Below are positions 1-64,000 of a stretch of 64,000 nucleotides of DNA, piece after piece. The notes under the pieces are model-generated. The model did not search any database and had not been told where the DNA came from. It saw only the letters and a list, made by a program, of their open reading frames with translations. Position 1 is the first letter of the stretch; every line of letters begins with the position of its first letter. The translations under genes were made by a program, and so were the position numbers. Origin of the DNA: Salipiger thiooxidans (GTDB lineage: Bacteria > Pseudomonadota > Alphaproteobacteria > Rhodobacterales > Rhodobacteraceae); contig NZ_FNAV01000011.1 in assembly GCF_900102075.1 (NCBI RefSeq), positions 1 to 64,000 of the forward strand, written 5' to 3'.

Positions 1-1537
1 CGTCCACCCGGCAGCCGTCGCCGGAGAAGTAGTAGCCCTTGTATTGCTGGAAATAGGTCTGCTCGAAGCGCTCGTGATCACCCCAGACCGTGCGCATCTG
101 CCCCGGCCAGCTGTCGGCGATGGCCAGCACGCCCTCGGTCGGGCGATCCTCGACCACCTCGCCGCTGGTGGGTTCCAGCACCACCGGCTTGACCCCGAAG
201 AACGGCTTCATCGCCGAGCCGGGCTTGGCGGCATGGGCGCCGGGCAGCGGTGTCATCAGGTGGCCGCCGGTTTCGGTCTGCCACCAGGTGTCCACGATCG
301 GGCAGCGGCCCTGACCGATCTTGTCGTTGTACCAGTTCCACGCCTCCGGGTTGATGGGTTCGCCCACGGTGCCGAGCAGCTTCAGCGAGGATAGGTCGCA
401 ACCGGTTACGAAATCGTCACCCTGGCCCATCAGCGCCCGCAGCGCCGTCGGGGCGGTGTAGAACTGGTTGACCTTGTGCTTCTCGCAGACCTGCCAGAAG
501 CGGCTGGCGTCGGGCCAGGTCGGCACGCCCTCGAACATCAGCGTGGTGGCGCCGTTGGCGAGGGGTCCGTAGACGATGTAGCTGTGGCCGGTGACCCAGC
601 CCACGTCCGCGGTGCACCAGTAGACGTCGCCCTCGTGGTAGTCGAAGGTGATCTCCTGGGTCATGGCGGCGTAAACCAGATATCCACCACTTGCGTGCAC
701 AACCCCCTTGGGCTTGCCGGTCGAGCCCGAGGTATACAGGATGAACAGCGGGTCCTCGGCATTCATCGGCCGCGGCGGGCAGTCGGGGGCCGCGTGTTCC
801 ATCAGGTAGTTGAGGTCGACGTCCCGGCCCTGGATCCAGGTGGTCTGGTCTCCGGTATGCTTGACCACGAGGCAGCGGACCTTGTCCGAGCAGTGCAGGA
901 GGGCGGCGTCGGTGTTGGACTTGAGCGCGGTGCGGCGGCCGCCGCGGGGCGCGGTGTCGGCGGTGATGACGATCTTGGCGCCGCAGTCGTTGATGCGGTT
1001 GGCAAGCGCGTCGGGCGAGAAGCCGGCGAAGACGATGGAATGGATGGCGCCGATGCGGGCGCAGGCGAGCATGGCGTAGGCCGCCTCGGGGATCATCGGC
1101 AGGTAGATGACGACGCGGTCGCCGCGCATGACGCCCTGGCTGAGCAGGACGTTGGCCATGCGGTTCACCTTGTCGTAGAGCTCGGCATAGGTGATGTGGC
1201 GGGCGGGGTCCTCGGGGTTGTCGGGCTCGAAGATGATCGCGGTCTGGTTGGCGCGGGTCTTCAGGTGGCGGTCGATGCAGTTGTAGGCGACGTTGAGCAC
1301 GCCGTCCTCGTACCACTTGATCGAGACCTTGCCGAAATCGAAGCAGGTGTCCTTGATGCGGGTGGGCCGGGCCATCCAGTCGAGCCGCTGCGCCTGCTCC
1401 GCCCAGAACCCGTCCGGGTCCGAAATCGAGCGCGCATACATCTCCTCGTACCGCTCCGCGTCGACATGCGCGCCGGAGACAAAGTCGGATGACGGCGGGT
1501 AGGTCCCGGCGGCGGTGGTTTGAACGTCGTCTTTCAT
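1..1537 (-). CDS. acsA: Acetyl-CoA synthetase, C-terminus cut off by the window edge
   Basis: Activates acetate with ATP and CoA to acetyl-CoA in the cytoplasm. The reading frame is open for 512 codons from ATG at 1537 to the window edge. The protein begins [15 protein letters not shown] and carries the adenylate-forming P-loop [14 protein letters not shown] at about residue 266, the stretch [10 protein letters not shown] after it, and [11 protein letters not shown] and [10 protein letters not shown] further on. All are typical of AMP-forming Acs. A full-length Acs has about 650 residues, so roughly 140 C-terminal residues, including the acetylated lysine region, lie outside the window. GAGGGAGGATC lies just before the start codon. 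The upstream DNA is markedly AT-rich and probably holds the promoter. Confidence 0.96.
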
Positions 1538-2250
1538 GCGATCCTCCCTCAGATCTCAATTCCTCGAGTGCCGCGATGCAGCATTTCCTGTCCCTGCGAG
1601 AATAATACCTGCGTTCGAAAAGAATGAAATAAGTATCTGTAAAGCCACGTTTTTTGTGTAAAGTATTTTCGTTAGCGTGTGAATTTATGTAAATTTCTTC
1701 AACTTCAGGGCGAAATTTTCCATGTATTCAAGCGGCTCGCTTTAACCGCCTGTAAAGGGGTTCCCGCCCCGCGCGTCCGTACCGCCCACCTGCGCGGGTG
1801 CGACAAAACGATGCGGTATGCCGATGTATGCCGTGGGGCGTGACCTCACGTCACCGTGAGTCGGCGGCAATGCGGCGTGATGAGAAAGTTCTCCTGACGC
1901 TTCTCCTCTGGGTGGAGCGGGCCCATGGCGCGTCGCAGCGAACGTGCTCTCGGGGCAGGGGCTGCGAAGACCCCCCTTGCGGATCCGCGTCCACCGGTTT
2001 GATGGTGTACAAACGAGGCAGCCCGATCTGGCCGTACGGTCTGCGTTCTCGGGAAGAGGCGCCCTGGGGGGGGCTGGCCGGTGCCGTCCATCCTTGAGGT
2101 CTGATCAGAACGGATGAACGCGCACAGTCGCGCACCGAGGCATCCGGCGAAGCTCCATCGCTGGCGATGCTCAACCTTAACAGCCTCAACCCGTCACCGG
2201 GCTGAACGGCCTTCAGGGACCAGTCCGCAAATACGAACGCCATCCGGAAA
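1538..2250. other. Gene-poor gap upstream of acsA
   Basis: About 700 bases with no convincing gene. The first 200 bases are AT-rich compared with the surroundings and contain the string GTAAA four times (near 1639, 1658, 1689 and 1752), which looks like an acsA promoter and regulator region read on the minus strand. From about 1760 to 2250 the DNA is GC-rich. It contains short open frames on both strands, but none has a ribosome site or recognisable protein motifs. Confidence 0.6.
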
Positions 2251-2285
2251 CAAAAAGGGCGCCGCCCGGGAGATTGGGCGGCGCC
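2251..2285 (-). terminator. Rho-independent terminator
   Basis: GGCGCCGCCC (2258-2267) and GGGCGGCGCC (2276-2285) form a perfect 10-bp stem with an 8-nt loop. On the minus strand it is followed by CTTTTTG. There is no T-run on the plus side, so the direction is minus. No protein gene upstream on that strand explains it. Confidence 0.85.
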
Positions 2286-2365
2286 TGACCTTCGGCCGGA
2301 GGGTTGAGGTGGCCGTGGGTGCTGATGCAGCGTTGTCCCAACCCTCGTCGAGCGGGCGGAAAATG
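2251..2365 (-). ncRNA. Candidate small RNA ending in an intrinsic terminator
   Basis: Read on the minus strand, this stretch folds well. AGGGTTG (2345-2339) pairs with CAACCCT (2306-2300), enclosing a GCTG-CAT-CAGC hairpin, and a 10-bp GC stem with a run of five U follows. A TATAAG element (2377-2372) could serve as the -10 box, but no good -35 box is visible, so the 5' end is uncertain. No ORF with a ribosome site fits the RNA. It is divergent from the stress-controlled membrane gene at 2619. I cannot name the family from the sequence alone. Confidence 0.55.
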
Positions 2366-2440
2366 GGAACTCTTATATTCTAAGAGCTTGCGGGCGGCGC
2401 GGCGGCCGGGGGCCGGTGAAATCGTGATTTCAACCCCTTT

Positions 2441-2466
2441 GGAACCTTTTTCCGAGACCCGGCGTT
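2441..2466 (+). promoter_or_regulatory. EcfG-type general stress promoter
   Basis: GGAAC at 2441-2445, a 17-nt spacer and CGTT at 2463-2466 match the alphaproteobacterial EcfG consensus exactly. It points at the small membrane gene at 2619. Transcription would begin near 2473 and leave a leader of about 145 nt. The leader contains GC-rich inverted repeats, for example GGGCA...TGCCC near 2490. Confidence 0.8.
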
Positions 2467-2618
2467 GAATGGGCAGAACGAACGGGGGCAGGCGATGCCC
2501 GCAGACGTCAAAATCAGGACATATCGGCCCCGGGGCAGCGACCCCCGGCGGAGGCTTCTCGCCGCCGCACGACCGGGTTGTGCCGTCCGCAACGGAAAAA
2601 CGCAAAGGAGTCTTTGTC

Positions 2619-2807
2619 ATGGAATTCGCCGGTATCGGGGGCTTTATCGTCCTCATTCTCGACATCTGGGCCATCGTCTCGATCCTGAGCTCGGGCGCCA
2701 GCACCGGATCCAAGGTGCTCTGGACCCTTCTCGTGCTCATCCTGCCGGTTCTCGGCTTCATCATCTGGCTCATCGCCGGTCCGCGCTCGTCGCGCGCCAC
2801 GGTCTGA
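2619..2807 (+). CDS. Small membrane protein with PLDc_N-type hydrophobic hairpin
   Basis: A 62-residue protein that is almost entirely hydrophobic, with two predicted membrane helices (about residues 5-24 and 33-54) and a short basic tail ending PRSSRATV. Spacing and sequence resemble the phospholipase D nuclease N-terminal (PLDc_N) family, which occurs as stand-alone small inner-membrane proteins of unknown biochemical role. The start is fixed by AAAGGAG eight bases before ATG. The perfect EcfG promoter upstream and the neighbouring phyR locus suggest a general-stress membrane protein. The N-terminal extension possible in the same frame (from 2469) lacks a ribosome site and is not used. Confidence 0.88.
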   Translation: MEFAGIGGFIVLILDIWAIVSILSSGASTGSKVLWTLLVLILPVLGFIIWLIAGPRSSRATV

Positions 2808-2904
2808 CGCCCCCTCTCTACCTAACTCGGGCGTTTCGTGCTAAAGTTGAGTGCGAGCCGCTCCATATCTACTGAAACACAGCTTGATCAAGGAGGAAAT
2901 CGTC

Positions 2905-3069
2905 ATGCTGTACTGGGCTCTTCTGTTCTTCGTCGTCGCCGTTGTGGCCGCCGTCTTCGGCTTCGGGGGCATTGCCTCGGCATCCGCAGGCATCGCGCAG
3001 GTGCTGTTCTTCATCTTCCTGGTGCTCTTCGTGGTCACCCTGATCATGCGTCTCGTACGCAAGGCCTGA
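2905..3069 (+). CDS. DUF1328 small membrane protein
   Basis: A 54-residue protein with two membrane helices ([20 protein letters not shown] and a second from about residue 28), and [15 protein letters not shown] between them. This is the pattern of DUF1328 (YtjA-like) proteins. AAGGAGGAAATCGTC precedes ATG at an ideal distance. Its function is unknown; family members are often stress-induced. It lies 97 bases after the previous membrane gene and may share its stress promoter by read-through. A bidirectional terminator follows. Confidence 0.92.
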
Positions 3070-3141
3070 CCCGACGGTTCTCCGCCGCGGTGCCACGACA
3101 TCGGCACCGCGGCACCGCAGAGAACGGCACGACAGACATGA

Positions 3142-3173
3142 AAAAGCCGCGGTCCTTGCGGGCCGCGGCTTTT
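3142..3173. terminator. Bidirectional terminator between DUF1328 gene and phyR
   Basis: AAAAGCCGCGG (3142-3152) and CCGCGGCTTTT (3163-3173) form a stem flanked by A-run and T-run, so it can stop transcription arriving from both converging genes. Confidence 0.88.
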
Positions 3174-3209
3174 CCTTTGGCAGAGACGATCTGGATGAAA
3201 ACGGGTAGA

Positions 3210-4010
3210 TCAGGCCTTCAGTGTCTCGGTGGACGAGAAGAACATCGCCTGGCTGACCGCCGAGCGGACCTGATCCTCGGAGTAGGGCTTGGAGATCAGG
3301 AAGGCCGGTTCCGGACGCTCGCCGGTGAGCAGGCGCTCGGGGAAGGCGGTGATGAAGATGACCGGGCGGTTGCCCAGCGACTTCAGGATATCGTTCACCG
3401 CGTCGATGCCCGACGAGTTGTCGGCGAGCTGGATGTCCGCGAGCACGAGATCGGGGGTTTCCTTGCCGGCGAGGTCGACCGCGGCGCTGCGGGTACGGGC
3501 AACGCCGGTGACCCGGTGCCCGAGATCGGCGACGATGCTCTCGAGGTCCATGGCGATGATCGCCTCGTCCTCGATGATGAGCACGCGACCGGACACCGCA
3601 TCCGCCATTTCCTGACGGGCGAGGGTCACCAGTTGCTGTGCCTCGGAGCGGTCGATCTGCATGATCTCGGCGACCTCGTCGAGCGAGAACTCCTCGATGG
3701 TGTGCAGCAGCAGGGCCTCGCGGCTGTTGGCGGTCAGCTTGGCCAGTCGGTCCTGCGCCTTGGCAAGTGCACCGCTGGTCTCGTCGGCCATGGGGGCGCC
3801 GGTGGTGGCCCAGATGCCGTGGAAGACCCGGAACATTCCGACCTTCGGCGAGCTGGCCATTTCGGCGCTGCTGCGGTCGGCAAGGATCGCTTCGAGTGTG
3901 GCGGCGGCGTAGTTGTCGCCTGTCGTCTGACTTCCGGTCAGCGCACGCGCGTAACGGCGCAGGTAGGGAAGCGCTGCTCCGATGGCCTGACTCAGGTCAC
4001 CCTTTGTCAT
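3210..4010 (-). CDS. phyR: General stress response anti-anti-sigma regulator PhyR
   Basis: Response regulator of 266 residues. The N-terminal half resembles an ECF sigma factor (sigma2-like, then sigma4-like with SREALLLHTIEEFSLDEVAEIM) and the C-terminal half is a receiver domain. The receiver shows IEDEAIIAMDLE, the phosphoacceptor stretch DLVLADIQLAD near residue 191, and the conserved lysine in LISKPY. In the known pathway, phosphorylated PhyR binds NepR and frees EcfG. The start is ATG at 4010 after GGACGATC; the longer open frame upstream has no ribosome site. An EcfG-type promoter reading into it lies at 4071-4047, consistent with autoregulation. It is divergent from nepR-ecfG. Confidence 0.96.
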   Translation of the reverse strand: MTKGDLSQAIGAALPYLRRYARALTGSQTTGDNYAAATLEAILADRSSAEMASSPKVGMFRVFHGIWATTGAPMADETSGALAKAQDRLAKLTANSREALLLHTIEEFSLDEVAEIMQIDRSEAQQLVTLARQEMADAVSGRVLIIEDEAIIAMDLESIVADLGHRVTGVARTRSAAVDLAGKETPDLVLADIQLADNSSGIDAVNDILKSLGNRPVIFITAFPERLLTGERPEPAFLISKPYSEDQVRSAVSQAMFFSSTETLKA

Positions 4011-4039
4011 ATCGATCGTCCTTTTTTCGATTTTTTTCG

Positions 4040-4071
4040 GGAACCAAACGCTGCATCGCTGCATTGGTTCC
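4040..4071. promoter_or_regulatory. Divergent, nearly symmetrical EcfG promoter pair
   Basis: On the minus strand GGAAC (4071-4067), a 16-nt spacer and CGTT (4050-4047) match the EcfG consensus and read into phyR. On the plus strand GGAAC (4040-4044), a 17-nt spacer and CATT (4062-4065), one base off consensus, read toward nepR. The two overlap almost completely as an imperfect palindrome. Confidence 0.8.
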
Positions 4072-4124
4072 GGCATGAGTGGAAAATAATGCACGGGCGC
4101 GGCAGTTAAAAGAGCAAGGACAAC

Positions 4125-4289
4125 ATGGGTCATACGCGGAGAAAAGACAAAGAGACCGAGGTCATCGACGAGAACCTGCGGCGGGTGTATCAGGACATGC
4201 TGGACGAAAAAGTGCCGGACCGTTTCCTTGATCTCATCGCGCAGTTGCGCTCTCAGGAAGAACCGTCTTCCGGCGGGGAGGCCCAATGA
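4125..4289 (+). CDS. nepR: Anti-sigma factor NepR
   Basis: A 54-residue protein with the NepR core: IDENLRRVYQDMLDEKVPDRFLDLIAQL matches the two-helix sigma-binding segment (quoted in pieces: IDENLRRVYQDML, then VPDRFLDLI). NepR sequesters EcfG until PhyR-P competes for it. Its stop codon overlaps the ecfG start (ATGA), which is the usual coupling of this pair. It is preceded by AGCAAGGACAAC. Confidence 0.95.
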   Translation: MGHTRRKDKETEVIDENLRRVYQDMLDEKVPDRFLDLIAQLRSQEEPSSGGEAQ

Positions 4290-4840
4290 GCGGCGATCCA
4301 CGCGACGAACTCGTCGATCACCTCCCGGCGCTGCGCGCCTTTGCGTTGTCGTTGACGCGCAACGGCGCGGTCGCCGATGACATGGTTCAGGACACGCTGG
4401 TCAAGGCGTGGTCAAAGATCTCGACCTTCGAGGCCGGGACCAACATGCGGGCATGGCTCTTCACCATACTGCGCAACACCTATTATTCGAACCGCAGGAA
4501 GGCGGGGCGCGAGGTGTCCGATTCCGAGGGCATCTTCACCGAAAGCCTCTCCGAGAAGCCGGCCCACGACGGTCGGCTTCAGCTCGCGGATTTCCGGCGT
4601 GCCTTCGTCAAGCTCACCGACGAACAGCGCGAGGCGCTGATCCTTGTCGGCGCGCAGGGCTTCTCCTATGAAGATGCCGCAGAGACATGCGGTGTGGCCG
4701 TGGGCACGATCAAAAGCCGGGTCAACCGGGCGCGTGCAAGGCTGACCGAGCTCCTGAACCTCGATGAACACGAGGGTCTGGAGATGACGGACCAGGCCAC
4801 GATGGCGGTGGTGACCGGAGCACGTCCGGCGGCGCGCTGA
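4286..4840 (+). CDS. ecfG: General stress sigma factor EcfG
   Basis: ECF (ECF15-type) sigma factor of 184 residues. The sigma2 region (about residues 10-80) contains DMVQDTLVKAWSKISTFEAG followed by MRAWLFTILRNTYY. The sigma4 region (about 110-160) contains LTDEQREALILVGAQGFSYE and GVAVGTIKSRVNRAR. It directs RNA polymerase to GGAAC-N16/17-CGTT promoters, three of which I see in the first 10 kb here. It is translationally coupled to nepR and 52 bases upstream of the sensor kinase. The tail after residue 160 is long and not conserved. Confidence 0.96.
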   Translation: MSGDPRDELVDHLPALRAFALSLTRNGAVADDMVQDTLVKAWSKISTFEAGTNMRAWLFTILRNTYYSNRRKAGREVSDSEGIFTESLSEKPAHDGRLQLADFRRAFVKLTDEQREALILVGAQGFSYEDAAETCGVAVGTIKSRVNRARARLTELLNLDEHEGLEMTDQATMAVVTGARPAAR

Positions 4841-4892
4841 TTGCGCGACGCCGGGAGCGGCCGGGAAACAGGACGGAAGCGAGCGGGGAATA

Positions 4893-6680
4893 ATGAACGA
4901 CAAGGCCGGCCTGCGACTGCGGCCCATGGGGCTTGCGGCGCGAATGATCCTGTTCCTGACGCTGGCGCTCGTTCCGATCGGCGTGGTGGCCTACTTCCAG
5001 ACCGCCAAACTGCAGCAGGAGACCCGGCTGCGCTCGCAGCTGTCTCTCGTGGCCCTCACCGAGGCCGCGGCACTCGGAGAACGTGAAACCATTCTGCGCG
5101 CCCAGGGTGGCGCGCAGGCCCTCGGCGCGACCGTCGGTCAGGAGCTCGTCGTGCGCGCGGACCCGGAGATCTGCTCGGCGCGGCTCGCCTCCTATCTCGC
5201 GGCCTCGCCTGGCTATTCCTTTGCGACCTTCGTGACGGCCGATGGCCGGATGCCCTGTTCCTCGGCGGGGAGCGAGCTCGACATCGCGAATTTCCCGCGC
5301 GTCCAATCGCTGGTCGAACACCCGGGCGCCGCCGCGTGGCTGAACCCCAACGGGCCGCTGAGCCACCGCTCGGTGATCGTGGTGGCCGAGCCCTTCTTCC
5401 TTGGCGGCGAACTTGCCGGCCACGTGCTGCTTTCGGTGCCTTCGGCACTTCTGCCACGCACCCAGGGACCGGGCGACGGCCAGAAGGCGGCACCCTTCCA
5501 GGACATCGTGACGATCAACGAGCATGGCGAGATCCTGTCCTCGCGCGGGGGGCTCGACTCGGTCGACGGCATGCTGCCGGCGGACCTCGATCTCGCAAGC
5601 CTCGTGGGCGCGCGCTCGCAGAGCTTTGCCGCGCGCAGCAAGGACGGGGAAACCCGTGTCTACGCCGCGGCCCCGCTGGTGCCGGGCATGGTGCATGCGC
5701 TCGGGATCTGGAGCCACGACAACGTCGAGGCGCAGGGTCTGACGGTGAGCGGCGTCGCAAAGGCGCTGCCGCTCCTGATGTGGGCCGCGTCGGTGATCGT
5801 GGCCTTCCTCGCGGTGAACCGTCTGGTGATCCGCCACATCAAGCGCCTGTCCCGCCGGATGCGCAGCTTTGCCCGCACCCGCCGCATTCCCGACCACCAC
5901 ACCGACCTTGCGGTCCCGGCCGAGGTGGCGGAGATGGAGAATGACTTCCTCGACATGGCCGACGCCATCCTGCGCGATGAGGCGCAGCAGGAGAACGCGC
6001 TGCGCGAGAAGACCATCCTGCTGAAAGAAGTCCACCACCGGGTTAAGAACAACCTCCAGCTCATCTCCTCGATCATGAACATGCAGATCCGGCAGGCCAG
6101 CGAGGCCGAGACCCGGCTGGTGCTGCACCGTCTGCAGGACCGGATCCGCAGCCTCGCCACTATCCATCGCAACCTCTACCAGACCGAGGATCTCGGCCAC
6201 GTCAATTCCGGCGTCCTGCTCGAGGAGCTGGTGGCGCAGATGACCCAGATGACCGAGGTCAACGACCGTCCCGTCCGGGTGCGGACCGAGCTTGCCCATG
6301 TCGAGGCGGTGCCCGACCAGGCGGTGCCGCTGTCGTTGCTGACCGCCGAGGCGCTGACCAACGCGATGAAATACGCCTCGCCTGCCGCAGGCCAGAACCA
6401 GGCGGATGTCTCGGTGCGCTTCGAGCACGAGGGCGACGGGCGCGCCGTGCTCGAAATCAGCAACAGCGACGCCACGCCCGAGACCGTCGATCCGGCGATC
6501 CGGATCGAGCCCAAGGGCCTCGGTTCGCGCTTGATCCAGGCCTTCGCGACCCAGCTCGGCGGCGACCTGATCCAGGGCCGCGAGGGCGATCGCTACCGCG
6601 TCCAGGTGGCGTTCTCGCTCAAGGATTTCGAGCCGGACGAAACCCTGCCAACCAAGGTGCCGGATGTCCCAGACTTCTGA
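4893..6680 (+). CDS. Membrane HisKA_2-type sensor histidine kinase of the stress locus
   Basis: A 595-residue kinase. Membrane helices lie at about residues 17-37 and 287-310 and bracket a periplasmic sensor domain of about 250 residues. This is followed by a HAMP-like linker (RHIKRLSRRMRSFARTRRIP). The phosphoacceptor motif LKEVHHRVKNNLQLISS sits near residue 379, typical of HisKA_2/HWE kinases. The ATPase domain shows SLLTAEALTNAMKYA and KGLGSRLIQAFA. Its position directly after nepR-ecfG suggests it phosphorylates PhyR. The final 17 bases overlap the amidoligase gene, which implies co-translation. The signal is unknown. Confidence 0.93.
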   Translation: MNDKAGLRLRPMGLAARMILFLTLALVPIGVVAYFQTAKLQQETRLRSQLSLVALTEAAALGERETILRAQGGAQALGATVGQELVVRADPEICSARLASYLAASPGYSFATFVTADGRMPCSSAGSELDIANFPRVQSLVEHPGAAAWLNPNGPLSHRSVIVVAEPFFLGGELAGHVLLSVPSALLPRTQGPGDGQKAAPFQDIVTINEHGEILSSRGGLDSVDGMLPADLDLASLVGARSQSFAARSKDGETRVYAAAPLVPGMVHALGIWSHDNVEAQGLTVSGVAKALPLLMWAASVIVAFLAVNRLVIRHIKRLSRRMRSFARTRRIPDHHTDLAVPAEVAEMENDFLDMADAILRDEAQQENALREKTILLKEVHHRVKNNLQLISSIMNMQIRQASEAETRLVLHRLQDRIRSLATIHRNLYQTEDLGHVNSGVLLEELVAQMTQMTEVNDRPVRVRTELAHVEAVPDQAVPLSLLTAEALTNAMKYASPAAGQNQADVSVRFEHEGDGRAVLEISNSDATPETVDPAIRIEPKGLGSRLIQAFATQLGGDLIQGREGDRYRVQVAFSLKDFEPDETLPTKVPDVPDF

Positions 6681-7632
6681 TCTCCCCGATGCGGCCCCGC
6701 TGCCGCGTCCGCTGACCTCCCGCGGCACGCCGCGTCACGTAGGTGTGGAGATCGAATTCTCGGGGATCACCGAGGAACGGGCGGCGCGGCTGCTGGCGCG
6801 CGACCTGAACGGCGCGGCGAGCGAGGACGAGCCCGGCCACTGGGTGGTGAGCGGCAGCGATCTCGGCGATTTCGAGTGCTACCTCGACAGCCGCCCCTTG
6901 CAGAAGCTCGACCGCGACGGCTTTGGCGCGCAGCTCCGTGAGCTGGCGCGCAGCGTCGTCCCCGTGGAGGTGGTGAGCGACCCCATCGAGGTCGGCCAGA
7001 TCGAGGCGCTCGACAAGGCGCTGGTGTCGCTGGGGAACGCGGGTGCCACCGGCACCTCGAGCGGGGTGCTGCTGGGCTTCGGCACGCATTTCAATCCCGA
7101 GGCGGTGTCGCTCGACTTTGCCGACGTCGCGCCGGTACTGACCGCCTACGCGCTGATCGAGGATCACCTGCGCCGCATCGCGGGCATCGACCTGGCGCGG
7201 CGGCTGCTGCCCTGGGTCGATCCCTATCCGCGCGCGCTGGTCGACCGGCTGGCAGCGCCGGACGCGCCCGCCGACATGCGCAACCTCATCAACACCTATC
7301 TCGAGCACGCGCCCTCGCGGAACCACGGGCTCGACATGCTCTGCATCTTCGCCGAAATCGACCATTCCCGCGTCGCGCGGGTGATGGACATGGAACAGAT
7401 CTCGGCCCGGCCGACCTATCACCTGCGGCTGCCCGACTGCCGCATCGACGAGCCCGGCTGGTCGCTCGCGAAGGAATGGAACCGCTGGGTGCTGGTCGAG
7501 CGGGTCTCGGAGAACCCGGCGCTGATGGCGCGGCTGAAGGCGGCGTGGCGGGACCATCGCGCCTCGCTCACCACGTTGCGGTCCGACTGGGCGGGGCGGG
7601 TGAAGCACATCCTGCAGGAGGCGGGGCTTTGA
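6664..7632 (+). CDS. Putative amidoligase (Amidoligase_2 family)
   Basis: A 322-residue protein. The N-terminal motif HVGVEIEFSGI matches the G-V-E-x-E-F signature of the Amidoligase_2 family, distant relatives of glutamine synthetase and glutamate-cysteine ligase. Such enzymes are predicted to form amide or peptide bonds using ATP. Further family-like features are VLLGFGTHFNPEA and RNHGLDMLCIFAEID. The gene starts inside the kinase gene and its stop overlaps the TTG start of a glutamine amidotransferase, so the two enzymes are made together. Family knowledge predicts a cooperating ligase and hydrolase/amidotransferase pair; the substrate is unknown. The link to the stress response is inferred from the operon. 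Confidence 0.82.
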   Translation: MSQTSDLPDAAPLPRPLTSRGTPRHVGVEIEFSGITEERAARLLARDLNGAASEDEPGHWVVSGSDLGDFECYLDSRPLQKLDRDGFGAQLRELARSVVPVEVVSDPIEVGQIEALDKALVSLGNAGATGTSSGVLLGFGTHFNPEAVSLDFADVAPVLTAYALIEDHLRRIAGIDLARRLLPWVDPYPRALVDRLAAPDAPADMRNLINTYLEHAPSRNHGLDMLCIFAEIDHSRVARVMDMEQISARPTYHLRLPDCRIDEPGWSLAKEWNRWVLVERVSENPALMARLKAAWRDHRASLTTLRSDWAGRVKHILQEAGL

Positions 7633-8363
7633 GGCCGGTCATTGGCGTCACCGTCTCGCGCCGCTCGGGCTGGCGGGTGTTTCCGCTGATGGCGCTGGCG
7701 GTCTGGCTCGCCGGTGGGCGGGCTTTGCGCTGGCAGACCGGATACCGGAGGGTCGATCTCGACAAGGTGGACGGCGTGGTGATCGGTGGCGGCGACGACA
7801 TCGCGCCCACGCTCTACGGCGGCGAGCTGCGGCTTGGGGTGCGGCTCGACCCGGCACGGGACACGATGGAATCGGACGTGCTGCGCGGCGCCTTCGAGCG
7901 GCGGCTGCCGATCCTCGGGATCTGCCGGGGCTCGCAGATGCTGAACGTGGTCCTGGGTGGCACGCTGCACCAGGACGCCTACGAGGTCTACGACTCGCGC
8001 CATATCCGCACCATCCTGCCGCGCAAGCGGGTCGAGATCGGCGAGGACACGCTGCTGTCGCGTTCGGCGCGGGCAAACTGTCTCTATGTGAATGCGCTGC
8101 ACAGCCAGTCGGTAAATGTGCTGGGAGAGGGGCTCCGGGTGGCTGCGCGCGACGACGGCGGCATGGTGCAGGCCATCGAGCGTGTCACCGATCCCTTCGC
8201 GCTGGGGGTGCAGTGGCATCCAGAGCATCTGATCTACCGGCGTGCCCATCGCCGGCTGTTCCGCTCGCTGGTCGCCGCGGCCAAGGCGGGCAGGGTCAGC
8301 ACGCCGCAGCTGGTTGCGGCCGAAGCCGAGGCGGAGGCGCAGCAGGAACCGCTCTGGAGCTGA
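7629..8363 (+). CDS. Class-I glutamine amidotransferase-like hydrolase (peptidase C26)
   Basis: A 244-residue protein starting at TTG 7629, which overlaps the amidoligase stop as TTGA. It shows GVVIGGGDDIAPTLYGG, the nucleophile elbow GICRGSQMLN, and the catalytic His-Glu in GVQWHPEHLIY, as in PuuD-like gamma-glutamyl hydrolases of the C26 family. Either it releases ammonia from glutamine for the preceding amidoligase or it hydrolyses a gamma-glutamyl product. Tight coupling favours joint action. The last 25 residues are Ala/Glu-rich and look like a non-conserved tail. Alternative upstream starts would lie deep in the amidoligase gene and lack a ribosome site. Confidence 0.88.
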   Translation: MRPVIGVTVSRRSGWRVFPLMALAVWLAGGRALRWQTGYRRVDLDKVDGVVIGGGDDIAPTLYGGELRLGVRLDPARDTMESDVLRGAFERRLPILGICRGSQMLNVVLGGTLHQDAYEVYDSRHIRTILPRKRVEIGEDTLLSRSARANCLYVNALHSQSVNVLGEGLRVAARDDGGMVQAIERVTDPFALGVQWHPEHLIYRRAHRRLFRSLVAAAKAGRVSTPQLVAAEAEAEAQQEPLWS

Positions 8364-8382
8364 CGCCCCCGCCGGGTCTTCC

Positions 8383-9066
8383 CTAGGCGGGCAGCGCGTC
8401 CGGGTGCGGGGCGGTCTCGAACTCCGCCGCCGTCACGTCGAGCACGATATGTCCGCCCTTGGCCACCGGGGCGCGGTGCGCCAGCGCCGAGACGGGCAGG
8501 GCTCGCTGCTCGTGGCCGAAGAACTTGCCGTTGTCGACGATGAAATAGGCCAGCCGGTTCTCGACCGGATCGGCGAGGATGTCCGACAGCGTGCCGAGCT
8601 CGGCGTCGCGTGCGAAGACCTCGCGTCCCAGCCAGCGGGTCAGGCGGGTGTAGCGGTCGAGCGCCTCTTCGGCGCGCGGATCGGGGGGCATGTCGGCCTC
8701 GTCCTCTCCGCCTTCGCTGGCGAAGGCCGCCATGGCGAGCGGCGCGTGGGTGGCTCCGAAGGGCCCCACGACGAGCGGCGGCAGCGCGGTGAGAAGGGCC
8801 GAGAGCTCGTCGGCGTCGCCGCCCCAGCTCGGCGCGGTCTCGAGTTCTTCCGGCGTGATCCGCAGCTCGACCTCGCGCGCATGCGGGTCCGTCTTCCCGA
8901 GCCGCGACGCCGAGGCCAGCACCTGACGCCCGGAGACCCCGCCCGGGCGCAGCGAAAGATAGGTCATCTGCCGATTGTCGGGATCGAAGAGGATGTCGGA
9001 GAGGGCCGCGGTCTTGTCGGCGGTGCGCACCCGCCAGCTGAGCATGTCGGAAAGGCTTTGGAGCAT
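8383..9066 (-). CDS. Two-repeat PRC-barrel protein
   Basis: A 227-residue protein with two PRC-barrel-like repeats. The first runs from about residue 16 (VRTADKTAALSDILFDPDN) and the second from about residue 138 (ARDAELGTLSDILADPVEN followed by RLAYFIVDNGKFFG). PRC-barrels occur in membrane-bound and RNA-processing proteins and in roseobacter stress genes. GGAGGTTCTCC precedes ATG. It is divergent from the 34-residue peptide gene, and a GGAAC box in the shared spacer also points this way but with a poor -10 match (AGTT), so EcfG control is only possible. The end converges on the amidotransferase gene. Confidence 0.85.
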   Translation of the reverse strand: MLQSLSDMLSWRVRTADKTAALSDILFDPDNRQMTYLSLRPGGVSGRQVLASASRLGKTDPHAREVELRITPEELETAPSWGGDADELSALLTALPPLVVGPFGATHAPLAMAAFASEGGEDEADMPPDPRAEEALDRYTRLTRWLGREVFARDAELGTLSDILADPVENRLAYFIVDNGKFFGHEQRALPVSALAHRAPVAKGGHIVLDVTAAEFETAPHPDALPA

Positions 9067-9124
9067 GGAGAACCTCCGGAGGATGTGTGGCATTTGAGCA
9101 ATAAACTGCCGAGCTCTCGGGAAT

Positions 9125-9155
9125 GTTCCGGAACCCGTACCTGATCATACCCGTT
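9125..9155. promoter_or_regulatory. EcfG-type promoter for the 34-residue peptide gene, with a weak divergent half
   Basis: Plus strand: GGAAC (9130-9134), a 17-nt spacer and CGTT (9152-9155), a perfect consensus, ending 30 bases before the peptide start. Minus strand: GGAAC (9129-9125) with a spacer of 17 to AGTT, one base off, toward the PRC-barrel gene. The two -35 boxes abut as GTTCCGGAAC. Confidence 0.8.
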
Positions 9156-9184
9156 TAGATCGTGAACATCGACAGGAGGCCGCC

Positions 9185-9289
9185 ATGCCCAGTGATATCT
9201 TCATCGCAGGATTGGCCGCACTCACGGTCGTCGCAGTCCTTATCTTCGCGCTCACCAGCGCCAAGGATCGTGACAGTGACTCACGTTAG
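9185..9289 (+). CDS. 34-residue single-helix membrane peptide
   Basis: Encodes MPSDIFIAGLAALTVVAV followed by a hydrophobic stretch and a charged tail ending KDRDSDSR. One membrane helix covers about residues 5-24. AGGAGG sits six bases before ATG and a perfect EcfG promoter lies 30 bases upstream, so the leader would be only about 20 nt. These signals make it a credible gene despite its size. Its function is unknown, but the promoter places it in the general stress regulon. Confidence 0.8.
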   Translation: MPSDIFIAGLAALTVVAVLIFALTSAKDRDSDSR

Positions 9290-9485
9290 GCCGGGCGGAC
9301 AATACTGACGCGCAAAAGCCGCAAGGCGGGGTTGGCGGGATAACCGCCGGCCCCGACCCCCTATTCAGGGCACGACTCCGGCCAGCCATGTCGATTTCCT
9401 GCCTGCATCTTCCGCATCTCCGGGCCTGCCACCGCTTGCTCGGGGAAAATTCTGCCGTTCTTAAAGGCGACTGAATTTGTCAGGT

Positions 9486-9500
9486 TGACTTTCCCGATCA
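9486..9500 (+). promoter_or_regulatory. Candidate iron-responsive operator (Iron-Rhodo-box type)
   Basis: TGACTTTCCCGATCA fits the TGA-N9-TCA palindrome described for iron-regulated genes of Rhodobacterales (RirA-type control). It lies 76 bases before the first ORF of the hemP/imelysin/bacterioferritin cluster, where an iron operator would be expected. Confidence 0.6.
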
Positions 9501-9575
9501 TTTTGCTCAGTTTTCACCCATCGGCCGGCGCCACACCATGCAGCGCCCGCCCGGAAAGATGATGGAGGCTGACAT

Positions 9576-9725
9576 ATGGCTATGGAGAGAAGCCACGCGG
9601 TGACCGAAGGCCCGCGTCGCGACGACAAGGATCTCGTTTCGATGGTGTTCGGAGGCCTCTGGCCGGTCGAGATCAGCGTCGAGGCCCTGCTGGATCGTCT
9701 CGAGGCCCGCGAGGCAGCACGATGA
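9576..9725 (+). CDS. 49-residue hypothetical protein upstream of hemP
   Basis: Starts with ATG after GATGGAGGCTGACAT, giving a good ribosome site. The protein begins MAMERSHAVTEGPRR and ends LLDRLEAREAAR. It is charged, with no membrane helix and no motif I recognise. Its stop overlaps the hemP start (ATGA), so it is probably co-translated with hemP. Frame, ribosome site and coupling support it as a gene or regulatory leader ORF of the iron operon. Confidence 0.65.
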   Translation: MAMERSHAVTEGPRRDDKDLVSMVFGGLWPVEISVEALLDRLEAREAAR

Positions 9726-9883
9726 TGGAGAGCCGTTTCAGCGCCGACGCGTCGACGCCCGCCCTGCCGCGCCACGTGGCCCGCGAACTCACCGCAAACG
9801 GGAATATCGCCGAGATCGAACTCGACGGCCAGATCTACATCCTGCGGATCACCAAGGCCGGGAAGCTCATTCTGACCAAGTGA
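9722..9883 (+). CDS. hemP: Hemin uptake protein HemP
   Basis: A 53-residue protein with the HemP core: ARELTANGNIAEIELDGQIY followed by ILRITKAGKLILTK. The ending ITKxGKLILTK is characteristic. HemP (HmuP) proteins are small cytoplasmic factors encoded at the head of haem and iron uptake operons; some act as activators of haem receptor genes. Here no haem receptor follows, but an imelysin and bacterioferritin operon does. Two ATG codons (9722 and 9725) are possible starts. The TGA-N9-TCA site upstream suggests iron repression. Confidence 0.85.
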   Translation: MMESRFSADASTPALPRHVARELTANGNIAEIELDGQIYILRITKAGKLILTK

Positions 9884-9933
9884 GTCCATCGTCTGCCAGC
9901 CAAGACAAAAAGACACGCCAACGAGGACAGACC

Positions 9934-11211
9934 ATGAAATTTGCCACTTCCACCGCACTTGCGATGCTGCTCGCGGCCCCGGCCTTTTCCGCGACCGATG
10001 CGGCCGGCGCGCCCGACAAGGCCTCGGTGCTCGAGACCTATGCCGACATTGCGCTCGCGGGCTACGAGGACAGCCTGTCGACCGCGAAGGCGCTGCAGGA
10101 GGCCGTCGAGGCGCTGATTGCCGAACCCTCGGAAGAGACGCTCGCCGCCGCCCGCGAGGCATGGCTGGTGTCGCGCAACCCCTACCAGCAGACCGAGGTC
10201 TTCCGCTTCGGCAACCCGATCGTCGACGACTGGGAAGGCAAGGTGAACGCCTGGCCGCTGGACGAGGGGCTCATCGACTACGTCTCCGAGGAGTACGAGG
10301 GACCGACCGACGAGAACGAGTACGCGGCGCTCAACATCATCGCCACCCCGCAGGCGACCATCGCCGGGCAGGAGGTCGATGCCTCCGAGATCACGCCCGA
10401 GCTGATCGCCGACACGCTGAACGAGGCCGACGGCATCGAGACCAACGTGGCGCGCGGCTATCACGCCATCGAGTTCCTGCTCTGGGGACAGGACCTGAAC
10501 GGCACCGAGCCGGGCGCGGGTGAGCGTCCCTACACCGACTATGCCACCGGCGACGACTGCACCGGCGGCAACTGCGACCGCCGGGCCGACTATCTCAAGG
10601 CCGCGACCACGCTGCTGGTTTCGGATCTCGAGGAGATGGTCGCCGCCTGGGGCGCGGACGGCGAGGCCCGCGGCGCGGTGCTCGAGGACGAGAACGCCGG
10701 CATCACCGCCATGCTCACCGGCATGGGCTCGCTCTCCTACGGCGAGCAGGCCGGCGAGCGGATGCGCCTCGGCCTGATGCTCAACGACCCCGAGGAAGAG
10801 CACGACTGTTTCTCGGACAACACCCACAACTCGCACTTCTACGACGGCAAGGGCATCCAGAACGTCTACCTGGGCTCCTACACCCGCGTCGACGGCTCGA
10901 CCGTCGAGGGAGCGTCGCTGTCGGAGCTCGTCGCCGCCACCGATTTGGCGCTCGACGACGAGATGAAGACCAAGCTCGACACCACGATGACGGCGCTCGG
11001 CGCCATCAAGGAGGCAGCCGAGGGCGGTTTCGCCTATGACCAGATGCTGGCCATCGGTGACGAGAAGGGCGAGGAGCTGATCATGGGCGGCGTGAACGGC
11101 CTGATCGACCAGACCCGCACCGTCGAGCGCATCGTCGGCGCGCTCGACCTCTCCGGCGTCGCGTTCGAAGGCTCTGACAGCCTCGACAACCCCGACGCCG
11201 TCTTCCAGTAA
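9934..11211 (+). CDS. Imelysin-family periplasmic protein (peptidase M75 type)
   Basis: A 425-residue protein with a signal peptide (MKFATSTALAMLLAAPAFSA). It carries the imelysin motif GxHxxE as ARGYHAIEFLLWGQDL near residue 175 and paired cysteines in DDCTGGNCDRR. The C-terminal DCFSDNTHNSHFYD region is typical of the larger imelysins found with di-heme oxidases. Imelysins are periplasmic, iron-regulated and related to the iron-binding EfeO; proteolytic activity is doubtful. GAGGACAGACC precedes ATG. It is the first large gene of the iron operon that runs to 15545. Confidence 0.92.
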   Translation: MKFATSTALAMLLAAPAFSATDAAGAPDKASVLETYADIALAGYEDSLSTAKALQEAVEALIAEPSEETLAAAREAWLVSRNPYQQTEVFRFGNPIVDDWEGKVNAWPLDEGLIDYVSEEYEGPTDENEYAALNIIATPQATIAGQEVDASEITPELIADTLNEADGIETNVARGYHAIEFLLWGQDLNGTEPGAGERPYTDYATGDDCTGGNCDRRADYLKAATTLLVSDLEEMVAAWGADGEARGAVLEDENAGITAMLTGMGSLSYGEQAGERMRLGLMLNDPEEEHDCFSDNTHNSHFYDGKGIQNVYLGSYTRVDGSTVEGASLSELVAATDLALDDEMKTKLDTTMTALGAIKEAAEGGFAYDQMLAIGDEKGEELIMGGVNGLIDQTRTVERIVGALDLSGVAFEGSDSLDNPDAVFQ

Positions 11212-11222
11212 GGGGACCACCG

Positions 11223-11483
11223 ATGATCGTCTGCCATTGCCAGGGTATCACAGACCGCGACATTCATGCGGCAATCGACTGGATGCGGGCGTCTGATGAG
11301 CAGACGATCATCACCCCCGGGAAAATCTACCATGCTCTTGGAAAATCGGCAGATTGCGGAGGCTGCATGCCGTTTTTCTTGCAAACGATGCGCGCGAACG
11401 ACAATCTCGAAGTACCCATGGAACTTCGCGGACTTAGACGCCGTGGACTAACACAGGACCAGCGCAATGAAGGGCGACGATAA
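11223..11483 (+). CDS. bfd: Bacterioferritin-associated ferredoxin
   Basis: An 86-residue protein beginning [14 protein letters not shown], with the second cysteine pair in [11 protein letters not shown]. This gives the CxC...CxxC [2Fe-2S] pattern of Bfd. Bfd passes electrons to bacterioferritin haem to release stored iron. The usual domain is about 65 residues; the last 20 residues are an unconserved basic tail. Its end overlaps the bfr start by 17 bases, matching a direct partnership. Confidence 0.93.
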
Positions 11484-11952
11484 AGTCATCGAATATCTCA
11501 ACAAGGCTCTCCGGTCGGAACTGACCGCGGTGAGCCAGTACTGGCTGCACTACCGGCTCCAGGAGGACTGGGGGCTTGGGCACATGGCGAAGAAGAGCCG
11601 TGAGGAAAGCATCGAGGAGATGCACCATGCCGACAAGCTGATCACCCGGATCATCTTCCTGGGGGGCCACCCCAACCTGCAGAAGCTCGATCCGCTGCGC
11701 ATCGGCGAGACTCCGAAGGAGACCCTCGAGGCCGATCTCGCCGCCGAGCACGAGGCCCGCACGCTCTACAAGGAAGCGCGCGAATACTGCGAGTCCGTCG
11801 GCGACTACGTCACCAAGAACCTCTTCGAGGAACTGATGACCGATGAGGAAGGCCATATCGACTTCCTCGAGACCCAGCTCGACCTCTACGCCAAACTTGG
11901 AGAGGAACGCTATGCGCTGCTCAACGCCTCGCCGATGGACGAGGCCGAGTGA
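11467..11952 (+). CDS. bfr: Bacterioferritin
   Basis: A 161-residue iron-storage protein of normal length. Ferroxidase ligands are in place (Glu18, Glu51, His54, Glu94, Glu127, His130), and Met52, the haem ligand shared between subunits, is present in EEMHHADK. It would form the 24-subunit iron store, with release by the overlapping Bfd. The 3' end overlaps the di-heme oxidase start by 41 bases. A GGAAC-N17-CGTG sequence inside bfd (from about 11420) resembles an EcfG promoter with one mismatch, so stress induction is conceivable. Confidence 0.96.
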
Positions 11953-13474
11953 GATCACACTCTGCGCCGCGCTGCTGCTGAGCAGCGCGGCCACTGCCGC
12001 CGAGCCCGGGGACACAGCGCCGGGGCTCGGCGATCCACATCTCAGGATCATTCCCCGCACCGATGACGAGCGCGCCCGCATAGCCCGGGTGACCGCGCAC
12101 ACCCGCGATTTCTCGGCGTCCGAGCCTTTCGAGACCCGGCCCGGCGGCGCCGCCACCGTGCGCGCCCGGCGTGACGCGCAGGCCTTCGCGCAGCCTTCGG
12201 GGAACCTGCCCGAGGCGCGGCGCATGGAGTTCACCCTTGGCGACGCGCTGTTCCAGAAGCTCTGGACCTCGTCGCCGTCCTCGACCCGCGCCTCGGACGG
12301 GCTGGGGCCGCTCTACAACGCCCGCAGTTGCCAGTCCTGCCACATCCGCGACGGTCGAGGGCACGCGCCCGACGGGCCGGGGGACACCGCCGTGTCGATG
12401 TTCCTGCGGGTCTCGGTGCCCGCCGATCCCGGCGCTGACGTGCCGCGGATCGAGGGCTGGATCGCCACCGCGCCGGACCCGGTCTATGGCGGCCAGCTTC
12501 AGGATTTCGCCACCGTCGGCCAGCGCGCCGAATACCGGCTCGAGATCGCCTATGACGAAATCGCGGTGCCGCTCTCGGGTGGCGAGGTGGCACAGCTGCG
12601 CGCGCCCAGCTATGCCGCCGCCGCCCTCGGCTACGGCCCTCTGGCTCCTGACGCGATGCTGAGCCCGCGCGTCGCGCCGCAGATGATCGGCCTCGGCCTG
12701 CTCGAGGCGATCCCCGCGGCCGACATCCTTGCCGGCGCCGACCCCGACGACCTCGACGGCGACGGCATCTCGGGCCGGCCCGCGCTGGTCTGGTCCGCCG
12801 GTCACGACGCCCCGATGCTGGGCCGCTTCGGCTGGAAGGGCGGCGAGGCCACGGTGCGCGACCAGAGCGCCGCCGCCTTCTCGGGCGACATCGGCATTGC
12901 CACGCCGCTGCAGACCGCGCTCTGGGGCGATTGCACCGCGGCGCAGACCACCTGCCGCGACGCGCCCCACGGCGGCGATGCGAACGGCGTCGAGATCAGC
13001 GCCGAGGCCTTCGACGCGGTGGTCTACTACACCGAGAACCTCGGTGTGCCTGCCCGCCGCGACCCCGGCGACCCGGAGGTGCTGCGCGGCAAGCAGGTGT
13101 TCTACGACACCGGCTGCCCGGCCTGCCACACGCCGAAATTCGTCACCGCCCGGCTCGAGGACCAGCCCGAGCAGAGCTTTCAGCTGATCTGGCCCTATTC
13201 CGACCTGCTGCTGCACGACATGGGCGAGGGGCTTGCCGATCACCGCCCCGAGGGCCGCGCCACGGGCCGCGAGTGGAAGACCCCGCCGCTCTGGGGCATC
13301 GGCTTGACCGGACAGGTGTCGGGGCATACCACGTTCCTGCACGATGGCCGCGCGCGGTCGCTTCTCGAAGCCGTTCTCTGGCACGGCGGCGAGGCCGAGC
13401 CCCACCGCGATGCGGTGGTCGACATGCCGCCCCCCGACCGTGCCGCGCTGATCCGCTACCTGGAAAGTCTCTGA
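11912..13474 (+). CDS. Di-heme thiol oxidoreductase-like c-type cytochrome
   Basis: A 520-residue exported protein. The start at 11912, preceded by GGAGAGG, gives a signal peptide with hydrophobic core [14 protein letters not shown]. Two CxxCH haem motifs are visible: [19 protein letters not shown] near residue 140 and [12 protein letters not shown] near residue 405. The architecture matches the DHO family often annotated as thiol oxidoreductase with two cytochrome c haem sites, which sits between imelysin genes. The periplasmic redox role, probably on iron or copper, is inferred from the cluster. It overlaps bfr by 41 bases in another frame. Confidence 0.9.
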
Positions 13475-14458
13475 ATGCGATATTCCCTCATGCTTTGTGC
13501 TTGTCTTGCCGCCAGCCCCGCGATGGCCGGCATCGAAGAGGCGCTGACCGATCACATCCTGCCCGGCTTCGCGGGCTTCTCCACCGCCGCCGACGCGCTT
13601 GCGGTGACCGCAGAGGCGGACTGTTCGCCCGACGCGCTGCGCGCGCCCTGGAACGCTGCCTTCGACGCCTGGACCGAGATCGGCGACGTCCGCATGGGCC
13701 CGTCCGAGACCGGCGCGCTCTCGGTGTCGTTCTGGCCCGACGCGCGGGGCTTCACGCCCAAGACGCTGCGCCGGCTGATCTCGTCCGAGGAAGAGGTCGG
13801 CACCGATCCCACAGCCTTTGCCGATGTCTCGATCGCCGCGCGCGGGCTCTTCGCGCTCGAGCAGATGCTCTACGACGCGGATTTCGACGACTATGCCCCC
13901 GGCAGCTATGCCTGCACGCTGGTGCAGACCGCGACCGCCGATCTCGCCTCGCAGGCGCAGGCGCTTGAGGCGGGCTGGCGCGACGGCTACTCGGCGGTGC
14001 TGCGCTCGGCGGGCGCCGAGGGCAACTCGGCCTTCCTCTCCGAGCAGGAGGCGATGACTGCGCTTTACACGCAGGTGCTCTCGAGCCTCGAGTTCACCGC
14101 CGACAGCCGTCTCGGCCGCCCGCTTGGCACCTTCGAACGGCCGCGCCCGACCCGGGCCGAGGCATGGCGGTCCGGGCGGTCGCTGCGCAACGTGTTGCTC
14201 TACGCCGAGGCCGCCGAGGAAATGGCGATGGCGCTCTCGGACGGCGAGATGCCACAGACCGAGGCCGCGATGCAGCGCCTCAGGGACGCGGCCGAGAAGG
14301 TTTCGGACCCGTCGCTGCAGGACATCGAGGACCCGTCGGCGCGGCTGCGCGTCGAGATCGTGCAGCAGAATGTGCGCGCCCTGAGCGGCTACATCGAACA
14401 GGAGCTCGGCGTGCCGCTGGGCCTGACCGCGGGCTTCAACTCGCAGGACGGAGACTGA
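13475..14458 (+). CDS. Second imelysin-family periplasmic protein
   Basis: A 327-residue protein with a signal peptide (MRYSLMLCACLAASPAMAG). It has the shorter imelysin fold: ARGLFALEQMLYDADFDDYA corresponds to the region that carries GxHxxE in the first paralogue, so the motif is not preserved. It begins directly after the di-heme oxidase stop. The arrangement imelysin, di-heme oxidase, imelysin, DUF1513 is a recurring iron-regulated module in proteobacteria. Confidence 0.88.
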   Translation: MRYSLMLCACLAASPAMAGIEEALTDHILPGFAGFSTAADALAVTAEADCSPDALRAPWNAAFDAWTEIGDVRMGPSETGALSVSFWPDARGFTPKTLRRLISSEEEVGTDPTAFADVSIAARGLFALEQMLYDADFDDYAPGSYACTLVQTATADLASQAQALEAGWRDGYSAVLRSAGAEGNSAFLSEQEAMTALYTQVLSSLEFTADSRLGRPLGTFERPRPTRAEAWRSGRSLRNVLLYAEAAEEMAMALSDGEMPQTEAAMQRLRDAAEKVSDPSLQDIEDPSARLRVEIVQQNVRALSGYIEQELGVPLGLTAGFNSQDGD

Positions 14459-14462
14459 TCCT

Positions 14463-15545
14463 ATGACCACCCGCCGCGCCTTCCTGGCAAGCCTCCTCGC
14501 CGCCTCCGCGACCCCGGCCGTGGGCTGGGCGGCGGTGGGCGATCCGACCTATCTCGCCGCCGCGAAGCTGCCCGATGGCAGCTACATGCTGGCCGGGCTG
14601 CGCGAAGACGGCTCCACCGCCTTCAGCGTCCCGCTGCCCGCCCGCGGCCACGCCGCCAGCGCCCACCCGACCCGGGCGGAGGCCGTTGGTTTCGCCCGCC
14701 GGCCCGGCACCTACGCGCTGGTCATCGACTGCCGTGACGGCGAGGTGCTGCACCGGCTGACGCCGCCCGCGGACCGCCAGTTCAACGGCCACGGCACCTT
14801 CTCGCCGGACGGCAAGCTGCTCTACACCGTCGAGCAGAGGGTCGAGGACAGCGAGGGCTTCATCGGCATCTGGGACACCGAGGCCAACTATTCGCGCATC
14901 GGAGAATTCGCGAGCCACGGGGTTGGCCCGCATGACCTGCGGGTGATGCCCGACCACGAGACGCTGGTGATCGCCAACGGCGGCATCCAGACCGACAAGT
15001 GGGACCGCGCGAAGCTCAACACCGACACGATGCGGCCGAACCTCGTCTACACGACGCTGGACGGGACGCTGCTGGAACTGCGCGACCTGCCTGATTTCTA
15101 CCAGAACTCGATCCGCCACCTCGCGCTGCGCCCAGACGGGCTGGTGGGTTTCGCGATGCAGTGGGAGGGCGAGGAAAGCTACGCGCCGCCGCTTCTGGCG
15201 CTGCACCGCATGGGCGAGGAGCTGGTGATCTGCGAGGCGCCGCTGAGCGACGAGCTGGCGATGGACGGCTACGCGGGCTCGGTCGCCTTCTCGGGCGACG
15301 GCAGCGAGATCGCCATCACTTCGCCGCGCGGCGGCCGCATCCACCGCTTCTCGGACAGCGGAGAGTTTCTCGGCGCGATCTCGCGGGCGGATGTCTGCGG
15401 GCTGGCGCCGCACGCGGGCGGCTACATGGCCAGCGACGGGCTGGGCGGGGTGCTGCTGATCGGGCCCGAGGGCGCCAGGCCGCTGGCACTGGCCGAGGCG
15501 TCGTGGGACAACCACCTCGTGCCGATCGCGGCGGCGCGGACGTAA
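14463..15545 (+). CDS. DUF1513 periplasmic beta-propeller-like protein
   Basis: A 360-residue protein. The N-terminus MTTRRAFLASLLAASATPA has a twin-arginine pattern (RRAFL), so Tat export is likely. The body has repeating strand motifs (GHGTFSPDGKLLYT, IANGGIQTDKWDR, SGDGSEIAITSPRGG) typical of DUF1513. It is the last gene of the iron module, five bases after the second imelysin. No enzymatic role is established; partnership with imelysins is inferred from constant gene linkage. Confidence 0.9.
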   Translation: MTTRRAFLASLLAASATPAVGWAAVGDPTYLAAAKLPDGSYMLAGLREDGSTAFSVPLPARGHAASAHPTRAEAVGFARRPGTYALVIDCRDGEVLHRLTPPADRQFNGHGTFSPDGKLLYTVEQRVEDSEGFIGIWDTEANYSRIGEFASHGVGPHDLRVMPDHETLVIANGGIQTDKWDRAKLNTDTMRPNLVYTTLDGTLLELRDLPDFYQNSIRHLALRPDGLVGFAMQWEGEESYAPPLLALHRMGEELVICEAPLSDELAMDGYAGSVAFSGDGSEIAITSPRGGRIHRFSDSGEFLGAISRADVCGLAPHAGGYMASDGLGGVLLIGPEGARPLALAEASWDNHLVPIAAART

Positions 15546-15556
15546 CGCGTCCGCCT

Positions 15557-15575
15557 CGCGCAGGCGCCCTGCGCG
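15557..15575. terminator. GC-rich hairpin between convergent genes
   Basis: CGCGCAGG and CCTGCGCG form an 8-bp stem with a 3-nt loop midway between the DUF1513 stop and the glycosyltransferase stop. There is no T-run, so it may be a Rho-independent-like stop or only an RNA 3' stabiliser. Confidence 0.4.
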
Positions 15576-15597
15576 GGCCGTGCCGGCACGTCCGGGC

Positions 15598-16737
15598 CTA
15601 GCGGCGCGCGGCCACGGTGTCGCGGATCACCTGCTCGACCTTCTCCAGAAGCACGGCATTGTCGAACTTCGCCACCGCCGTGTCGCGGGCGGCACGGGTC
15701 ATGGCGCTGCGGTCCTCCATGTCGAGGATCACGCCGATGCGCTCGGCGAAGCCGCGCTCGTCCCATTCCTCGACCAGAAGCCCGTTCACCCCGTCCTCGA
15801 CCGCCTCGGGGATGCCGGCGTGCCACGTCGACAGGGTGATGCAGCCGCAGGCCAGCGCCTCCTGGATGGCGGTGGGCAGGCCCTCGGTGTTGCCGTTCTT
15901 CGCGGTGACCGAGTGCTGCAGGAAGGTCTCGGTGCGGGTGAGATGCGCGCGCACCTCGTCATGGGGCAGGGCGCCGGTGAAGGTCACCTGATCCGCCACG
16001 CCCAGCTCGGCGGCCATGCCCTTGCAGGGCTCGAGCAGCGGCCCGTCGCCGATGAAGGTGAGATGCGCCTCGCGGCCCCTGGCGGCCTCGGCGAAGGCGC
16101 GCAGCGTCACCTGCGGGGCCTTCTTCTCGACCATGCGCCCGACGGCAAGGAAGCTGCCCGGCACCTTCTCGCCAGGGGTGAAGCGGCGGATGTCGACACC
16201 CGAGGGCACCACATGGGCGTTGCCATGGGTGACACCGTGGGCGGCGAGGTTGCCCAGCAGGAATTGCGAGACCGAGAACACCCCGTCGAGCATCGGCATC
16301 ATGTGCCGGTAGGCGCGCACGGTCTGCCTCTTGCGCAGCGCGAAGCTGGCGTCGGTGCCGCGGAAATAGCTGAAGCAGGGCAGGCCCATCTCGCGTGCGA
16401 GCCCGGCCACCACCAGCGCCTGCGTGCCGAATTCCGCAAGCACGACCTCGACCTCCTGCGCCTGCAGCCAGTCGCGCAGCCGGGCTTTGGCGTCGCCGAA
16501 GGGCAACCGGCCGGTGCCGGTCAGCGCGGCGTTCCAGCCCATGGCGAAAGGCGCGCGCAGGCGGTCGGCCAGGCTGAGCGGCGCGCGGCGCTCGAACAGC
16601 GGCTTGCCCAGCGGGTCGTTGCCGTTGAAGCGCCCCGCCAGCACGCAGGTGTCGCCGCCGAAGATGTGGGCGATGTGGCGGTTGATGAAGGTCTCGCCCT
16701 GGACGAAATAGTCGGACGTGGCGATGCAGGTCTTCAT
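15598..16737 (-). CDS. Glycosyltransferase family 4-type protein
   Basis: A 379-residue protein with GT-B fold landmarks: NAHVVPSGVDIRRFTPGE, then LAVGRMVEKKAPQVTLRAF, FIGDGPLLEPCKG, and the donor-binding motif NTEGLPTAIQEALACG. It probably transfers a sugar to an exopolysaccharide or lipid acceptor in the cytoplasm. It stands alone, not in a polysaccharide cluster, so acceptor and donor cannot be named. It converges with the iron operon. Confidence 0.9.
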   Translation of the reverse strand: MKTCIATSDYFVQGETFINRHIAHIFGGDTCVLAGRFNGNDPLGKPLFERRAPLSLADRLRAPFAMGWNAALTGTGRLPFGDAKARLRDWLQAQEVEVVLAEFGTQALVVAGLAREMGLPCFSYFRGTDASFALRKRQTVRAYRHMMPMLDGVFSVSQFLLGNLAAHGVTHGNAHVVPSGVDIRRFTPGEKVPGSFLAVGRMVEKKAPQVTLRAFAEAARGREAHLTFIGDGPLLEPCKGMAAELGVADQVTFTGALPHDEVRAHLTRTETFLQHSVTAKNGNTEGLPTAIQEALACGCITLSTWHAGIPEAVEDGVNGLLVEEWDERGFAERIGVILDMEDRSAMTRAARDTAVAKFDNAVLLEKVEQVIRDTVAARR

Positions 16738-16804
16738 GGGGCCTCCGGGGCGCGGCGGGACGGGGCCCTTGTGCCTTGCCCGGTCACGGGGCGCAAGGGC
16801 GGGG

Positions 16805-17923
16805 TCAGAGCCCCTCGTGGAACTCGTCGATCAGGTGCTGGACCACGGCGCGCATCCGGCCCTCATCGGTGCCGCCGCCGGTCTCGGCGGCGACCCGCTG
16901 GCGGGAGGAACTGTTGCCCTCGGCCACCACCAGCCGTGCGCGCTCGATCTCGGCGAGGCAGCCGAGCGCCTGCGCGTCCTCCTCGATGAGGGCGATGAGC
17001 TCGTCGAAGAGCTGCGCGCAGGGCACGATCTTCTGGGCGCCGAAGTCGATCAGCCCCTCGGTCACGCCGTAGCGTTGTGCCCGCCAGCGGTTTTCTCCGA
17101 TGAGGAAGTTCTCGTAGATCCGCCAGCGCAAATTGCGGCGGCGCATGCGCCAGAGCATGCGCAGGATGCACTGGGTGAGCGCTGCCAGCATCAGCGCGTC
17201 CTCGAGCCGGGGCTGCACGTCCATGATCCGGGTCTCGAGCGTGGGAAAGCGCGACGAGGGGCGCAGGTCCCACCAGATCTTGCTGCTGTCCTCGATCACG
17301 CCGAGATCCACCAGCGCCTGCACCGAGCGCTCGTAATCCTGCCAGTTGGAGAAATGCGGCGGCAGTCCGGTGCGGGGCAGGTTGTCGAAGACCGAGATCC
17401 GGTAGCTCGCGAGCCCCGTGTCGATGCCCTGCCAGAACGGCGACGAGGTCGAGAGCGCCAGCAGGTGGGGCAGGAAATAGCCGGCCTGCCGCATCAGGTC
17501 GGCGCGCAGCTGGTCGTCCTCGGTGCCCACGTGCACGTGCATGCCGCAGATCAGCATGCGCTGCACCACGCCGCCGAGATCGCGGCGCAGGTCGTTGTAG
17601 CGCTCCTTGTCGGTGTGGTGCTGCTGGCGCCAATGCGCCAGCGGGTGGCACGAGGCGGAGATGGGCGTGAGGTTGAAATCCGCGGCATGGCGCGACACCG
17701 CTTCGCGCAGGCGGCGGAGGTCGTCGCGGGCGGTGGCGATGTCGGGACAGGGGCGGGTGCCGATCTCGATCTGGCACTGCAGGTATTCCGGGCTGACCTG
17801 ATCCTCGAGCTCTGCGAAACAGGCGGCGAGCAGCGCCTTCGGCGCCTCTGTCAGCGCCAGCGTGTCGCGGTCGACGAGCAGGTATTCCTCTTCGATGCCA
17901 AGGCTGAAGGCCGGTGCGTCCAT
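16805..17923 (-). CDS. YbdK-like carboxylate-amine ligase (GCS2 family)
   Basis: A 372-residue protein. It begins [18 protein letters not shown], the E-E-E-Y motif of the glutamate-cysteine ligase 2 superfamily. It also contains [22 protein letters not shown] and [19 protein letters not shown], and [16 protein letters not shown] later. YbdK-type enzymes show weak glutamate-cysteine ligase activity, and the true substrate is unknown. GGGAGAAGACG precedes the chosen ATG; a longer frame to 17977 has no ribosome site. It lies 63 bases downstream of the small protein gene at 17987, in the same direction. Confidence 0.88.
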
Positions 17924-17986
17924 CGTCTTCTCCCCCGTTCCCGGTCCGAGCAAAGCAGAGCGCGGGGCTTCGGGCAAGGGCCGCGC

Positions 17987-18370
17987 TCAGACCGCAGTGA
18001 AGAGGACGGTGCGGAGGCTGGTCCCGGGCTGGCGCAGGTGGGCCAGCACCGCGGCCTCGGTGCGGCGGACGGCGATGTCCCTGGGACGGGCGTTCGCCGT
18101 CTGGTCGAACATGCGCGTGGCGCGGAAGCCGAGGTCGAGCGGCGCGTGCATGGCGACAGCGGCCACGGTTTCGGCTACCCCCGCGACGACTCTGCGGGTA
18201 CCCGCCAGATCGATGAGCACCATCGTGTCGCTGCGCAGCCGCGGCGGGGCGCTGCCCGTCCCGAGGGACGAGAGGTCGTCCGCAGGGGTTATGTCGCCGG
18301 AAAGCTCGAGGCAGGCGAGGTTGCGCTTCTCAAGATACCTGGGTCGGACAGGCACGATGCGCGAACACAA
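17987..18370 (-). CDS. Small STAS/SpoIIAA-like hypothetical protein
   Basis: About 127 residues when read from TTG at 18370, though the start is uncertain because no clear ribosome site is visible. The core NLACLELSGDI, TMVLIDLAGTRRVVAG, RATRMFDQTANARP and TEAAVLAHL resembles the next upstream protein (18513-18932) in the order and spacing of strands. Both may be STAS/SpoIIAA-like. The function is not known. A perfect palindrome ATTGCCGGCAAT lies at 18382-18393 just upstream. Confidence 0.7.
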   Translation of the reverse strand: MCSRIVPVRPRYLEKRNLACLELSGDITPADDLSSLGTGSAPPRLRSDTMVLIDLAGTRRVVAGVAETVAAVAMHAPLDLGFRATRMFDQTANARPRDIAVRRTEAAVLAHLRQPGTSLRTVLFTAV

Positions 18371-18512
18371 AAGACATGCCGATTGCCGGCAATGGAAATC
18401 TACAGGCGATCCATGGGTGAATGAACTCAGGGCTGAGAATTGCGGTCGCGACCGTCAAGCGGAAGGTATGATGACACCTCTTTCCAGAGGCCATCCGGCG
18501 GCTCTGGGCCCG

Positions 18513-18932
18513 TCAGTCGGTGTCCGCGAGCAACTCGGCGAAGCTCTGATGGGGAAGGCCCAGCAGCGTGAGCGCCTGTTCCTCGCATTGCTGCACAAGC
18601 GACACCACGGCGCCGATGCCCTCCCATGAGCGGACGATGAATTTCGCCATCTCGTAGGAGAGCTTCGAAGGCGCGTAGTAGACGATCAGGGTCTGCTCGC
18701 CGGTGCCGAGGAAGATGTCGGCTTTCTTGGCCTGCAGCTTCATCAGACCGACGAAATCGGACTCGATGCCGGTGACGTTCGAGAGGTCGACGAGGTGTTT
18801 CTGGCCGGGGTGGCTCTGCGGGTGCCGCGCGTAATCGTCGAAAGCGCGCATGGTGTCATCGAGACGCGAAAAGCCTTCGTAGCGGACATAGACGATGCCG
18901 TGCCCCGGCAGGATCTGGAATGTGACAGACAT
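18513..18932 (-). CDS. STAS/SpoIIAA-like hypothetical protein
   Basis: A 139-residue protein beginning MSVTFQILPGHGIVYVRYEG. An alpha/beta pattern with HLVDLSNVTGIESDFVGLMK and QTLIVYYAPSKLSYEMAKFI resembles SpoIIAA/STAS-like small proteins common in roseobacters. No catalytic motif is seen. It has no signal peptide or membrane helix. It may be a paralogue of the downstream gene at 17987, and a 142-base spacer separates them. Confidence 0.82.
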   Translation of the reverse strand: MSVTFQILPGHGIVYVRYEGFSRLDDTMRAFDDYARHPQSHPGQKHLVDLSNVTGIESDFVGLMKLQAKKADIFLGTGEQTLIVYYAPSKLSYEMAKFIVRSWEGIGAVVSLVQQCEEQALTLLGLPHQSFAELLADTD

Positions 18933-19200
18933 GAAGAACTCGACTCAAATTGCGTTGCCCGGATCCGGCGCGCCAATGTCCCCCGTGGTCGCGTGGCCCG
19001 GATCGGTGCCCGAGACTGTCTAAAGTATCATACAATGCAATGTGTTCGGGGTCGCGTATCGCGCCGTCTCAGGCCTTACGCTAGGTAAACCCGCGACGGG
19101 ACGAAGTGTTCCGGACACGGTGTTCGTCTCGCGCCCCGGAAAGCGGGCATCGCCTCTGCATGCCGGTTTCGGCGTTGCGTGCCGTCCCCTTGCCCGAAAG

Positions 19201-19233
19201 GAAAACGCCCCGGAACCTTGCGATTCCGGGGCG
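19201..19233 (-). terminator. Rho-independent terminator of mmsA
   Basis: CGCCCCGGAA (19206-19215) and TTCCGGGGCG (19224-19233) make a 10-bp stem with an 8-nt loop. On the minus strand it is followed by TTTTC. It lies 30 bases after the mmsA stop. Confidence 0.9.
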
Positions 19234-19262
19234 TCGAAGCGTCGTTCAGGTCAGGCCGTGGA

Positions 19263-20762
19263 TCAGTCCATGGCCTTGAAGTTGAACTCGCCGCCTTCCT
19301 TGATGCCCGAGAACCAGCGCGCCGTGACGGTCTTGGTCTTGGTGTAGAAGCGGAAGGCGTCGGGGCCGTACTGGTTGAGGTCGCCGAAGCCGGACTTCTT
19401 CCAGCCGCCGAAGGTGAAGTAGCTCAGCGGCACCGGGATCGGGAAGTTGATGCCGACCATGCCCACGTTCACACGGTGCGCGAAGTCGCGCGCGGTGTCG
19501 CCGTCGGCGGTGAAGATCGACGTGCCGTTGCCGTAGTCGTTCTTCATGATCAGGTCGAGCGCCTCGTCGTAGGACTCGGTGCGCACCTGGCACAGGACCG
19601 GGCCGAAGATCTCTTCCTTGTAGATGTCCATGTCCTTGGTGACGTTGTCGAACATCGACGGGCCCACGAAGAAGCCGTCCTCGTAGCCCTGCAGCTCGAA
19701 GTCGCGGCCGTCGACCACAAGGTTCGCGCCCTGTTCCACACCCGAGGCGATGAGCCCGTTGATGCGATCCTTGGACGCCTGGGTGATGACCGGGCCGTAG
19801 TCCACGTCATTGCCGCCGGTGTAGGGGCCGACCTTGAGCGCTTCGATGCGGGGAACCAGTTTCTCGATCAGCGCGTCAGCGGTCTTCTGACCGACCGGAA
19901 CCGCGACCGAGATCGCCATGCAGCGTTCGCCTGCAGCGCCGAAGCCGGCACCGACCAGCGCGTCGGCGGCCTTGTCGATGTCCGCGTCGGGCATGATGAT
20001 CATGTGGTTCTTGGCGCCGCCGAAGCACTGGGCGCGCTTGCCGTTCGAGCAGGCACGGCCGTAGATGTACTGGGCGATCGGGGTGGACCCCACGAAGGCC
20101 ACCGCCGGGATGTCCTCGTGGTCGAGGATGCCGTCGACGACGTCCTTGTCACCGTTGACCACCTGCAGGACGCCCGCGGGCAGGCCCGCTTCGATCAGCA
20201 GCTCGGCGAGACGCAGCGCGGTCGAAGGCACGCGCTCGGAGGGCTTGAGGATCATCGCGTTGCCGCAGGCCAGGGCGCCGGCCATCTTCCACAGCGGGAT
20301 CATGGCGGGGAAGTTGAAGGGCGTGATGCCCGCAACCACGCCGAGCGGCTGGCGCATGGAGTAGAGGTCGATGCCCGGGCCGCCGTTGTCCATGAACTCG
20401 CCCTTGAGCATCGCCGGCGCGCCCATGCAGACCTCGACGAACTCGAGGCCGCGCTGCACGTCGCCCTTGGCGTCGGGCAGGGTCTTGCCGTGCTCGAGGC
20501 TGACCAGTTCTGCCAGCTCGTCCATGTGCTCGTTGATCAGGGCACCGAACTTCATCATCACGCGGGCGCGACGCTGCGGGTTGGTCTTGGCCCAGCCAAT
20601 CTGTGCCTCGGCCGCCTTGGCCACGGCGTCGTTCAGCTCTTCGAGCGTCGCGAGCGGCACCTTGGCGATGGCTTCGCCCGTGGCGGGGTTGAAGACTTCG
20701 GTGAAGCGGCCCGAGGTGCCCTTCACGTGCTCGCCGTTGATGAAATGCGTCAGTTCTTTCAT
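19263..20762 (-). CDS. mmsA: Methylmalonate-semialdehyde dehydrogenase (CoA-acylating)
   Basis: A 499-residue aldehyde dehydrogenase converting methylmalonate semialdehyde, or malonate semialdehyde, to propionyl-CoA or acetyl-CoA in valine, beta-alanine and inositol catabolism. It shows GVVAGITPFNFPAMIPLW, AVAFVGSTPIAQYIYGR and the catalytic cysteine in GAAGERCMAISVAV, a context typical of MmsA/IolA. GAGGAGCGATC precedes the ATG at 20762. It is divergent from a LysR regulator, with a perfect 16-bp palindrome between them. Confidence 0.95.
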   Translation of the reverse strand: MKELTHFINGEHVKGTSGRFTEVFNPATGEAIAKVPLATLEELNDAVAKAAEAQIGWAKTNPQRRARVMMKFGALINEHMDELAELVSLEHGKTLPDAKGDVQRGLEFVEVCMGAPAMLKGEFMDNGGPGIDLYSMRQPLGVVAGITPFNFPAMIPLWKMAGALACGNAMILKPSERVPSTALRLAELLIEAGLPAGVLQVVNGDKDVVDGILDHEDIPAVAFVGSTPIAQYIYGRACSNGKRAQCFGGAKNHMIIMPDADIDKAADALVGAGFGAAGERCMAISVAVPVGQKTADALIEKLVPRIEALKVGPYTGGNDVDYGPVITQASKDRINGLIASGVEQGANLVVDGRDFELQGYEDGFFVGPSMFDNVTKDMDIYKEEIFGPVLCQVRTESYDEALDLIMKNDYGNGTSIFTADGDTARDFAHRVNVGMVGINFPIPVPLSYFTFGGWKKSGFGDLNQYGPDAFRFYTKTKTVTARWFSGIKEGGEFNFKAMD

Positions 20763-20844
20763 GATCGCTCCTCCTGTCATTCGGATTTGGCGCCACCTTA
20801 GTCTTGCGGAAATGCAGGCGATAGAGGTAATCGGGCAAAAGGGT

Positions 20845-20860
20845 TTTGCAATATTGCAAA
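20845..20860. promoter_or_regulatory. Perfect 16-bp palindrome between mmsA and the LysR gene
   Basis: TTTGCAATATTGCAAA is its own reverse complement. It ends nine bases before the LysR start and lies 83 bases upstream of mmsA. It is a candidate operator for the divergently encoded LysR protein or another mmsA regulator. Confidence 0.55.
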
Positions 20861-20869
20861 GGTGACGGG

Positions 20870-21766
20870 ATGCGCGAGAACTGGGACGACATGCGGATCT
20901 TCCTTGCCGTGGGGCGTGGCGACAGTCTGTCTTCGGCTGGACGGGTGCTGCGGATGGACCCGGCCACGGTGGGTCGCCGGGTGGCGCGGCTCGAGGAGAC
21001 GCTCGGCCAGACGCTGTTTGCCAAGAGCCCGCAGGGCTACGCGCTGACCGAGGCGGGCACGCGGCTGCTGCGCCACGCCGAGGAGGCAGAGCAGGCGCTG
21101 GGGCTGGGCGCGCAGGCGGTGCGTGGCGCGGGCGAGGGCATGTCGGGGCAGATCCGCATCGGCGCGCCGGACGGCTGCGCCAACTTCCTGCTGCCGCAGG
21201 TCTGCGCCGAGATCGGGGCGCAGAATCCGGATCTCGAGATCCAGATCGTCGCCCTGCCGCGCATCGTGAACCTGTCGCGGCGCGAGGCGGACCTGGCGAT
21301 CGGGGTCTCGGCGCCCACCGCCGGGCGGCTGGTCGTGCAGAAGCTCGCCGACTACAAGCTGCACCTCGCCGCCTCCGAGGACTACCTCGAGCGGCACCCG
21401 CCGATCCGCAGCCGCGCCGACCTGAAGGGGCACCGCATTGTCGGATACATCCCCGACATGATCTTCGACAAGGAACTCGACTACCTCGCCGATCTCGGGC
21501 TCGACCGGGTTGGGCTGGCCTCGAATTCGGTCTCGGTGCAGTTCCACTGGCTGCGGCAGGGCGCGGGCGTCGGAATCGTGCATGATTTCGCGCTGCCCGC
21601 AGCCTCTGGGCTGACCCGGATCCTGCCGGCGAAGGTCGAGCTGATCCGCAGTTTCTACCTTGTGCGCCACGCCGATGACCGCCGCGTCGGCAGGCTCAAC
21701 ACCTTTGCCGAGGCACTGGCACGGGGAATCCGGCGCGAGCTTGCGAGACTCGAAGGTCTGACTTGA
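20870..21766 (+). CDS. LysR-family transcriptional regulator divergent from mmsA
   Basis: A 298-residue LysR regulator. The winged helix covers residues 1-65 (MRIFLAVGRGDSLSSAGRVL then DPATVGRRVARLEETLGQTL). The effector domain contains GQIRIGAPDGCANFLLPQV and LARGIRRELARL at the end. The start at ATG 20870 follows GGTGACGGG. The divergent arrangement implies it controls mmsA and itself. The inducer is unknown. Confidence 0.92.
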   Translation: MRENWDDMRIFLAVGRGDSLSSAGRVLRMDPATVGRRVARLEETLGQTLFAKSPQGYALTEAGTRLLRHAEEAEQALGLGAQAVRGAGEGMSGQIRIGAPDGCANFLLPQVCAEIGAQNPDLEIQIVALPRIVNLSRREADLAIGVSAPTAGRLVVQKLADYKLHLAASEDYLERHPPIRSRADLKGHRIVGYIPDMIFDKELDYLADLGLDRVGLASNSVSVQFHWLRQGAGVGIVHDFALPAASGLTRILPAKVELIRSFYLVRHADDRRVGRLNTFAEALARGIRRELARLEGLT

Positions 21767-21828
21767 CAGATTGTCGCATGGGGCGGACGCTTTCTGCACG
21801 TGCATTTGAGCGATTGGAGGAGAGCGGT

Positions 21829-22263
21829 ATGCAGGTTCAACAGATTCTCAAGGACAAGGCGGACGACGGCGTCGTCACCGTGACCCCGGATGCGACCGTC
21901 GCGGCGGCTGCAAAGGTCCTGGCCGAGCGCCGGATCGGGGGCGTGGTGGTTTCGGAGGACGGCCAGACGCCGCTTGGCATCCTGTCCGAGCGCGACATCG
22001 TGCGGGTTCTCGGCACCGACGGCCCCGACGTCCTGGCCTGGCGCGTCGATGCGCTGATGACCAGAGATCTCAAGACCTGCTCGCGCGACGACGACAGCAA
22101 CGTGGTGCTCGCCCGGATGACCAAGGGCCGTTTCCGTCACCTGCCGGTGATCGAGGACGGCGTGATGGTCGGTATGATCTCGATCGGCGACGTGGTCGCG
22201 GCGCAGATCTCCGAGCTCTCGATGGAGAAGGAAGCCCTTCAGGGTATGATCATGGGATTCTGA
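21829..22263 (+). CDS. Two-CBS-domain protein
   Basis: A 144-residue protein made only of two CBS domains: ILKDKADDGVVTVTPDATVA to RIGGVVVSEDGQTPLGILSE, and VDALMTRDLKTCSRDDDSNV to FRHLPVIEDGVMVGMISIGD. Such proteins bind adenine nucleotides and act as energy-sensing regulators of unknown partner enzymes. The start is at 21829 after TTGGAGGAGAGCGGT. A strong terminator follows. Confidence 0.93.
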   Translation: MQVQQILKDKADDGVVTVTPDATVAAAAKVLAERRIGGVVVSEDGQTPLGILSERDIVRVLGTDGPDVLAWRVDALMTRDLKTCSRDDDSNVVLARMTKGRFRHLPVIEDGVMVGMISIGDVVAAQISELSMEKEALQGMIMGF

Positions 22264-22352
22264 GCGGCGCCCGCGCGCGGCTCGGGTCAGGCGGGCGCAC
22301 TCTCCGCGCCTTGCGGACATTGCCGACTTTGCCCTCTAATGGGGCAACGAAA

Positions 22353-22388
22353 GGGCGACCGGCCACCGGTCGCCCTTATGTTCTTTTT
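22353..22388 (+). terminator. Rho-independent terminator after the CBS gene
   Basis: GGGCGACCGG (22353-22362), a 3-nt loop and CCGGTCGCCC (22366-22375) form a 10-bp stem followed by TTATGTTCTTTTT. Confidence 0.88.
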
Positions 22389-22457
22389 GCATCGGGGGTT
22401 GCATTCATCAACGCAATATTGTTGCGTGCGGCAAAACGGTAGATGAGGGGCTTCCGT

Positions 22458-22949
22458 ATGCGCATCGGCTTGTATCCCGGCACTTTCGACCCGATCACCC
22501 TGGGTCATATCGACATCATCCGGCGCGCCGCCGCCCTGGTGGACCGTCTCGTGATCGGCGTCGCGATAAACCGCGACAAGGGCCCGCTATTCCCGCTGGA
22601 AGATCGCGTGGCGATGATCGAGGCGGAATGTCGCGAGCTCTCGGAACAGACCGGCACCGAGATCGTGCCGCATCCCTTCGAGAACCTGCTGATCGATTGC
22701 GCCCATGACGTGGGCGCGCAGATCATCGTGCGCGGGCTGCGCGCGGTGGCGGATTTCGAGTACGAATTCCAGATGGTCGGGATGAACCGGGTGCTCGACG
22801 ACAGTGTCGAGACGGTCTTCCTCATGGCCGAGGCCCGTCACCAGGCGATTGCATCGAAGCTGGTGAAGGAGATCGCCCGGCTGGGCGGCGACGTGAGCAA
22901 TTTCGTCACGCCGCCGGTGCACGAGGCCCTCAAGGCACGCTTCGGCTGA
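22458..22949 (+). CDS. coaD: Phosphopantetheine adenylyltransferase
   Basis: A 163-residue enzyme for the penultimate step of coenzyme A synthesis. It starts MRIGLYPGTFDPITLGH, containing the nucleotidyl-transferase T/HxGH motif. It continues with RAVADFEYEFQMVGMNR and the ISSKLVKE-like IASKLVKEIARLGGDVSNFV near the end. The length is standard. The ATG at 22458 is chosen over one five codons upstream because the conserved family start is MRIGLYPG. The palindrome-like ACGCAA-N5-TTGCGT lies at 22411-22427 in the promoter region. Confidence 0.96.
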   Translation: MRIGLYPGTFDPITLGHIDIIRRAAALVDRLVIGVAINRDKGPLFPLEDRVAMIEAECRELSEQTGTEIVPHPFENLLIDCAHDVGAQIIVRGLRAVADFEYEFQMVGMNRVLDDSVETVFLMAEARHQAIASKLVKEIARLGGDVSNFVTPPVHEALKARFG

Positions 22950-22965
22950 GCGTGCCGGCCGCGGC

Positions 22966-23112
22966 TCAGCGGCCGTAGACGGCGCGGTGGGCCAGTTCGG
23001 CTTCCTTGCCCTGGATGTCGCAGTCGAGTCGGGTGCGCGGCGGCAGCGACATCAGGGTGTGCAGGGCGCGGCGGTAGGCGTAGCGGCGGTAGATGCTGTT
23101 CAGAACGGTCAT
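22966..23112 (-). CDS. DUF1127-like small basic protein, second of a pair
   Basis: A 48-residue protein beginning MTVLNSIYRRYAYRRALHT and ending LAHRAVYGR. It shows the R-rich helix and conserved L-x-D-x-D-I-x pattern (RTRLDCDIQG) of the DUF1127/YjiS family. These proteins are RNA-associated or stress-linked in alphaproteobacteria. GGACCGAGACA precedes ATG as a weak ribosome site. It lies 41 bases behind its paralogue and is probably co-transcribed. Confidence 0.85.
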   Translation of the reverse strand: MTVLNSIYRRYAYRRALHTLMSLPPRTRLDCDIQGKEAELAHRAVYGR

Positions 23113-23153
23113 TGTCTCGGTCCTTCGGATGGATGTGTGAGTGGTGCCGGGTC

Positions 23154-23327
23154 TCAGGCCCGGGCGGCGCCGTAGACGGCTTCCGCGGCGATCCGGCGGA
23201 TGTCGCCGGGGTAGATGTCGAGGTCGAGCGCCGTGTCGAGCGGCAGCCGGCTCAGTTCGTGCAGGGTGCGGCGGTACTTGGCGCGGGCGACGAAGCGGGA
23301 TTTCAGCGTCTCGTAGAAGCAGGTCAT
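23154..23327 (-). CDS. DUF1127-like small basic protein, first of a pair
   Basis: A 57-residue protein beginning MTCFYETLKSRFVARAKYRR and continuing LSRLPLDTALDLDI, then RRIAAEAVYGAARA. This is the same pattern as the following gene. GGAG seven bases upstream supports ATG at 23327 rather than the ATG two codons earlier. In related bacteria such genes are transcribed from heat-shock or oxidative-stress promoters; no clear promoter consensus is visible here. Confidence 0.88.
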   Translation of the reverse strand: MTCFYETLKSRFVARAKYRRTLHELSRLPLDTALDLDIYPGDIRRIAAEAVYGAARA

Positions 23328-23531
23328 GGTCATTCTCCGTGTCTCCCCCCTTCGATTGATGTTGGCGCTAACTTAGTCATGCTGCGCTGCAGCACAACTT
23401 CCGAAAACCGATTTCCGATGTGCAGTTTTTGCATGGCGCAGGCGGCGCGCCTTGCCGGCCTGGCGGGCGGCAAGATGTTCTTTACCAATTTCGGTTAAGG
23501 TTAATTCCACGCAGAAACAGGAGATGTCTGG

Positions 23532-23762
23532 ATGGATATCCGCACGATCGGGGCCTGGCCTCTGCGCCGGGCGGACCTCGGACAGGGGCCGCGCGGCGGC
23601 AGCGTGGCCCCGCAGGCGGCGGGGACGCGGGAGCAGCGCGTCTTCCCGCCGCCGACACCGGTGACGCAGCAGATGCTGCCGTCCCACAAGGCCGCCCGCA
23701 GCGCCGAGGCCGGTGCCCGCCAGGGTTACCAGTCCGCGCGCGACATGATGCGGGACGACTGA
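23532..23762 (+). CDS. 76-residue hypothetical protein, Pro/Arg-rich
   Basis: Begins MDIRTIGAWPLRRADLGQGP and ends AGARQGYQSARDMMRDD. AGGAGATGTCTGG precedes the ATG. It is low in complexity, has no membrane helix and matches no family I know. The start signal and the codon use (mostly G/C at third positions) support it, but an untranslated stretch cannot be excluded. Confidence 0.5.
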   Translation: MDIRTIGAWPLRRADLGQGPRGGSVAPQAAGTREQRVFPPPTPVTQQMLPSHKAARSAEAGARQGYQSARDMMRDD

Positions 23763-23937
23763 GCGCCACAGCCGCCGCGTGTCATGTGGTTTCGCGGCGG
23801 GCCGGTGCCGGTCGCCTGAAACGTGACGAGGGCGAGGCCGTCTCCGGCCCCGCCCTCGGGAGGTCTTTCAGGTGCTGGTCAGATCGTCAGTGGGACCGAG
23901 CTTCGGCCCATCCGACGGATCGACCGGCGGGTCCGGA

Positions 23938-24939
<1,002 letters not shown>

Positions 24940-24979
24940 GGATATCTCCTCGCTGTACGGAAACCGGGAATTGGCTGCA

Positions 24980-24998
24980 CGTCATCAGTTTGATGACG
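24980..24998. promoter_or_regulatory. Perfect inverted repeat upstream of gap
   Basis: CGTCATCA-GTT-TGATGACG has 8-bp arms and a 3-base spacer and lies between gap and the upstream small gene. It has no T-run on either side, which makes an operator more likely than a terminator. Confidence 0.5.
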
Positions 24999-25032
24999 GT
25001 AAGTCAACCGCGCCGTTTGGCGCAGGCCGGCG

Positions 25033-25176
25033 TTATCGCCAGAAGGCGAGCCAATCCAGCAATGTGAAGAACTTGCGCCCCAGGAAGACGAGATGCTCAG
25101 CGCCGTAGACCCAGATGTCGAGGGCGATGGCGGCAAGGACCAGCAGCCCGATCCAGATGGCGAGACGATTGTTCAT
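25033..25176 (-). CDS. 47-residue single-helix membrane protein
   Basis: Encodes MNNRLAIWIGLLVLAAIALD followed by VYGAEHLVFLGRKFF and a C-terminus LAFWR. There is one membrane helix at residues 5-22 and an amphipathic Trp/Phe-rich tail. No family is assigned, but proteins with this pattern are widespread in Rhodobacterales next to gap. It is in the same direction as gap with the palindrome between them. Confidence 0.8.
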   Translation of the reverse strand: MNNRLAIWIGLLVLAAIALDIWVYGAEHLVFLGRKFFTLLDWLAFWR

Positions 25177-25264
25177 GGCGTTTCTGATGCCAGAGGGTCC
25201 CGGCGCTGTCACGCGCGATTTCGGCGCCCGTTTGGCGCCGGCAGAGGGGCGTCAGGGGCAGGGG

Positions 25265-25738
25265 TCAGCCGTGGCTCTTGCGCGCTGCGGCGACCCAGAT
25301 CGCGGCGAGCACGACGCTGGCGATGGCGTTCCAGCTGGCCATCGAGAGGCCCATGAGTTGCCAGATCACCTCGTCGCAGCGGTGGATCTCGGCGCTCATG
25401 ATCTGGTTCAGCAGATCGTCGGCGCTGATACCGGTCACCGGCGCGGAGGAGGTGCACGAGGTCGGGCCCGGCCACCAGGCGCGCTCGACGCCGGTGTGGT
25501 ATACGCCGATGGCGCCCGAGGTCAGCGCGGCGATGGCACCCAGCCACGGCAGGAAGGCGCTGCGGGTCGCGATCGCGGCGCCCGCGATCACCACCGCCGC
25601 CGCATGCGGCCAGCGCTGCCAGATGCAGAGCTTGCAGGGGGTGAGCCCTCCGAGGACCTGGAACCCGAAGGCACCGAGCAGCAGCGCCACGGAGCCGGCG
25701 GCAGCGAGCAGGATCAGGAAAGTCCGGGTCAGTCTCAA
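25265..25738 (-). CDS. dsbB: DsbB-family disulfide bond formation protein
   Basis: A 157-residue inner-membrane quinone reductase that reoxidises DsbA-type thiol oxidases. Four membrane helices are predicted. The first periplasmic loop has the redox CxxC in LTPCKLCIWQRWPH. The second has a cysteine in GPTSCTSSAP and another in EIHRCDEV, the expected second pair. The start overlaps the stop of the DedA-like gene by four bases. Confidence 0.9.
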   Translation of the reverse strand: MRLTRTFLILLAAAGSVALLLGAFGFQVLGGLTPCKLCIWQRWPHAAAVVIAGAAIATRSAFLPWLGAIAALTSGAIGVYHTGVERAWWPGPTSCTSSAPVTGISADDLLNQIMSAEIHRCDEVIWQLMGLSMASWNAIASVVLAAIWVAAARKSHG

Positions 25739-26313
25739 AGGAACCTCACTAGGTAGAAGCCGCCCAAAAGAATGAGCACAAAGAGTGTGAAGACAAGCCC
25801 CAGCCGCTTTTCGATGAAGTCGCGGATGGGGGCTCCGAAGGCCCAGAGCAGCCCTGCCACCACGAAAAAGCGCAGCGATCGCGCGATGATGGCGGTCACC
25901 ACGAAGGTGCCGAGCGGCATCGCCGTCCAGCCTGACATGATCGTGATGACCTTGAAGGGAAAGGGCGTGACGCCGGCGATGAGCACCGCCCAGAAGCCCA
26001 CGCCGTTGAAGCGCGCGTTGAAGGCCTCGATCTCGTCACCCTTGCCGAGCGCCTCGAGGATCGGGCGTCCGAGGCCTTCGAAGAAGAAGTGTCCGATGAC
26101 GTAGCCTGCGAGCCCGCCGATCACCGAGGCCACCGTCGCCACCAGCGCGATCAGCCAGGCCCGGCGCGGCGCCGCGAGCACCATCGGGATCATCAGCACA
26201 TCCGGCGGAATCGGGAAGATCGACGCCTCGATGAAGGCCACCGCGGCGAGCGCCCAGAGGGCCTTGGGGTGGTCGGCCAGCGACATGGTCCAGTCATAGA
26301 GGCGGCGCAGCAT
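25735..26313 (-). CDS. YqaA/DedA-family membrane protein
   Basis: A 192-residue protein with several membrane helices. It shows FIEASIFPIPPDVLMIP near residue 25, the conserved acidic-proline motif of the SNARE-associated/YqaA family, and GVTPFPFKVITIMSGW later, typical of the same family. Members of the wider DedA superfamily are flippases or transporters. GGAGACCATCCT precedes ATG at 26313. It is translationally coupled to dsbB. Confidence 0.9.
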   Translation of the reverse strand: MLRRLYDWTMSLADHPKALWALAAVAFIEASIFPIPPDVLMIPMVLAAPRRAWLIALVATVASVIGGLAGYVIGHFFFEGLGRPILEALGKGDEIEAFNARFNGVGFWAVLIAGVTPFPFKVITIMSGWTAMPLGTFVVTAIIARSLRFFVVAGLLWAFGAPIRDFIEKRLGLVFTLFVLILLGGFYLVRFL

Positions 26314-26442
26314 AGGATGGTCTCCGGGTTTCCGTTTCGCAGGAAGCACGGGGGCGCGCGGGGTGCAACCGACGAAATGGTGTTCTGGGCCGGTCCGGTG
26401 CAGACGGGCGTCAGGATGCCTGCGAGGCAGGCGGAGAGCGGC

Positions 26443-27582
26443 TCAGCTCTCGAGCCAGCGCAGGATATCGCCGCGGTTGCCGTCGAGTTCGGGCGCGGCG
26501 GGACGGGCAGGGCGGTCCTCCATCCCCGACATCTTGATCGGGTTGCCCGCGGCCTTGAAGGTGGCGCGTCCGTAGCGGTCGAGCACCTCGACGATCATGT
26601 TGCGCGCCATCAGCTGCGGGTCCTTCATCACCTGATCCATGCTCTGAATCGGCGCGCAGGGGATGCCGGCGGCGGTGAGCTTGGCCAGCCAGTGCGAGCG
26701 CGGGTGCTCCAGCGTCGCGGCCTCGATCAGCCGCTTCAGCAGCCGGGCATGGCTCAGCCGTGCCGCGTTGCTGGCGAAGCGCGGATCGTCCGAGAGCGGC
26801 AGTTGCAGCGTGAGGCACAGGCGCTCGAACTGGGCGTCGCTGCCGGCGGCCAGCACGAAGGCGCCGTCCGAGGCCGCCACCGCCTCGCAGGGGGCGAGGC
26901 TCGGGTGCCGGGTGCCGTTGGCCTGCGGGGCGGGGCCGATGGCGGTCTGCGCCACCGCCTGCTCCATGAGGGCCAACTGCGCGTCAAGGAGCGCCACGTC
27001 CACCCGCCGCCCGCGCCCGGTGCGCACCCGGTCGTAGAGCGCCGCGAGGATGCCGTGGGCAAGGAACATGCCGCCGGCGAGATCGGCGATGGAGCTGCCG
27101 GCGCGCTGGGGCCTGCCGGGATCGCCGGTCAGCGCCATGAAGCCTGCGCGGGCCTGCGCCACCGCGTCATAGGCGGGGCGCCGCGCGTCCGGGCCGGTCT
27201 GGCCGTAGCCGCTGACCGAGGCATAGACCAGCGCCGGGAGCTCGGCATGCAGCGCCTCCCAGCCAAGCCCGTGGCGGTCCATCACGCCGGGGCGGAAGTT
27301 CTCGACCAGCACGTCGGCGCGGGCGAGGATGCGGCGTAGCAGCGCCTGATCCTCGGCATTCTCGAGGTCGAGCGCGATCGAGCGCTTGCCCCGGTTCACC
27401 GCGGCGAAATAGCCGCTCTTGCCGTCCTTCAGCGGTGGCAGCGCGCGGGCGCCGTCGCCGCGGCCGGGACGCTCGATCTTGATGACCGAGGCACCGAGAT
27501 CCGCGAGGATCATGGTGGCATAGGGACCGGAGAGAATCCGGCTGAAATCGACGATCGTGACGCCGGCAAGGGGAAGGGACAT
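26443..27582 (-). CDS. CaiB/BaiF-type CoA-transferase (family III)
   Basis: A 379-residue protein of normal length for family III. It shows [48 protein letters not shown] and the region [20 protein letters not shown], which holds the catalytic aspartate. These enzymes move CoA between carboxylic acids. The start [15 protein letters not shown] is typical. No neighbouring acid catabolic gene identifies the substrate. Confidence 0.93.
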
Positions 27583-27722
27583 GGGCCTTTGGCTCTCATG
27601 ATATGCTGCTCTGTCGAACAGCTTCCCGTGCCCGCCCCGCCTCGTGCAAGGGAAAGCTACACCGGATCTGCAACCTTTCCGTTAATTGCGCTCCGGATGC
27701 CGCGCCTTCCCCGCGCCGGGTG

Positions 27723-28694
27723 CTAAATCGTATCCGCGCTGCCCGAGGCGCGGGCATGGAACACGAAGCCGAGCAGGTTCATCAGCACCTGTGCGGCGAG
27801 AATCGCGGTCGAGCCGGTGGGATCGTAGTCGGGGGCCACCTCGACAAGGTCGATGCCCACCACCCGGTGCTCGCGCGCCACGATCTGCAGGATCTCGAGC
27901 ACCTCGTAATAGAGGAAGCCGCCGTGCGAGGGCGTGCCGGTGCCCGGCGCGATCGAGGGGCAGAAGCCGTCGATGTCGATGGTGATGTAGACCGGCGCCC
28001 CGGCGGGGATGCGCTCGGCCACGCCCGCGGCCCCGAGCCTGCGCGCCTGCCGCACCGACAGGATGTCCGAGCCCATGGCGCGCGCGGCGTCGTAGCCCTC
28101 CCTGGCGGTGGACGAGACGTTGCGGATGCCCACCTGGGTCAGGCCGCTCACATGATCCTTCTCGGCGGCGCGGCGCATCGGGTTGCCATGGCCGCGGGTG
28201 ACGCCGTGGCGCTCGTCGACGAAATCGAGATGGGCGTCGATCTGCAGGACATGGAAGGGCGCGTGGCCCTCGAAGGCCTCGATGCAGGGGATGTTGATGG
28301 AGTGGTCGCCACCGATCACCACCGGCAGCGCGCCCGCGTCCAGCGCCGCCCGCACGCCCTCGCGGATGTTGGCATGGCTGGCCAGCGTGTCGGTGTGCAC
28401 GATGTCCGCGTCGCCCATGTCGACGATGCGCACGTCCTCACCGAGATAGGTGGCGTCGTCCTCGTGGTCGTAGGCACCGGCGTGGCCGAAGGAGAACAGC
28501 GTCGAGGCCTCGCGCACCGAGCGCGGGCCGAAGCGCGCGCCCGCCCGCCACTGGGTGCCGGCGTCGAAGGGAGCGCCCAGGATGGCCGCGTCGGCCTCGA
28601 TCCGGGTCCAGTCCTCGACATAGGGCTTCTTGGCGAAGGTGCAGATGCCGGTGAAGGGCAGGTTCAGCCGCCCCGACTCGTATCCGTGCGCCAT
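27723..28694 (-). CDS. speB: Agmatinase-family ureohydrolase
   Basis: A 323-residue manganese enzyme that removes urea from agmatine or a related guanidino compound. Metal-binding motifs are [25 protein letters not shown] and [20 protein letters not shown]. The last differs from the usual DxDxxDP, with Phe-Cys where Leu-Asp is common, so substrate specificity is uncertain. AAGGAGGACCGTC precedes ATG at 28694. It is divergent from purM. Confidence 0.88.
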
Positions 28695-28850
28695 GACGGT
28701 CCTCCTTGGTCCTGTCGTCGTTTCGGGCACCCTGCGCCGGGCCGCGCGCCGGGGCAATCCCTGCCGTCTCGGGCCCCGCGGCAAGTGCTTGGCGCTTTCC
28801 TTCCCGGCGCCCATGCGCTAAAGCCGCGCGCAAACATTCCGGAGGGCGGC

Positions 28851-29897
28851 ATGAGCGACGGCAAGAACGGCATCACCTACGCAGACGCGGGTGTGGACAT
28901 CGACGCGGGCAACGCGCTGGTGGACCGGATCAAACCGGCAGCCAAGCGGACCAACCGGCCCGGCACCGTGTCGGGCCTGGGCGGCTTCGGCGCGCTCTTC
29001 GATCTCAAGGGGGCGGGCTACACCGATCCGGTGCTCGTCGCGGCCACCGACGGCGTCGGCACCAAGCTGCGCATCGCCATCGACACCGGCCACGTGGACG
29101 GCGTCGGCATCGACCTCGTGGCGATGTGCGTGAACGACCTCGTGTGCCAGGGCGCTGAGCCGCTGTTCTTCCTCGACTACTTCGCCACCGGCAAGCTCGA
29201 CACCGACAGCGCCGCGCGCGTCATCGAGGGCATCGCCGAGGGCTGCGTGCGCTCGGGCTGCGCGCTGATCGGTGGCGAGACCGCCGAGATGCCGGGCATG
29301 TACCCGGCGGGCGATTTCGACCTCGCGGGCTTTGCCGTGGGCGCCATGGAGCGCGGCACCGAGCTGCCCGCCGGCGTCGCGGTCGGAGACGTGCTCATCG
29401 GGCTTGCCTCGGACGGCGTGCATTCCAACGGCTACAGCCTCGTGCGGAAGCTGGTCGAGGTCTCGGGCCTTGGCTGGGAGGCGGATTGCCCCTGGGCCGA
29501 GGGCTCGCTCGGCGAGGTGCTGCTGACCCCGACGCGGCTTTACGTGAAGCAGGCGCTGGCCGCGGTCCGCGCGGGCGGTGTTCATGCGCTGGCGCACATC
29601 ACCGGCGGCGGCCTGACCGAGAACCTGCCGCGCGTCCTGCCCGAAGGCACCGGCGCCGCCATCGACCTGAACGCGTGGGATCTTCCCCCGGTGTTCAAGT
29701 GGATGGCCGAGACCGGCGGCATGTCGCAGGCCGAGATGCTCAAGACCTTCAACTGCGGCATCGGCATGATCCTCGCGGTCAGCGCCGACCGGGCCGAGGC
29801 GCTCACCGCGCTGCTGCGCGAAGAGGGCGAGACGGTCTGCACGCTGGGCAGCGTCACCGACACCCCGGGCATGGCCTACGAGGGCGCGCTGCTTTGA
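28851..29897 (+). CDS. purM: Phosphoribosylformylglycinamidine cyclo-ligase
   Basis: A 348-residue enzyme (AIR synthetase) for the fifth step of purine synthesis. It begins [21 protein letters not shown] and contains [17 protein letters not shown], the motif [11 protein letters not shown], and [25 protein letters not shown] precedes ATG. It is translationally coupled to purN. Confidence 0.96.
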
Positions 29898-30490
29898 AGC
29901 GCGTCGCCATCTTCATTTCCGGCGGCGGGTCCAACATGGTCTCGCTGGTCGACAGCATGACCGGCGACCACCCGGCGCGCCCGGTGCTGGTGCTGGCCAA
30001 CAGCGCCGATGCCGGAGGGCTGGAGAAGGCGCGCGCGCGCGGCGTCCCCACGGCGGTGATCGATCACCGGCCGTTCAAGGGCGACCGCGAGGCCTTTGAG
30101 GAGGCTCTGCAGGCCGAGCTGGTGAAGGCCGCGCCGGACATCCTGTGCCTGGCGGGCTTCATGCGCGTCCTCACCGCGGGCTTCGTGGAAAACTGGCAGG
30201 GGAGGATGCTCAACATCCACCCCTCTCTGCTGCCCAAGTATCGCGGGCTGCACACCCATGCACGGGCGCTCGAGGCGGGCGACCGCGAGCACGGCTGCAC
30301 CGTGCACGAGGTGACGCCCGAGCTCGACGATGGGCCGATCCTGGGTCAGGCCACCGTGCGGGTGCTGCCCGGCGACACGCCCGACGCGCTTGCCGCGCGG
30401 GTGCTCGAGCAGGAACACCGGCTTTACCCCGCGGTGCTCCGGCGCTTTGCCGAAGGCAACCGCGAGATGCTGCGCCTCACTCGCGACTGA
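29894..30490 (+). CDS. purN: Phosphoribosylglycinamide formyltransferase
   Basis: A 198-residue enzyme transferring formyl from formyl-tetrahydrofolate to GAR. It begins [19 protein letters not shown] and contains [14 protein letters not shown] and the catalytic [18 protein letters not shown] motif [20 protein letters not shown], with [20 protein letters not shown] following. No ATG fits; the start is TTG at 29894, which overlaps the purM stop as TTGA. The last 14 bases overlap the small gene on the other strand. Confidence 0.95.
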
Positions 30491-30683
30491 TCGCGGTGGC
30501 AGCCACGGCGGGGGCGCTGTTGCCCCGCCAGTTGGCCTCGTCGAGCGTCGAGTCCGGGGCCATCAGCGCCGGAATTCCGAGAAGCACCACGAGGGCGATT
30601 GCGATGGCCCAGGCACCAAGTCCTTGGGCACGCGGGCGGTCTGCCCGGCGCACCTGCGCCGGGGTGATGTCGAGAATCGTCAT
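30477..30683 (-). CDS. 68-residue single-helix membrane protein
   Basis: Begins MTILDITPAQVRRADRPRAQ and has one hydrophobic helix (AWAIAIALVVLLGIPALMAP). GGAGGTTCCGGAC precedes the ATG, which gives good support. No function is known. It overlaps the 3' end of purN. Confidence 0.78.
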   Translation of the reverse strand: MTILDITPAQVRRADRPRAQGLGAWAIAIALVVLLGIPALMAPDSTLDEANWRGNSAPAVAATAISRE

Positions 30684-30916
30684 GTCCGGAACCTCCGTCC
30701 GAAGCGGGTTGAAAGGGTGAGGCTGATATAGCTGCGCCCGGACTATTGCGGAAATGAATGTTTGGGTGGGAGGCCATCACCGTTCGTAATGGCGTCGCCC
30801 CCGAAACCGGCAAGGCTGCCGCAGGTGGCGGGCTTTTGTTCAGGGTGGCTTTGCTCTCGCCGCCGCGCGGGTGTAGGAGGGCAAACCAACAAACAGTACG
30901 ACCGGCCGGAGCCCAA

Positions 30917-32074
30917 ATGAAGACCATCACCACGACGGAAGACCTTGCCGCGTTCTGCCAAGCGGCTGCCAAAGCGCCCTATGTCACCGTCGACACCGAG
31001 TTCCTGCGCGAGCGGACCTACTACTCGAAACTCTGCCTCATCCAATTGGCGTTTCCGGGCAAGGGCGACGAAAACGCGGTGCTGGTGGACCCGCTGGTGG
31101 ACGGACTGGACCTCGAGCCGCTGCTCGAATTGTTCCGCAACACCGCGGTGGTCAAGGTCTTCCACGCGGCGCGGCAGGATCTCGAAATCTTCTTCATCGA
31201 CCACGGCGTGATCCCCGATCCGCTGTTCGACACGCAGGTCGCGGCGATGGTCTGCGGCTTCGGCGAGCAGGTCGGCTACGAGACGCTGGTCAAGCGCATC
31301 GCCAAGCAGGCGCTCGACAAGAGCTCGCGCTTCACCGACTGGTCGCGGCGGCCGCTGACCGAGGCGCAGAAGAAATACGCGCTGGCGGACGTGACGCACC
31401 TGCGGGTGATCTACGAATACCTCGCCGCCGAGCTCGAGCGCACCGGCCGCGCCCGCTGGGTCGCCGAGGAACTGGCCGTGCTCACCGACCCCGAGACCTA
31501 CATCACCCGTCCCGAGGATGCCTGGCAGCGGGTCAAGACGCGTTCGTCGAGCCCGCGTTTCCTCGCCATCGTGCAGGCGCTGGCGGCCTTCCGCGAGGAA
31601 TACGCCCAGTCCCGCAACATCCCGCGCAACCGGGTGTTCAAGGACGACGCGCTGACCGAGCTGGCCTCGACCAAGCCCGTCACCATGGAAGACCTCGGTC
31701 GCTCGCGCCTGCTGCTGCGCGAAGCCCGCAAGGGCCCGATCGCGGACGGCATCCTTGCCGCCGTGGCCGCGGGCGTCGAGTGCCCCAAGGACCAGCTGCC
31801 CAAGGCCGAGAACGACCGTGACCAGCTGCAGGTGAACCCGGCGCTGGCGGATCTTCTGCGGGTGCTGCTGAAGGCCCGGACCGAAGCCTCGGGCGTGGCG
31901 GCGCGGCTGATTGCGCCGGCGGCGGATCTCGACGCCATCGCCGCGGGCATGCGCGACGTGAAGGCGCTGACCGGCTGGCGCCGCGAAGTCTTCGGAGAGG
32001 ATGCGCTGCGGCTTTGCGACGGCAAGCTGGCGCTGACGGTCAAGGGCCGCGACGTCGAGGTGATCGAACTCTGA
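30917..32074 (+). CDS. rnd: Ribonuclease D
   Basis: A 385-residue 3'-5' exoribonuclease for tRNA 3'-end trimming. The DEDD nuclease domain shows TVDTEFLRERTYYSKLCLIQ, VFHAARQDLEIFF and YALADVTHL. The HRDC domain near residue 215 has RFLAIVQALAAFREEYAQSR. GCCCGGAGCCCAA is a weak ribosome site, but the start matches the family. Confidence 0.95.
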   Translation: MKTITTTEDLAAFCQAAAKAPYVTVDTEFLRERTYYSKLCLIQLAFPGKGDENAVLVDPLVDGLDLEPLLELFRNTAVVKVFHAARQDLEIFFIDHGVIPDPLFDTQVAAMVCGFGEQVGYETLVKRIAKQALDKSSRFTDWSRRPLTEAQKKYALADVTHLRVIYEYLAAELERTGRARWVAEELAVLTDPETYITRPEDAWQRVKTRSSSPRFLAIVQALAAFREEYAQSRNIPRNRVFKDDALTELASTKPVTMEDLGRSRLLLREARKGPIADGILAAVAAGVECPKDQLPKAENDRDQLQVNPALADLLRVLLKARTEASGVAARLIAPAADLDAIAAGMRDVKALTGWRREVFGEDALRLCDGKLALTVKGRDVEVIEL

Positions 32075-32076
32075 TC

Positions 32077-32095
32077 CCGGGGGCCTGGCCCCCGG
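32077..32095. terminator. Hairpin between rnd and the lipoprotein gene
   Basis: CCGGGGGCC-T-GGCCCCCGG is a nearly perfect GC hairpin between two converging genes, with no T-run. It probably ends or protects the rnd transcript. Confidence 0.5.
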
Positions 32096-32105
32096 AGGGC
32101 CGGGC

Positions 32106-32618
32106 CTAGCGGCGGCTGACCAGCGCGTTGCTGCGGCCGCTGACCTGCACTTCACGAATGCCGCCGAGCTGCTGCTCGGTCAGCCAGAGCGCGGCCTTGA
32201 CCTCGCGCGCGTCGGGACGGACCGAAACCGGCCCGGCAGATTGCAGCGCGAGCAGGCGATAGGCCAGCGTGTCGCCGTCGGTCGCGGTCTCGTCGGGCAC
32301 GAGGCGCACCTCGAACGGACCCGCACGATTGGCGGTCCCGGTCACGAGGATGATGGCACCGCCCGGGCGCCGCTCGATGGAGAGCGCCGAGATGGTCTCG
32401 ACCGGCGCGCCGGCATAGGTCTCTTCGTTGTCGCCCCACACGATGGAATTGCGCTTGGCGGGGATGAGGGGGTTGGCCGCGCCGGTTGCCTGAGTGTTGA
32501 CCGGAACCGGCTGGCTCTGGCCGAACCAGTTGAACGGGTTCAGATTCGACTCGCGCACGCCGCTGCAGCCCGTCAGCACGACGCCGGCGACGATCACGAA
32601 CGATAGAGATTTGAACAT
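32106..32618 (-). CDS. Hypothetical outer-membrane lipoprotein
   Basis: A 170-residue protein. The signal peptide MFKSLSFVIVAGVVLTGCSG carries the lipobox LTGC with Cys19. The body includes NPFNWFGQS near residue 27 and an alpha/beta domain with strands SIERRPGGAIILVTGTANR. It is widespread in Rhodobacterales, with no known function. The start at 32618 is preceded by a weak ribosome site and matches the signal peptide. Confidence 0.85.
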   Translation of the reverse strand: MFKSLSFVIVAGVVLTGCSGVRESNLNPFNWFGQSQPVPVNTQATGAANPLIPAKRNSIVWGDNEETYAGAPVETISALSIERRPGGAIILVTGTANRAGPFEVRLVPDETATDGDTLAYRLLALQSAGPVSVRPDAREVKAALWLTEQQLGGIREVQVSGRSNALVSRR

Positions 32619-32748
32619 TGCGCCACTGCCCTCTGCCTGCATTGCTCTTGCAGTTATCGTATTGTGCCAGCCTTGAAAAGCACCCCGTTCCGGGGCTGGA
32701 CCTTTGCGCCCGCGCCGCCTACCTCTGGTCCCAAACTAGGAGACAAAG

Positions 32749-33159
32749 ATGGCACAGGCGGCATTCGAAGAGGTGGTCGAGGACTTCGAGTTTCTCGAGG
32801 ACTGGGAGGACCGCTACCGCATGGTGATCGAAATGGGCAAGGCGATGGAGCCGCTGCCCGAGGCGCTGAAGGTGCCCGCAACAAAGGTCGAGGGCTGCGC
32901 CAGCCAGGTCTGGCTGCACCCGCAGATCGAGGACGGGCTGTTCCACTTCCAGGGCGACAGCGACGCGATGATCGTGCGCGGGCTGATCGCGGTTCTGCAC
33001 CGGCTCTATGACGGCGTGCCGGTCGCTGAGGTCACGAAACTCGATGCCCGGGCAGAGCTCGGGCGGTTGGGGCTGAACGAGCACCTGTCCTCGCAGCGCT
33101 CGAACGGGCTACGCGCCATGGTCGAGCGGATCCGCGACTACGCCTCCGCCGCGGCGTAA
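32749..33159 (+). CDS. sufE: SufE-family cysteine desulfuration protein
   Basis: A 136-residue sulfur-acceptor protein that takes persulfide from SufS. The active-site cysteine lies in TKVEGCASQVWLHP at residue 50. It begins MAQAAFEEVVEDFEFLEDWE and ends YASAAA. AGGAGACAAAG precedes ATG. No other suf genes are adjacent. Confidence 0.94.
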   Translation: MAQAAFEEVVEDFEFLEDWEDRYRMVIEMGKAMEPLPEALKVPATKVEGCASQVWLHPQIEDGLFHFQGDSDAMIVRGLIAVLHRLYDGVPVAEVTKLDARAELGRLGLNEHLSSQRSNGLRAMVERIRDYASAAA

Positions 33160-33174
33160 CGGACCAGTTCCGGA

Positions 33175-34206
33175 TCAGTCGCGCGGCACGGTCGAGCCGC
33201 GCACCACCAGCTCGGGCGCGGGCGCGTCGAGGTAGACGGGCTCGGACATCCCTTCGAGCTGGTCCAGCAGCGCCGTCGTGGCAAGCTGCGCCATCTCGTC
33301 GAGACGCAGGTTGAGCGCGGTCAGTGCAGGGGTCTGGCTGCGCGCGCGGAAGCCGTCATAACGCGTCGCCACCCGCACGTCCTGCGGCACCCGCAGCCCG
33401 CGCGCATGCAGCGCCGCCATGGCGCCCGCGGCCATCGAGTCGATGGGCGCCAGCACGCCGTCCATGCTCCGGCCCGCGTCGAGCTCGGCCAGAAGCGCCG
33501 CTTCGGCGCCGAGCTCGCCTTCGGCCTCTGAGACCTCGATCACCCGCGCCGGCAGTCCCTCGGCCGCCATGCGTGCCTCGTAGGTTTCGCGGAACACGCG
33601 GTTCGACTGGCGCTGGCTGCGGCCGACGATCAGGGGGATCTCGCGGGCTCCACAGTCGAGCAGGTGCCCGATCAGCATTGTCGCGATGGTGGCATGGTCG
33701 ACGCGCACCGCGGGGGCGGGCGCCTCGGGGGGCGGGCCGATGATGACCACAGGCACGCCGCGGTCGCGCAGCACCTTCCAGTACGGGTCGTCGACCTCGG
33801 GCTCGACGACGATGGCGCCGTCGAAGGGGATGGTGCCGAGCGCGGTCTCGGGGTGCTCGATGGGCGGCACCAGCACCAGCGCCACGTTGCGCTCGAGCGC
33901 CGCCACCGCCGCCGAGGCCGCGACCTCCATCAGGAAGCCCAGTCGCGCCGAGCCCGCGGCGACCGCGGTGGGCATTGACGAGAAGATCGCGATGGTGTTG
34001 GCGCGGCCCGTCCGCATCCCCCGCGCGGCGAGGTTCGGGACATAGCCCAGCTCCTTGATCGCCTTGTCGATCCGTGCCCGCGTCTCGTGATCGACCTTGC
34101 GCTTGCCGCTGATGGCGTTCGAGACCGTGCCCGCAGAAACGCCCGCCACCCTGGCGACGTCCTTCACCGTGACTCGACGGCGGGTTGCTTCGATCTGCTT
34201 GTTCAT
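33175..34206 (-). CDS. LacI-family transcriptional regulator
   Basis: A 343-residue repressor. The N-terminal DNA-binding domain reads VTVKDVARVAGVSAGTVSNA, then RARIDKAIKELGYVPNLAAR. The sugar-binding fold follows, with AAGAMAALHARGLRVPQDV and RYDGF near residue 280. The start at ATG 34206 is chosen for the domain boundary. It is divergent from the arylsulfotransferase-like/ABC cluster, with two LacI-like palindromes in the spacer, so it probably represses that operon and itself. Confidence 0.9.
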   Translation of the reverse strand: MNKQIEATRRRVTVKDVARVAGVSAGTVSNAISGKRKVDHETRARIDKAIKELGYVPNLAARGMRTGRANTIAIFSSMPTAVAAGSARLGFLMEVAASAAVAALERNVALVLVPPIEHPETALGTIPFDGAIVVEPEVDDPYWKVLRDRGVPVVIIGPPPEAPAPAVRVDHATIATMLIGHLLDCGAREIPLIVGRSQRQSNRVFRETYEARMAAEGLPARVIEVSEAEGELGAEAALLAELDAGRSMDGVLAPIDSMAAGAMAALHARGLRVPQDVRVATRYDGFRARSQTPALTALNLRLDEMAQLATTALLDQLEGMSEPVYLDAPAPELVVRGSTVPRD

Positions 34207-34291
34207 GACCCCGGTGCCGGTTTCTTGCGCTTTACTGGTGCGAATGCGCCTGTTTTTCTCGCGTGGCAAGAAAAAGGCGCCGAAAATTACG

Positions 34292-34345
34292 TTAAATCGT
34301 TTTAACGATCCCGATTCGGAGTAATCGGTTTGTTAAAACGTTTTT
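34292..34345. promoter_or_regulatory. Two LacI-type operator-like palindromes
   Basis: TTAAATCGTTTTAA (34292-34305) and GTTAAAACGTTTTT (34332-34345) share a TTAAAACGTTTTAA-like form with CG at the centre, typical of LacI-family operators. Their centres are 41 bases apart, about four helical turns. The second lies 22 bases before the earliest possible start of the arylsulfotransferase-like gene. Confidence 0.7.
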
Positions 34346-34402
34346 GCGACATCGAAAGGACCGACGATGCCCGATTCTGCAAGCATACTACGGGAGAATG
34401 CG

Positions 34403-35506
34403 ATGACCTCGCAAATTACTCTTGCAAGACGGAGACTTGGCCTGACCGCACTGGATCGCGCCCGAAGCGCCGGAGGTTACACGCTTTTTGCACGCCAGAC
34501 CGGGGGCGGGGTGGTCGACATGATCGACATCGAGGGCCGCACCGCGCATCAATGGACCATGCCGGTGCGGCCGGGCCGCGACGCGGTGATCCTGTCGAAC
34601 GGCAATCTGGGCTACAATGGCAGCCATGCGACATCGGCCGATCTCTATCCCGCGTGGGACCTCTGGCATGGCGGTGACTTCTACGAGGCAACGCCCTCGG
34701 GCGAGATCGTCTGGCGCCACGAGGACATCTATCATCACCACGATGCGCAATGGCTGCCGGGCGGCAACCTGCTCTACACCGTCGCGGCCGAGCTGCCCGC
34801 CGACAAGGCGGCGCGGGTGACGGGGGGCGATCCGCGCAAGGACGGGGCGGACGGCATCGTGCAGTCCGACATCGTGCGCGAGGTGAACCGCAAGGGCGAA
34901 ACCGTCTGGGAATGGCGGATCTGGGACCACATCGATCCCGCCGACCTGCCGATCCACCCGATCTTCGACCGCCGCCACTGGCCGATGATCAACGGTCTTT
35001 CGGTAACCCGCGACGGGCTGATCCTGATGAGCCTGCGCACCACCTCGGGGGTGATCGCGGTCGACAGGGCCTCGGGGCGCATCGTCTGGCACGCCGGCCC
35101 CGACGTGGTGGCCCAGCAGCACACGCCGGTCGAGATGGACGACGGCTCCATCCTCGTCTTCGACAACGGCAACTTGCGGGTGGGTTCATCCAACCCCTAC
35201 AGCCGGGCCATCCAGTTCGACCCGAAGACCATGGAGACCACTTGGGACTACACCGATCCCAACGCGCCCAGCTTCTTTTCGCCCTTCATGGGCAGCGCTC
35301 AACGGCTTGTTAACGGCAATACGCTCATCTGCGAGAGCGGCTTCGGCAGGCTCTTCGAGGTCACGCCCATGGGCGAGGTGGTCTGGGAATACGTGATCCC
35401 CGATTTCGCCGAGTATCCCGCGCCGCTGAACCAGTTCATCCGGGGAAGCCACAACACCTGCTTCCGCGCCCATCGCTACTCCGAGAGCCAGGTGCCATGG
35501 CTGTGA
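34403..35506 (+). CDS. Arylsulfotransferase (ASST)-like protein, cytoplasmic
   Basis: A 367-residue protein from ATG 34403 (GGGAG seven bases upstream); ATG at 34367 with AAAGGA is also possible. It matches the ASST family: DLWHGGDFYEATPSGEIVWR, HEDIYHHHDAQWLPGGNLLY and QHTPVEMDDGSILVFDNGN, with LVNGNTLICESGFGRLFEVT. Unlike classical periplasmic ASST it has no signal peptide. The stop overlaps the permease start, so it is co-translated with a TauABC-like transporter. Family members are reported to move sulfate between phenolic compounds; a sulfonate- or sulfate-ester role here is inference. Confidence 0.82.
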   Translation: MTSQITLARRRLGLTALDRARSAGGYTLFARQTGGGVVDMIDIEGRTAHQWTMPVRPGRDAVILSNGNLGYNGSHATSADLYPAWDLWHGGDFYEATPSGEIVWRHEDIYHHHDAQWLPGGNLLYTVAAELPADKAARVTGGDPRKDGADGIVQSDIVREVNRKGETVWEWRIWDHIDPADLPIHPIFDRRHWPMINGLSVTRDGLILMSLRTTSGVIAVDRASGRIVWHAGPDVVAQQHTPVEMDDGSILVFDNGNLRVGSSNPYSRAIQFDPKTMETTWDYTDPNAPSFFSPFMGSAQRLVNGNTLICESGFGRLFEVTPMGEVVWEYVIPDFAEYPAPLNQFIRGSHNTCFRAHRYSESQVPWL

Positions 35507-36321
35507 CCGAGCAGCACGACAAGATAACCCGGCCCAAGCCGCCCGTCGCCCGGTTCGCGCAGCTCTCCGCTGCGGGCACCGCGGTGGGGCTGCCGATGGT
35601 CTCTTTCCTCTTCATCCTCGCGCTCTGGAGCGTCGTCGGCGCCTCCGGGGTGGTTTCCGAGGCGATCTTCCCGGCGCCGTGGTCGGTGTGGTCCGCCACT
35701 GTCGAGATGTGGCAGAACGGCACGTTGCAGAAGGATCTCGGCGTCTCGCTGGGCCGCGCCGGCGTGGGCTTTGCCATCGGCGCGACGCTGGGCGTCACCA
35801 TGGGCCTGCTCACCGGGCGGGTGCCGCTGGTGCGCACGCTGCTGAACCCGTTCCTGAACCTGCTTCGCCCGATCCCGGCCATCGCGCTGGTGCCGGTGGC
35901 GATCGTCTGGTTCGGCATCGGCGAGGGCTCGAAGTATTTCGTGGTCTCCTACACGGTGTTCCTGACCGTCTGGTTCAACACCCATCACGGCATGCAATAC
36001 GTGCCCGAGACCTACTTGCGCGCGGCGCGCTCTCTGGGCGCCTCGCGGCTGCGCGAGTTCCTGACCGTGGTGCTGCCTGCCGCGGCCCCGCATATCTTCG
36101 CGGGCATCCGGCTCGGCGTCGCGCTGGCCTTCCTGAGCCTCGTTGCGGCCGAGCTTTCCGGGGCGTCCTCGGGCCTCGGCTTCCGGCTGCAGGAGGCGCG
36201 GCAATACATCCGCACCGACCGCATGTTCTCGTTGCTGATCATTCTCGGCATTCTCGGCGCGGTCGCCGACCTGGTGGTGCATCGCATCGGCCGCAAACTC
36301 GTGCATTGGGAGCAGGGCTGA
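35497..36321 (+). CDS. ABC transporter permease, TauC/SsuC type
   Basis: A 274-residue permease with six or so membrane helices. The EAA motif is YLRAARSLGASRLREFLTVV near residue 168. It contains LRPIPAIALVPVAIVWFGIG, typical of nitrate/sulfonate/taurine permeases. The start overlaps the upstream stop by ten bases and its stop overlaps the ATPase start (ATGA). The substrate is not determined. Confidence 0.92.
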   Translation: MAVTEQHDKITRPKPPVARFAQLSAAGTAVGLPMVSFLFILALWSVVGASGVVSEAIFPAPWSVWSATVEMWQNGTLQKDLGVSLGRAGVGFAIGATLGVTMGLLTGRVPLVRTLLNPFLNLLRPIPAIALVPVAIVWFGIGEGSKYFVVSYTVFLTVWFNTHHGMQYVPETYLRAARSLGASRLREFLTVVLPAAAPHIFAGIRLGVALAFLSLVAAELSGASSGLGFRLQEARQYIRTDRMFSLLIILGILGAVADLVVHRIGRKLVHWEQG

Positions 36322-37112
36322 TGGAGATGGACAAGGGACGTGTCGAGGTTGAGGACGTCGTCATCCGCTTCGGCACCCGCGACAGCGCGGTTACCGCGCT
36401 CGACCGGACGAACCTCGTGCTCGAGCCGGGCACCTTCACCGCGCTTATCGGTCCATCCGGCTGCGGAAAATCTACCCTTATGAACGCGATAGCGGGTTTT
36501 GTTCAACCAGCCGAGGGGCGCATTACGCTTGATGGCGCGCAGATCCGGGGGCCGTCTCCGGACGTGGGGGTGATCTTCCAGCAATACGCGCTCTTCCCGT
36601 GGTTCACCGCGCTCGGCAACATCCGCTTCGGGCTCAAGCAGTTCGGCTTCTCGAAGCGCGAGGAGATCGACCGCGCCCGCGCAGCACTCGACGAGGTCGG
36701 GCTGGGGCCCCATGCGGAGAAGTACCCGCAGCAGTTGTCTGGCGGCATGAAGCAGCGGGTGGCCATCGCGCGCACCTTCGCCACCGGCGCCAAGGTGCTG
36801 CTCATGGACGAACCCTTCGGCGCGCTCGACGCGCAGACGCGGATCGTCATGCACGAGCTGCTGCTCAACGTCTGGCGCAAGCATCGCGCGACGGTACTCT
36901 TCGTCACCCACGACGTGGACGAGGCGCTGCTGCTGGCCGACGACGTCCGCGTCATGAGCCAGGCGCCCGGCCGCCTGATCCGCCACTACGCCATGACCCA
37001 GCCGCGCCCGCGCGCGCTGAGCCGCTCCGGTTCGGACCTGCTGGAGATCCGCGAAGACATCCTGGGCCTTCTGCGCCCGACCACCGAACCGCTCCCAGAG
37101 CCTGCTCACTGA
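36321..37112 (+). CDS. ABC transporter ATPase, TauB/SsuB type
   Basis: A 263-residue nucleotide-binding subunit. Walker A IGPSGCGKST at residue 43, Q-loop FQQYALFPW, signature QQLSGGMKQRVAIA, Walker B VLLMDEPFGALD and the switch VTHDVDEAL are intact. It pairs with the preceding permease and the following solute-binding protein. Confidence 0.95.
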   Translation: MEMDKGRVEVEDVVIRFGTRDSAVTALDRTNLVLEPGTFTALIGPSGCGKSTLMNAIAGFVQPAEGRITLDGAQIRGPSPDVGVIFQQYALFPWFTALGNIRFGLKQFGFSKREEIDRARAALDEVGLGPHAEKYPQQLSGGMKQRVAIARTFATGAKVLLMDEPFGALDAQTRIVMHELLLNVWRKHRATVLFVTHDVDEALLLADDVRVMSQAPGRLIRHYAMTQPRPRALSRSGSDLLEIREDILGLLRPTTEPLPEPAH

Positions 37113-37125
37113 AGGAGACGCACAC

Positions 37126-38088
37126 ATGAAACTTCTGACTTCCACCGCGCTGAGTGCCGCGCTGCTTGTTCCCGCTCTGGCAACCGCCGAGAGCCTCACC
37201 TTCGCCTGGACCCCGAACCCGCAGACCCCGCAGGTCGATATCGCCATCGAGAAGGGCTATTTCGAAGACGCCGGGCTCGACATCGAGTTCGTGTCCTTCC
37301 CGACCGGCCGCGAGGGCTTTGAGGCGATGATCGGCGGGCAGGTCGACGTGACCTTCATGGCCGAGTTCCCCGCCGCCGTGGGCGCGCTCACCGGACAGGA
37401 CTTCGCCGTGGTGGGCGACCTCGCGCGCTTCACCGGCAGCCGGGTGATCGTCAACACCGCCTCGGGCGAGGTGGCGGGCCCGTCCGACCTGGCGGGCAAG
37501 CGCATCGGCACCACCATCGGCACCAACGTGAACTTCTACCTCGACGAGATCCTCTCAGGTGCGGGGATCGAGGCCGAGGTCGTGGGCGCCGCGCCGCCCG
37601 ACCTGGTGCCGGCGCTGGCGCGCGGCGATCTCGACGCCATCGTGCCGTTCCCAACCTTCTACGGTGCCGCGAAAACGACGCTGGGCGACAGCTACGCAGA
37701 ACTGCGGGTACCGGGCTACGACGTGCATTACATTCTCGCAGCCACGCCCGAGATGACCGGCGAGAAATCCGCCACGCTCGACGCCTTCATGGCGGCGCTC
37801 GCCAAGGCGGACGCGGATGTGCAGGCCGACCCCGAGGCCGCGATGGCCGCCGTCGCCAGGTCGATGCAGGGCGCGATGACGCCCGAGGCGCTGGCGCAGA
37901 TGTGGCAGGACGTGGACATCGGGCTGAAGCTCGACGAGGGGCTTGCCGAGCTTCTGGTGCGCGAGGCCGACTGGATCCTCGCGCAGGGCGTGGTGCGCGG
38001 CGAGGCGGTCGACACGGCCGCAATGCTCGAGCTTTTCGCGCCCGAGGCGCTGCGCAAGGCCTCCCCGGAGGCGGTGAGCCTGCCGTGA
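37126..38088 (+). CDS. ABC transporter substrate-binding protein (NMT1/TauA-like)
   Basis: A 320-residue periplasmic protein. The signal peptide is MKLLTSTALSAALLVPALA. The mature part begins ESLTFAWTPNPQTPQ and contains IAIEKGYFEDAGLDIEFVSF and DLAGKRIGTTIGTNVNFYL, typical of sulfonate/nitrate/taurine-binding proteins. GAAGGAGACGCACAC precedes ATG. It is the last gene of the LacI-adjacent operon. The ligand is unknown. Confidence 0.92.
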   Translation: MKLLTSTALSAALLVPALATAESLTFAWTPNPQTPQVDIAIEKGYFEDAGLDIEFVSFPTGREGFEAMIGGQVDVTFMAEFPAAVGALTGQDFAVVGDLARFTGSRVIVNTASGEVAGPSDLAGKRIGTTIGTNVNFYLDEILSGAGIEAEVVGAAPPDLVPALARGDLDAIVPFPTFYGAAKTTLGDSYAELRVPGYDVHYILAATPEMTGEKSATLDAFMAALAKADADVQADPEAAMAAVARSMQGAMTPEALAQMWQDVDIGLKLDEGLAELLVREADWILAQGVVRGEAVDTAAMLELFAPEALRKASPEAVSLP

Positions 38089-38163
38089 TCCCGCGCCGCA
38101 CGCCATGACCGGCCGTGCCCTGGGCGGGGCCGGTCACGGCGCGCAATCTGTCGGGAAAAACAA

Positions 38164-38189
38164 AACGGGGCGCAGAGTTGCGCCCCGTT
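38164..38189. terminator. Bidirectional terminator between the ABC operon and erpA
   Basis: AACGGGGCGCA and TGCGCCCCGTT form an 11-bp stem with a GAGT loop. On the minus strand it is followed by TTGTTTTTCC, giving a strong stop for erpA. On the plus strand CTTCATG gives a weaker one for the ABC operon. Confidence 0.85.
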
Positions 38190-38220
38190 CTTCATGTCCG
38201 GAAGGCCCGGAGGCGTGATC

Positions 38221-38544
38221 TCACATCGAGAAGCTGGTGCCGCAGCCGCAGGAGCTGGATGCGTTCGGGTTCTCGATGGTGAACCGCGCGCCGATCAGCT
38301 CTTCGGTGAAGTCGATGGTCGCGTTGGCGAGGAACGGCAGGGAGATCTCGTCGATCACCACGCGCTCGCCCGAAGCCTCGAGGACGAGATCGTCGTCGGC
38401 GGGCTCGTCGAGCTTGATGTCGTACTGGAAACCGGAGCAGCCGCCGCCCTCGACGGCCACGCGCAGGGCCTTGCCCTGTGCGCCGGCGCCGATCTCGGAG
38501 AGGCGGGCGAAGGCACGGTCGGTGACTTTGGGGGGCAGATTCAT
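38221..38544 (-). CDS. erpA: Iron-sulfur cluster insertion protein, ErpA/IscA family
   Basis: A 107-residue A-type Fe-S carrier. The three cluster cysteines are Cys36 in GGGCSGFQY and Cys99/Cys101 in SSCGCGTSF. It contains ANATIDFTEELIGARFTIEN. The next gene, dgt, is divergent. The name erpA is by family resemblance; iscA-type function is equally possible. Confidence 0.92.
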   Translation of the reverse strand: MNLPPKVTDRAFARLSEIGAGAQGKALRVAVEGGGCSGFQYDIKLDEPADDDLVLEASGERVVIDEISLPFLANATIDFTEELIGARFTIENPNASSSCGCGTSFSM

Positions 38545-38655
38545 CTTGGGACTCGCAAAGGTTTATCTTGCTGCGTCCGCATAATATAGGGAAGCCAAGG
38601 ACAGGCGGCAACCGGGCAACACGATCCGGCCCGCGCAGACGAAAGGCGACAGCGC

Positions 38656-39828
38656 ATGGCGATCTACGCTTGCGATCCGGCAGCCGCGCGCGGACGGCGC
38701 GTGATCGAGGAAGAGAGCGCCTTCCGCTCCTGCTTCCAGCGCGACCGGGACCGTATCATCCATTCCTCGGCGTTCCGCCGACTCAAGCACAAGACCCAGG
38801 TCTTCGTCGAGCACGAGGGCGATTTCTACCGCACCCGGCTGACCCACAGCATCGAGGTGGCGCAGGTGGCGCGGACCATGGCCAACGCGCTGGGGCTGAA
38901 CACCGACCTGACCGAGGCGGTGGCGCTGGCCCATGACCTCGGCCACACGCCCTTCGGCCACACCGGCGAGGACGCGCTGCACGAACTTATGGCGCCCTAC
39001 GGCGGCTTCGACCACAACGCGCAGGCGCTGCACATCGTCACCTCGCTCGAGCGCCACTACGCCGAGTTCAACGGGTTGAACCTGACCTGGGACACGCTCG
39101 AGGGCATCGCCAAGCACAACGGGCCGCTGCTTCCGCTGGCCGAGGGCGAGACCCTGCCGGTGACGCTGGCCGCCTACAATGCCGTCCACGATCTCGAGCT
39201 GCATACCCACGCCAGCGGCGAGGCGCAGGTGGCGGCGCTGTCCGACGACGTGGCCTACAACAACCACGATCTGCAGGACGGGCTCCGGGCCGGGCTCTTC
39301 ACCGAGGACGAGATCGCCGAGCTTGCGCTGATCGGTCCCGCCTATGCCGAGGTCGACCGCATCTATCCGTCGCTCGACCCCTACCGCCGCCGCCACGAGG
39401 CGCTGCGCCGGGTCTTCGGCTACATGGTCTCGGACGTGATCGACACCAGCCGGGCCCGGCTCGACGCGGCGGCCCCCGAGAGTGCCGAGGCGATCCGCCA
39501 TCTCGGGCGGCCGGTCATCGCGTTTTCCGACGACATGTGGATCAAGCTGAAGGAGATCCGCCAGTTCCTCTTCACCCGCATGTACCGCGCGCCCTCGGTG
39601 ATGGAGATCCGCACCAAGGTGACGCAGGTGGTGACCGACCTGTTCCCGATCTACATGCAGGACCCCTCGCTGCTGCCGCAGCGCTGGCGGCAGGAGATCG
39701 AGGCGGTCGAGGACGAGGCGCAGCTGGCGCGGCTGGTCTGTGACTACATCGCCGGCATGACCGACCGCTTCGCGCTGCAATCCCACGCCAGGCTGATGGG
39801 CGTCGATATCCTGCACGACGTGCACTGA
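38656..39828 (+). CDS. dgt: Deoxyguanosinetriphosphate triphosphohydrolase-like protein
   Basis: A 390-residue HD-domain dNTPase. It begins MAIYACDPAAARGRRVIEE and shows SSAFRRLKHKTQVF, the HD-domain stretch TRLTHSIEVAQVAR, ALAHDLGHTPFGHTGEDAL, and ALSDDVAYNNHDLQDGL. These are the metal-binding residues of the dGTPase family (type 2). In many alphaproteobacteria it sits next to argS; here an antiporter gene lies between them. Confidence 0.94.
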   Translation: MAIYACDPAAARGRRVIEEESAFRSCFQRDRDRIIHSSAFRRLKHKTQVFVEHEGDFYRTRLTHSIEVAQVARTMANALGLNTDLTEAVALAHDLGHTPFGHTGEDALHELMAPYGGFDHNAQALHIVTSLERHYAEFNGLNLTWDTLEGIAKHNGPLLPLAEGETLPVTLAAYNAVHDLELHTHASGEAQVAALSDDVAYNNHDLQDGLRAGLFTEDEIAELALIGPAYAEVDRIYPSLDPYRRRHEALRRVFGYMVSDVIDTSRARLDAAAPESAEAIRHLGRPVIAFSDDMWIKLKEIRQFLFTRMYRAPSVMEIRTKVTQVVTDLFPIYMQDPSLLPQRWRQEIEAVEDEAQLARLVCDYIAGMTDRFALQSHARLMGVDILHDVH

Positions 39829-39938
39829 CGCGCCGGCCCGCTTTGGCCCCGCGATGTCCCGCGATACCCCGGTGCGCTGCATCGGGGCTGGACAGGGCGC
39901 CTCCGCGTGACATTTCCTGATCAGGACCGCCAACAAGA

Positions 39939-39972
39939 CCGCCGGGCCCGGGAACGGAACCCGGCCCGGCGG
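39939..39972. terminator. Large GC hairpin upstream of the antiporter gene
   Basis: CCGCCGGGCC (39939-39948) pairs with GGCCCGGCGG (39963-39972), and an inner GGG/CCC extends the stem. It lies 110 bases after dgt and 40 bases before the antiporter start. With no T-run it may end dgt transcription or structure the antiporter leader. Confidence 0.45.
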
Positions 39973-40012
39973 GTTGCCTTGCGGGGCAGGGGACAGGAAC
40001 GGAAGGACGCGA

Positions 40013-41884
40013 ATGGCTGTGGCTGAAACCTCGGGGCTCGACCCGGTGCTGGGATTTGCGCTGGTGGGCGTGCTGGGCGTGGGCTCGCAATGGCTGGCCT
40101 GGCGCCTGCGGATGCCGGCGATCGTGCTGATGCTTGCGGCGGGGCTGGTGGTGGGGCCGGGGCTCGGCCTGCTCGATCCCTCGCGCGAGTTCGGCGACCT
40201 GATGCAGCCGATGCTGGCCATTGCCGTGGCGATCATCCTCTTCGAGGGCGGGCTCACGCTCAACTTCCAGTCGCTGAGCGACGCGGCCACCGGTGTCCGG
40301 CGGCTGGTGCTGATCGGCGGGCCGCTCGGCTGGCTCGCCTCGAGCGCCGCGCTGCACTGGGCGGCGGGGCTGTCGTGGGAAAGCTCCGCGGTGTTCGGCG
40401 GCATCATGATCGTCACCGGACCCACGGTGATCGCGCCGCTGCTGCGGCAGGCGCGGCTCAAGCGGCGCCCGGCGGCGCTGCTGCAATGGGAGGCCATCGT
40501 CAACGACCCGGTCGGCGCGCTGGCGGCGGTGCTGGCCTTTGAGGTGGTCGTGGTGCTGCGCGACGCCACCTCGGTGGGCGCGGCGATCACCGACATGGTG
40601 GTCGGCATCGCGATGGCGGTGGCGCTTGGCGCGGCGGGCGGCTGGGGGCTCGCCCGGGCCTTCCGCAACGCGCTGGTGCCGGAATACATGAAGGTCCCGG
40701 TGCTCTTTGTGTTGCTGCTCGCGGTCTTCGCCGTGTCGGATTCGATCCTGCACGAGAGCGGGTTGCTCGCGGTCACCGTCATGGGGCTTTGGATCGCCAA
40801 CGCCGACCTGCCGAGCTACGCCGAACTCCGTCGCTTCAAGGAGCACGCCACGATCCTGCTGGTCTCGGGGGTGTTCATCCTGATGGCGGCGAACATGGAC
40901 CGCTCGACGCTGCTCGCCATGAACTGGACCACGCTGCTCTTCGTGGTCTCGGTGATCCTGATCGCCCGGCCGCTGCCGGTGCTGGTGGCGCTGGCCTTCT
41001 CGAATATCCCGTGGCGCGAGCGGCTGCTGGTGGCCTTCACCGGCCCGCGGGGCGTGGTGCTGGTGGCGGTTGCGGGACTCTTCGGCGAGCGTCTCGCGGC
41101 GCTCGGCGTGGCGGATGGCGACCGCATCGCGATGCTGGCCTTCGCGCTGGTGGCGGCAACCGTCGTGCTGCACGGCTTCACCCTGACGCCGCTGGCGCGG
41201 CTGCTGGGCCAGCGCGCCACCGAGACGCCGGGGGTGATGATCGTGGGCGGCTCGCGATGGGCCACGGCGCTGGGGCTGGCGCTGCGCAAGCTCGATCTGC
41301 CGGTGCTGGTGAGCGATCCCAACCACGCCCATCTGCGGCTGGCACGCGAGGCGGGGCTCGACACGTTCTGGGGCGACATCCTGTCCGAGGCCGCCGAGCA
41401 CAAGCTCGACTTCGTCACCTACGACAAGGTCATCGCGGCGACCGACAACGACGCCTACAACACGCTGGTGGCCACCGACCTCGCGCCGGAATTCGGCCGC
41501 GAGCACGTGTTTCAGCTCAAGCGCATGCGCCAGGCCTCGGCCCGCCACGCGCTGCCCGCGACGCTGGGCGGTCAGAAGATCGCCGCGGACGAGACCTATT
41601 TCGAGGCCAATGCGCGGCTCGCAGAAGGCTGGGAGTTCCGCGTCACAAAGCTCTCCGCCGAGTTCACGCCCGAGCACTGGCGCGAGCGTAACCCGGAGGG
41701 CGTTCCGGTCGCCGACCTCGGTCCGGGCGGCACCCTGCGCCTGCTCGGCCCCGAGGACAAGGTGAAGGAGACCGAGGACACGCGGCTGCTGTTCCTCGCT
41801 CCCAAGCGCGAAGAGCGCAAGGAGGACCGCCGCGACGAGAACGGCAACGACACGCTGAAGGGCGCCACCGCTGCGGGCAGATGA
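40013..41884 (+). CDS. CPA1-type cation/proton antiporter with TrkA_N domain
   Basis: A 623-residue protein. About 12 membrane helices fill residues 1-410. The region TVIAPLLRQARLKRRPAALL followed by WEAIVNDPVGALAAVLAFE gives the N-D-P motif of Na+/H+ exchangers. A cytoplasmic TrkA_N-like domain follows (PGVMIVGGSRWATALGLAL, TYDKVIAATDNDAYNTLVAT), then a TrkA_C-like part. The last 40 residues are highly charged (KREERKEDRRDENGND). GGAAGGACGCGA precedes ATG at 40013. It exports Na+ or K+ against protons; the ion is not determined. Confidence 0.92.
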   Translation: MAVAETSGLDPVLGFALVGVLGVGSQWLAWRLRMPAIVLMLAAGLVVGPGLGLLDPSREFGDLMQPMLAIAVAIILFEGGLTLNFQSLSDAATGVRRLVLIGGPLGWLASSAALHWAAGLSWESSAVFGGIMIVTGPTVIAPLLRQARLKRRPAALLQWEAIVNDPVGALAAVLAFEVVVVLRDATSVGAAITDMVVGIAMAVALGAAGGWGLARAFRNALVPEYMKVPVLFVLLLAVFAVSDSILHESGLLAVTVMGLWIANADLPSYAELRRFKEHATILLVSGVFILMAANMDRSTLLAMNWTTLLFVVSVILIARPLPVLVALAFSNIPWRERLLVAFTGPRGVVLVAVAGLFGERLAALGVADGDRIAMLAFALVAATVVLHGFTLTPLARLLGQRATETPGVMIVGGSRWATALGLALRKLDLPVLVSDPNHAHLRLAREAGLDTFWGDILSEAAEHKLDFVTYDKVIAATDNDAYNTLVATDLAPEFGREHVFQLKRMRQASARHALPATLGGQKIAADETYFEANARLAEGWEFRVTKLSAEFTPEHWRERNPEGVPVADLGPGGTLRLLGPEDKVKETEDTRLLFLAPKREERKEDRRDENGNDTLKGATAAGR

Positions 41885-41978
41885 CCTGCGGCCCGCCTTG
41901 CGGGGCGGCGGGGACGCCCCTCCTGCCTGACCAGCACGGCCGCCAGGAGAGCTGCCCGACACGCCGCCACACACGGAT

Positions 41979-42008
41979 GCGGCCCGTCCCTTGCCGGGAA
42001 CGGGCCGC
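41979..42008. terminator. GC hairpin after the antiporter gene
   Basis: GCGGCCCG (41979-41986) pairs with CGGGCCGC (42001-42008) and inner bases extend it with CCC/GGG. It lies 95 bases after the antiporter stop and has no T-run. Confidence 0.45.
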
Positions 42009-42233
42009 GAGAAGCCTCTGCTTCCACTGGCACGGTCATCGGCGTCCCCGCCTGTACCGTGCCGCCACCATCCCGTATCAACCTTAATGCTTCGTTACCG
42101 CGCTCAGTCCAGGTGCCCCGTCCCCGCGACCGAGCCCTGTCCGCCCGGTTATCGTGGGCTCTTCGCGAGGCGGCCGCGCTCCACCTCGACCCTGGACGCT
42201 CGGCGCCAGACGACCAAGCCCCTGTCCTCCAGT

Positions 42234-42278
42234 GGCCCCAAATATCCCGGGGGAGCCGAAGGCGGGGGCAGAGCCCCC
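42234..42278. repeat. Rhodobacteraceae-type intergenic repeat element
   Basis: GGCCCCAAATATCCCGGGGG followed by AGCCGAAGGCGGGGGCAGA and GCCCCC. The core CAAATATCCCGGGGG plus a GGGGGC-AGA-GCCCCC hairpin resembles a short repeat that I recall being scattered between genes in many Rhodobacteraceae genomes. Only one copy is seen in this window. Confidence 0.5.
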
Positions 42279-42367
42279 ACTGCATCGTCTCCGCCCGTGC
42301 CACGCTCCCCATTTGACCCCGTCCGCCGAAGTGATACAGGAGGCGCGACCGTATGGAGACGCTGACA

Positions 42368-44110
42368 ATGAACCTCTTCACCGACATTCGCGCGCTTGTC
42401 CTGCAGGCGATCGAGGCGCTGCAGGCCGAGGGCATCCTGCCCGAAGGGCTCAACACCGCCCCCGTGACGGTGGAGCCCCCGCGAGACCCGCTGCACGGCG
42501 ACATGGCGACCAACGCCGCGATGGTGCTGGCCAAGCCCGCCAAGGCCAGGCCGCGCGACATCGCCGAGGCGCTGGCGGCGAAGATCGGCGCCGACGACCG
42601 CATCGTGGCCGCCGAGGTGGCAGGCCCCGGCTTCCTCAACCTGCGGCTCGCGCCCTCGGTCTGGCAGGCGCTGCCCGGCGCGGTGCTGGCGCAGGGCACC
42701 GATTTCGGCCGCTCCGACATGGGGCAGGGCGCCCGGATCAACGTGGAATACGTCTCGGCCAACCCGACCGGGCCGCTGCACGTGGGCCACACCCGCGGCG
42801 CGGTCTTCGGCGATGCGCTGGCAAGCCTGCTGGATTTCGCCGGCTACGACGTCACCCGTGAATACTACATCAACGACGGCGGCGCTCAGGTCGACGTGCT
42901 CGCACGCTCGGTCTACCTCCGCTACCTTGAGGCGCTTGGCCACGAGGTCGAGTTCGCCGATGGCACCTATCCCGGCGATTACCTGATCCCGGTGGGCGAG
43001 ATGCTCGCCGCGCGGGTCGGTGAGCAATACGTCGACCAGCCCGAAGAGGTCTGGCTCGAGGAGATCCGCAACTTCGCCACCGACGAGATGATGAAGCTGA
43101 TCCGCGAGGACCTGAAGCTGCTCGGCGTCGAGATGGACCATTTCTTCTCGGAGAAATCGCTCTACGGCACCGGCAAGATCGAGGCTGCGATCGAGAGCCT
43201 TGATGCCAAGGGCCTGATCTACCGCGGCGTGCTCGAGCCGCCGAAGGGCAAGACCCCCGAGGACTGGGAGCCGCGCGAGCAGACCCTCTTCAAGTCGACC
43301 GAGCACGGCGACGACGTCGACCGCCCGATCAAGAAGTCGGACGGCGCCTGGACCTATTTCGCCCCGGACATCGCCTATCACTTCGACAAGGTGAGCCGCG
43401 GCTTCGACCAGCTGATCGACGTCTTCGGCGCCGACCACGGCGGCTACGTCAAGCGGATGAAGGCGGCGGTCTCGGCGCTCTCGGACGGCAAGACGCCGCT
43501 CGACATCAAGCTCATCCAGCTGGTGAAGCTCTTCAAGAACGGCGAGCCCTTCAAAATGTCCAAGCGGGCAGGGACCTTCGTGACCCTGCGCGACGTGGTC
43601 GAGGAAGTCGGCCCCGACGTGACCCGCTTCGTCATGCTGACGCGCAAGAACGACGCCTCGCTCGACTTCGACTTTGCCAAGGCTGTCGAGCAGTCCAAGG
43701 AGAACCCGGTGTTCTACGTGCAATACGCGCACGCCCGGATCTGTTCGGTCATGCGCAAGGCGGTGGAGCAGGGGATCGACATCTCGGACGCGGCGCTCGC
43801 CAGGGCGGATCTGACCGCGCTCGACCACGAGGCCGAGCTGGGGCTGATGAAGAAGGTGGCCGAATGGCCGCGTCTCGTCGAGATCGCCGCCAAGGGTCAC
43901 GAGCCGCACAAGGTCGCGATCTGGCTCAACGAACTGGCCTCGGAGCTGCACGGTCTGTGGAACCGCGGCCACGACGAGCCGGGCCTGCGCTTCCTGCAGG
44001 ACGATGCCGAAACCAGCCAGCGCAAAATCGCTCTCGCCCGATCCGTCGCGGTTGTCATTTCCGCGGGTCTTGGTATCTTGGGCGTAACCCCGGCGGAAGA
44101 AATGCGCTGA
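42368..44110 (+). CDS. argS: Arginyl-tRNA synthetase
   Basis: A 580-residue class-I synthetase. The HIGH motif is [20 protein letters not shown] and the KMSKS equivalent is [16 protein letters not shown]. It begins [19 protein letters not shown] as in related proteins. ATG 42353 (five codons upstream, with AGGAGG nine bases before it) is an equally possible start. It heads the argS-SPOR-nagZ-scpA-scpB cluster. Confidence 0.96.
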
Positions 44111-44192
44111 GCCAGAACGCCGCGCCGCCCCGGGGATGACGGGCAGAGCAGATTGCCGTGGCGCGTGAACGCCGCGGGGCAGCGAGGCAAGA

Positions 44193-45239
44193 ATGGCAGA
44201 TTTCACCTATGACGGCCCTGCCGATGTGCGGGAGCCGGCGGGTCGCCGGGTCGCGAATGTCGCCAACTGGGCCGGTGCGGCGGTATCGCTTGCGCTGGTG
44301 GTGGGCGTCGGGATCTGGGGCTACAAGCTCCTCGTCCGCGACGTGACCGGCATTCCGGTGGTGCAGGCCATGGAAGGCCCGATGCGCGTTGCGCCCGAGG
44401 ATCCGGGCGGCACGCTCGCCGATCACCAGGGGCTTGCGGTCAACGACGTGGCCGGCACCGGCACCGCGACGCCGGTGCCCGACCGGCTCATGCTGGCGCC
44501 GGTGCAGGCGGGGCTGACCGACGACGACCTGCCCGCCGAGGAACTGGCCGCACTGCTGGCCCCCGTGCCCGAACCCGTCATTGAGGAAGAACCCGAGATG
44601 CTTGCCGAGGGCGAGGCCGAGGACATCGACGAGGTGCTGGGCGACGCCGCGGCCGAAGCTGCCATGCTCGCCGAGCAGGAGGGGCTCGACCCCATCGAGG
44701 CGCTCGCCAACCAGATCGCCGCCGACACGGTGCCCTTCACCGAGATGGAGCAGGACGGCGACCCCGAGGTGCTGACCTCGGTCTCCGACCGTGCCGAGGC
44801 CGATGAACCCAGCGCCGCCGAACAGCTCGCAGCCCTGCGCGCGGCGCCTCCGGGCGCGCTCGTGCGCTCGCTGCGGCCGCTGCAGCGCCCGACGGCGCTG
44901 ACCACCGAAAACGCCGCCGCCGCCACGCTTGCCGGAGAAGAAGAGACCAGCGAGGTGACCAACGAGGTCGACCCCTCGACCCTGCCCGCCGGCACACGGC
45001 TGGCGCAGCTCGGCGCCTATGACAGTCCCGAGACCGCGCGCTCCGAATGGGAGCGTTTCTCGACCCGCTTCGGCGAGTTCATGGCCGGCAAGGACCGGGT
45101 GATCGAACGCGCCACCTCGGGCGGGCGGGTGTTCTACCGCCTGCGCGCCGCGGGCTTCGAGGACCTCTCCGCCGCCCGCCGCTTCTGCGCGGCCTTCGTC
45201 GCCGAGAACGCCGACTGCATCCCGGTGACCACGCGGTGA
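44193..45239 (+). CDS. SPOR-domain cell division/peptidoglycan protein
   Basis: A 348-residue inner-membrane protein with one membrane helix (about residues 29-49, AVSLALVVGVGIWGYKLL). A long acidic Ala/Glu-rich linker (residues 60-260) spans the periplasm. The SPOR domain is at the C-terminus: RLAQLGAYDSPETARSEWER to FYRLRAAGFEDLSAARRFCA. SPOR domains bind denuded glycan at the division site. Its stop overlaps the nagZ GTG start. Confidence 0.92.
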   Translation: MADFTYDGPADVREPAGRRVANVANWAGAAVSLALVVGVGIWGYKLLVRDVTGIPVVQAMEGPMRVAPEDPGGTLADHQGLAVNDVAGTGTATPVPDRLMLAPVQAGLTDDDLPAEELAALLAPVPEPVIEEEPEMLAEGEAEDIDEVLGDAAAEAAMLAEQEGLDPIEALANQIAADTVPFTEMEQDGDPEVLTSVSDRAEADEPSAAEQLAALRAAPPGALVRSLRPLQRPTALTTENAAAATLAGEEETSEVTNEVDPSTLPAGTRLAQLGAYDSPETARSEWERFSTRFGEFMAGKDRVIERATSGGRVFYRLRAAGFEDLSAARRFCAAFVAENADCIPVTTR

Positions 45240-46240
45240 GCCAACATTTCGGAGCGGCGATCCTGGCGCCGCAGGGCCTGCGGCTGACCGCGGGCGAGAA
45301 GGACTTTTTTGCCGATGCCAAACCGTTTGGCTTCATTCTCTTCGCGCGCAACCTCGACACGCCGGAGCAGATCCGCGCGCTCAACGCCGAGCTGCGCGAC
45401 ACCGTGGGCCGCGACGCGCCGGTCTTCATCGACCAGGAGGGCGGCCGGGTGCAGCGCCTGCGCGCGCCGCTGGCCACCGACTGGCTGCCGCCGCTCGACG
45501 ACGTGGCGCTGTTCGGCGAGGCCGCCGTCGAGGCCATGCGCCTGCGCTTCCAGATCACCGCGCTCGAGCTGCGCAGCTACGGCATCGACGGCAACTGCGC
45601 GCCCATGCTCGACGTGGCGCGGGCTGAAACCCATGCCTTCCTGCGCAACCGCTGCTATGGCGAGACCCCGGACCGGGTCTCCGAGATCGGTCTCGCGGTG
45701 GCGCAGGGGCTGATGCAGGGCGGCGTGCTGCCGGTCATCAAGCACCTGCCCGGCCACGGTCTGGCGCAGCTCGACAGCCATCTCGACCTGCCGCGCGTCT
45801 CCGCCCCCCGCGAAGAGCTCGACCGTGTCGATTTCGAGGCCTTCCGCCCGTTCCATGACCTGCCACTGGGGATGACCGCGCATCTCGTCTACGAGGGGCT
45901 GAACGAGCAGCCCGCGACCGTGGACCCCGCGATGATCCGCCTGATCCGCCAGGACATCGGCTTCACCGGCTTCCTGATGACCGACGACATCTCGATGGAG
46001 GCGCTGTCGGGCACCATCGCCGATCGGGCGCGGGGCTCGATCGCGGCCGGCTGCGACTGCGTGCTGCACTGCAACGGCGAGATGCCCGAGATGGTGGAGC
46101 TCATGCACGAGGCGGGCGAGATGAGCGATGCGGCGCAGGCCCGGGCCGAGGCGGCGCTGGCCGCGCGCACCGCCCCTGCCGATGTTGACATCGAGGCCCT
46201 CAGGGCCGAACGTGAGGCCCTTCTGGCCGGACGCCCCTGA
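45236..46240 (+). CDS. nagZ: Beta-N-acetylhexosaminidase NagZ
   Basis: A 334-residue family-3 glycoside hydrolase recycling cell-wall muropeptides. It contains FIDQEGGRVQRL, NCAPMLDVAR, the catalytic His motif VIKHLPGHGLAQLDSH, and the catalytic Asp in FLMTDDISMEALSG. The start is GTG at 45236, overlapping the SPOR gene stop. scpA follows two bases after its stop codon. Confidence 0.95.
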   Translation: MSQHFGAAILAPQGLRLTAGEKDFFADAKPFGFILFARNLDTPEQIRALNAELRDTVGRDAPVFIDQEGGRVQRLRAPLATDWLPPLDDVALFGEAAVEAMRLRFQITALELRSYGIDGNCAPMLDVARAETHAFLRNRCYGETPDRVSEIGLAVAQGLMQGGVLPVIKHLPGHGLAQLDSHLDLPRVSAPREELDRVDFEAFRPFHDLPLGMTAHLVYEGLNEQPATVDPAMIRLIRQDIGFTGFLMTDDISMEALSGTIADRARGSIAAGCDCVLHCNGEMPEMVELMHEAGEMSDAAQARAEAALAARTAPADVDIEALRAEREALLAGRP

Positions 46241-46242
46241 TC

Positions 46243-47046
46243 ATGAGCGACAATACGGACAGCAATGTGGAGGCGCTCAGCGTCGCCGAGCGCCTTGCCG
46301 CCGAGGCGCTCATTGTCGACGTGGACGGCTTCGAAGGCCCGCTCGACCTTCTTCTGACGCTCTCGCGCACCCAGAAGGTGGACCTGCGCAAGATCTCGGT
46401 GCTCGAACTCGCGCGGCAGTACCTCGCCTTCGTCGAGAAGGCCAAGGAGCTGCGCATCGAGCTTGCCGCCGATTACCTGGTGATGGCCGCCTGGCTCGCG
46501 TTCCTGAAATCGCGGCTGCTGCTGCCGCCTGATCCCACCGAGGACGGCCCCTCGGGCGAGGAACTGGCGGCGCACCTCGCCTTCCAGCTTGAACGGCTGC
46601 AGGCGATGCGCGACGCGGCGGCGCGTCTGATGGCGCGAGACCGGCTGGGGCGTGACTTCTTCGCCCGCGGGCTGCCTGAGGGCGTCGAGCGCGTGCGCCG
46701 GGTGCAGTATTCCGCGACGCTTCTCGACCTGATGCAGGGCTACGCGCGGATCCGCACCCGCGACGAGTTCCGGCCCTTCGTCATGGACCGCGAGAGCGTC
46801 TACACCATGGAACAGGCGCTGGACCGCATGCGCGGGCTCATCGGCTTCGCCGGGCAGTGGACCGACATCGCGTCGTGGCTGCCCGACGGCTGGGACGCGG
46901 ACCCGGTGAAGTGGCGGTCCGCCACGGCGGCGACCTTCGCGGCCTCGCTGGAGCTGGTCAAGGAAGGCCACGCCGAGATCCGCCAATCCGAGAGCTTCGC
47001 GCCGATCCAGCTGCGCAAACGGGAGACACGGCATGACCGAGACTGA
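46243..47046 (+). CDS. scpA: Segregation and condensation protein A
   Basis: A 267-residue kleisin of the SMC-ScpAB complex. The N-terminal motif FEGPLDLLLTLSRTQKVDLR and ELARQYLAFVEKAKELRIEL is followed by ADYLVMAAWLAFLKSRLLLP. Its 3' end overlaps scpB by 14 bases. It acts on the nucleoid in chromosome segregation. Confidence 0.94.
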   Translation: MSDNTDSNVEALSVAERLAAEALIVDVDGFEGPLDLLLTLSRTQKVDLRKISVLELARQYLAFVEKAKELRIELAADYLVMAAWLAFLKSRLLLPPDPTEDGPSGEELAAHLAFQLERLQAMRDAAARLMARDRLGRDFFARGLPEGVERVRRVQYSATLLDLMQGYARIRTRDEFRPFVMDRESVYTMEQALDRMRGLIGFAGQWTDIASWLPDGWDADPVKWRSATAATFAASLELVKEGHAEIRQSESFAPIQLRKRETRHDRD

Positions 47047-47881
47047 CGAGACCGGCGCCTCCGAAAACGTGACGAACGCGGCCGAAGCCGGCGCTCCGGA
47101 GAGCGGGACCAGCACGGCCGAGGCCGGGACGACGGAGGCCGGCGCAGCCGGGACAGGCACGCCGGGGGCCGGCGCAGATGTTCCCGACCCGGAGACCGGG
47201 ACGGCCGCCGGGACGCCCGAGGCGGCCGCCGAGCGCCCGCCCCGCGACAGCCTCTTCGAGGCGCCGCCCATGGGCGAGCAGGAGCGCATGGTCGAGGCCG
47301 TGCTCTTCGCCTCGGCCGAGCCGGTTACGGTGCGCGAGCTCGAGGCACGGATGCCCCATGGCAGCGACCCGGCCGAGGCGCTGATGCTGCTGCGGACCCG
47401 ATACGAGGGGCGCGGCGTGCGCGTGGTGCGCGTGGGCGATGCCTGGGCGATCCGCACGGCGCCCGACCTCGGATTCCTGATGCAGAAGGAGACGGTCGAG
47501 ACCCGCAAGCTCTCGCGCGCGGCCATCGAAACCCTCGCGATCATCGCCTACCACCAGCCGGTGACACGCGCCGAGATCGAAGAGATCCGCGGCGTCAGCG
47601 TCTCGCGCGGGACGGTGGATCAGCTGCTCGAGATGGAGTGGATCCGCTTCGGGCGCCGCAAGATGACGCCGGGGCGGCCGGTCACCTTCGTGGTGACGCA
47701 GGATTTCCTCGACCAGTTCGGGCTGGAAAGCGCCCGCGACCTGCCGGGGCTCAAGGAACTCCGCTCTGCAGGCCTGCTGGACAACCGCCCGCCGCCCGGC
47801 GCCGTGGCCCTCGGCGTCAGCGAACCCGAGGAGGATGGCGAGGACGAAGCGCCCGGTCAGAGCGAGCTCTTCGAGGACTGA
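47033..47881 (+). CDS. scpB: Segregation and condensation protein B
   Basis: A 282-residue protein. The conserved ScpB core starts near residue 80 (EQERMVEAVLFASAEPVTVR) and contains LSRAAIETLAIIAYHQPVTR, EIEEIRGVSVSRGTVDQLLE and GRPVTFVVTQDFLDQFGL. An unusual Ala/Gly/Thr/Glu-rich N-terminal extension of about 75 residues precedes it. GACACGGC is the weak ribosome site; overlap with scpA probably couples translation. Confidence 0.94.
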   Translation: MTETDETGASENVTNAAEAGAPESGTSTAEAGTTEAGAAGTGTPGAGADVPDPETGTAAGTPEAAAERPPRDSLFEAPPMGEQERMVEAVLFASAEPVTVRELEARMPHGSDPAEALMLLRTRYEGRGVRVVRVGDAWAIRTAPDLGFLMQKETVETRKLSRAAIETLAIIAYHQPVTRAEIEEIRGVSVSRGTVDQLLEMEWIRFGRRKMTPGRPVTFVVTQDFLDQFGLESARDLPGLKELRSAGLLDNRPPPGAVALGVSEPEEDGEDEAPGQSELFED

Positions 47882-47966
47882 GTCTGGGACTGAACGCTGT
47901 CTGCACGCAGTCGGGCAGGGAGCCCGGACGGGACCCCTGCCACGGTTCAGACCTTAAGGCCTGCGA

Positions 47967-48632
47967 TCAGCGGATGACCTGCACGATGCGGCGGTTCTCC
48001 GGGTCGACCACCACGGGCTGACGGTTGACGTTCACGTAGGTGTAGTCGCTGTCCGGCACGGTGTACAATTCGACCTGCTCGGGGATGCCCGCACCCACGG
48101 CCACCTCGCCGTCCAGATAGACCGGCTCCACCGGGTTGGTCTGGATGTAGGTCACCGTCTCCTGCTCGACCTGCGCGGCGGCACCGGTTGCGGCGCCGAT
48201 CAGGGCACCGGCGGCGATGGCGGCGGGGCCACCGATGGCGAGCGAGCCGATCGCAGCGCCCCAGCCGGCCCCTAGGCCCGCGGCAACGCCCTGACCCTCG
48301 GTTTTGTCGTAGGTCACGGTGTCGATCTGGACTTCCGCGGGGCGCTGGTACAGCACCACGGGCTCATCCTCGACCGGCGTGGTCAGGTAGGCGGAATAGG
48401 CCCAGCCCGAGACGCCCTCGTGGGTCACTTCGCACCATTCGGCCTCTTCGAGACAGCCGGTCACCTCGACCTCGGCATCGCCGGGAATGACGCCCTCGAT
48501 CTGGTACTCCGGCCCCGGGCCGGAGCGCAGGTTGAGTTCGGTGGTGGCGGTAGCGCTCAGCGCGGCGGCGGCGGGGGATGCGAGGATGCCTGCGATGGCG
48601 GTCGAGAGCAGAATGGGTTTCGCGAGTTTCAT
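47967..48632 (-). CDS. SH3-domain and DUF1236 exported protein
   Basis: A 221-residue protein with a signal peptide (MKLAKPILLSTAIAGILASP). A bacterial SH3 domain follows (TTELNLRSGPGPEYQIEGVI and WCEVTHEGVSGWAYSAYL). A glycine zipper-like segment (GAGWGAAIGSLAIGGPAAIA) sits in the middle. The C-terminus YTYVNVNRQPVVVDPENRRI followed by VQVIR is DUF1236. It is likely anchored in or near the outer membrane. AAAGGAAAACGCC precedes ATG. Confidence 0.9.
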   Translation of the reverse strand: MKLAKPILLSTAIAGILASPAAAALSATATTELNLRSGPGPEYQIEGVIPGDAEVEVTGCLEEAEWCEVTHEGVSGWAYSAYLTTPVEDEPVVLYQRPAEVQIDTVTYDKTEGQGVAAGLGAGWGAAIGSLAIGGPAAIAAGALIGAATGAAAQVEQETVTYIQTNPVEPVYLDGEVAVGAGIPEQVELYTVPDSDYTYVNVNRQPVVVDPENRRIVQVIR

Positions 48633-49016
48633 GGCGTTTTCCTTTTCTATTGCCACTTGGTGCGAAGGCGCTGGCCTTGCTGGGGATGAGAACCTCCGCG
48701 ACGTCGGTTCGTTCCGCCGTGGGTCGGGAAAGCCGTTCACAATCAGCGGGTCACCGCCGTGAGTTGATGTGCTCTCGGCGGCGCCCGGCCGGTTGCAACA
48801 GGCATGGGAACCCCGGGGCCTCGCATGGTGTTTGCGTGACCGCGTCGCCCTGCTTGATGGCGGGCCGGCGCTGCGGGGCGCGGCGGGGGAAGCCGCCAAG
48901 CACTTCAAATTCTTAAAGTTAACATTGCAGCAAGCTTCCTCGCCTACCCTGCCTCGACCGTCCCTGACCGACCGGCGTTTCTGCCGGTCCCTGGGAACGG
49001 CCAAGGAGGCAGGACC
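48633..49016. other. Divergent promoter region between SH3 gene and GGDEF-like gene
   Basis: About 380 bases without a gene. A GGAAC box near 48715 on the minus strand is followed after 16 bases by GGTT, one base from the EcfG consensus, and points at the SH3 gene. An AT-rich stretch (AAATTCTTAAAGTTAACATT, about 48906-48925) is a likely promoter for the GGDEF-like gene. Confidence 0.45.
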
Positions 49017-50354
49017 ATGCAAGGCAGAGCAAGAGGGATGGCTTCGGGCCAGGGGCGACGGGACAGGGACCAGAGCGTGGCGGCCTTTCCGGGCCTGCGC
49101 AGCATGATCTGGGTCCGCTGGGCGAGCCTCAGCCTGGTGGTAATGCTCTGCCTCATGGCGATCGAGGGGCACGTCTACGCCATCCCGCATTTCTACGCGC
49201 CCTACGGCGAGAGCGTCTTCTCGGTGCCGACGGTGATTGCTGCGCTGCTGAGCCTCTGCGCGGTGCTGCTCCAGCACCCGCTGCGCGCGGTCACCCGGGC
49301 CGAGGCGACGCTCTGGTCCCTCGTCGTCGTCACCGCGTTCGTGGCGCGCGCCCTGCACGAGCAGGGGATCCGCATCGGTTCGGGCGAGATGGGCATGAAT
49401 ACCGGCGTCTCCTTCATCCTGCTCGCCGTCGGTCAGATGACCTTCGGCCGCCTGCGTCACGCGCCCTTCGTGCTGTCGCTCCTGTCGATGATGCTGCCGT
49501 TCACCGCGCTCATGGGTTATCTCTTCGCGCAGCCGGCGCTGTTCGGCGCCATGTCCCTGCCGACCTGCCTGATGTTCCTTGCGCTTGGCACCGCCTGCTC
49601 CGCGCGCTTCGCGAGGCGCCCGATGATGCGGGCGTTGATCAGCGGCTCGCAGGTCGGGCAGGCCTCGCGCCTGACACTCGCCGCATGGTGCGGCTGGCTC
49701 GCGGGAGAGGCGCTGGTGCTGAAACTGGTCCCGCCCGCCTTCTACACGCTCAGCATGTTCGTGCTGCTGGTGATCTCGTCGATCTTCGTCTTCATCATGG
49801 TGCTCTATCTCGCGATGAAGGCCGAACAGCACCGGGTGCGCCGCAAGACCCGCAACCGCTTCCTCGTCGAGGCGCTGCACCGCGACGGGCTCACGCGGCT
49901 CTACGGTCGGGAAATGGGAACGCTCTACATGCAGTGCTATGGCCCCACGGCCTCGGTCGCGATGATCATGATCGGCGTCGACCATTGGGAGGAGCTGGTG
50001 GCCCGTAAAGGGACCGAGACCGCCGAGCGCCTGCTGCGCCGTATCAGCGGCGCGCTCTACCTGGACTCGGGCTCCGAGGAGTTGCTGATCCGCTGGGACG
50101 ATGGCCGCTTCCTGCTGCTCTCCTACGCGCTCACGCCTGAGACGCTCAAGGACCGGGCCGAGCGGCTGCGGCAGAAGGCCGGCGCAACGGGGGATCTGGG
50201 GGGCGACCTCTCCGAGGTCTCGATCTCCGCCGGTGCCGCCTGCGCACGGCGCGGAGACGTCACGCTGGAGCCGGCTGCGCTTCGGGCTCGCGCCGCTCTG
50301 CTGGAGGCCGAGCGCGCCGGATGCAACCGCGTGGTGCTGTCGCTGGTGGCGTGA
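49017..50354 (+). CDS. Membrane protein with degenerate GGDEF domain
   Basis: A 445-residue protein. About seven membrane helices (residues 35-265) are followed by a GGDEF-fold domain with DGLTRLYGREMGTLYMQ. The signature itself reads RWDDGRFLLL, where active enzymes have R-x-GGDEF. The catalytic GG-E is lost (DDGRF), and no EAL domain is present. It is therefore probably not a diguanylate cyclase; it may be a c-di-GMP or nucleotide receptor or a scaffold. AAGGAGGCAGGACC precedes ATG, so expression looks normal. Confidence 0.85.
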   Translation: MQGRARGMASGQGRRDRDQSVAAFPGLRSMIWVRWASLSLVVMLCLMAIEGHVYAIPHFYAPYGESVFSVPTVIAALLSLCAVLLQHPLRAVTRAEATLWSLVVVTAFVARALHEQGIRIGSGEMGMNTGVSFILLAVGQMTFGRLRHAPFVLSLLSMMLPFTALMGYLFAQPALFGAMSLPTCLMFLALGTACSARFARRPMMRALISGSQVGQASRLTLAAWCGWLAGEALVLKLVPPAFYTLSMFVLLVISSIFVFIMVLYLAMKAEQHRVRRKTRNRFLVEALHRDGLTRLYGREMGTLYMQCYGPTASVAMIMIGVDHWEELVARKGTETAERLLRRISGALYLDSGSEELLIRWDDGRFLLLSYALTPETLKDRAERLRQKAGATGDLGGDLSEVSISAGAACARRGDVTLEPAALRARAALLEAERAGCNRVVLSLVA

Positions 50355-50704
50355 GGTTGGGGTCCGGACAGCGGACGGGCGCGGTCTGGTGATCCACGTG
50401 ATTGACGTGGCGACGCACCTCAACGGCACAGTGGTGCATGAGGTTAGAGTGGCGGTGCGCCAGTTGGGCGTCGCTATGCAGGACACCGGCGATGTCCTGC
50501 GTCGCGACGCGTCATTTGCATCTTAGGGCCGTGTGGCCGGGACGCGATCCATGAGCGGGCGCCCGCTCAGCCGTTGGCGATCAGAGCAACCGGTGGGCCG
50601 CAGTCCCGGAGCGTTTCCGGTCTGAGCCATTTCTGTCAGGAGGCCGAATCCAACGTTACTCGAATCGGAGTCCGGACGCACCAAGCCCGGCTCCACCGCC
50701 CGCC
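50355..50704. other. Gene-free gap after the GGDEF-like gene
   Basis: About 350 bases. The only open frame on the plus strand (to 50526) continues the shadow frame of the upstream gene. No terminator-like hairpin with a T-run or known motif was found. Confidence 0.5.
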
Positions 50705-51781
50705 TCAGGTCCGGAAGTGCTTCGAAAGCTTTAGCCCCTGGCCCTGGTAGTTCGACGCGATGCCCGCACCGTAAAGCTGCTGCGGCAGCTCGTCCATGCG
50801 CTCGTAGACCAAGCGGCCGACCACCTGCCCGTGCTCCAGCACAAAGGGCGCCTCGTGGCAGCGCACCTCGAGCACCCCGCGCGAGCCGGTGCCCCCGGCG
50901 CCTGCGTGGCCGAAGCCCGGATCGAAGAAGCCCGCGTAGTGCACCCGGAATTCGCCCACCATCGCAATGTAGGGCGCCATCTCGGCGGCATAGGCGGGCG
51001 GGATATGCACCGCCTCGCGGCTCACGAGGATGTAAAAGGCGTCGGGGTCGAGGATCAGCTGCCCGCGGTCGCTGTGGAGCGGATCCCAGAAATCCTTGGC
51101 GTCGTAGTGCCCGATCAGGTCGAGATCAATCACCCCGGTGTGCGGCTTGGCGCGCCAGCCCACGAGCCGCCCATGCCCGGGCCGAAGGTCGACCGAGAAG
51201 CCGAGCCCCTGGCCAATCACCGCGGGACCGCCGGTCACAAGCGTTTCGGTGGCGTGCAACGCTGCGAGCGCCTCGTCGCTCAGCACCGACTGGCCGCGAC
51301 GGAAGCGGATCTGGTTCAGCCGCATGCCGGTGCGCGCCAGCACGGAGAAGCTGCGCGGGCAGATCTCGGCATAGAGCGGCCCGGCGTAACCCTGTGCCAC
51401 GCGGTCGAACTCGGTGCCGCCATCTGTGATGGTCCGGGTCAGGAGGTCGAGCCGGCCGGTCGAGCTTTTGGCATTGGCCGCGGCGCTCAGGTCGGCAGGC
51501 AGGGCAAGGCGCTCGAGCAGGGGCACCACGTAGACGCAGCCTTTCTCGAGGACGGCGCCCTGGGTGAGATCGACGCGATGCATCTCGAACTCCTCGAGCC
51601 GTTCGGCGACGCTCCGCCCGCCGCCCGCGAGGAACGAGGCCCGCACCCGGATGGCCTCGGTGCCGAGTCGCAGATCGAGGCTGGCGGGCTGCACCTGTCC
51701 ATCGGCCAGCGGCGCGCCGGGCGCGATGGCACCCTGCTCGATAAGTGCTTCGATTTGCTGGCTTGCGAGGACCCCTGTCAT
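50705..51781 (-). CDS. dcd: dCTP deaminase, long double-domain form
   Basis: A 358-residue enzyme of dUMP synthesis. The family core is duplicated, as in alphaproteobacterial long Dcd. The N-terminal half has GQVQPASLDLRLGTEAIRVR and AAANAKSSTGRLDLLTRTI, with YAEICPRSFSVLARTG. The C-terminal half has GVIDLDLIGHYDAKDFWDP and YAGFFDPGFGHAGAGGTGSR. GGGAGACAGGG precedes ATG. Confidence 0.93.
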   Translation of the reverse strand: MTGVLASQQIEALIEQGAIAPGAPLADGQVQPASLDLRLGTEAIRVRASFLAGGGRSVAERLEEFEMHRVDLTQGAVLEKGCVYVVPLLERLALPADLSAAANAKSSTGRLDLLTRTITDGGTEFDRVAQGYAGPLYAEICPRSFSVLARTGMRLNQIRFRRGQSVLSDEALAALHATETLVTGGPAVIGQGLGFSVDLRPGHGRLVGWRAKPHTGVIDLDLIGHYDAKDFWDPLHSDRGQLILDPDAFYILVSREAVHIPPAYAAEMAPYIAMVGEFRVHYAGFFDPGFGHAGAGGTGSRGVLEVRCHEAPFVLEHGQVVGRLVYERMDELPQQLYGAGIASNYQGQGLKLSKHFRT

Positions 51782-51919
51782 CCCTGTCTCCCTTGCATCA
51801 GACGTCCTTAGCAAGCGCGACGGCGGAAGGGGAGCCAAAAAACGAACCCGACGAGACCGCCCTGTCGGGCGATCGGTGTCCATTCCGACACGATGGCTTT
51901 TGGAGGTAGCGAGAGTAAA

Positions 51920-51996
51920 TGGTCGGGCTAGCAGGACTCGAACCTGCGACCTTCCGTCCCCCAGACGGACGCGCTACCAGGCTGCGCTATAGCCCG
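51920..51996 (-). tRNA. tRNA-Pro (anticodon GGG)
   Basis: Reading the minus strand gives a complete 77-nt cloverleaf. The acceptor CGGGCTA pairs with TAGCCCG, then A and an encoded CCA. The D arm is GCGCAGCCTGGTAGCGC. The anticodon stem TCCGT/ACGGA has loop CTGGGGG, so the anticodon is GGG. The T arm is GCAGGTTCGAGTCCTGC. The first base C is usual for tRNA-Pro. Confidence 0.97.
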
Positions 51997-52072
51997 ACTT
52001 GTGAGGGGCTTCATACCGGTTTTCCCGGTGGGGGCAAGCCCAATCTGCACGAAAAATCGGGGCGGGCCGCAG

Positions 52073-53503
52073 TCAGCGGCGCGCACCCCTTCCGTTGTTG
52101 CCGAGCCGGTCGTGCAGAGTAGTCAGATAGGGCACGAGCGCCCCCGCGAGGCCGCGGTCGAGCACGTCGATCCGGGCAATATAGGAGAGCGGGCCGGGCT
52201 CCGGCGCGGGCATGTCCTCGGGTGCGGGGATCTCGGGGATCGCGCGCGCTGGGGCCGGGGCGTGTTCGTCCATGGCGAGATCTGCCTCGTCGGGCGATTC
52301 GAGATCGTCCGGAGAGTCGGGCACGGCCTCGGGTATGTCTTCGGTCCCGGCGGCGAAGGTTTCGGGCACTGCGACGTCGGTCTCGCCCGGCACAGGGACG
52401 GAGAAGACCGACACGGCGGCCTCGTCGGTGAGGGGCTGGTCCGGAGCTGAGGTGGAGAGGTCCGAGCCGGGGGTTGGCGCTGTGACTGAGTCGTCGGGGA
52501 ACTCGTCGTCGGCGAGAGCGGTTTCGGCGACGCGTTTGTCTTCGACGGTCCGGTCTTCCTCAGCGTGATCAATCGGTTCGATGGCGTCGAGCGGTTCAGA
52601 GGCGGGCGCTGCGGCGATCTCCTCAGACTCGGGCAGGGCGTCCGACCCGGACAGCGTGTCCGCCTCGGCGAGCGTGGCCGGCTCGGGCACATTTTCAACT
52701 GGCGCCGCGTCGCGGGCGCGCTCTTCGAGCGACTGGTTGAGGAAGCCGGGCAGGGGATGGTCCATCTCGATGAGCGGCGTGTCGTCGTCGTCATGGTCCT
52801 CGACGATCACACGGCCGAAGAGGTCGATCTGGCGGTCAGGTGCGACAGCAATTTCGGGTGCGTCGGCCTCGGCGGAGGCCGCGGTTGCGGCCGCAGGGGC
52901 CGGATCTTCAGGCGCCGAGAGGTGTTGGAGGGCGGGCATTTCCGCCATGGCTCCGAATGTGTCTTGCAGCTCCGGGGCCTCCGAGGTTGCTTCAGCCTCG
53001 ACAGCCTCGACAGCCTCGACAGCCTCGACAGCCTCGACAGCCTCGACAGCCTCGACAGCCTCGACAGCCTCGACAGCCTCGACAGCCTCGACCTCAGTCG
53101 CCTCGGGCACAGGAGCCTCAGGAGGCGCGGCGGGCGGGATGGGGGCGAAGGGCAGGACGGTGCCGGTCTCGGGCTCGGCTTCGATGTAGGGCGCGTCCTC
53201 GATGATTTCCTCGGCCCCCGGCGCGTCGGTGGGCAGCGGGGTCAGCGAGGCCACGTGGCGCACGCCCTGCTCGCGCAGGATCTTCTGCACGCCCTTGATG
53301 GTCATGCCGTCCTCGTGCAGCAGCTTCTTGATCCCGGCCAGCAAGCCGATATCGCCGGGCCGGTAGTACCGGCGCCCGCCGGCGCGCTTGACCGGCTTGA
53401 CCTGCGTGAACTTGCTTTCCCAGAACCTCAGGACGTGGGCAGGGGTGTCCAGCAGCTCCGCAACCTCGCTGATGGTGCGGAAGGCATCGCGGGACTTGTT
53501 CAT
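52073..53503 (-). CDS. MerR-family regulator with long acidic tail
   Basis: A 476-residue protein. The MerR DNA-binding domain is in the first 85 residues: [39 protein letters not shown] and [15 protein letters not shown]. The remaining 390 residues are acidic, Pro/Glu/Ala/Thr-rich and disordered. A block of ten Glu-Ala-Val units is encoded by a perfect 9-bp repeat. This small regulator is always found beside ihfA in the rpmF-plsX-fabH-ihfA cluster. No target is known. The start follows AAGGTCCC. Confidence 0.88.
53000..53089. repeat. Tandem repeat of 10 perfect 9-bp units inside the MerR gene
   Basis: GACAGCCTC repeats ten times without a mismatch and codes for Glu-Ala-Val on the minus strand. 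The unit is a multiple of three, so length changes keep the frame. Confidence 0.95.
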
Positions 53504-53509
53504 GGGACC

Positions 53510-53812
53510 TTATCCCTTGTTGCCGGCGGCGACGCGCTCTTTCATCTGGTGCGACGGGCGGAAGGTCAGCACGCGGCGCGGCTGGATCGGGACCTCTTCG
53601 CCGGTCTTCGGGTTGCGGCCGACGCGGGCCGCCTTGTCGCGGACCGAGAAGGTCCCGAAGGACGAGATCTTGACCTGCTCGCCCTCGACCAGAGCGTCGG
53701 ACATGTGCTGCAGCACCGTCTCGACCAGCTCGGCGCTTTCATTGCGCGACAGCCCCACCTCGCGGAAGACAGCTTCGCTAAGATCCATACGTGTCAGAGT
53801 CTTTTCGCTCAT
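53510..53812 (-). CDS. ihfA: Integration host factor alpha subunit
   Basis: A 100-residue DNA-bending protein. It begins [20 protein letters not shown] and contains [20 protein letters not shown] and [20 protein letters not shown], the IHF DNA-wrapping arm. It partners IHF-beta encoded elsewhere. GGAGGGACGGGT precedes ATG. It lies between fabH and the MerR gene in the normal order. Confidence 0.96.
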
Positions 53813-53921
53813 ACCCGTCCCTCCCGGTTTGAGGGCCAGCATGGGCCCCGGGATTTTACGAGTCAATATCAGGCACTTGCAGAGAGTGCCACAAAGCGCG
53901 GATTCGCCGGGAAAAAGCGGC

Positions 53922-54893
53922 TCACCAGCGCAGGACGACCGCGCCCCATGCCAGGCCACCGCCGATCGCCTCGGTCACAACCAGCTCGCCACGGCGGATC
54001 TTGCCCTCGGCCTTGCCGACGGAGAGCGCCATGGGAATCGAGGCGGCAGAGGTGTTGCCGTGGTCCTGGACGGTCACGATGACCTTTTCCATGGGCAGGC
54101 CAAGCTTCTTCGCGGTGCCCTGGATGATGCGGATGTTGGCCTGGTGCGGGACGATCCAGTCGATGTCCGCCCCGGTGAGCCCGGCCTTCTCCATCGCGGC
54201 CTCGGCGGTGGCGGCAAGCTTGCCGACCGCGTGGCGGAAGACCTCCTTGCCCTCCATCCGCAGGTGCCCGATGGAGTTGGTGCTGACGCCGCCGTCGACG
54301 TAGAGCAGGTCGCGATAGCGGCCGTCGGAATGGAGGTCGACCGAGAGCACGCCACGGTCGTCCGAGGTGCCCTCGCCGGTGCCGGCCTCGAGGATCAGCG
54401 CGCCGGCGCCGTCTCCGAAGAGCACGCAGGTCGAGCGGTCGTTCCAGTCGAGGATGCGCGAGAAGGTCTCGGCCCCGATCACCATGACCCGGCGCGCGGC
54501 GCCCGACACGATGAGCGCGTTGGCATTGGTCAGCGCGTAGACGAAGCCGGCGCAGACCGCCTGTACGTCGAAGGCGAAGCCCTGGTCCATGCCAAGCCGG
54601 GCCTGCACCATGGTCGCGGCCGACGGGAAGGTCAGGTCGGGGGTGGAGGTGGCGACGATCAGCGCGTCGAGATCCGACGCGGCAAGCCCTGCGTCCTCGA
54701 GCGCGGCAAGCGCCGCGCGGGTCGCGAGCTCGGAGGTCGTCTGTCCTTCGGCGGCGAAGTGACGCCGTTCGATGCCGGAGCGGGTCCTGATCCACTCGTC
54801 AGAGGTGTCGAGGGTTTTCTCGAACTCGGAGTTGGGGACGACGCGCTCGGGCAGATAGTGCCCGACCCCGGCCACCTGCGCCCGTATGGTCAT
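53922..54893 (-). CDS. fabH: Beta-ketoacyl-ACP synthase III
   Basis: A 323-residue condensing enzyme starting fatty acid synthesis. The active-site cysteine is in [13 protein letters not shown] near residue 113, the histidine in [14 protein letters not shown], and the asparagine in [15 protein letters not shown]. The start overlaps the plsX stop (ATGA), which means translational coupling. Confidence 0.96.
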
Positions 54894-56002
54894 GGATTCG
54901 TTCCGTCTTTCTTCTGCTCGGTGCCCGGCTGCGGGGCACTTTCTTCCGCGGCGGTGGCCGCCGAGGCGATGCGGGCGGCGAGTCGGTCGCCAAAGCCCGA
55001 TTGCGCAAGATCGTAGGCCAGTTCGACGGCGGCTGCCACACCTGTCGCATCCGCGGCGCCGTGGCTCTTCACCACCGTGCCATTGAGGCCGAGGAACACG
55101 CCGCCGTTCTTGCGGCGCGGGTCGATCCGTGCCTGAAGCCGCTTGAGCGAGGTCAGGGCCAGAAGGGCGGCGACGCGCGACAGCGGCGAATAGGCGAAGG
55201 CCTCGCGCAGGAACTGGCCGATGAGCGAGGCGGTGCCCTCGCCGGTCTTCAGCGCGATGTTGCCGGTGAATCCGTCGGTGACGATCACGTCGCAGCGGTC
55301 GCCGGGGATGTCGCCGCCTTCGGCGAATCCGATGAATTCGAAATTGTTGCTCTCGGCCGAGGCGGCGATGAGCTCATGCGCCTGCTTCAGCTCGGCGCGG
55401 CCCTTGTGTTCCTCGGTCCCGACGTTGAGCAGTCCGACGCGCGGACGCTCGAGCGAGAGGCCGTTGCGGGCGTAGGACGCCCCCATCAGTGCGTATTTCA
55501 GCAGGTCCTGGGCATCGGCGCGGATGTCGGCGCCGACGTCGAGCATGACGTTGAACCCCTGCGGGTTCTTCGACGGCCAGAGCACGGCGATGGCGGGGCG
55601 GTTGACCCCGGGCAGCTTGCGCAGCCGCACCATCGACAGCAGCATCAGCGCGCCGGTGTTGCCGCAGGAGACCGCAACCGTGGCCTCGCCGTTGCGCACC
55701 GAATCGAGCGCGGACCACATCGAGGTGTCCTGCCCGTTGCGCATCACGTGGCTCGGCTTGTCCTGCATCGACACGACACCGCGAGCGTCGCGGATCTCGC
55801 AACGCTTGGTGAGCTTGCGCTTCTCGATCAGCGGACCCAGCTCGTCGGCGGGTCCGTGGACGATGAAGCGGGCTTCGCGGTTCCGTCGTGCAAAGGCAGC
55901 GAGGCCGGCAACGATGGTTGCCGGCCCGCGGTCGCCGCCCATGGCGTCGATGGATAGCACGAGCGGCCCGCCAGCCTTTGAATTGTCCCGAGAGGAGTTC
56001 AT
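54890..56002 (-). CDS. plsX: Phosphate acyltransferase PlsX
   Basis: A 370-residue enzyme making acyl-phosphate for phospholipid synthesis. It shows LSIDAMGGDRGPATIVAGLA, SCGNTGALMLLSMVRL, GADIRADAQDLLKYALMG and the DGFTGNIALKTGEGTASLI region. It lies 21 bases after rpmF and is coupled to fabH. Confidence 0.96.
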   Translation of the reverse strand: MNSSRDNSKAGGPLVLSIDAMGGDRGPATIVAGLAAFARRNREARFIVHGPADELGPLIEKRKLTKRCEIRDARGVVSMQDKPSHVMRNGQDTSMWSALDSVRNGEATVAVSCGNTGALMLLSMVRLRKLPGVNRPAIAVLWPSKNPQGFNVMLDVGADIRADAQDLLKYALMGASYARNGLSLERPRVGLLNVGTEEHKGRAELKQAHELIAASAESNNFEFIGFAEGGDIPGDRCDVIVTDGFTGNIALKTGEGTASLIGQFLREAFAYSPLSRVAALLALTSLKRLQARIDPRRKNGGVFLGLNGTVVKSHGAADATGVAAAVELAYDLAQSGFGDRLAARIASAATAAEESAPQPGTEQKKDGTNP

Positions 56003-56023
56003 GCGGCGCGGGCCTTGAGCGGT

Positions 56024-56230
56024 TTACGCTGCGTCTTCGTCCAGTTCGATCTCGTCGGCCATGGCGACGATCTCTTTATCTGCGTAGTGGCCGCACGAGG
56101 GGCACACGTGGTGCGGGCGCTTGAGCTCGCCGCAGTTGGTGCACTCGTTCGGGTTGCCGGCAACGAGAGCGTCATGCGCCCGGCGGTTGTTGCGGCGCGA
56201 TTTGGATACTTTGTTCTGTTGGACGGCCAT
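56024..56230 (-). CDS. rpmF: 50S ribosomal protein L32
   Basis: A 68-residue protein beginning [20 protein letters not shown]. Four cysteines [10 protein letters not shown] and [10 protein letters not shown] form a zinc finger, making this the zinc-binding L32 form. TGAGACATGG precedes the start. It lies between yceD and plsX in the conserved order. Confidence 0.97.
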
Positions 56231-56405
56231 GTCTCAACCTCGATCTTTCGCGTGAAGGGCAATTCGTTGCCCGGTTCCGTTCGGGCGTGCCCGGCCTCTT
56301 AGTCGCAAGCAAGAGGACATGGCAACCCGGAATTCCGATGAAGGCGCGAAAATAGGACTTTATTGCAAAACCGCAAGCGTTATTTCGCCGTCTCGCGCCG
56401 GGCTG

Positions 56406-57020
56406 TCAGGGCTTATCCGTCACGTCCCTGTCATCGTCCGCTTCCCCGTCGTCATCGCCGCCGTCCTGGTCCAGCTTCTCCTTCAGTCCGGCCAACGCCG
56501 CAAAGGGATTCGGGCGTTCTTCGGCATCGGCCGCGGCCTCCGCTTCGACCTCGGCGGCCAGCGCGCCCGAGGCTTCCGCGGCGCCTTCGGCGTGGGGATA
56601 GAGCGGCAGCGCCAGAGACAGCGCCTCGGAGATCACCTCGCGAAGGTCGATGACGTCGGGCACCGGGTCGGCATCGTCGTCGGGGACCTCGATCTCCGAG
56701 CCCTCACCGGCGACGGAGAGGTCCTCGTCGGGGCGCCAGAGACGCTCGATCTCCTCGTCGATGCGGGTGGTGACGGGGGCGAGAGTGACCACGCAGGGCT
56801 GCGTCACCGTGGCGCCCAGTGTCGCCACCAGTCGCCACGAGCCGCGCCCCTCGGGGCGAATCTCGCCGGCGAGGCGCAGCTTGCGCAGCCCCAGCAGCCC
56901 CAGTTCCGAGGCCAGCGCGGCGCGCGCCTCGTCATCGGGGCGGATATCGAAGGTGGTCGGCGTGTTGTTGCGAAGCGCAGCAACGCGCAGTCTTTCCGGT
57001 GCGGAACCCGATCTGCTCAT
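56406..57020 (-). CDS. YceD/DUF177 family protein
   Basis: A 204-residue protein. DUF177 motifs include LRLAGEIRPEGRGSWRLVAT and TQPCVVTLAPVTTRIDEEIE, with ADPVPDVIDLREVISEALSL and PLYPH following. These proteins are linked to 23S rRNA maturation and precede rpmF in most bacteria. The tail is Asp/Glu-rich. The start ATG at 57020 is preceded by GGAAGGGCCCGCCG. The bases 56231-56405 before rpmF hold no gene. Confidence 0.92.
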   Translation of the reverse strand: MSRSGSAPERLRVAALRNNTPTTFDIRPDDEARAALASELGLLGLRKLRLAGEIRPEGRGSWRLVATLGATVTQPCVVTLAPVTTRIDEEIERLWRPDEDLSVAGEGSEIEVPDDDADPVPDVIDLREVISEALSLALPLYPHAEGAAEASGALAAEVEAEAAADAEERPNPFAALAGLKEKLDQDGGDDDGEADDDRDVTDKP

Positions 57021-57115
57021 CGGCGGGCCCTTCCTCTGCTTGAACGGCTTGGCTTGGTTATGTAATCGGGGATAGAAACCCGCAAGGGACAAGACAAGAG
57101 GCAGGAACGCAGCCA

Positions 57116-57568
57116 ATGGCGATATCCGGAAGACATGCGTTGGTGGCAGCGGCCCTCGCACTTGGGCTGAGCGCCTGCTCGGCGCAGTACGACCTGCACG
57201 GCTACGCGCCTTCGGAAGAGGATCTCCAGCAGATCGTCCCCGGCATCGACACCCGCTCCACCGTCGAGGACGTGATCGGGGTTCCCAGCGCCTCTGGCGT
57301 GCTGAACGAGAGCGGCTTCTACTACATCGAGACCCAGATGCGCAGCTTCGCGTGGCGGGCCCCCGAGGTGGTGGACCGCGAGATTCTCGCAATCACCTTC
57401 GACAACGCGGGTGTGGTCGACAATATCACCCGCTATGGGCTTGAGGATGGCAACGTGGTGCCGCTGACCCGGCGCATCACCCGCACCTCCGACGGTGAGC
57501 TCAGCTTCATCCGCAGGCTGTTCGGCAACATCGGCGGCATCAGCCTCAGCCAGTTCACGGACCAGTAG
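57116..57568 (+). CDS. bamE: Outer-membrane assembly factor BamE (SmpA/OmlA)
   Basis: A 150-residue lipoprotein. The lipobox is in LALGLSACSAQYD with Cys21. The BamE core is VPGIDTRSTVEDVIGVPSAS with the strands GFYYIETQMRSFAW and EILAITFDNAGVVDNITRYG. It assists outer-membrane beta-barrel insertion. It is divergent from yceD, with a 95-base spacer. Confidence 0.93.
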   Translation: MAISGRHALVAAALALGLSACSAQYDLHGYAPSEEDLQQIVPGIDTRSTVEDVIGVPSASGVLNESGFYYIETQMRSFAWRAPEVVDREILAITFDNAGVVDNITRYGLEDGNVVPLTRRITRTSDGELSFIRRLFGNIGGISLSQFTDQ

Positions 57569-57577
57569 GGCGCCGCG

Positions 57578-58345
57578 ATGATCCCCCGTCAGAGCATCGG
57601 TGCCGCGGGGGAGAAGGACGGCACGCTGTTGCGGCGCGGGCGCTACCGCGTCCGCCTTGCCGCAGGCGGTGACGATCTCGCGGCGGCGCAGGCGTTGCGC
57701 GGGCTGGCCTTCTTAGGCGAGGACGGGCCGGCGGATGTCGACGCGCTCGACCGGCGCTGCCGCCACGTGCTGATCGAAGACGATTCGCAGCGGCGGCTGG
57801 TGGCCTGCTTCCGTTACCTCTGGCTCGATGACGGCCGCGGCATCGGTGAGAGCTATTCCGCCCAGTATTACGACCTGTCCCGGCTCGAGACATTTGCCGA
57901 GCCGATGCTCGAGCTCGGGCGCTTCTGCATCCGGCCCGGGCTCACCGATCCGGACGTGCTGCGCCTCGCCTGGGGCGCGATCGCGGGGCTGGTGGACGGG
58001 GGCGGCGCGGGGCTGATGTTCGGCTGCGCCAGCTTCAAGGGCACCGATCCTGCGCCATATGCCGCCGCCTTCGCACATCTGCGCGCCCGCCACATGGCGC
58101 CCGAGCGCTGGCGGGTCGGCGAGAAGGCGCCCGAACGGGTGCGATTCCCCTCCGAAGGCGCCGACGCGCGGGCCGCCATGAAGCTGATCCCGCCGCTTCT
58201 GCGCACCTATCTGGGCATGGGGGGATGGGTCAGCGACCACGCGGTGATCGACCGCGCCATGAACACGCTGCACGTCTTCACCGGCGTCGAGGTGGCGTCG
58301 GTGCCGCCGGCGCGGGTGCGGGTGCTGCGGTCCATCGCCGACTGA
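57578..58345 (+). CDS. olsB: L-ornithine N-alpha-acyltransferase OlsB
   Basis: A 255-residue GNAT-fold enzyme adding a 3-hydroxyacyl chain to ornithine, the first step of ornithine lipids. It shows YRVRLAAGGDDLAAAQALRG, LAFLGEDGPADVDALDRRCR, ESYSAQYYDLSRLETF, LELGRFCIRPGLTDPDVLRL and FGCASFKGTDPAPYAAAFAH. No olsA is adjacent. It lies ten bases after bamE. Confidence 0.94.
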   Translation: MIPRQSIGAAGEKDGTLLRRGRYRVRLAAGGDDLAAAQALRGLAFLGEDGPADVDALDRRCRHVLIEDDSQRRLVACFRYLWLDDGRGIGESYSAQYYDLSRLETFAEPMLELGRFCIRPGLTDPDVLRLAWGAIAGLVDGGGAGLMFGCASFKGTDPAPYAAAFAHLRARHMAPERWRVGEKAPERVRFPSEGADARAAMKLIPPLLRTYLGMGGWVSDHAVIDRAMNTLHVFTGVEVASVPPARVRVLRSIAD

Positions 58346-58351
58346 GGGGCC

Positions 58352-59290
58352 TCAGGCGCTGGCCCGGCTGCGGCTGGTGCGGATCGCCTCGAGCCTGCGG
58401 CGGAAGCGCGGCGCGTCGAGCCGCGCGGTGACATTCTCGCACAGCGCCTGCGCCAGCCGCAGCCGGCCCGTGGTCTCGAGCCGGGCGAGCAGCTTGCGCA
58501 GGTAGGGCGCGTGATCGCGGCGCCGACGCATCATCCGGGCAAAGCTCAGTCCGTCGAGCTGGTCCGAGGCGGCGGCGCTCAGAATCGGCGCGATCAGGTC
58601 GAGGTCGAGCAGGTCACCCTGCAACGCGTCGCCCATGAAGGGCAGGCGGAAGCGACTCACGTTGCGGCGCACGAAGAGCGCCGAATGCATCGCATCGAGC
58701 CGTTCGCGCGGATCGTAGAGCACCCAGCCGCGGTGCGCGGCGTCCAGCATGTCGGGCGCGTAGCCATAGCGCGAGGTGAAATCGAGCCGCCGCACCTCTG
58801 GGAAGCGCCCGTCCCATTCGGTCACTCGCGGGTCCAGCGTCGCCTGTGGCTGCAGCATCACCACCCGCGCGCCCGGCGCCGCGACGGAATAGGCGGCGGC
58901 AGCATAGCCGCAGGGACCAGCGCCGTAGAACACCACGGTCTCGAAATCGTCGAAGAAACCGTCGTCCTGAAGCTGGTCGAAGAAGCCGTAGATCAGCTCG
59001 TCGCGGAACCACGTGTCGCGCGACGAGACCAGCACCAGCGAGGACCAGCCTTTGGCCGTCGCCATGTTCCAGCCGAGCGGGGTCGCGTTGTCGGAAAGCG
59101 CCTCGATGCCCGGCAGGGTCTCGAAGCTCACCAGAAGCGTGTCGCCGCGCTCCACGAACACCGCGTGATGACGTTTGCCGAGCGGTTCCGCAAAGCCCTC
59201 GGACTCGCCGATCTTTGAGATCGCGGCAATCCACTGACCCCGGCGAACCCCGGTGAGATCGACCGATGAAAGATCAAGCTGCCCCTGCAT
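58352..59290 (-). CDS. Conserved protein of unknown function
   Basis: A 312-residue protein from ATG 59290 (an upstream ATG at 59344 is possible). It begins MQGQLDLSSVDLTGVRRGQW. The stretch VVFYGAGPCGYAAAAYSVAA resembles an alpha/beta hydrolase nucleophile elbow, with cysteine in the nucleophile place, and WSSLVLVSSRDTWFRDELIY is present. The C-terminal RMMRRRRDHAPYLRKLLARL is basic. Similar roseobacter proteins are sometimes labelled PAPS reductase, but I see no CxxC or PAPS motif to support that. Confidence 0.75.
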   Translation of the reverse strand: MQGQLDLSSVDLTGVRRGQWIAAISKIGESEGFAEPLGKRHHAVFVERGDTLLVSFETLPGIEALSDNATPLGWNMATAKGWSSLVLVSSRDTWFRDELIYGFFDQLQDDGFFDDFETVVFYGAGPCGYAAAAYSVAAPGARVVMLQPQATLDPRVTEWDGRFPEVRRLDFTSRYGYAPDMLDAAHRGWVLYDPRERLDAMHSALFVRRNVSRFRLPFMGDALQGDLLDLDLIAPILSAAASDQLDGLSFARMMRRRRDHAPYLRKLLARLETTGRLRLAQALCENVTARLDAPRFRRRLEAIRTSRSRASA

Positions 59291-59481
59291 GTGTTGCCCG
59301 CCGTTCTGCCGTTCCTGACATTTCTGCCGTCTTGCGTTTGCCATTCTCGCGCCGTCGCGTTCTGCGGATGCTCTGTGGTTGATCGAAACAATGCCCGGTG
59401 CATGGGGCGGAATTGTGCAGAAAGGGGGGAATGATTGGGTGCCGATGTGGCGCAATTTGGGCGCACTTGGTTAACGCCCGG

Positions 59482-59660
59482 CTACCCGGTCACGATGCGT
59501 CGCCCCGCGCGCGCCCGCACAGCATCCGCTCGGCCTGTGGCGACGGCGGTTGCGCCGGCGGCTGACGTGGCCCAACTGCTCGACCCGGTCGAGCGGCGCA
59601 TCAGTGCCGTCGTCGCAGTCATTCGACAGCGCCACGACATGGGGGATGCCGCAGGCGAGG
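59482..59660 (-). pseudogene. Remnant of a family-2-type glycosyltransferase
   Basis: One minus-strand frame gives IPHVVALSNDCDDGTDA followed by LDRVEQLGHVSRRRN. This resembles the start of roseobacter Glyco_tranf_2_4 proteins, where a donor-binding motif of the type SNDC-DGTD is typical. No start codon, no full-length frame and no C-terminal half are present, so only a fragment survives. Confidence 0.55.
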
Positions 59661-59681
59661 TCATGGGCGAGTCAGTGGGGT

Positions 59682-60695
59682 CTACGGTCGTCGACAGGCC
59701 GAGACAGATCCTCCGATAGCACACGGTGCGAGCCCTGGCTCGTCCTTCAGCTCACGCTCTCTGGGCGGCAGGGAGGGCAGCATCAGGAGATGTTGTCCAA
59801 GGAGAATAGACTCTTCCATCTTGTTGATTCCCTTAATTTTTCTGTCATGTTTCGCCGCGACATCGGCACGCAGCGCCCCGAGCTGTCCCGCCTTCATTTC
59901 CGCGAGGTTCTGCCTCAGCGCAGGCACGTAGCGCCGGATCGTGAGGTCTTTCCAGGCAGGGTCATAGCGCGCGCGGCGGTGGTGGGCGTCGAAGACGCGG
60001 CCCGCGCGGTTCACGTCGGCCCGGTCACTTTTGACGAGATAGCTCACGAGCAAGCGCAACGCGTTGTGGTTCAGCGTGGCGTGACGCCAGGCACCGGCAG
60101 CGGGACGCCTGTGGATCTGGCGCGTGCGCGCGGCAGTGCCCTGCGCGCCAGCCCTTCGCGGAAGAACTGCCGCTGAGCGCCGTAGGGGTGTCGAGAAAAA
60201 TCATTTCGCACCAGCGTCTTGCCCTCGATCCCTGGCCCGGCGCACCAGAGGTCCGGGTTGTGCGAGTGGATGAACTGCCCGATGACGGGGCGGTCCTCGA
60301 AGCTCTGCACGCCGTCATTGGCGAAGACCTGGTCGCTCAGCAAAATGGCCTGAGGGGCGCCGCAGGCGTCGACCAGCGCCGCGAGCGCGCCATCGCCCGC
60401 GTGGATGTTGAGGAACTCGTCCACGTCCGCCTCCCAGATCCAGTTGGCGCGGGTCACAAGCTCTTGTTTCTGTGCATCTCTCAGCGCCTCCATCTGGTCG
60501 TTGCGGCCCGACGCGGGGTTGGGAAGTTGCGCCACGCCTCAAGGGCGCAAGCACGTCCGGCAGCACATCGGTGCGGCCGCTGCAATCGTTGGAGCAGATC
60601 AGGACGCCGGTGACGCCGAGGAAGCGGTTGTAGGCCATCCATTCCAGCAGGAACGCGCCCTCGTTTCTGACGCATGTCTCCGCTGTTACGCGCAT
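59682..60695 (-). pseudogene. Frameshifted glycosyltransferase (Glyco_tranf_2_4-like)
   Basis: Three frames together spell one protein. MRVTAETCVRNEGAFLLEWM and LICSNDCSGRTDVLPDVLAP are read from 60695 down to about 60540. Then QLPNPASGRNDQMEALRDAQ, VTRANWIWEADVDEFLNIH and the rest are read in the next frame to about 60075. Then TLNHNALRLLVSYLVKSDRA continues to the stop at 59682. At least two indels separate them, one near 60540 and one near 60075. The parent would be a cytoplasmic glycosyltransferase acting on a surface polysaccharide. Sequencing error cannot be ruled out, but the neighbouring remnant favours decay. Confidence 0.8.
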
Positions 60696-60953
60696 CGCGG
60701 CACCTCTGCGGTCCCGTTGCTGTTCTGGTGACCCATGGGCCTGCCCGGTCTGCCGCCGCTTGCGGAGGGTGGTCCTCCGTGGCCTTGCCTTGCGCCAAAA
60801 CCATCGCATCTCGGTTTAGAGCCGTCGATCTGCGGGGGACCCCCCGTAGGATGGGGAGCGTTGCAGGAAGGATGCGCCAAGGTATTGCGACCAAGTGGGT
60901 ATTGACCGGAGCTGCGGAGCCGGGCAAGCCCTAGGGCAGGAGGAGGCCGTCAC

Positions 60954-61862
60954 ATGCAGAACCCCCAGACCATCGATGCGGTGCAGTCCATGTTGTCCGA
61001 TACGGGCTATGTCTGCGGGCGGGCGCTGGCCACCGTGGTCTTCCTGTCGTTGCGCCTTGGCCGGCCGCTGTTCCTCGAGGGCGAGGCCGGCGTCGGCAAG
61101 ACAGAGATCGCCAAGGCGCTGGCGGCGTCGCTTGGCAGACGGCTGATCCGGCTGCAATGCTACGAGGGGCTCGACGCGGCCTCCGCGGTCTACGAGTGGA
61201 ACTTTCCGGCCCAGATGATCGCCATACGCACCGCCGAGGCACAGGGCGGGGCCGACCGCACGGCGCTGCAAAAAGAGCTCTTCGGGCCTGACTACCTGGT
61301 CGAGCGCCCGCTGCTTCAGGCGATGCGGCCGGACGAGAACGGCGCGCCCGTGCTGCTGATCGACGAGCTCGACCGCACCGACGAGCCGTTCGAGGCATTC
61401 CTGCTGGAGGCGCTGTCGGATTTCCAGGTCACCATCCCCGAGCTCGGCACCATCAAGGCGCCCGAGCCGCCGATCGTGGTGCTGACCTCGAACCGCACGC
61501 GCGAGGTGCATGACGCGCTGAAGCGGCGCTGTCTCTATCACTGGGTCGACTACCCGGATTTCCAGCGCGAGGTCGAGATCCTGCACAGCCGCGAGCCCGG
61601 CATTGCGGACCGGCTGAGCCGCGAGATCGTGGCCTTCGTGCAGGCGCTGCGCACCGAGGACATCTTCAAGAAGCCCGGTGTCGCCGAGACCATCGACTGG
61701 GCCAAGTGCCTGCTGGCGCTCGACGTGGTGGACCTGTCGCCCGAGCTGATCTCGGACACCCTGGGCGCCATCCTGAAATACCAGGACGACATCGCCAAGA
61801 TTCAGAATTCGGAGGCCGCCCGGCTGCTCAGGGAGGCGCGCGAGACCTTGGACGCGGGCTGA
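60954..61862 (+). CDS. MoxR-family AAA+ ATPase
   Basis: A 302-residue chaperone-like ATPase. Walker A is LEGEAGVGKTEIAKALAASL, Walker B VLLIDELDRTDEPFEAFLLE, and sensor/arginine region VVLTSNRTREVHDALKRRC. GGAGGAGGCCGTC precedes ATG. MoxR proteins usually act with a VWA-domain partner (CoxE or similar) to insert metals or activate enzymes; here the next gene is rlmE and no VWA gene is present. The length is standard. Confidence 0.92.
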   Translation: MQNPQTIDAVQSMLSDTGYVCGRALATVVFLSLRLGRPLFLEGEAGVGKTEIAKALAASLGRRLIRLQCYEGLDAASAVYEWNFPAQMIAIRTAEAQGGADRTALQKELFGPDYLVERPLLQAMRPDENGAPVLLIDELDRTDEPFEAFLLEALSDFQVTIPELGTIKAPEPPIVVLTSNRTREVHDALKRRCLYHWVDYPDFQREVEILHSREPGIADRLSREIVAFVQALRTEDIFKKPGVAETIDWAKCLLALDVVDLSPELISDTLGAILKYQDDIAKIQNSEAARLLREARETLDAG

Positions 61863-61939
61863 GAAAACTTGCACTATCGCCGCGTCGGGGGCATGTACCC
61901 GTGATCTGAAGCACGACGGCAGCAGGACGGCACGAGGCC

Positions 61940-62656
61940 ATGGCGAAGAAGCCCACGGGAAAGAACACGTCGGGGCGCGGGCAACGCGACCTGAAGGTGA
62001 AGGTGAAGACGGCGCGCGGACGCACGCTGTCCTCGACGCGCTGGCTGCAACGTCAGCTGAACGACCCCTATGTGAAGCGCGCGAAGGACGAGGGCTTCCG
62101 CGGCCGCGCGGCGTTCAAGATCCTCGAACTCGACGAGCGCTTCGGGTTCCTGAAGCCCGGTGCCCGCGTGGTCGACCTTGGCTGCGCGCCGGGGGGCTGG
62201 TGCCAGGTGGCGGTGCCGCGGGTCAATTCGCTGGGCGAGAAGAAGAACAAGCCGCAGGGCTTCGTGCTGGGCGTTGACCTGCAGGAGGTTCTGCCCGTGC
62301 CCGGCGCCGATATCTACCAGCTCGATTTTCTCGAAATGGGCGCTGACGACAAGGTCAAGGAATGGCTGGGCGGCCGCGCCGACGTGGTGATGTCGGACAT
62401 GGCGGCGTCCTCCTCGGGGCACAAGCAGACCGACCACCTGCGCATCATCTCGCTCTGCGAGGCGGCGGCGGAGCTGGCCTTCGACGTGCTGGAAGAGGGC
62501 GGGACCTTCGTTGCCAAGGTGCTGGCGGGCGGTGCAGAGCAGGGGCTTCAGAGCCTGCTCAAGCAGCGCTTCGACAAGGTGTACAACGTGAAGCCGCCGT
62601 CGAGCCGGGCGGATTCCTCCGAGAAGTTCGTGGTGGCGACGGGCTTCCGCGGCTGA
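61940..62656 (+). CDS. rlmE: 23S rRNA 2'-O-ribose methyltransferase RlmE (RrmJ/FtsJ)
   Basis: A 238-residue SAM-dependent enzyme methylating U2552 in E. coli numbering. It begins [20 protein letters not shown]. The K-D-K-E tetrad is partly visible: [15 protein letters not shown] (Lys), [14 protein letters not shown] [16 protein letters not shown] (Asp), and [16 protein letters not shown] (Lys). The SAM motif is [27 protein letters not shown] precedes ATG. Confidence 0.95.
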
Positions 62657-62663
62657 GACGGCC

Positions 62664-62858
62664 TCAGGGGCGCGGGCGGAGTGACTCTGCCGCCTGCTGC
62701 TGGAAGACCCGCGCGAAATGCGGTGAGACGACCCTCATCTCGACGAAACCGGATGGTGTGTCCTCGGTGCGAGCGCTGCTCTTGCGGCGGCCGAAACGGC
62801 CGGGGGCGCCGGGATGGGGCGAAACAGGCAGTGGCGACTGGGGCTGCAGGGTGATCAT
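62664..62858 (-). CDS. 64-residue hypothetical protein
   Basis: Begins MITLQPQSPLPVSPHPGAPG and continues RFGRRKSSARTEDTPSGFVE, ending QQQAAESLRPRP. It has a strong ribosome site (GGAGGAGCC before ATG). No helix or motif is recognised. It is convergent with rlmE. Confidence 0.65.
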   Translation of the reverse strand: MITLQPQSPLPVSPHPGAPGRFGRRKSSARTEDTPSGFVEMRVVSPHFARVFQQQAAESLRPRP

Positions 62859-62997
62859 GGCTCCTCCTGACCGGACATGCTGCCGCAAATGCCTTACCCG
62901 CCCGTTAAGCTTGCGATCCGCGCAACGGTGCCCGGCACGGGGCCTTGCACCCGGAGAGGCGCTGGCGCAGTCTGACCGCAACCACGGGTGAGGCGGC

Positions 62998-63042
62998 ATG
63001 AGCGCGAAATTCTTCAACGACATCAGCACGGGGCGCGCATGA
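62998..63042 (+). CDS. 14-codon leader ORF before the lipoprotein gene
   Basis: ATG AGC GCG AAA then TTCTTCAACGACATC codes MSAKFFNDISTGRA and stops at a TGA that overlaps the next start (ATGA). GGGTGAGGCGGC is upstream. It may only serve to couple translation of the downstream gene. Confidence 0.4.
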   Translation: MSAKFFNDISTGRA

Positions 63043-63485
63043 GGCGGCTGGCGCTCGCGCTCGTGCTCTGCGGCTGTGCTGCAGCGCCCGAGCTGCCGCA
63101 GGCCCCGATTCCTCTGCGCAATCCGGCCGCCCCGGTGGCAAGCCAGGCCGATGTCACGCAGGGGCGGCTCGGCGGCGACTGGGTGGTGGTGCAGGGCGCG
63201 GGGCTGACCCCCGGCGCGCGGCTGCGGTTCTCGGACGGGGCGATGTCGCTCGACGGTGTGAACATGCCGCTGGCCGAGACCGGACCCGGGCGCTATGCGG
63301 TTGGCGGGCAGACGCTGTGGATCCACTGGCTCGACGCCGACAACCGCACCGCCGCGGTGGGCGATCCGGGCGGCGCGCGAGTCTGGATCATGGACCGCAC
63401 CGGCCGCCCGGGAGAGCGGCTGACCGCGGCACGTGAGATCCTCGAGTGGTACGGCTACGACCTTCGGCGACTCGACGGCAGCTGA
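63039..63485 (+). CDS. Hypothetical lipoprotein with lipocalin-like domain
   Basis: A 148-residue protein. The signal is MRRLALALVLCGCAAAPELP, with lipobox LCGC. The body has strands GDWVVVQGAGLTPGARLRFS and TLWIHWLDADNRTAAVGDP, and RVWIMDRTGRPGERLTAARE, resembling a small lipocalin-type fold. Similar proteins are common in Rhodobacterales. The start overlaps the preceding short ORF. Confidence 0.78.
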   Translation: MRRLALALVLCGCAAAPELPQAPIPLRNPAAPVASQADVTQGRLGGDWVVVQGAGLTPGARLRFSDGAMSLDGVNMPLAETGPGRYAVGGQTLWIHWLDADNRTAAVGDPGGARVWIMDRTGRPGERLTAAREILEWYGYDLRRLDGS

Positions 63486-63545
63486 GCGCGACAGGGCCGC
63501 GGCGCCACGGGGCGCGCGCGCGGCAGACAGAACATGGGAGAGCAG

Positions 63546-64000
63546 ATGATGCAGGATCAACAGGCATTCCTCACCGGGCTGTTCGAGGCGGCGGTGGCCG
63601 CGGCGGACCCCGAGCAGGCACTGCGCAAGGCGCTGCCCGAGAAGCCGAAGGGGCGCACGGTGGTCATAGGCCTCGGCAAGGGGGCGGCGCAGCTCGCCGC
63701 CGCCTTCGAGACGCTCTGGGGCGAACCGGTCGAGGGCGTTGTGGTCACCCGCTACGGCTACGCCGCGCCCTGCACGCATTGCCGCGTGATGGAAGCATCG
63801 CACCCGGTGCCCGACGCGGCGGGGCTCGAGGCCTCGGCGGCGCTCTTCGAGGCGGTCTCGGGGCTGACCGAGGACGATCTCGTGGTGGCGCTGGTCTGCG
63901 GCGGCGGCTCGGCGTTGCTGCCGGCCCCGCCCGAGGGGCTGACGCTCGAGGACGAGCAGGCGCTGAACCGCGCGCTGCTGGGCTCCGGCGCGCCGATCGG
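63546..64000 (+). CDS. Glycerate 2-kinase/hydroxypyruvate reductase-type protein, 3' end outside window
   Basis: At least 151 residues, cut by the window edge. It begins [20 protein letters not shown] and contains [38 protein letters not shown] and [20 protein letters not shown]. These are the glycine-rich motifs of the GckA/TtuD family (MOFRL domain expected downstream). GGGAGAGCAG precedes ATGATG, so 63546 or 63549 may start translation. It would act on glycerate in serine, glyoxylate or tartrate metabolism. Confidence 0.93.

Follow-up and report, generated by a model that had tools for sequence, protein, structure and literature searches.

Why an enzyme pair predicted to form amide bonds should be encoded directly behind a general stress sensor is the question raised by one locus of Salipiger thiooxidans, which lies within positions 1 to 64,000 of contig NZ_FNAV01000011.1 (hereafter the window, 64,000 nt). 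An earlier note on this DNA had described a stress-response histidine kinase translationally coupled to an amidoligase and a C26 amidotransferase, and had suggested a stress-linked metabolite or a cell-wall modification step. Amidoligase_2 enzymes (PF12224) were reportedly paired by Iyer et al. in 2009 with GAT/C26 proteins in proteobacteria and with AIG2 proteins in firmicutes; to our knowledge, the Amidoligase_2-C26 pair has so far been a prediction with neither a condition nor a substrate. From the genes and motifs described below, we think that the pair is wired to the general stress switch, here through a shared operon and in some relatives through a stress promoter of its own.

The stress locus of the window

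All three core proteins of the general stress response (PhyR, NepR and EcfG) are encoded in the window, along with a promoter of the GGAAC type (Table 1). The ecfG product scored 318.9 bits against its NCBIfam model (cut-off 270). The kinase gave its top match, of 200 bits, to the PhyK equivalog NF051872, below the cut-off of 750, and by this measure is PhyK-like, not a PhyK equivalog. The overlaps reported in the earlier note, of 17 bases between kinase and amidoligase and of 4 bases between amidoligase and C26, are both real by the coordinates of the open reading frames.

Table 1. Features of the stress locus, in window coordinates
Feature	Position	Strand	Remarks
phyR (anti-anti-sigma response regulator)	3210..4010	-	Pfam PF22029, PF22233, Response_reg
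Probable EcfG-type promoter of nepR operon, GGAAC-N17-CATT	4040..4065	+	overlaps phyR promoter
EcfG-type promoter of phyR, GGAAC-N16-CGTT	4047..4071	-	first base 61 nt ahead of phyR start
nepR (anti-sigma factor)	4125..4289	+	PF18557, E 3.9e-16
ecfG (general stress sigma factor)	4286..4840	+	4-nt overlap with nepR; NCBIfam NF009198
HWE/HisKA_2 histidine kinase	4893..6680	+	52 nt downstream of ecfG; Pfam HisKA_2/HWE_HK
Amidoligase_2 enzyme	6664..7632	+	ATG start; PF12224; 17-nt overlap with kinase (6664-6680)
Peptidase C26 / PuuD-like gamma-glutamyl hydrolase	7629..8363	+	TTG start; PF07722; 4-nt overlap (TTGA) with amidoligase
PRC-barrel protein	8383..9093	-	convergent to C26

The motif on the nepR side ends in CATT where CGTT would be expected; a table for Sphingomonas melonis, in the part of that source used here, includes two EcfG-dependent genes with the same ending (PMC6599016). 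GGAAC-N17-CRTT occurs three times in the window against 0.61 expected, a count reached by 3 of 100 shuffles, and the promoter plan on the nepR side, read by eye, is the same in the window and the three fetched congeners. We infer that this motif is active as a promoter. Across the whole genome, GGAAC-N16-SGTT gave 95 matches and a reversed control pattern 53; the motif alone is therefore not specific. No sigma-70 promoter was found between positions 3900 and 9300, with 0.4 expected. Directly ahead of the amidoligase, no EcfG motif was present within 150 nt in the window or the three congeners, one of which (L040) has such a motif at -158. The genus appears to do without an EcfG promoter for the amidoligase and to use operon capture instead. 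Homologues of the PRC-barrel gene also lie 3' of C26 in several relatives, and 4 of 10 homologues have an EcfG-type motif within 120 nt.

The core genes, the divergent phyR promoter and the motif are those of the alphaproteobacterial PhyR-NepR-EcfG response; the operon differs in being extended by two metabolic enzymes. At RSP_1271-1274 of Rhodobacter sphaeroides, as in the window, phyR lies on the strand opposite the sigma factor and sensor kinase; there the kinase ATG overlaps the sigma factor stop, and the part of the source used here mentions no amidoligase (PMC5830050).

The pair and its promoters among relatives

Relatives were collected in two sets, and all counts are of loci, not of evolutionary events. 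The first comprised 38 of the 39 family matches other than the window's own (G220, a contig-edge fragment, was left out) and 35 plus 19 further new matches, giving 92 loci and the window; 90 of these were parsed, with L039, L073 and L087 having no amidoligase ORF, and they divide into 73 from the window's bacterial family and 17 from other families. In the named set, 78 of 80 loci were parsed (L166 and L193 dropped out) and removal of 17 duplicates, defined by identical residues 30-200, left 61, among which the near-identical rows L062/L159 and L175/L199 stay in; its 1282 control genes come from all 78 parsed loci.

The kinase-amidoligase-C26 triplet recurs in relatives, as the earlier note had proposed, but the kinase touches the amidoligase in just 17 of 151 loci, including the window's genus and Roseivivax, and we rejected this contact as a conserved unit. 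The 17-nt kinase overlap is found in all three congeners (L040, L088 and L089); in 16 loci a c2 cluster gene instead occupies the position before the pair. The amidoligase-C26 pair is spread more widely than the kinase contact. With gaps up to 400 nt counted as adjacent, C26 adjoins the amidoligase in 64 of the 73 loci of the window's family and in 16 of the 17 others, the exception being L086. An NTGA overlap accompanied by more than 200 open codons in the C26 frame was seen in 101 of 124 window-family loci with C26 (90 ATGA, 7 GTGA, 4 TTGA) but in just 7 of the 16 from outside the family; since homologues share this overlap, the TTG start of the window's C26 is supported. We also rejected the idea that a third gene encodes some intermediate step, as no cluster adjoins the pair in most loci. 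Within 7 kb, ecfG was present in 25 of the 73 family loci, in several arrangements, and absent from 48; it was near none of the 17 others.

At 19 of the 90 loci (18/73 in the window's family, 1/17 elsewhere) the amidoligase is preceded by a strict motif, GGAAC-N16/17-[CG]GTT starting -36 to -30 relative to its ATG. Among 1530 other genes from these loci, just 7 have it in that position (Fisher 9.9e-20), and at least four of those seven belong to stress-type clusters or are nepR. Shuffles gave a mean of 0.007. In the named set the figures were 8 of 61 loci and 2 of 1282 control genes, and a matrix made without amidoligase promoters passed 20 of the 73 family loci at a cut-off exceeded by 1% of control genes. 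The motif agrees with GGAAC-N17-20-GTT, given for EcfG in the part of the S. melonis transcriptome study used here (PMC6599016). It is absent within 120 nt of the amidoligase in 64 of 90 loci, and many loci have neither an EcfG motif nor ecfG linkage. On a quick tree of the 151 loci, in which 48 of the 148 inner branches are open, linkage changed at least 15 times; the motif at its ATG-proximal position (27 rows) requires at least 19 changes, and 23 are needed for any strict motif (41 rows). The stress link claimed for the pair is thus borne out at the sequence level, by EcfG-type motifs and proximity to ecfG; as its partner, the kinase gives way to the wider EcfG regulon (motif before the amidoligase in 27/151), and the EcfG response is, by these counts, the stronger tie. 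Separate promoters and no shared induction had been named as grounds for refutation. A separate promoter does exist in those 27 loci; as it is itself EcfG-type, shared induction is still predicted.

In the 27 motif loci, the -10 element ends exactly 8 nt from the ATG in 22, and a ribosome-site-like word was found in one, compared with 54 of 124; all 27 start codons are ATG, as chosen by a home-made codon score with an ATG bonus. Because of the fixed gap and the scarcity of ribosome-site-like words, the amidoligase mRNA may be leaderless in these loci.

The pair might merely sit behind a stress locus, in which case read-through from ecfG would be meaningless for its function. The confinement of kinase contact to a few clades and the 48 family loci lacking ecfG nearby would fit such hitch-hiking; however, relatives without ecfG in the fetched flank (L045, L053, L056, L061, L065, L090, L095, L136 and L142) have their own EcfG-type promoter at a fixed distance, and linkage to ecfG takes several forms. 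We rejected hitch-hiking on account of these promoters and regard it as very improbable.

Chemistry of the two enzymes

The amidoligase matches PF12224 with E 1.1e-49 (170 bits, cut-off 22). Residues E29, E31, E102, H142, N144, R249, H253 and R255 are invariant in 34 sequences; conserved charged residues are expected of an active ligase, and these presumably have a catalytic role, as in the glutamine synthetase superfamily. A sequence search against solved structures gave no match. With a structure model of pLDDT 93, Foldseek ranked YbdK, a predicted glutathione synthase, glutamine synthetase, Dop and glutamine synthetase at positions 1, 2, 3, 5 and 7, and HMG-CoA reductases at 4 and 6; the best match was weak (E 6.7e-3, TM 0.31) and none reached 0.001. 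The fold is probably that of the glutamine-synthetase superfamily. C26 matches PF07722 (E 2.2e-44, 152 bits, cut-off 20.5) and also the class I GATase domain. Its nearest solved chain is PuuD, and its ICRG and VQWHPE regions, which presumably hold the catalytic Cys, His and Glu, align with PuuD and two other chains; at 101 bits against the PuuD equivalog NF008471 (cut-off 266), it is by profile a relative of PuuD, not PuuD. In one clade (L060, L068, L105 and L108), a gamma-glutamylcyclotransferase gene (GGACT, PF06094) directly precedes the amidoligase and C26 is not adjacent; C26 matches elsewhere in these genomes are just 32-33% identical, and the swap counts as one event.

PuuA and PuuD form the gamma-glutamylation pathway of putrescine breakdown. 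The window's pair resembles them in joining a ligase, probably also of the glutamine-synthetase superfamily, to a C26 hydrolase that aligns best with PuuD; it differs in that its ligase is from another family and its operon has no oxidase or dehydrogenase gene. Were C26 instead a true glutamine amidotransferase, as the earlier note had it, ammonia would pass to the amidoligase and the product would be a primary amide. The GATase domain match and the frequent start/stop overlap in the window's family would suit that role, but given the PuuD-type hydrolases nearest to C26 and its replacement by an enzyme unable to supply ammonia, we consider it unlikely; the likelier role of C26 is to release a gamma-glutamyl bond, not to supply a synthetase with ammonia. 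Nor do we favor the amidoligase as a modifier of proteins or peptides, by a Dop/PafA- or tag-like ligation that C26 would reverse. Dop is among the Foldseek matches, a small-protein cluster (c23) lies 3' of C26 in 6 loci, and phage UFV-P2, in the part of the source used here, has Amidoligase_2 near ATP-grasp, GATase and AIG2 genes (PMC3890496); yet YbdK and glutamine synthetase outrank Dop, and none of the small-protein clusters lies behind the pair in a majority of the 90 loci, at a gene-caller minimum of 45 codons that would miss shorter tags. We judge such tagging quite unlikely. The cell-wall idea is unsupported: no cell-wall gene occurred among the recurrent neighbours scanned with Pfam, a minority of the neighbour clusters.

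Proposed pathway and significance

Our preferred reading, to which we assign a probability of roughly 0.62, is that the pair makes and releases a stress-induced gamma-glutamyl conjugate from within an autoregulated general stress operon. The genes from nepR through ecfG, the kinase and the amidoligase to C26 would form that operon and share a single transcript. Upon stress, phosphorylated PhyR would remove NepR, and EcfG would transcribe its own operon, so that amidoligase and C26 would be made simultaneously, with the stop/start overlaps keeping their amounts in step. In some relatives a different route would apply, the EcfG promoter setting the transcription start at the amidoligase ATG. With ATP, the amidoligase would link an amine to glutamate, or to a glutamyl peptide, through the gamma-carboxyl group, and C26 would hydrolyse the bond so made; the conjugate might, for example, cap or store a reactive amine during stress, similar to the PuuA/PuuD route of putrescine breakdown. 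The same two families are paired in the Amidoligase_2 systems attributed to Iyer et al., and the AIG2 alternative is present here too; the differences are the EcfG link, the leaderless-type EcfG promoter and a partner swap inside one bacterial family, none of which was reported in the titles and abstract openings searched.

A bolder version, which we hold to be doubtful, is that the product, a gamma-glutamyl amide, is a stress metabolite not described before, that EcfG controls its synthesis by way of leaderless mRNAs, and that the window's lineage has exchanged the promoter for translational coupling to the sensor. If so, leaderless mRNAs could stay translatable when stress impairs ordinary initiation, and the window's lineage would obtain sensor and product in a fixed ratio, with the product possibly feeding back on the kinase. 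The constant promoter-to-ATG distance makes the motif loci a straightforward example in which a stress sigma factor may produce leaderless mRNA, and the exchange of C26 for GGACT narrows the chemistry of the pair to gamma-glutamyl bonds. Placing the pair in the EcfG regulon of the window's family suggests when it is likely to be produced and where to look, namely in marine Roseivivax and Palleronia, and our reading points to a stress-made molecule that can now be sought.

Linkage of the amidoligase pair to ecfG

In genome samples drawn at three taxonomic levels, the amidoligase family (PF12224) was found in 40 of 248 genomes for the family (Rhodobacteraceae), 47 of 292 for the order and 20 of 289 for the class; the samples overlap one another, and the window's own genome is counted in each. 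That genome (5.87 Mb) has no PF12224 match other than the window's amidoligase. Of 92 neighbourhoods fetched, 90 loci including the window were parsed (73 family, 17 from other families), and a C26 gene adjoins the amidoligase in 64/73 and 16/17, respectively. Among the 124 family loci having C26 (later added named loci included), 101 show an NTGA overlap in which the C26 frame is open, versus 7 of 16 others. In L102, L106, L110, L115, L116 and L121, C26 is followed in the same orientation by a member of the small-protein cluster c23.

In 25/73 family loci and 0/17 others, the general stress sigma factor gene ecfG is no more than 7 kb from the amidoligase; among 61 further named loci, 21 have it in the fetched flank (up to 8 kb). 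The arrangements vary: ecfG and the pair may share an operon, a PLD-family gene (PF13091) may separate the kinase from the amidoligase, or the genes may be divergent or convergent. A quick amidoligase tree of 151 rows, many of its forks open, implies 15 or more changes in this linkage (48 rows). Genes for DUF1328, ferritin-like (Dps-type), CsbD, PLD and DUF7218 proteins recur near the pair; in L100 (genome G449), the amidoligase and a 58%-identical C26 flank, one on each side, a stress block that contains phyR, a kinase and two nepR-like genes. Cluster c2 (18 loci), which we take to be rlmN, is immediately upstream of the amidoligase in 16, e.g. L035, L051, L059, L095 and L109.

A probable EcfG-type promoter at the amidoligase start

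The strict motif, GGAAC-N16/17-[CG]GTT, occurs within 120 nt of 18/27 phyR genes, mostly starting about 60 nt upstream, and of 14/25 nepR genes. Upstream of the amidoligase it starts at -36 to -30 in 19/90 loci, compared with 7/1530 for other genes (Fisher 9.9e-20; shuffled control 0.007), and in 8 of 61 later named loci versus 2 of 1282 control genes. Among the bearers, L045, L053, L056, L061, L065, L090 and L095 lack ecfG in the flank that was fetched. A matrix trained without amidoligase promoters passed 20/73 family loci plus L086 of another family. In some further loci the strict motif sits elsewhere upstream (e.g. at -53, -50 and -91), and L109 and the Thioclava loci L113 and L119 (assigned from their named duplicates) have GGAAC-N17-CATT starting 57-63 nt upstream. 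Against such a promoter, the strict motif is absent within 120 nt of the amidoligase in 64/90 loci.

Among 27 strict cases, the spacing between the -10 element and the start codon, always ATG, is 8 nt in 22; the other spacings are 9 nt (three cases), 7 nt (one) and 11 nt (one). Transcription generally starts some 6-8 nt past the -10 element, and an amidoligase mRNA would therefore begin at the ATG. A ribosome-site-like word was seen in 1/27 of these cases versus 54/124 loci without the motif there (Fisher 3.6e-5). This promoter would likely give a leaderless mRNA. Leaderless mRNAs have a precedent in a relative, Bradyrhizobium, with 320 start sites 0-10 nt upstream of start codons, but the reported motif of these is an extended -10 box rather than an EcfG one (PMC4842269).

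Kinase coupling in the window's lineage

The earlier note had reported a kinase/amidoligase overlap of 17 nt and an amidoligase/C26 overlap of 4 nt; both are present, and its gene families held for the window genes. Its proposed kinase-amidoligase-C26 triplet is real but local, since the kinase end overlaps the amidoligase or precedes it by ≤100 nt in just 17/151 loci, including 12 of the 13 rows of the window's clade (support 88). The 17 are the window and three congeners (all four with the 17-nt overlap), six Roseivivax, Puniceibacterium (L130), L046 (a duplicate of Thalassococcus halodurans L128) and five scattered loci (L038, L048, L055, L147 and L167). The exception in the clade, L129 (8001-8924, 48% identical, C26 overlap 4 nt), is on a complete chromosome recorded as Planctomycetes bacterium Poly30, and its position on the tree suggests a likely transfer between phyla.

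Within 150 nt, the strict motif is missing from the 11 kinase-coupled loci whose genes overlap or lie ≤11 nt apart; of the six with 46-82 nt gaps, three have it (L038, L048 and L147). No EcfG motif was found within 150 nt upstream of the amidoligase in the window or its congeners (L040 has one at -158), nor any sigma-70-type site in 3900-9300. Judged by eye, the candidate operon promoter is laid out alike in the window and three congeners; chance occurrences of its pattern are appreciable (0.61 expected in the window, where it matches 3 times). Genome-wide, GGAAC-N16-SGTT gave 95 matches versus 53 for the reversed control. PMC6599016 lists two EcfG-dependent Sphingomonas genes whose motif ends in CATT, one for topoisomerase IB and one for a small secreted protein. 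We infer that nepR, ecfG, kinase, amidoligase and C26 form an autoregulated five-gene operon.

Clusters c5 and DUF1328 both recur close to the pair in relatives. The 34-aa microprotein, by eye like cluster c18 (7 fetched loci), is perhaps another EcfG target.

Features of the window
Feature	Position	Strand	Remark
EcfG-type motif	2441-2466	+	~150 nt upstream of c5 gene
c5 small membrane protein	2619-2807	+	
DUF1328 gene	2905-3069	+	follows c5
phyR	3210-4010		divergent from nepR/ecfG
Candidate operon promoter	4040-4065		GGAAC-N17-CATT
phyR promoter	4047-4071	opposite to operon promoter	strict form
nepR	4125-4289		upstream of kinase
ecfG	4286-4840		upstream of kinase
Kinase	4893-6680		histidine kinase
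Amidoligase	6664-7632		PF12224
C26	7629-8363		Peptidase C26
EcfG-type motif	9130-9155	+	GGAAC-N17-CGTT, 29 nt ahead of microprotein gene
34-aa membrane microprotein	9185-9289	+	

Fold, partner exchange and product

The amidoligase model (mean pLDDT 93) gave weak fold matches throughout, the best being YbdK, a predicted glutathione synthase and glutamine synthetase, with Dop fifth; ranks 4 and 6 were HMG-CoA reductases, which are not known to share that fold. Residues invariant among 34 sequences include E29, E31, E102, H142, N144, R249, H253 and R255. The nearest solved chain to C26 is PuuD, but C26 itself scores under the PuuD equivalog cut-off.

No adjacent C26 was found in one clade (L060, L068, L105 and L108), where a GGACT-type (gamma-glutamylcyclotransferase) gene ends 3 to 23 positions upstream of the amidoligase start; two of the four were scanned, and both, like the L111 homologue, matched PF06094. 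The best C26 match in these genomes is 32-33% identical. Five other family loci are also without adjacent C26: L043, L096 and L098 have a closer one (49-51%) elsewhere in the genome, with one in-frame stop each in L096 and L098; that of L100 (58%) lies ~6.5 kb past the amidoligase, and the L122 genome has no close C26. L111 carries C26 as well as the GGACT-type gene. Gamma-glutamyl bonds are what a C26 hydrolase and a cyclotransferase alike cleave, and this offers the strongest hint of the product, which would be a gamma-glutamyl compound.

The enzyme families and their pairing were already known. What is new is the link to EcfG regulation, together with an EcfG promoter that is likely leaderless and that operon capture seems to have replaced in the lineage of the window; among the open-licence PMC papers listed by literature searches, no title or opening of an abstract describes this.
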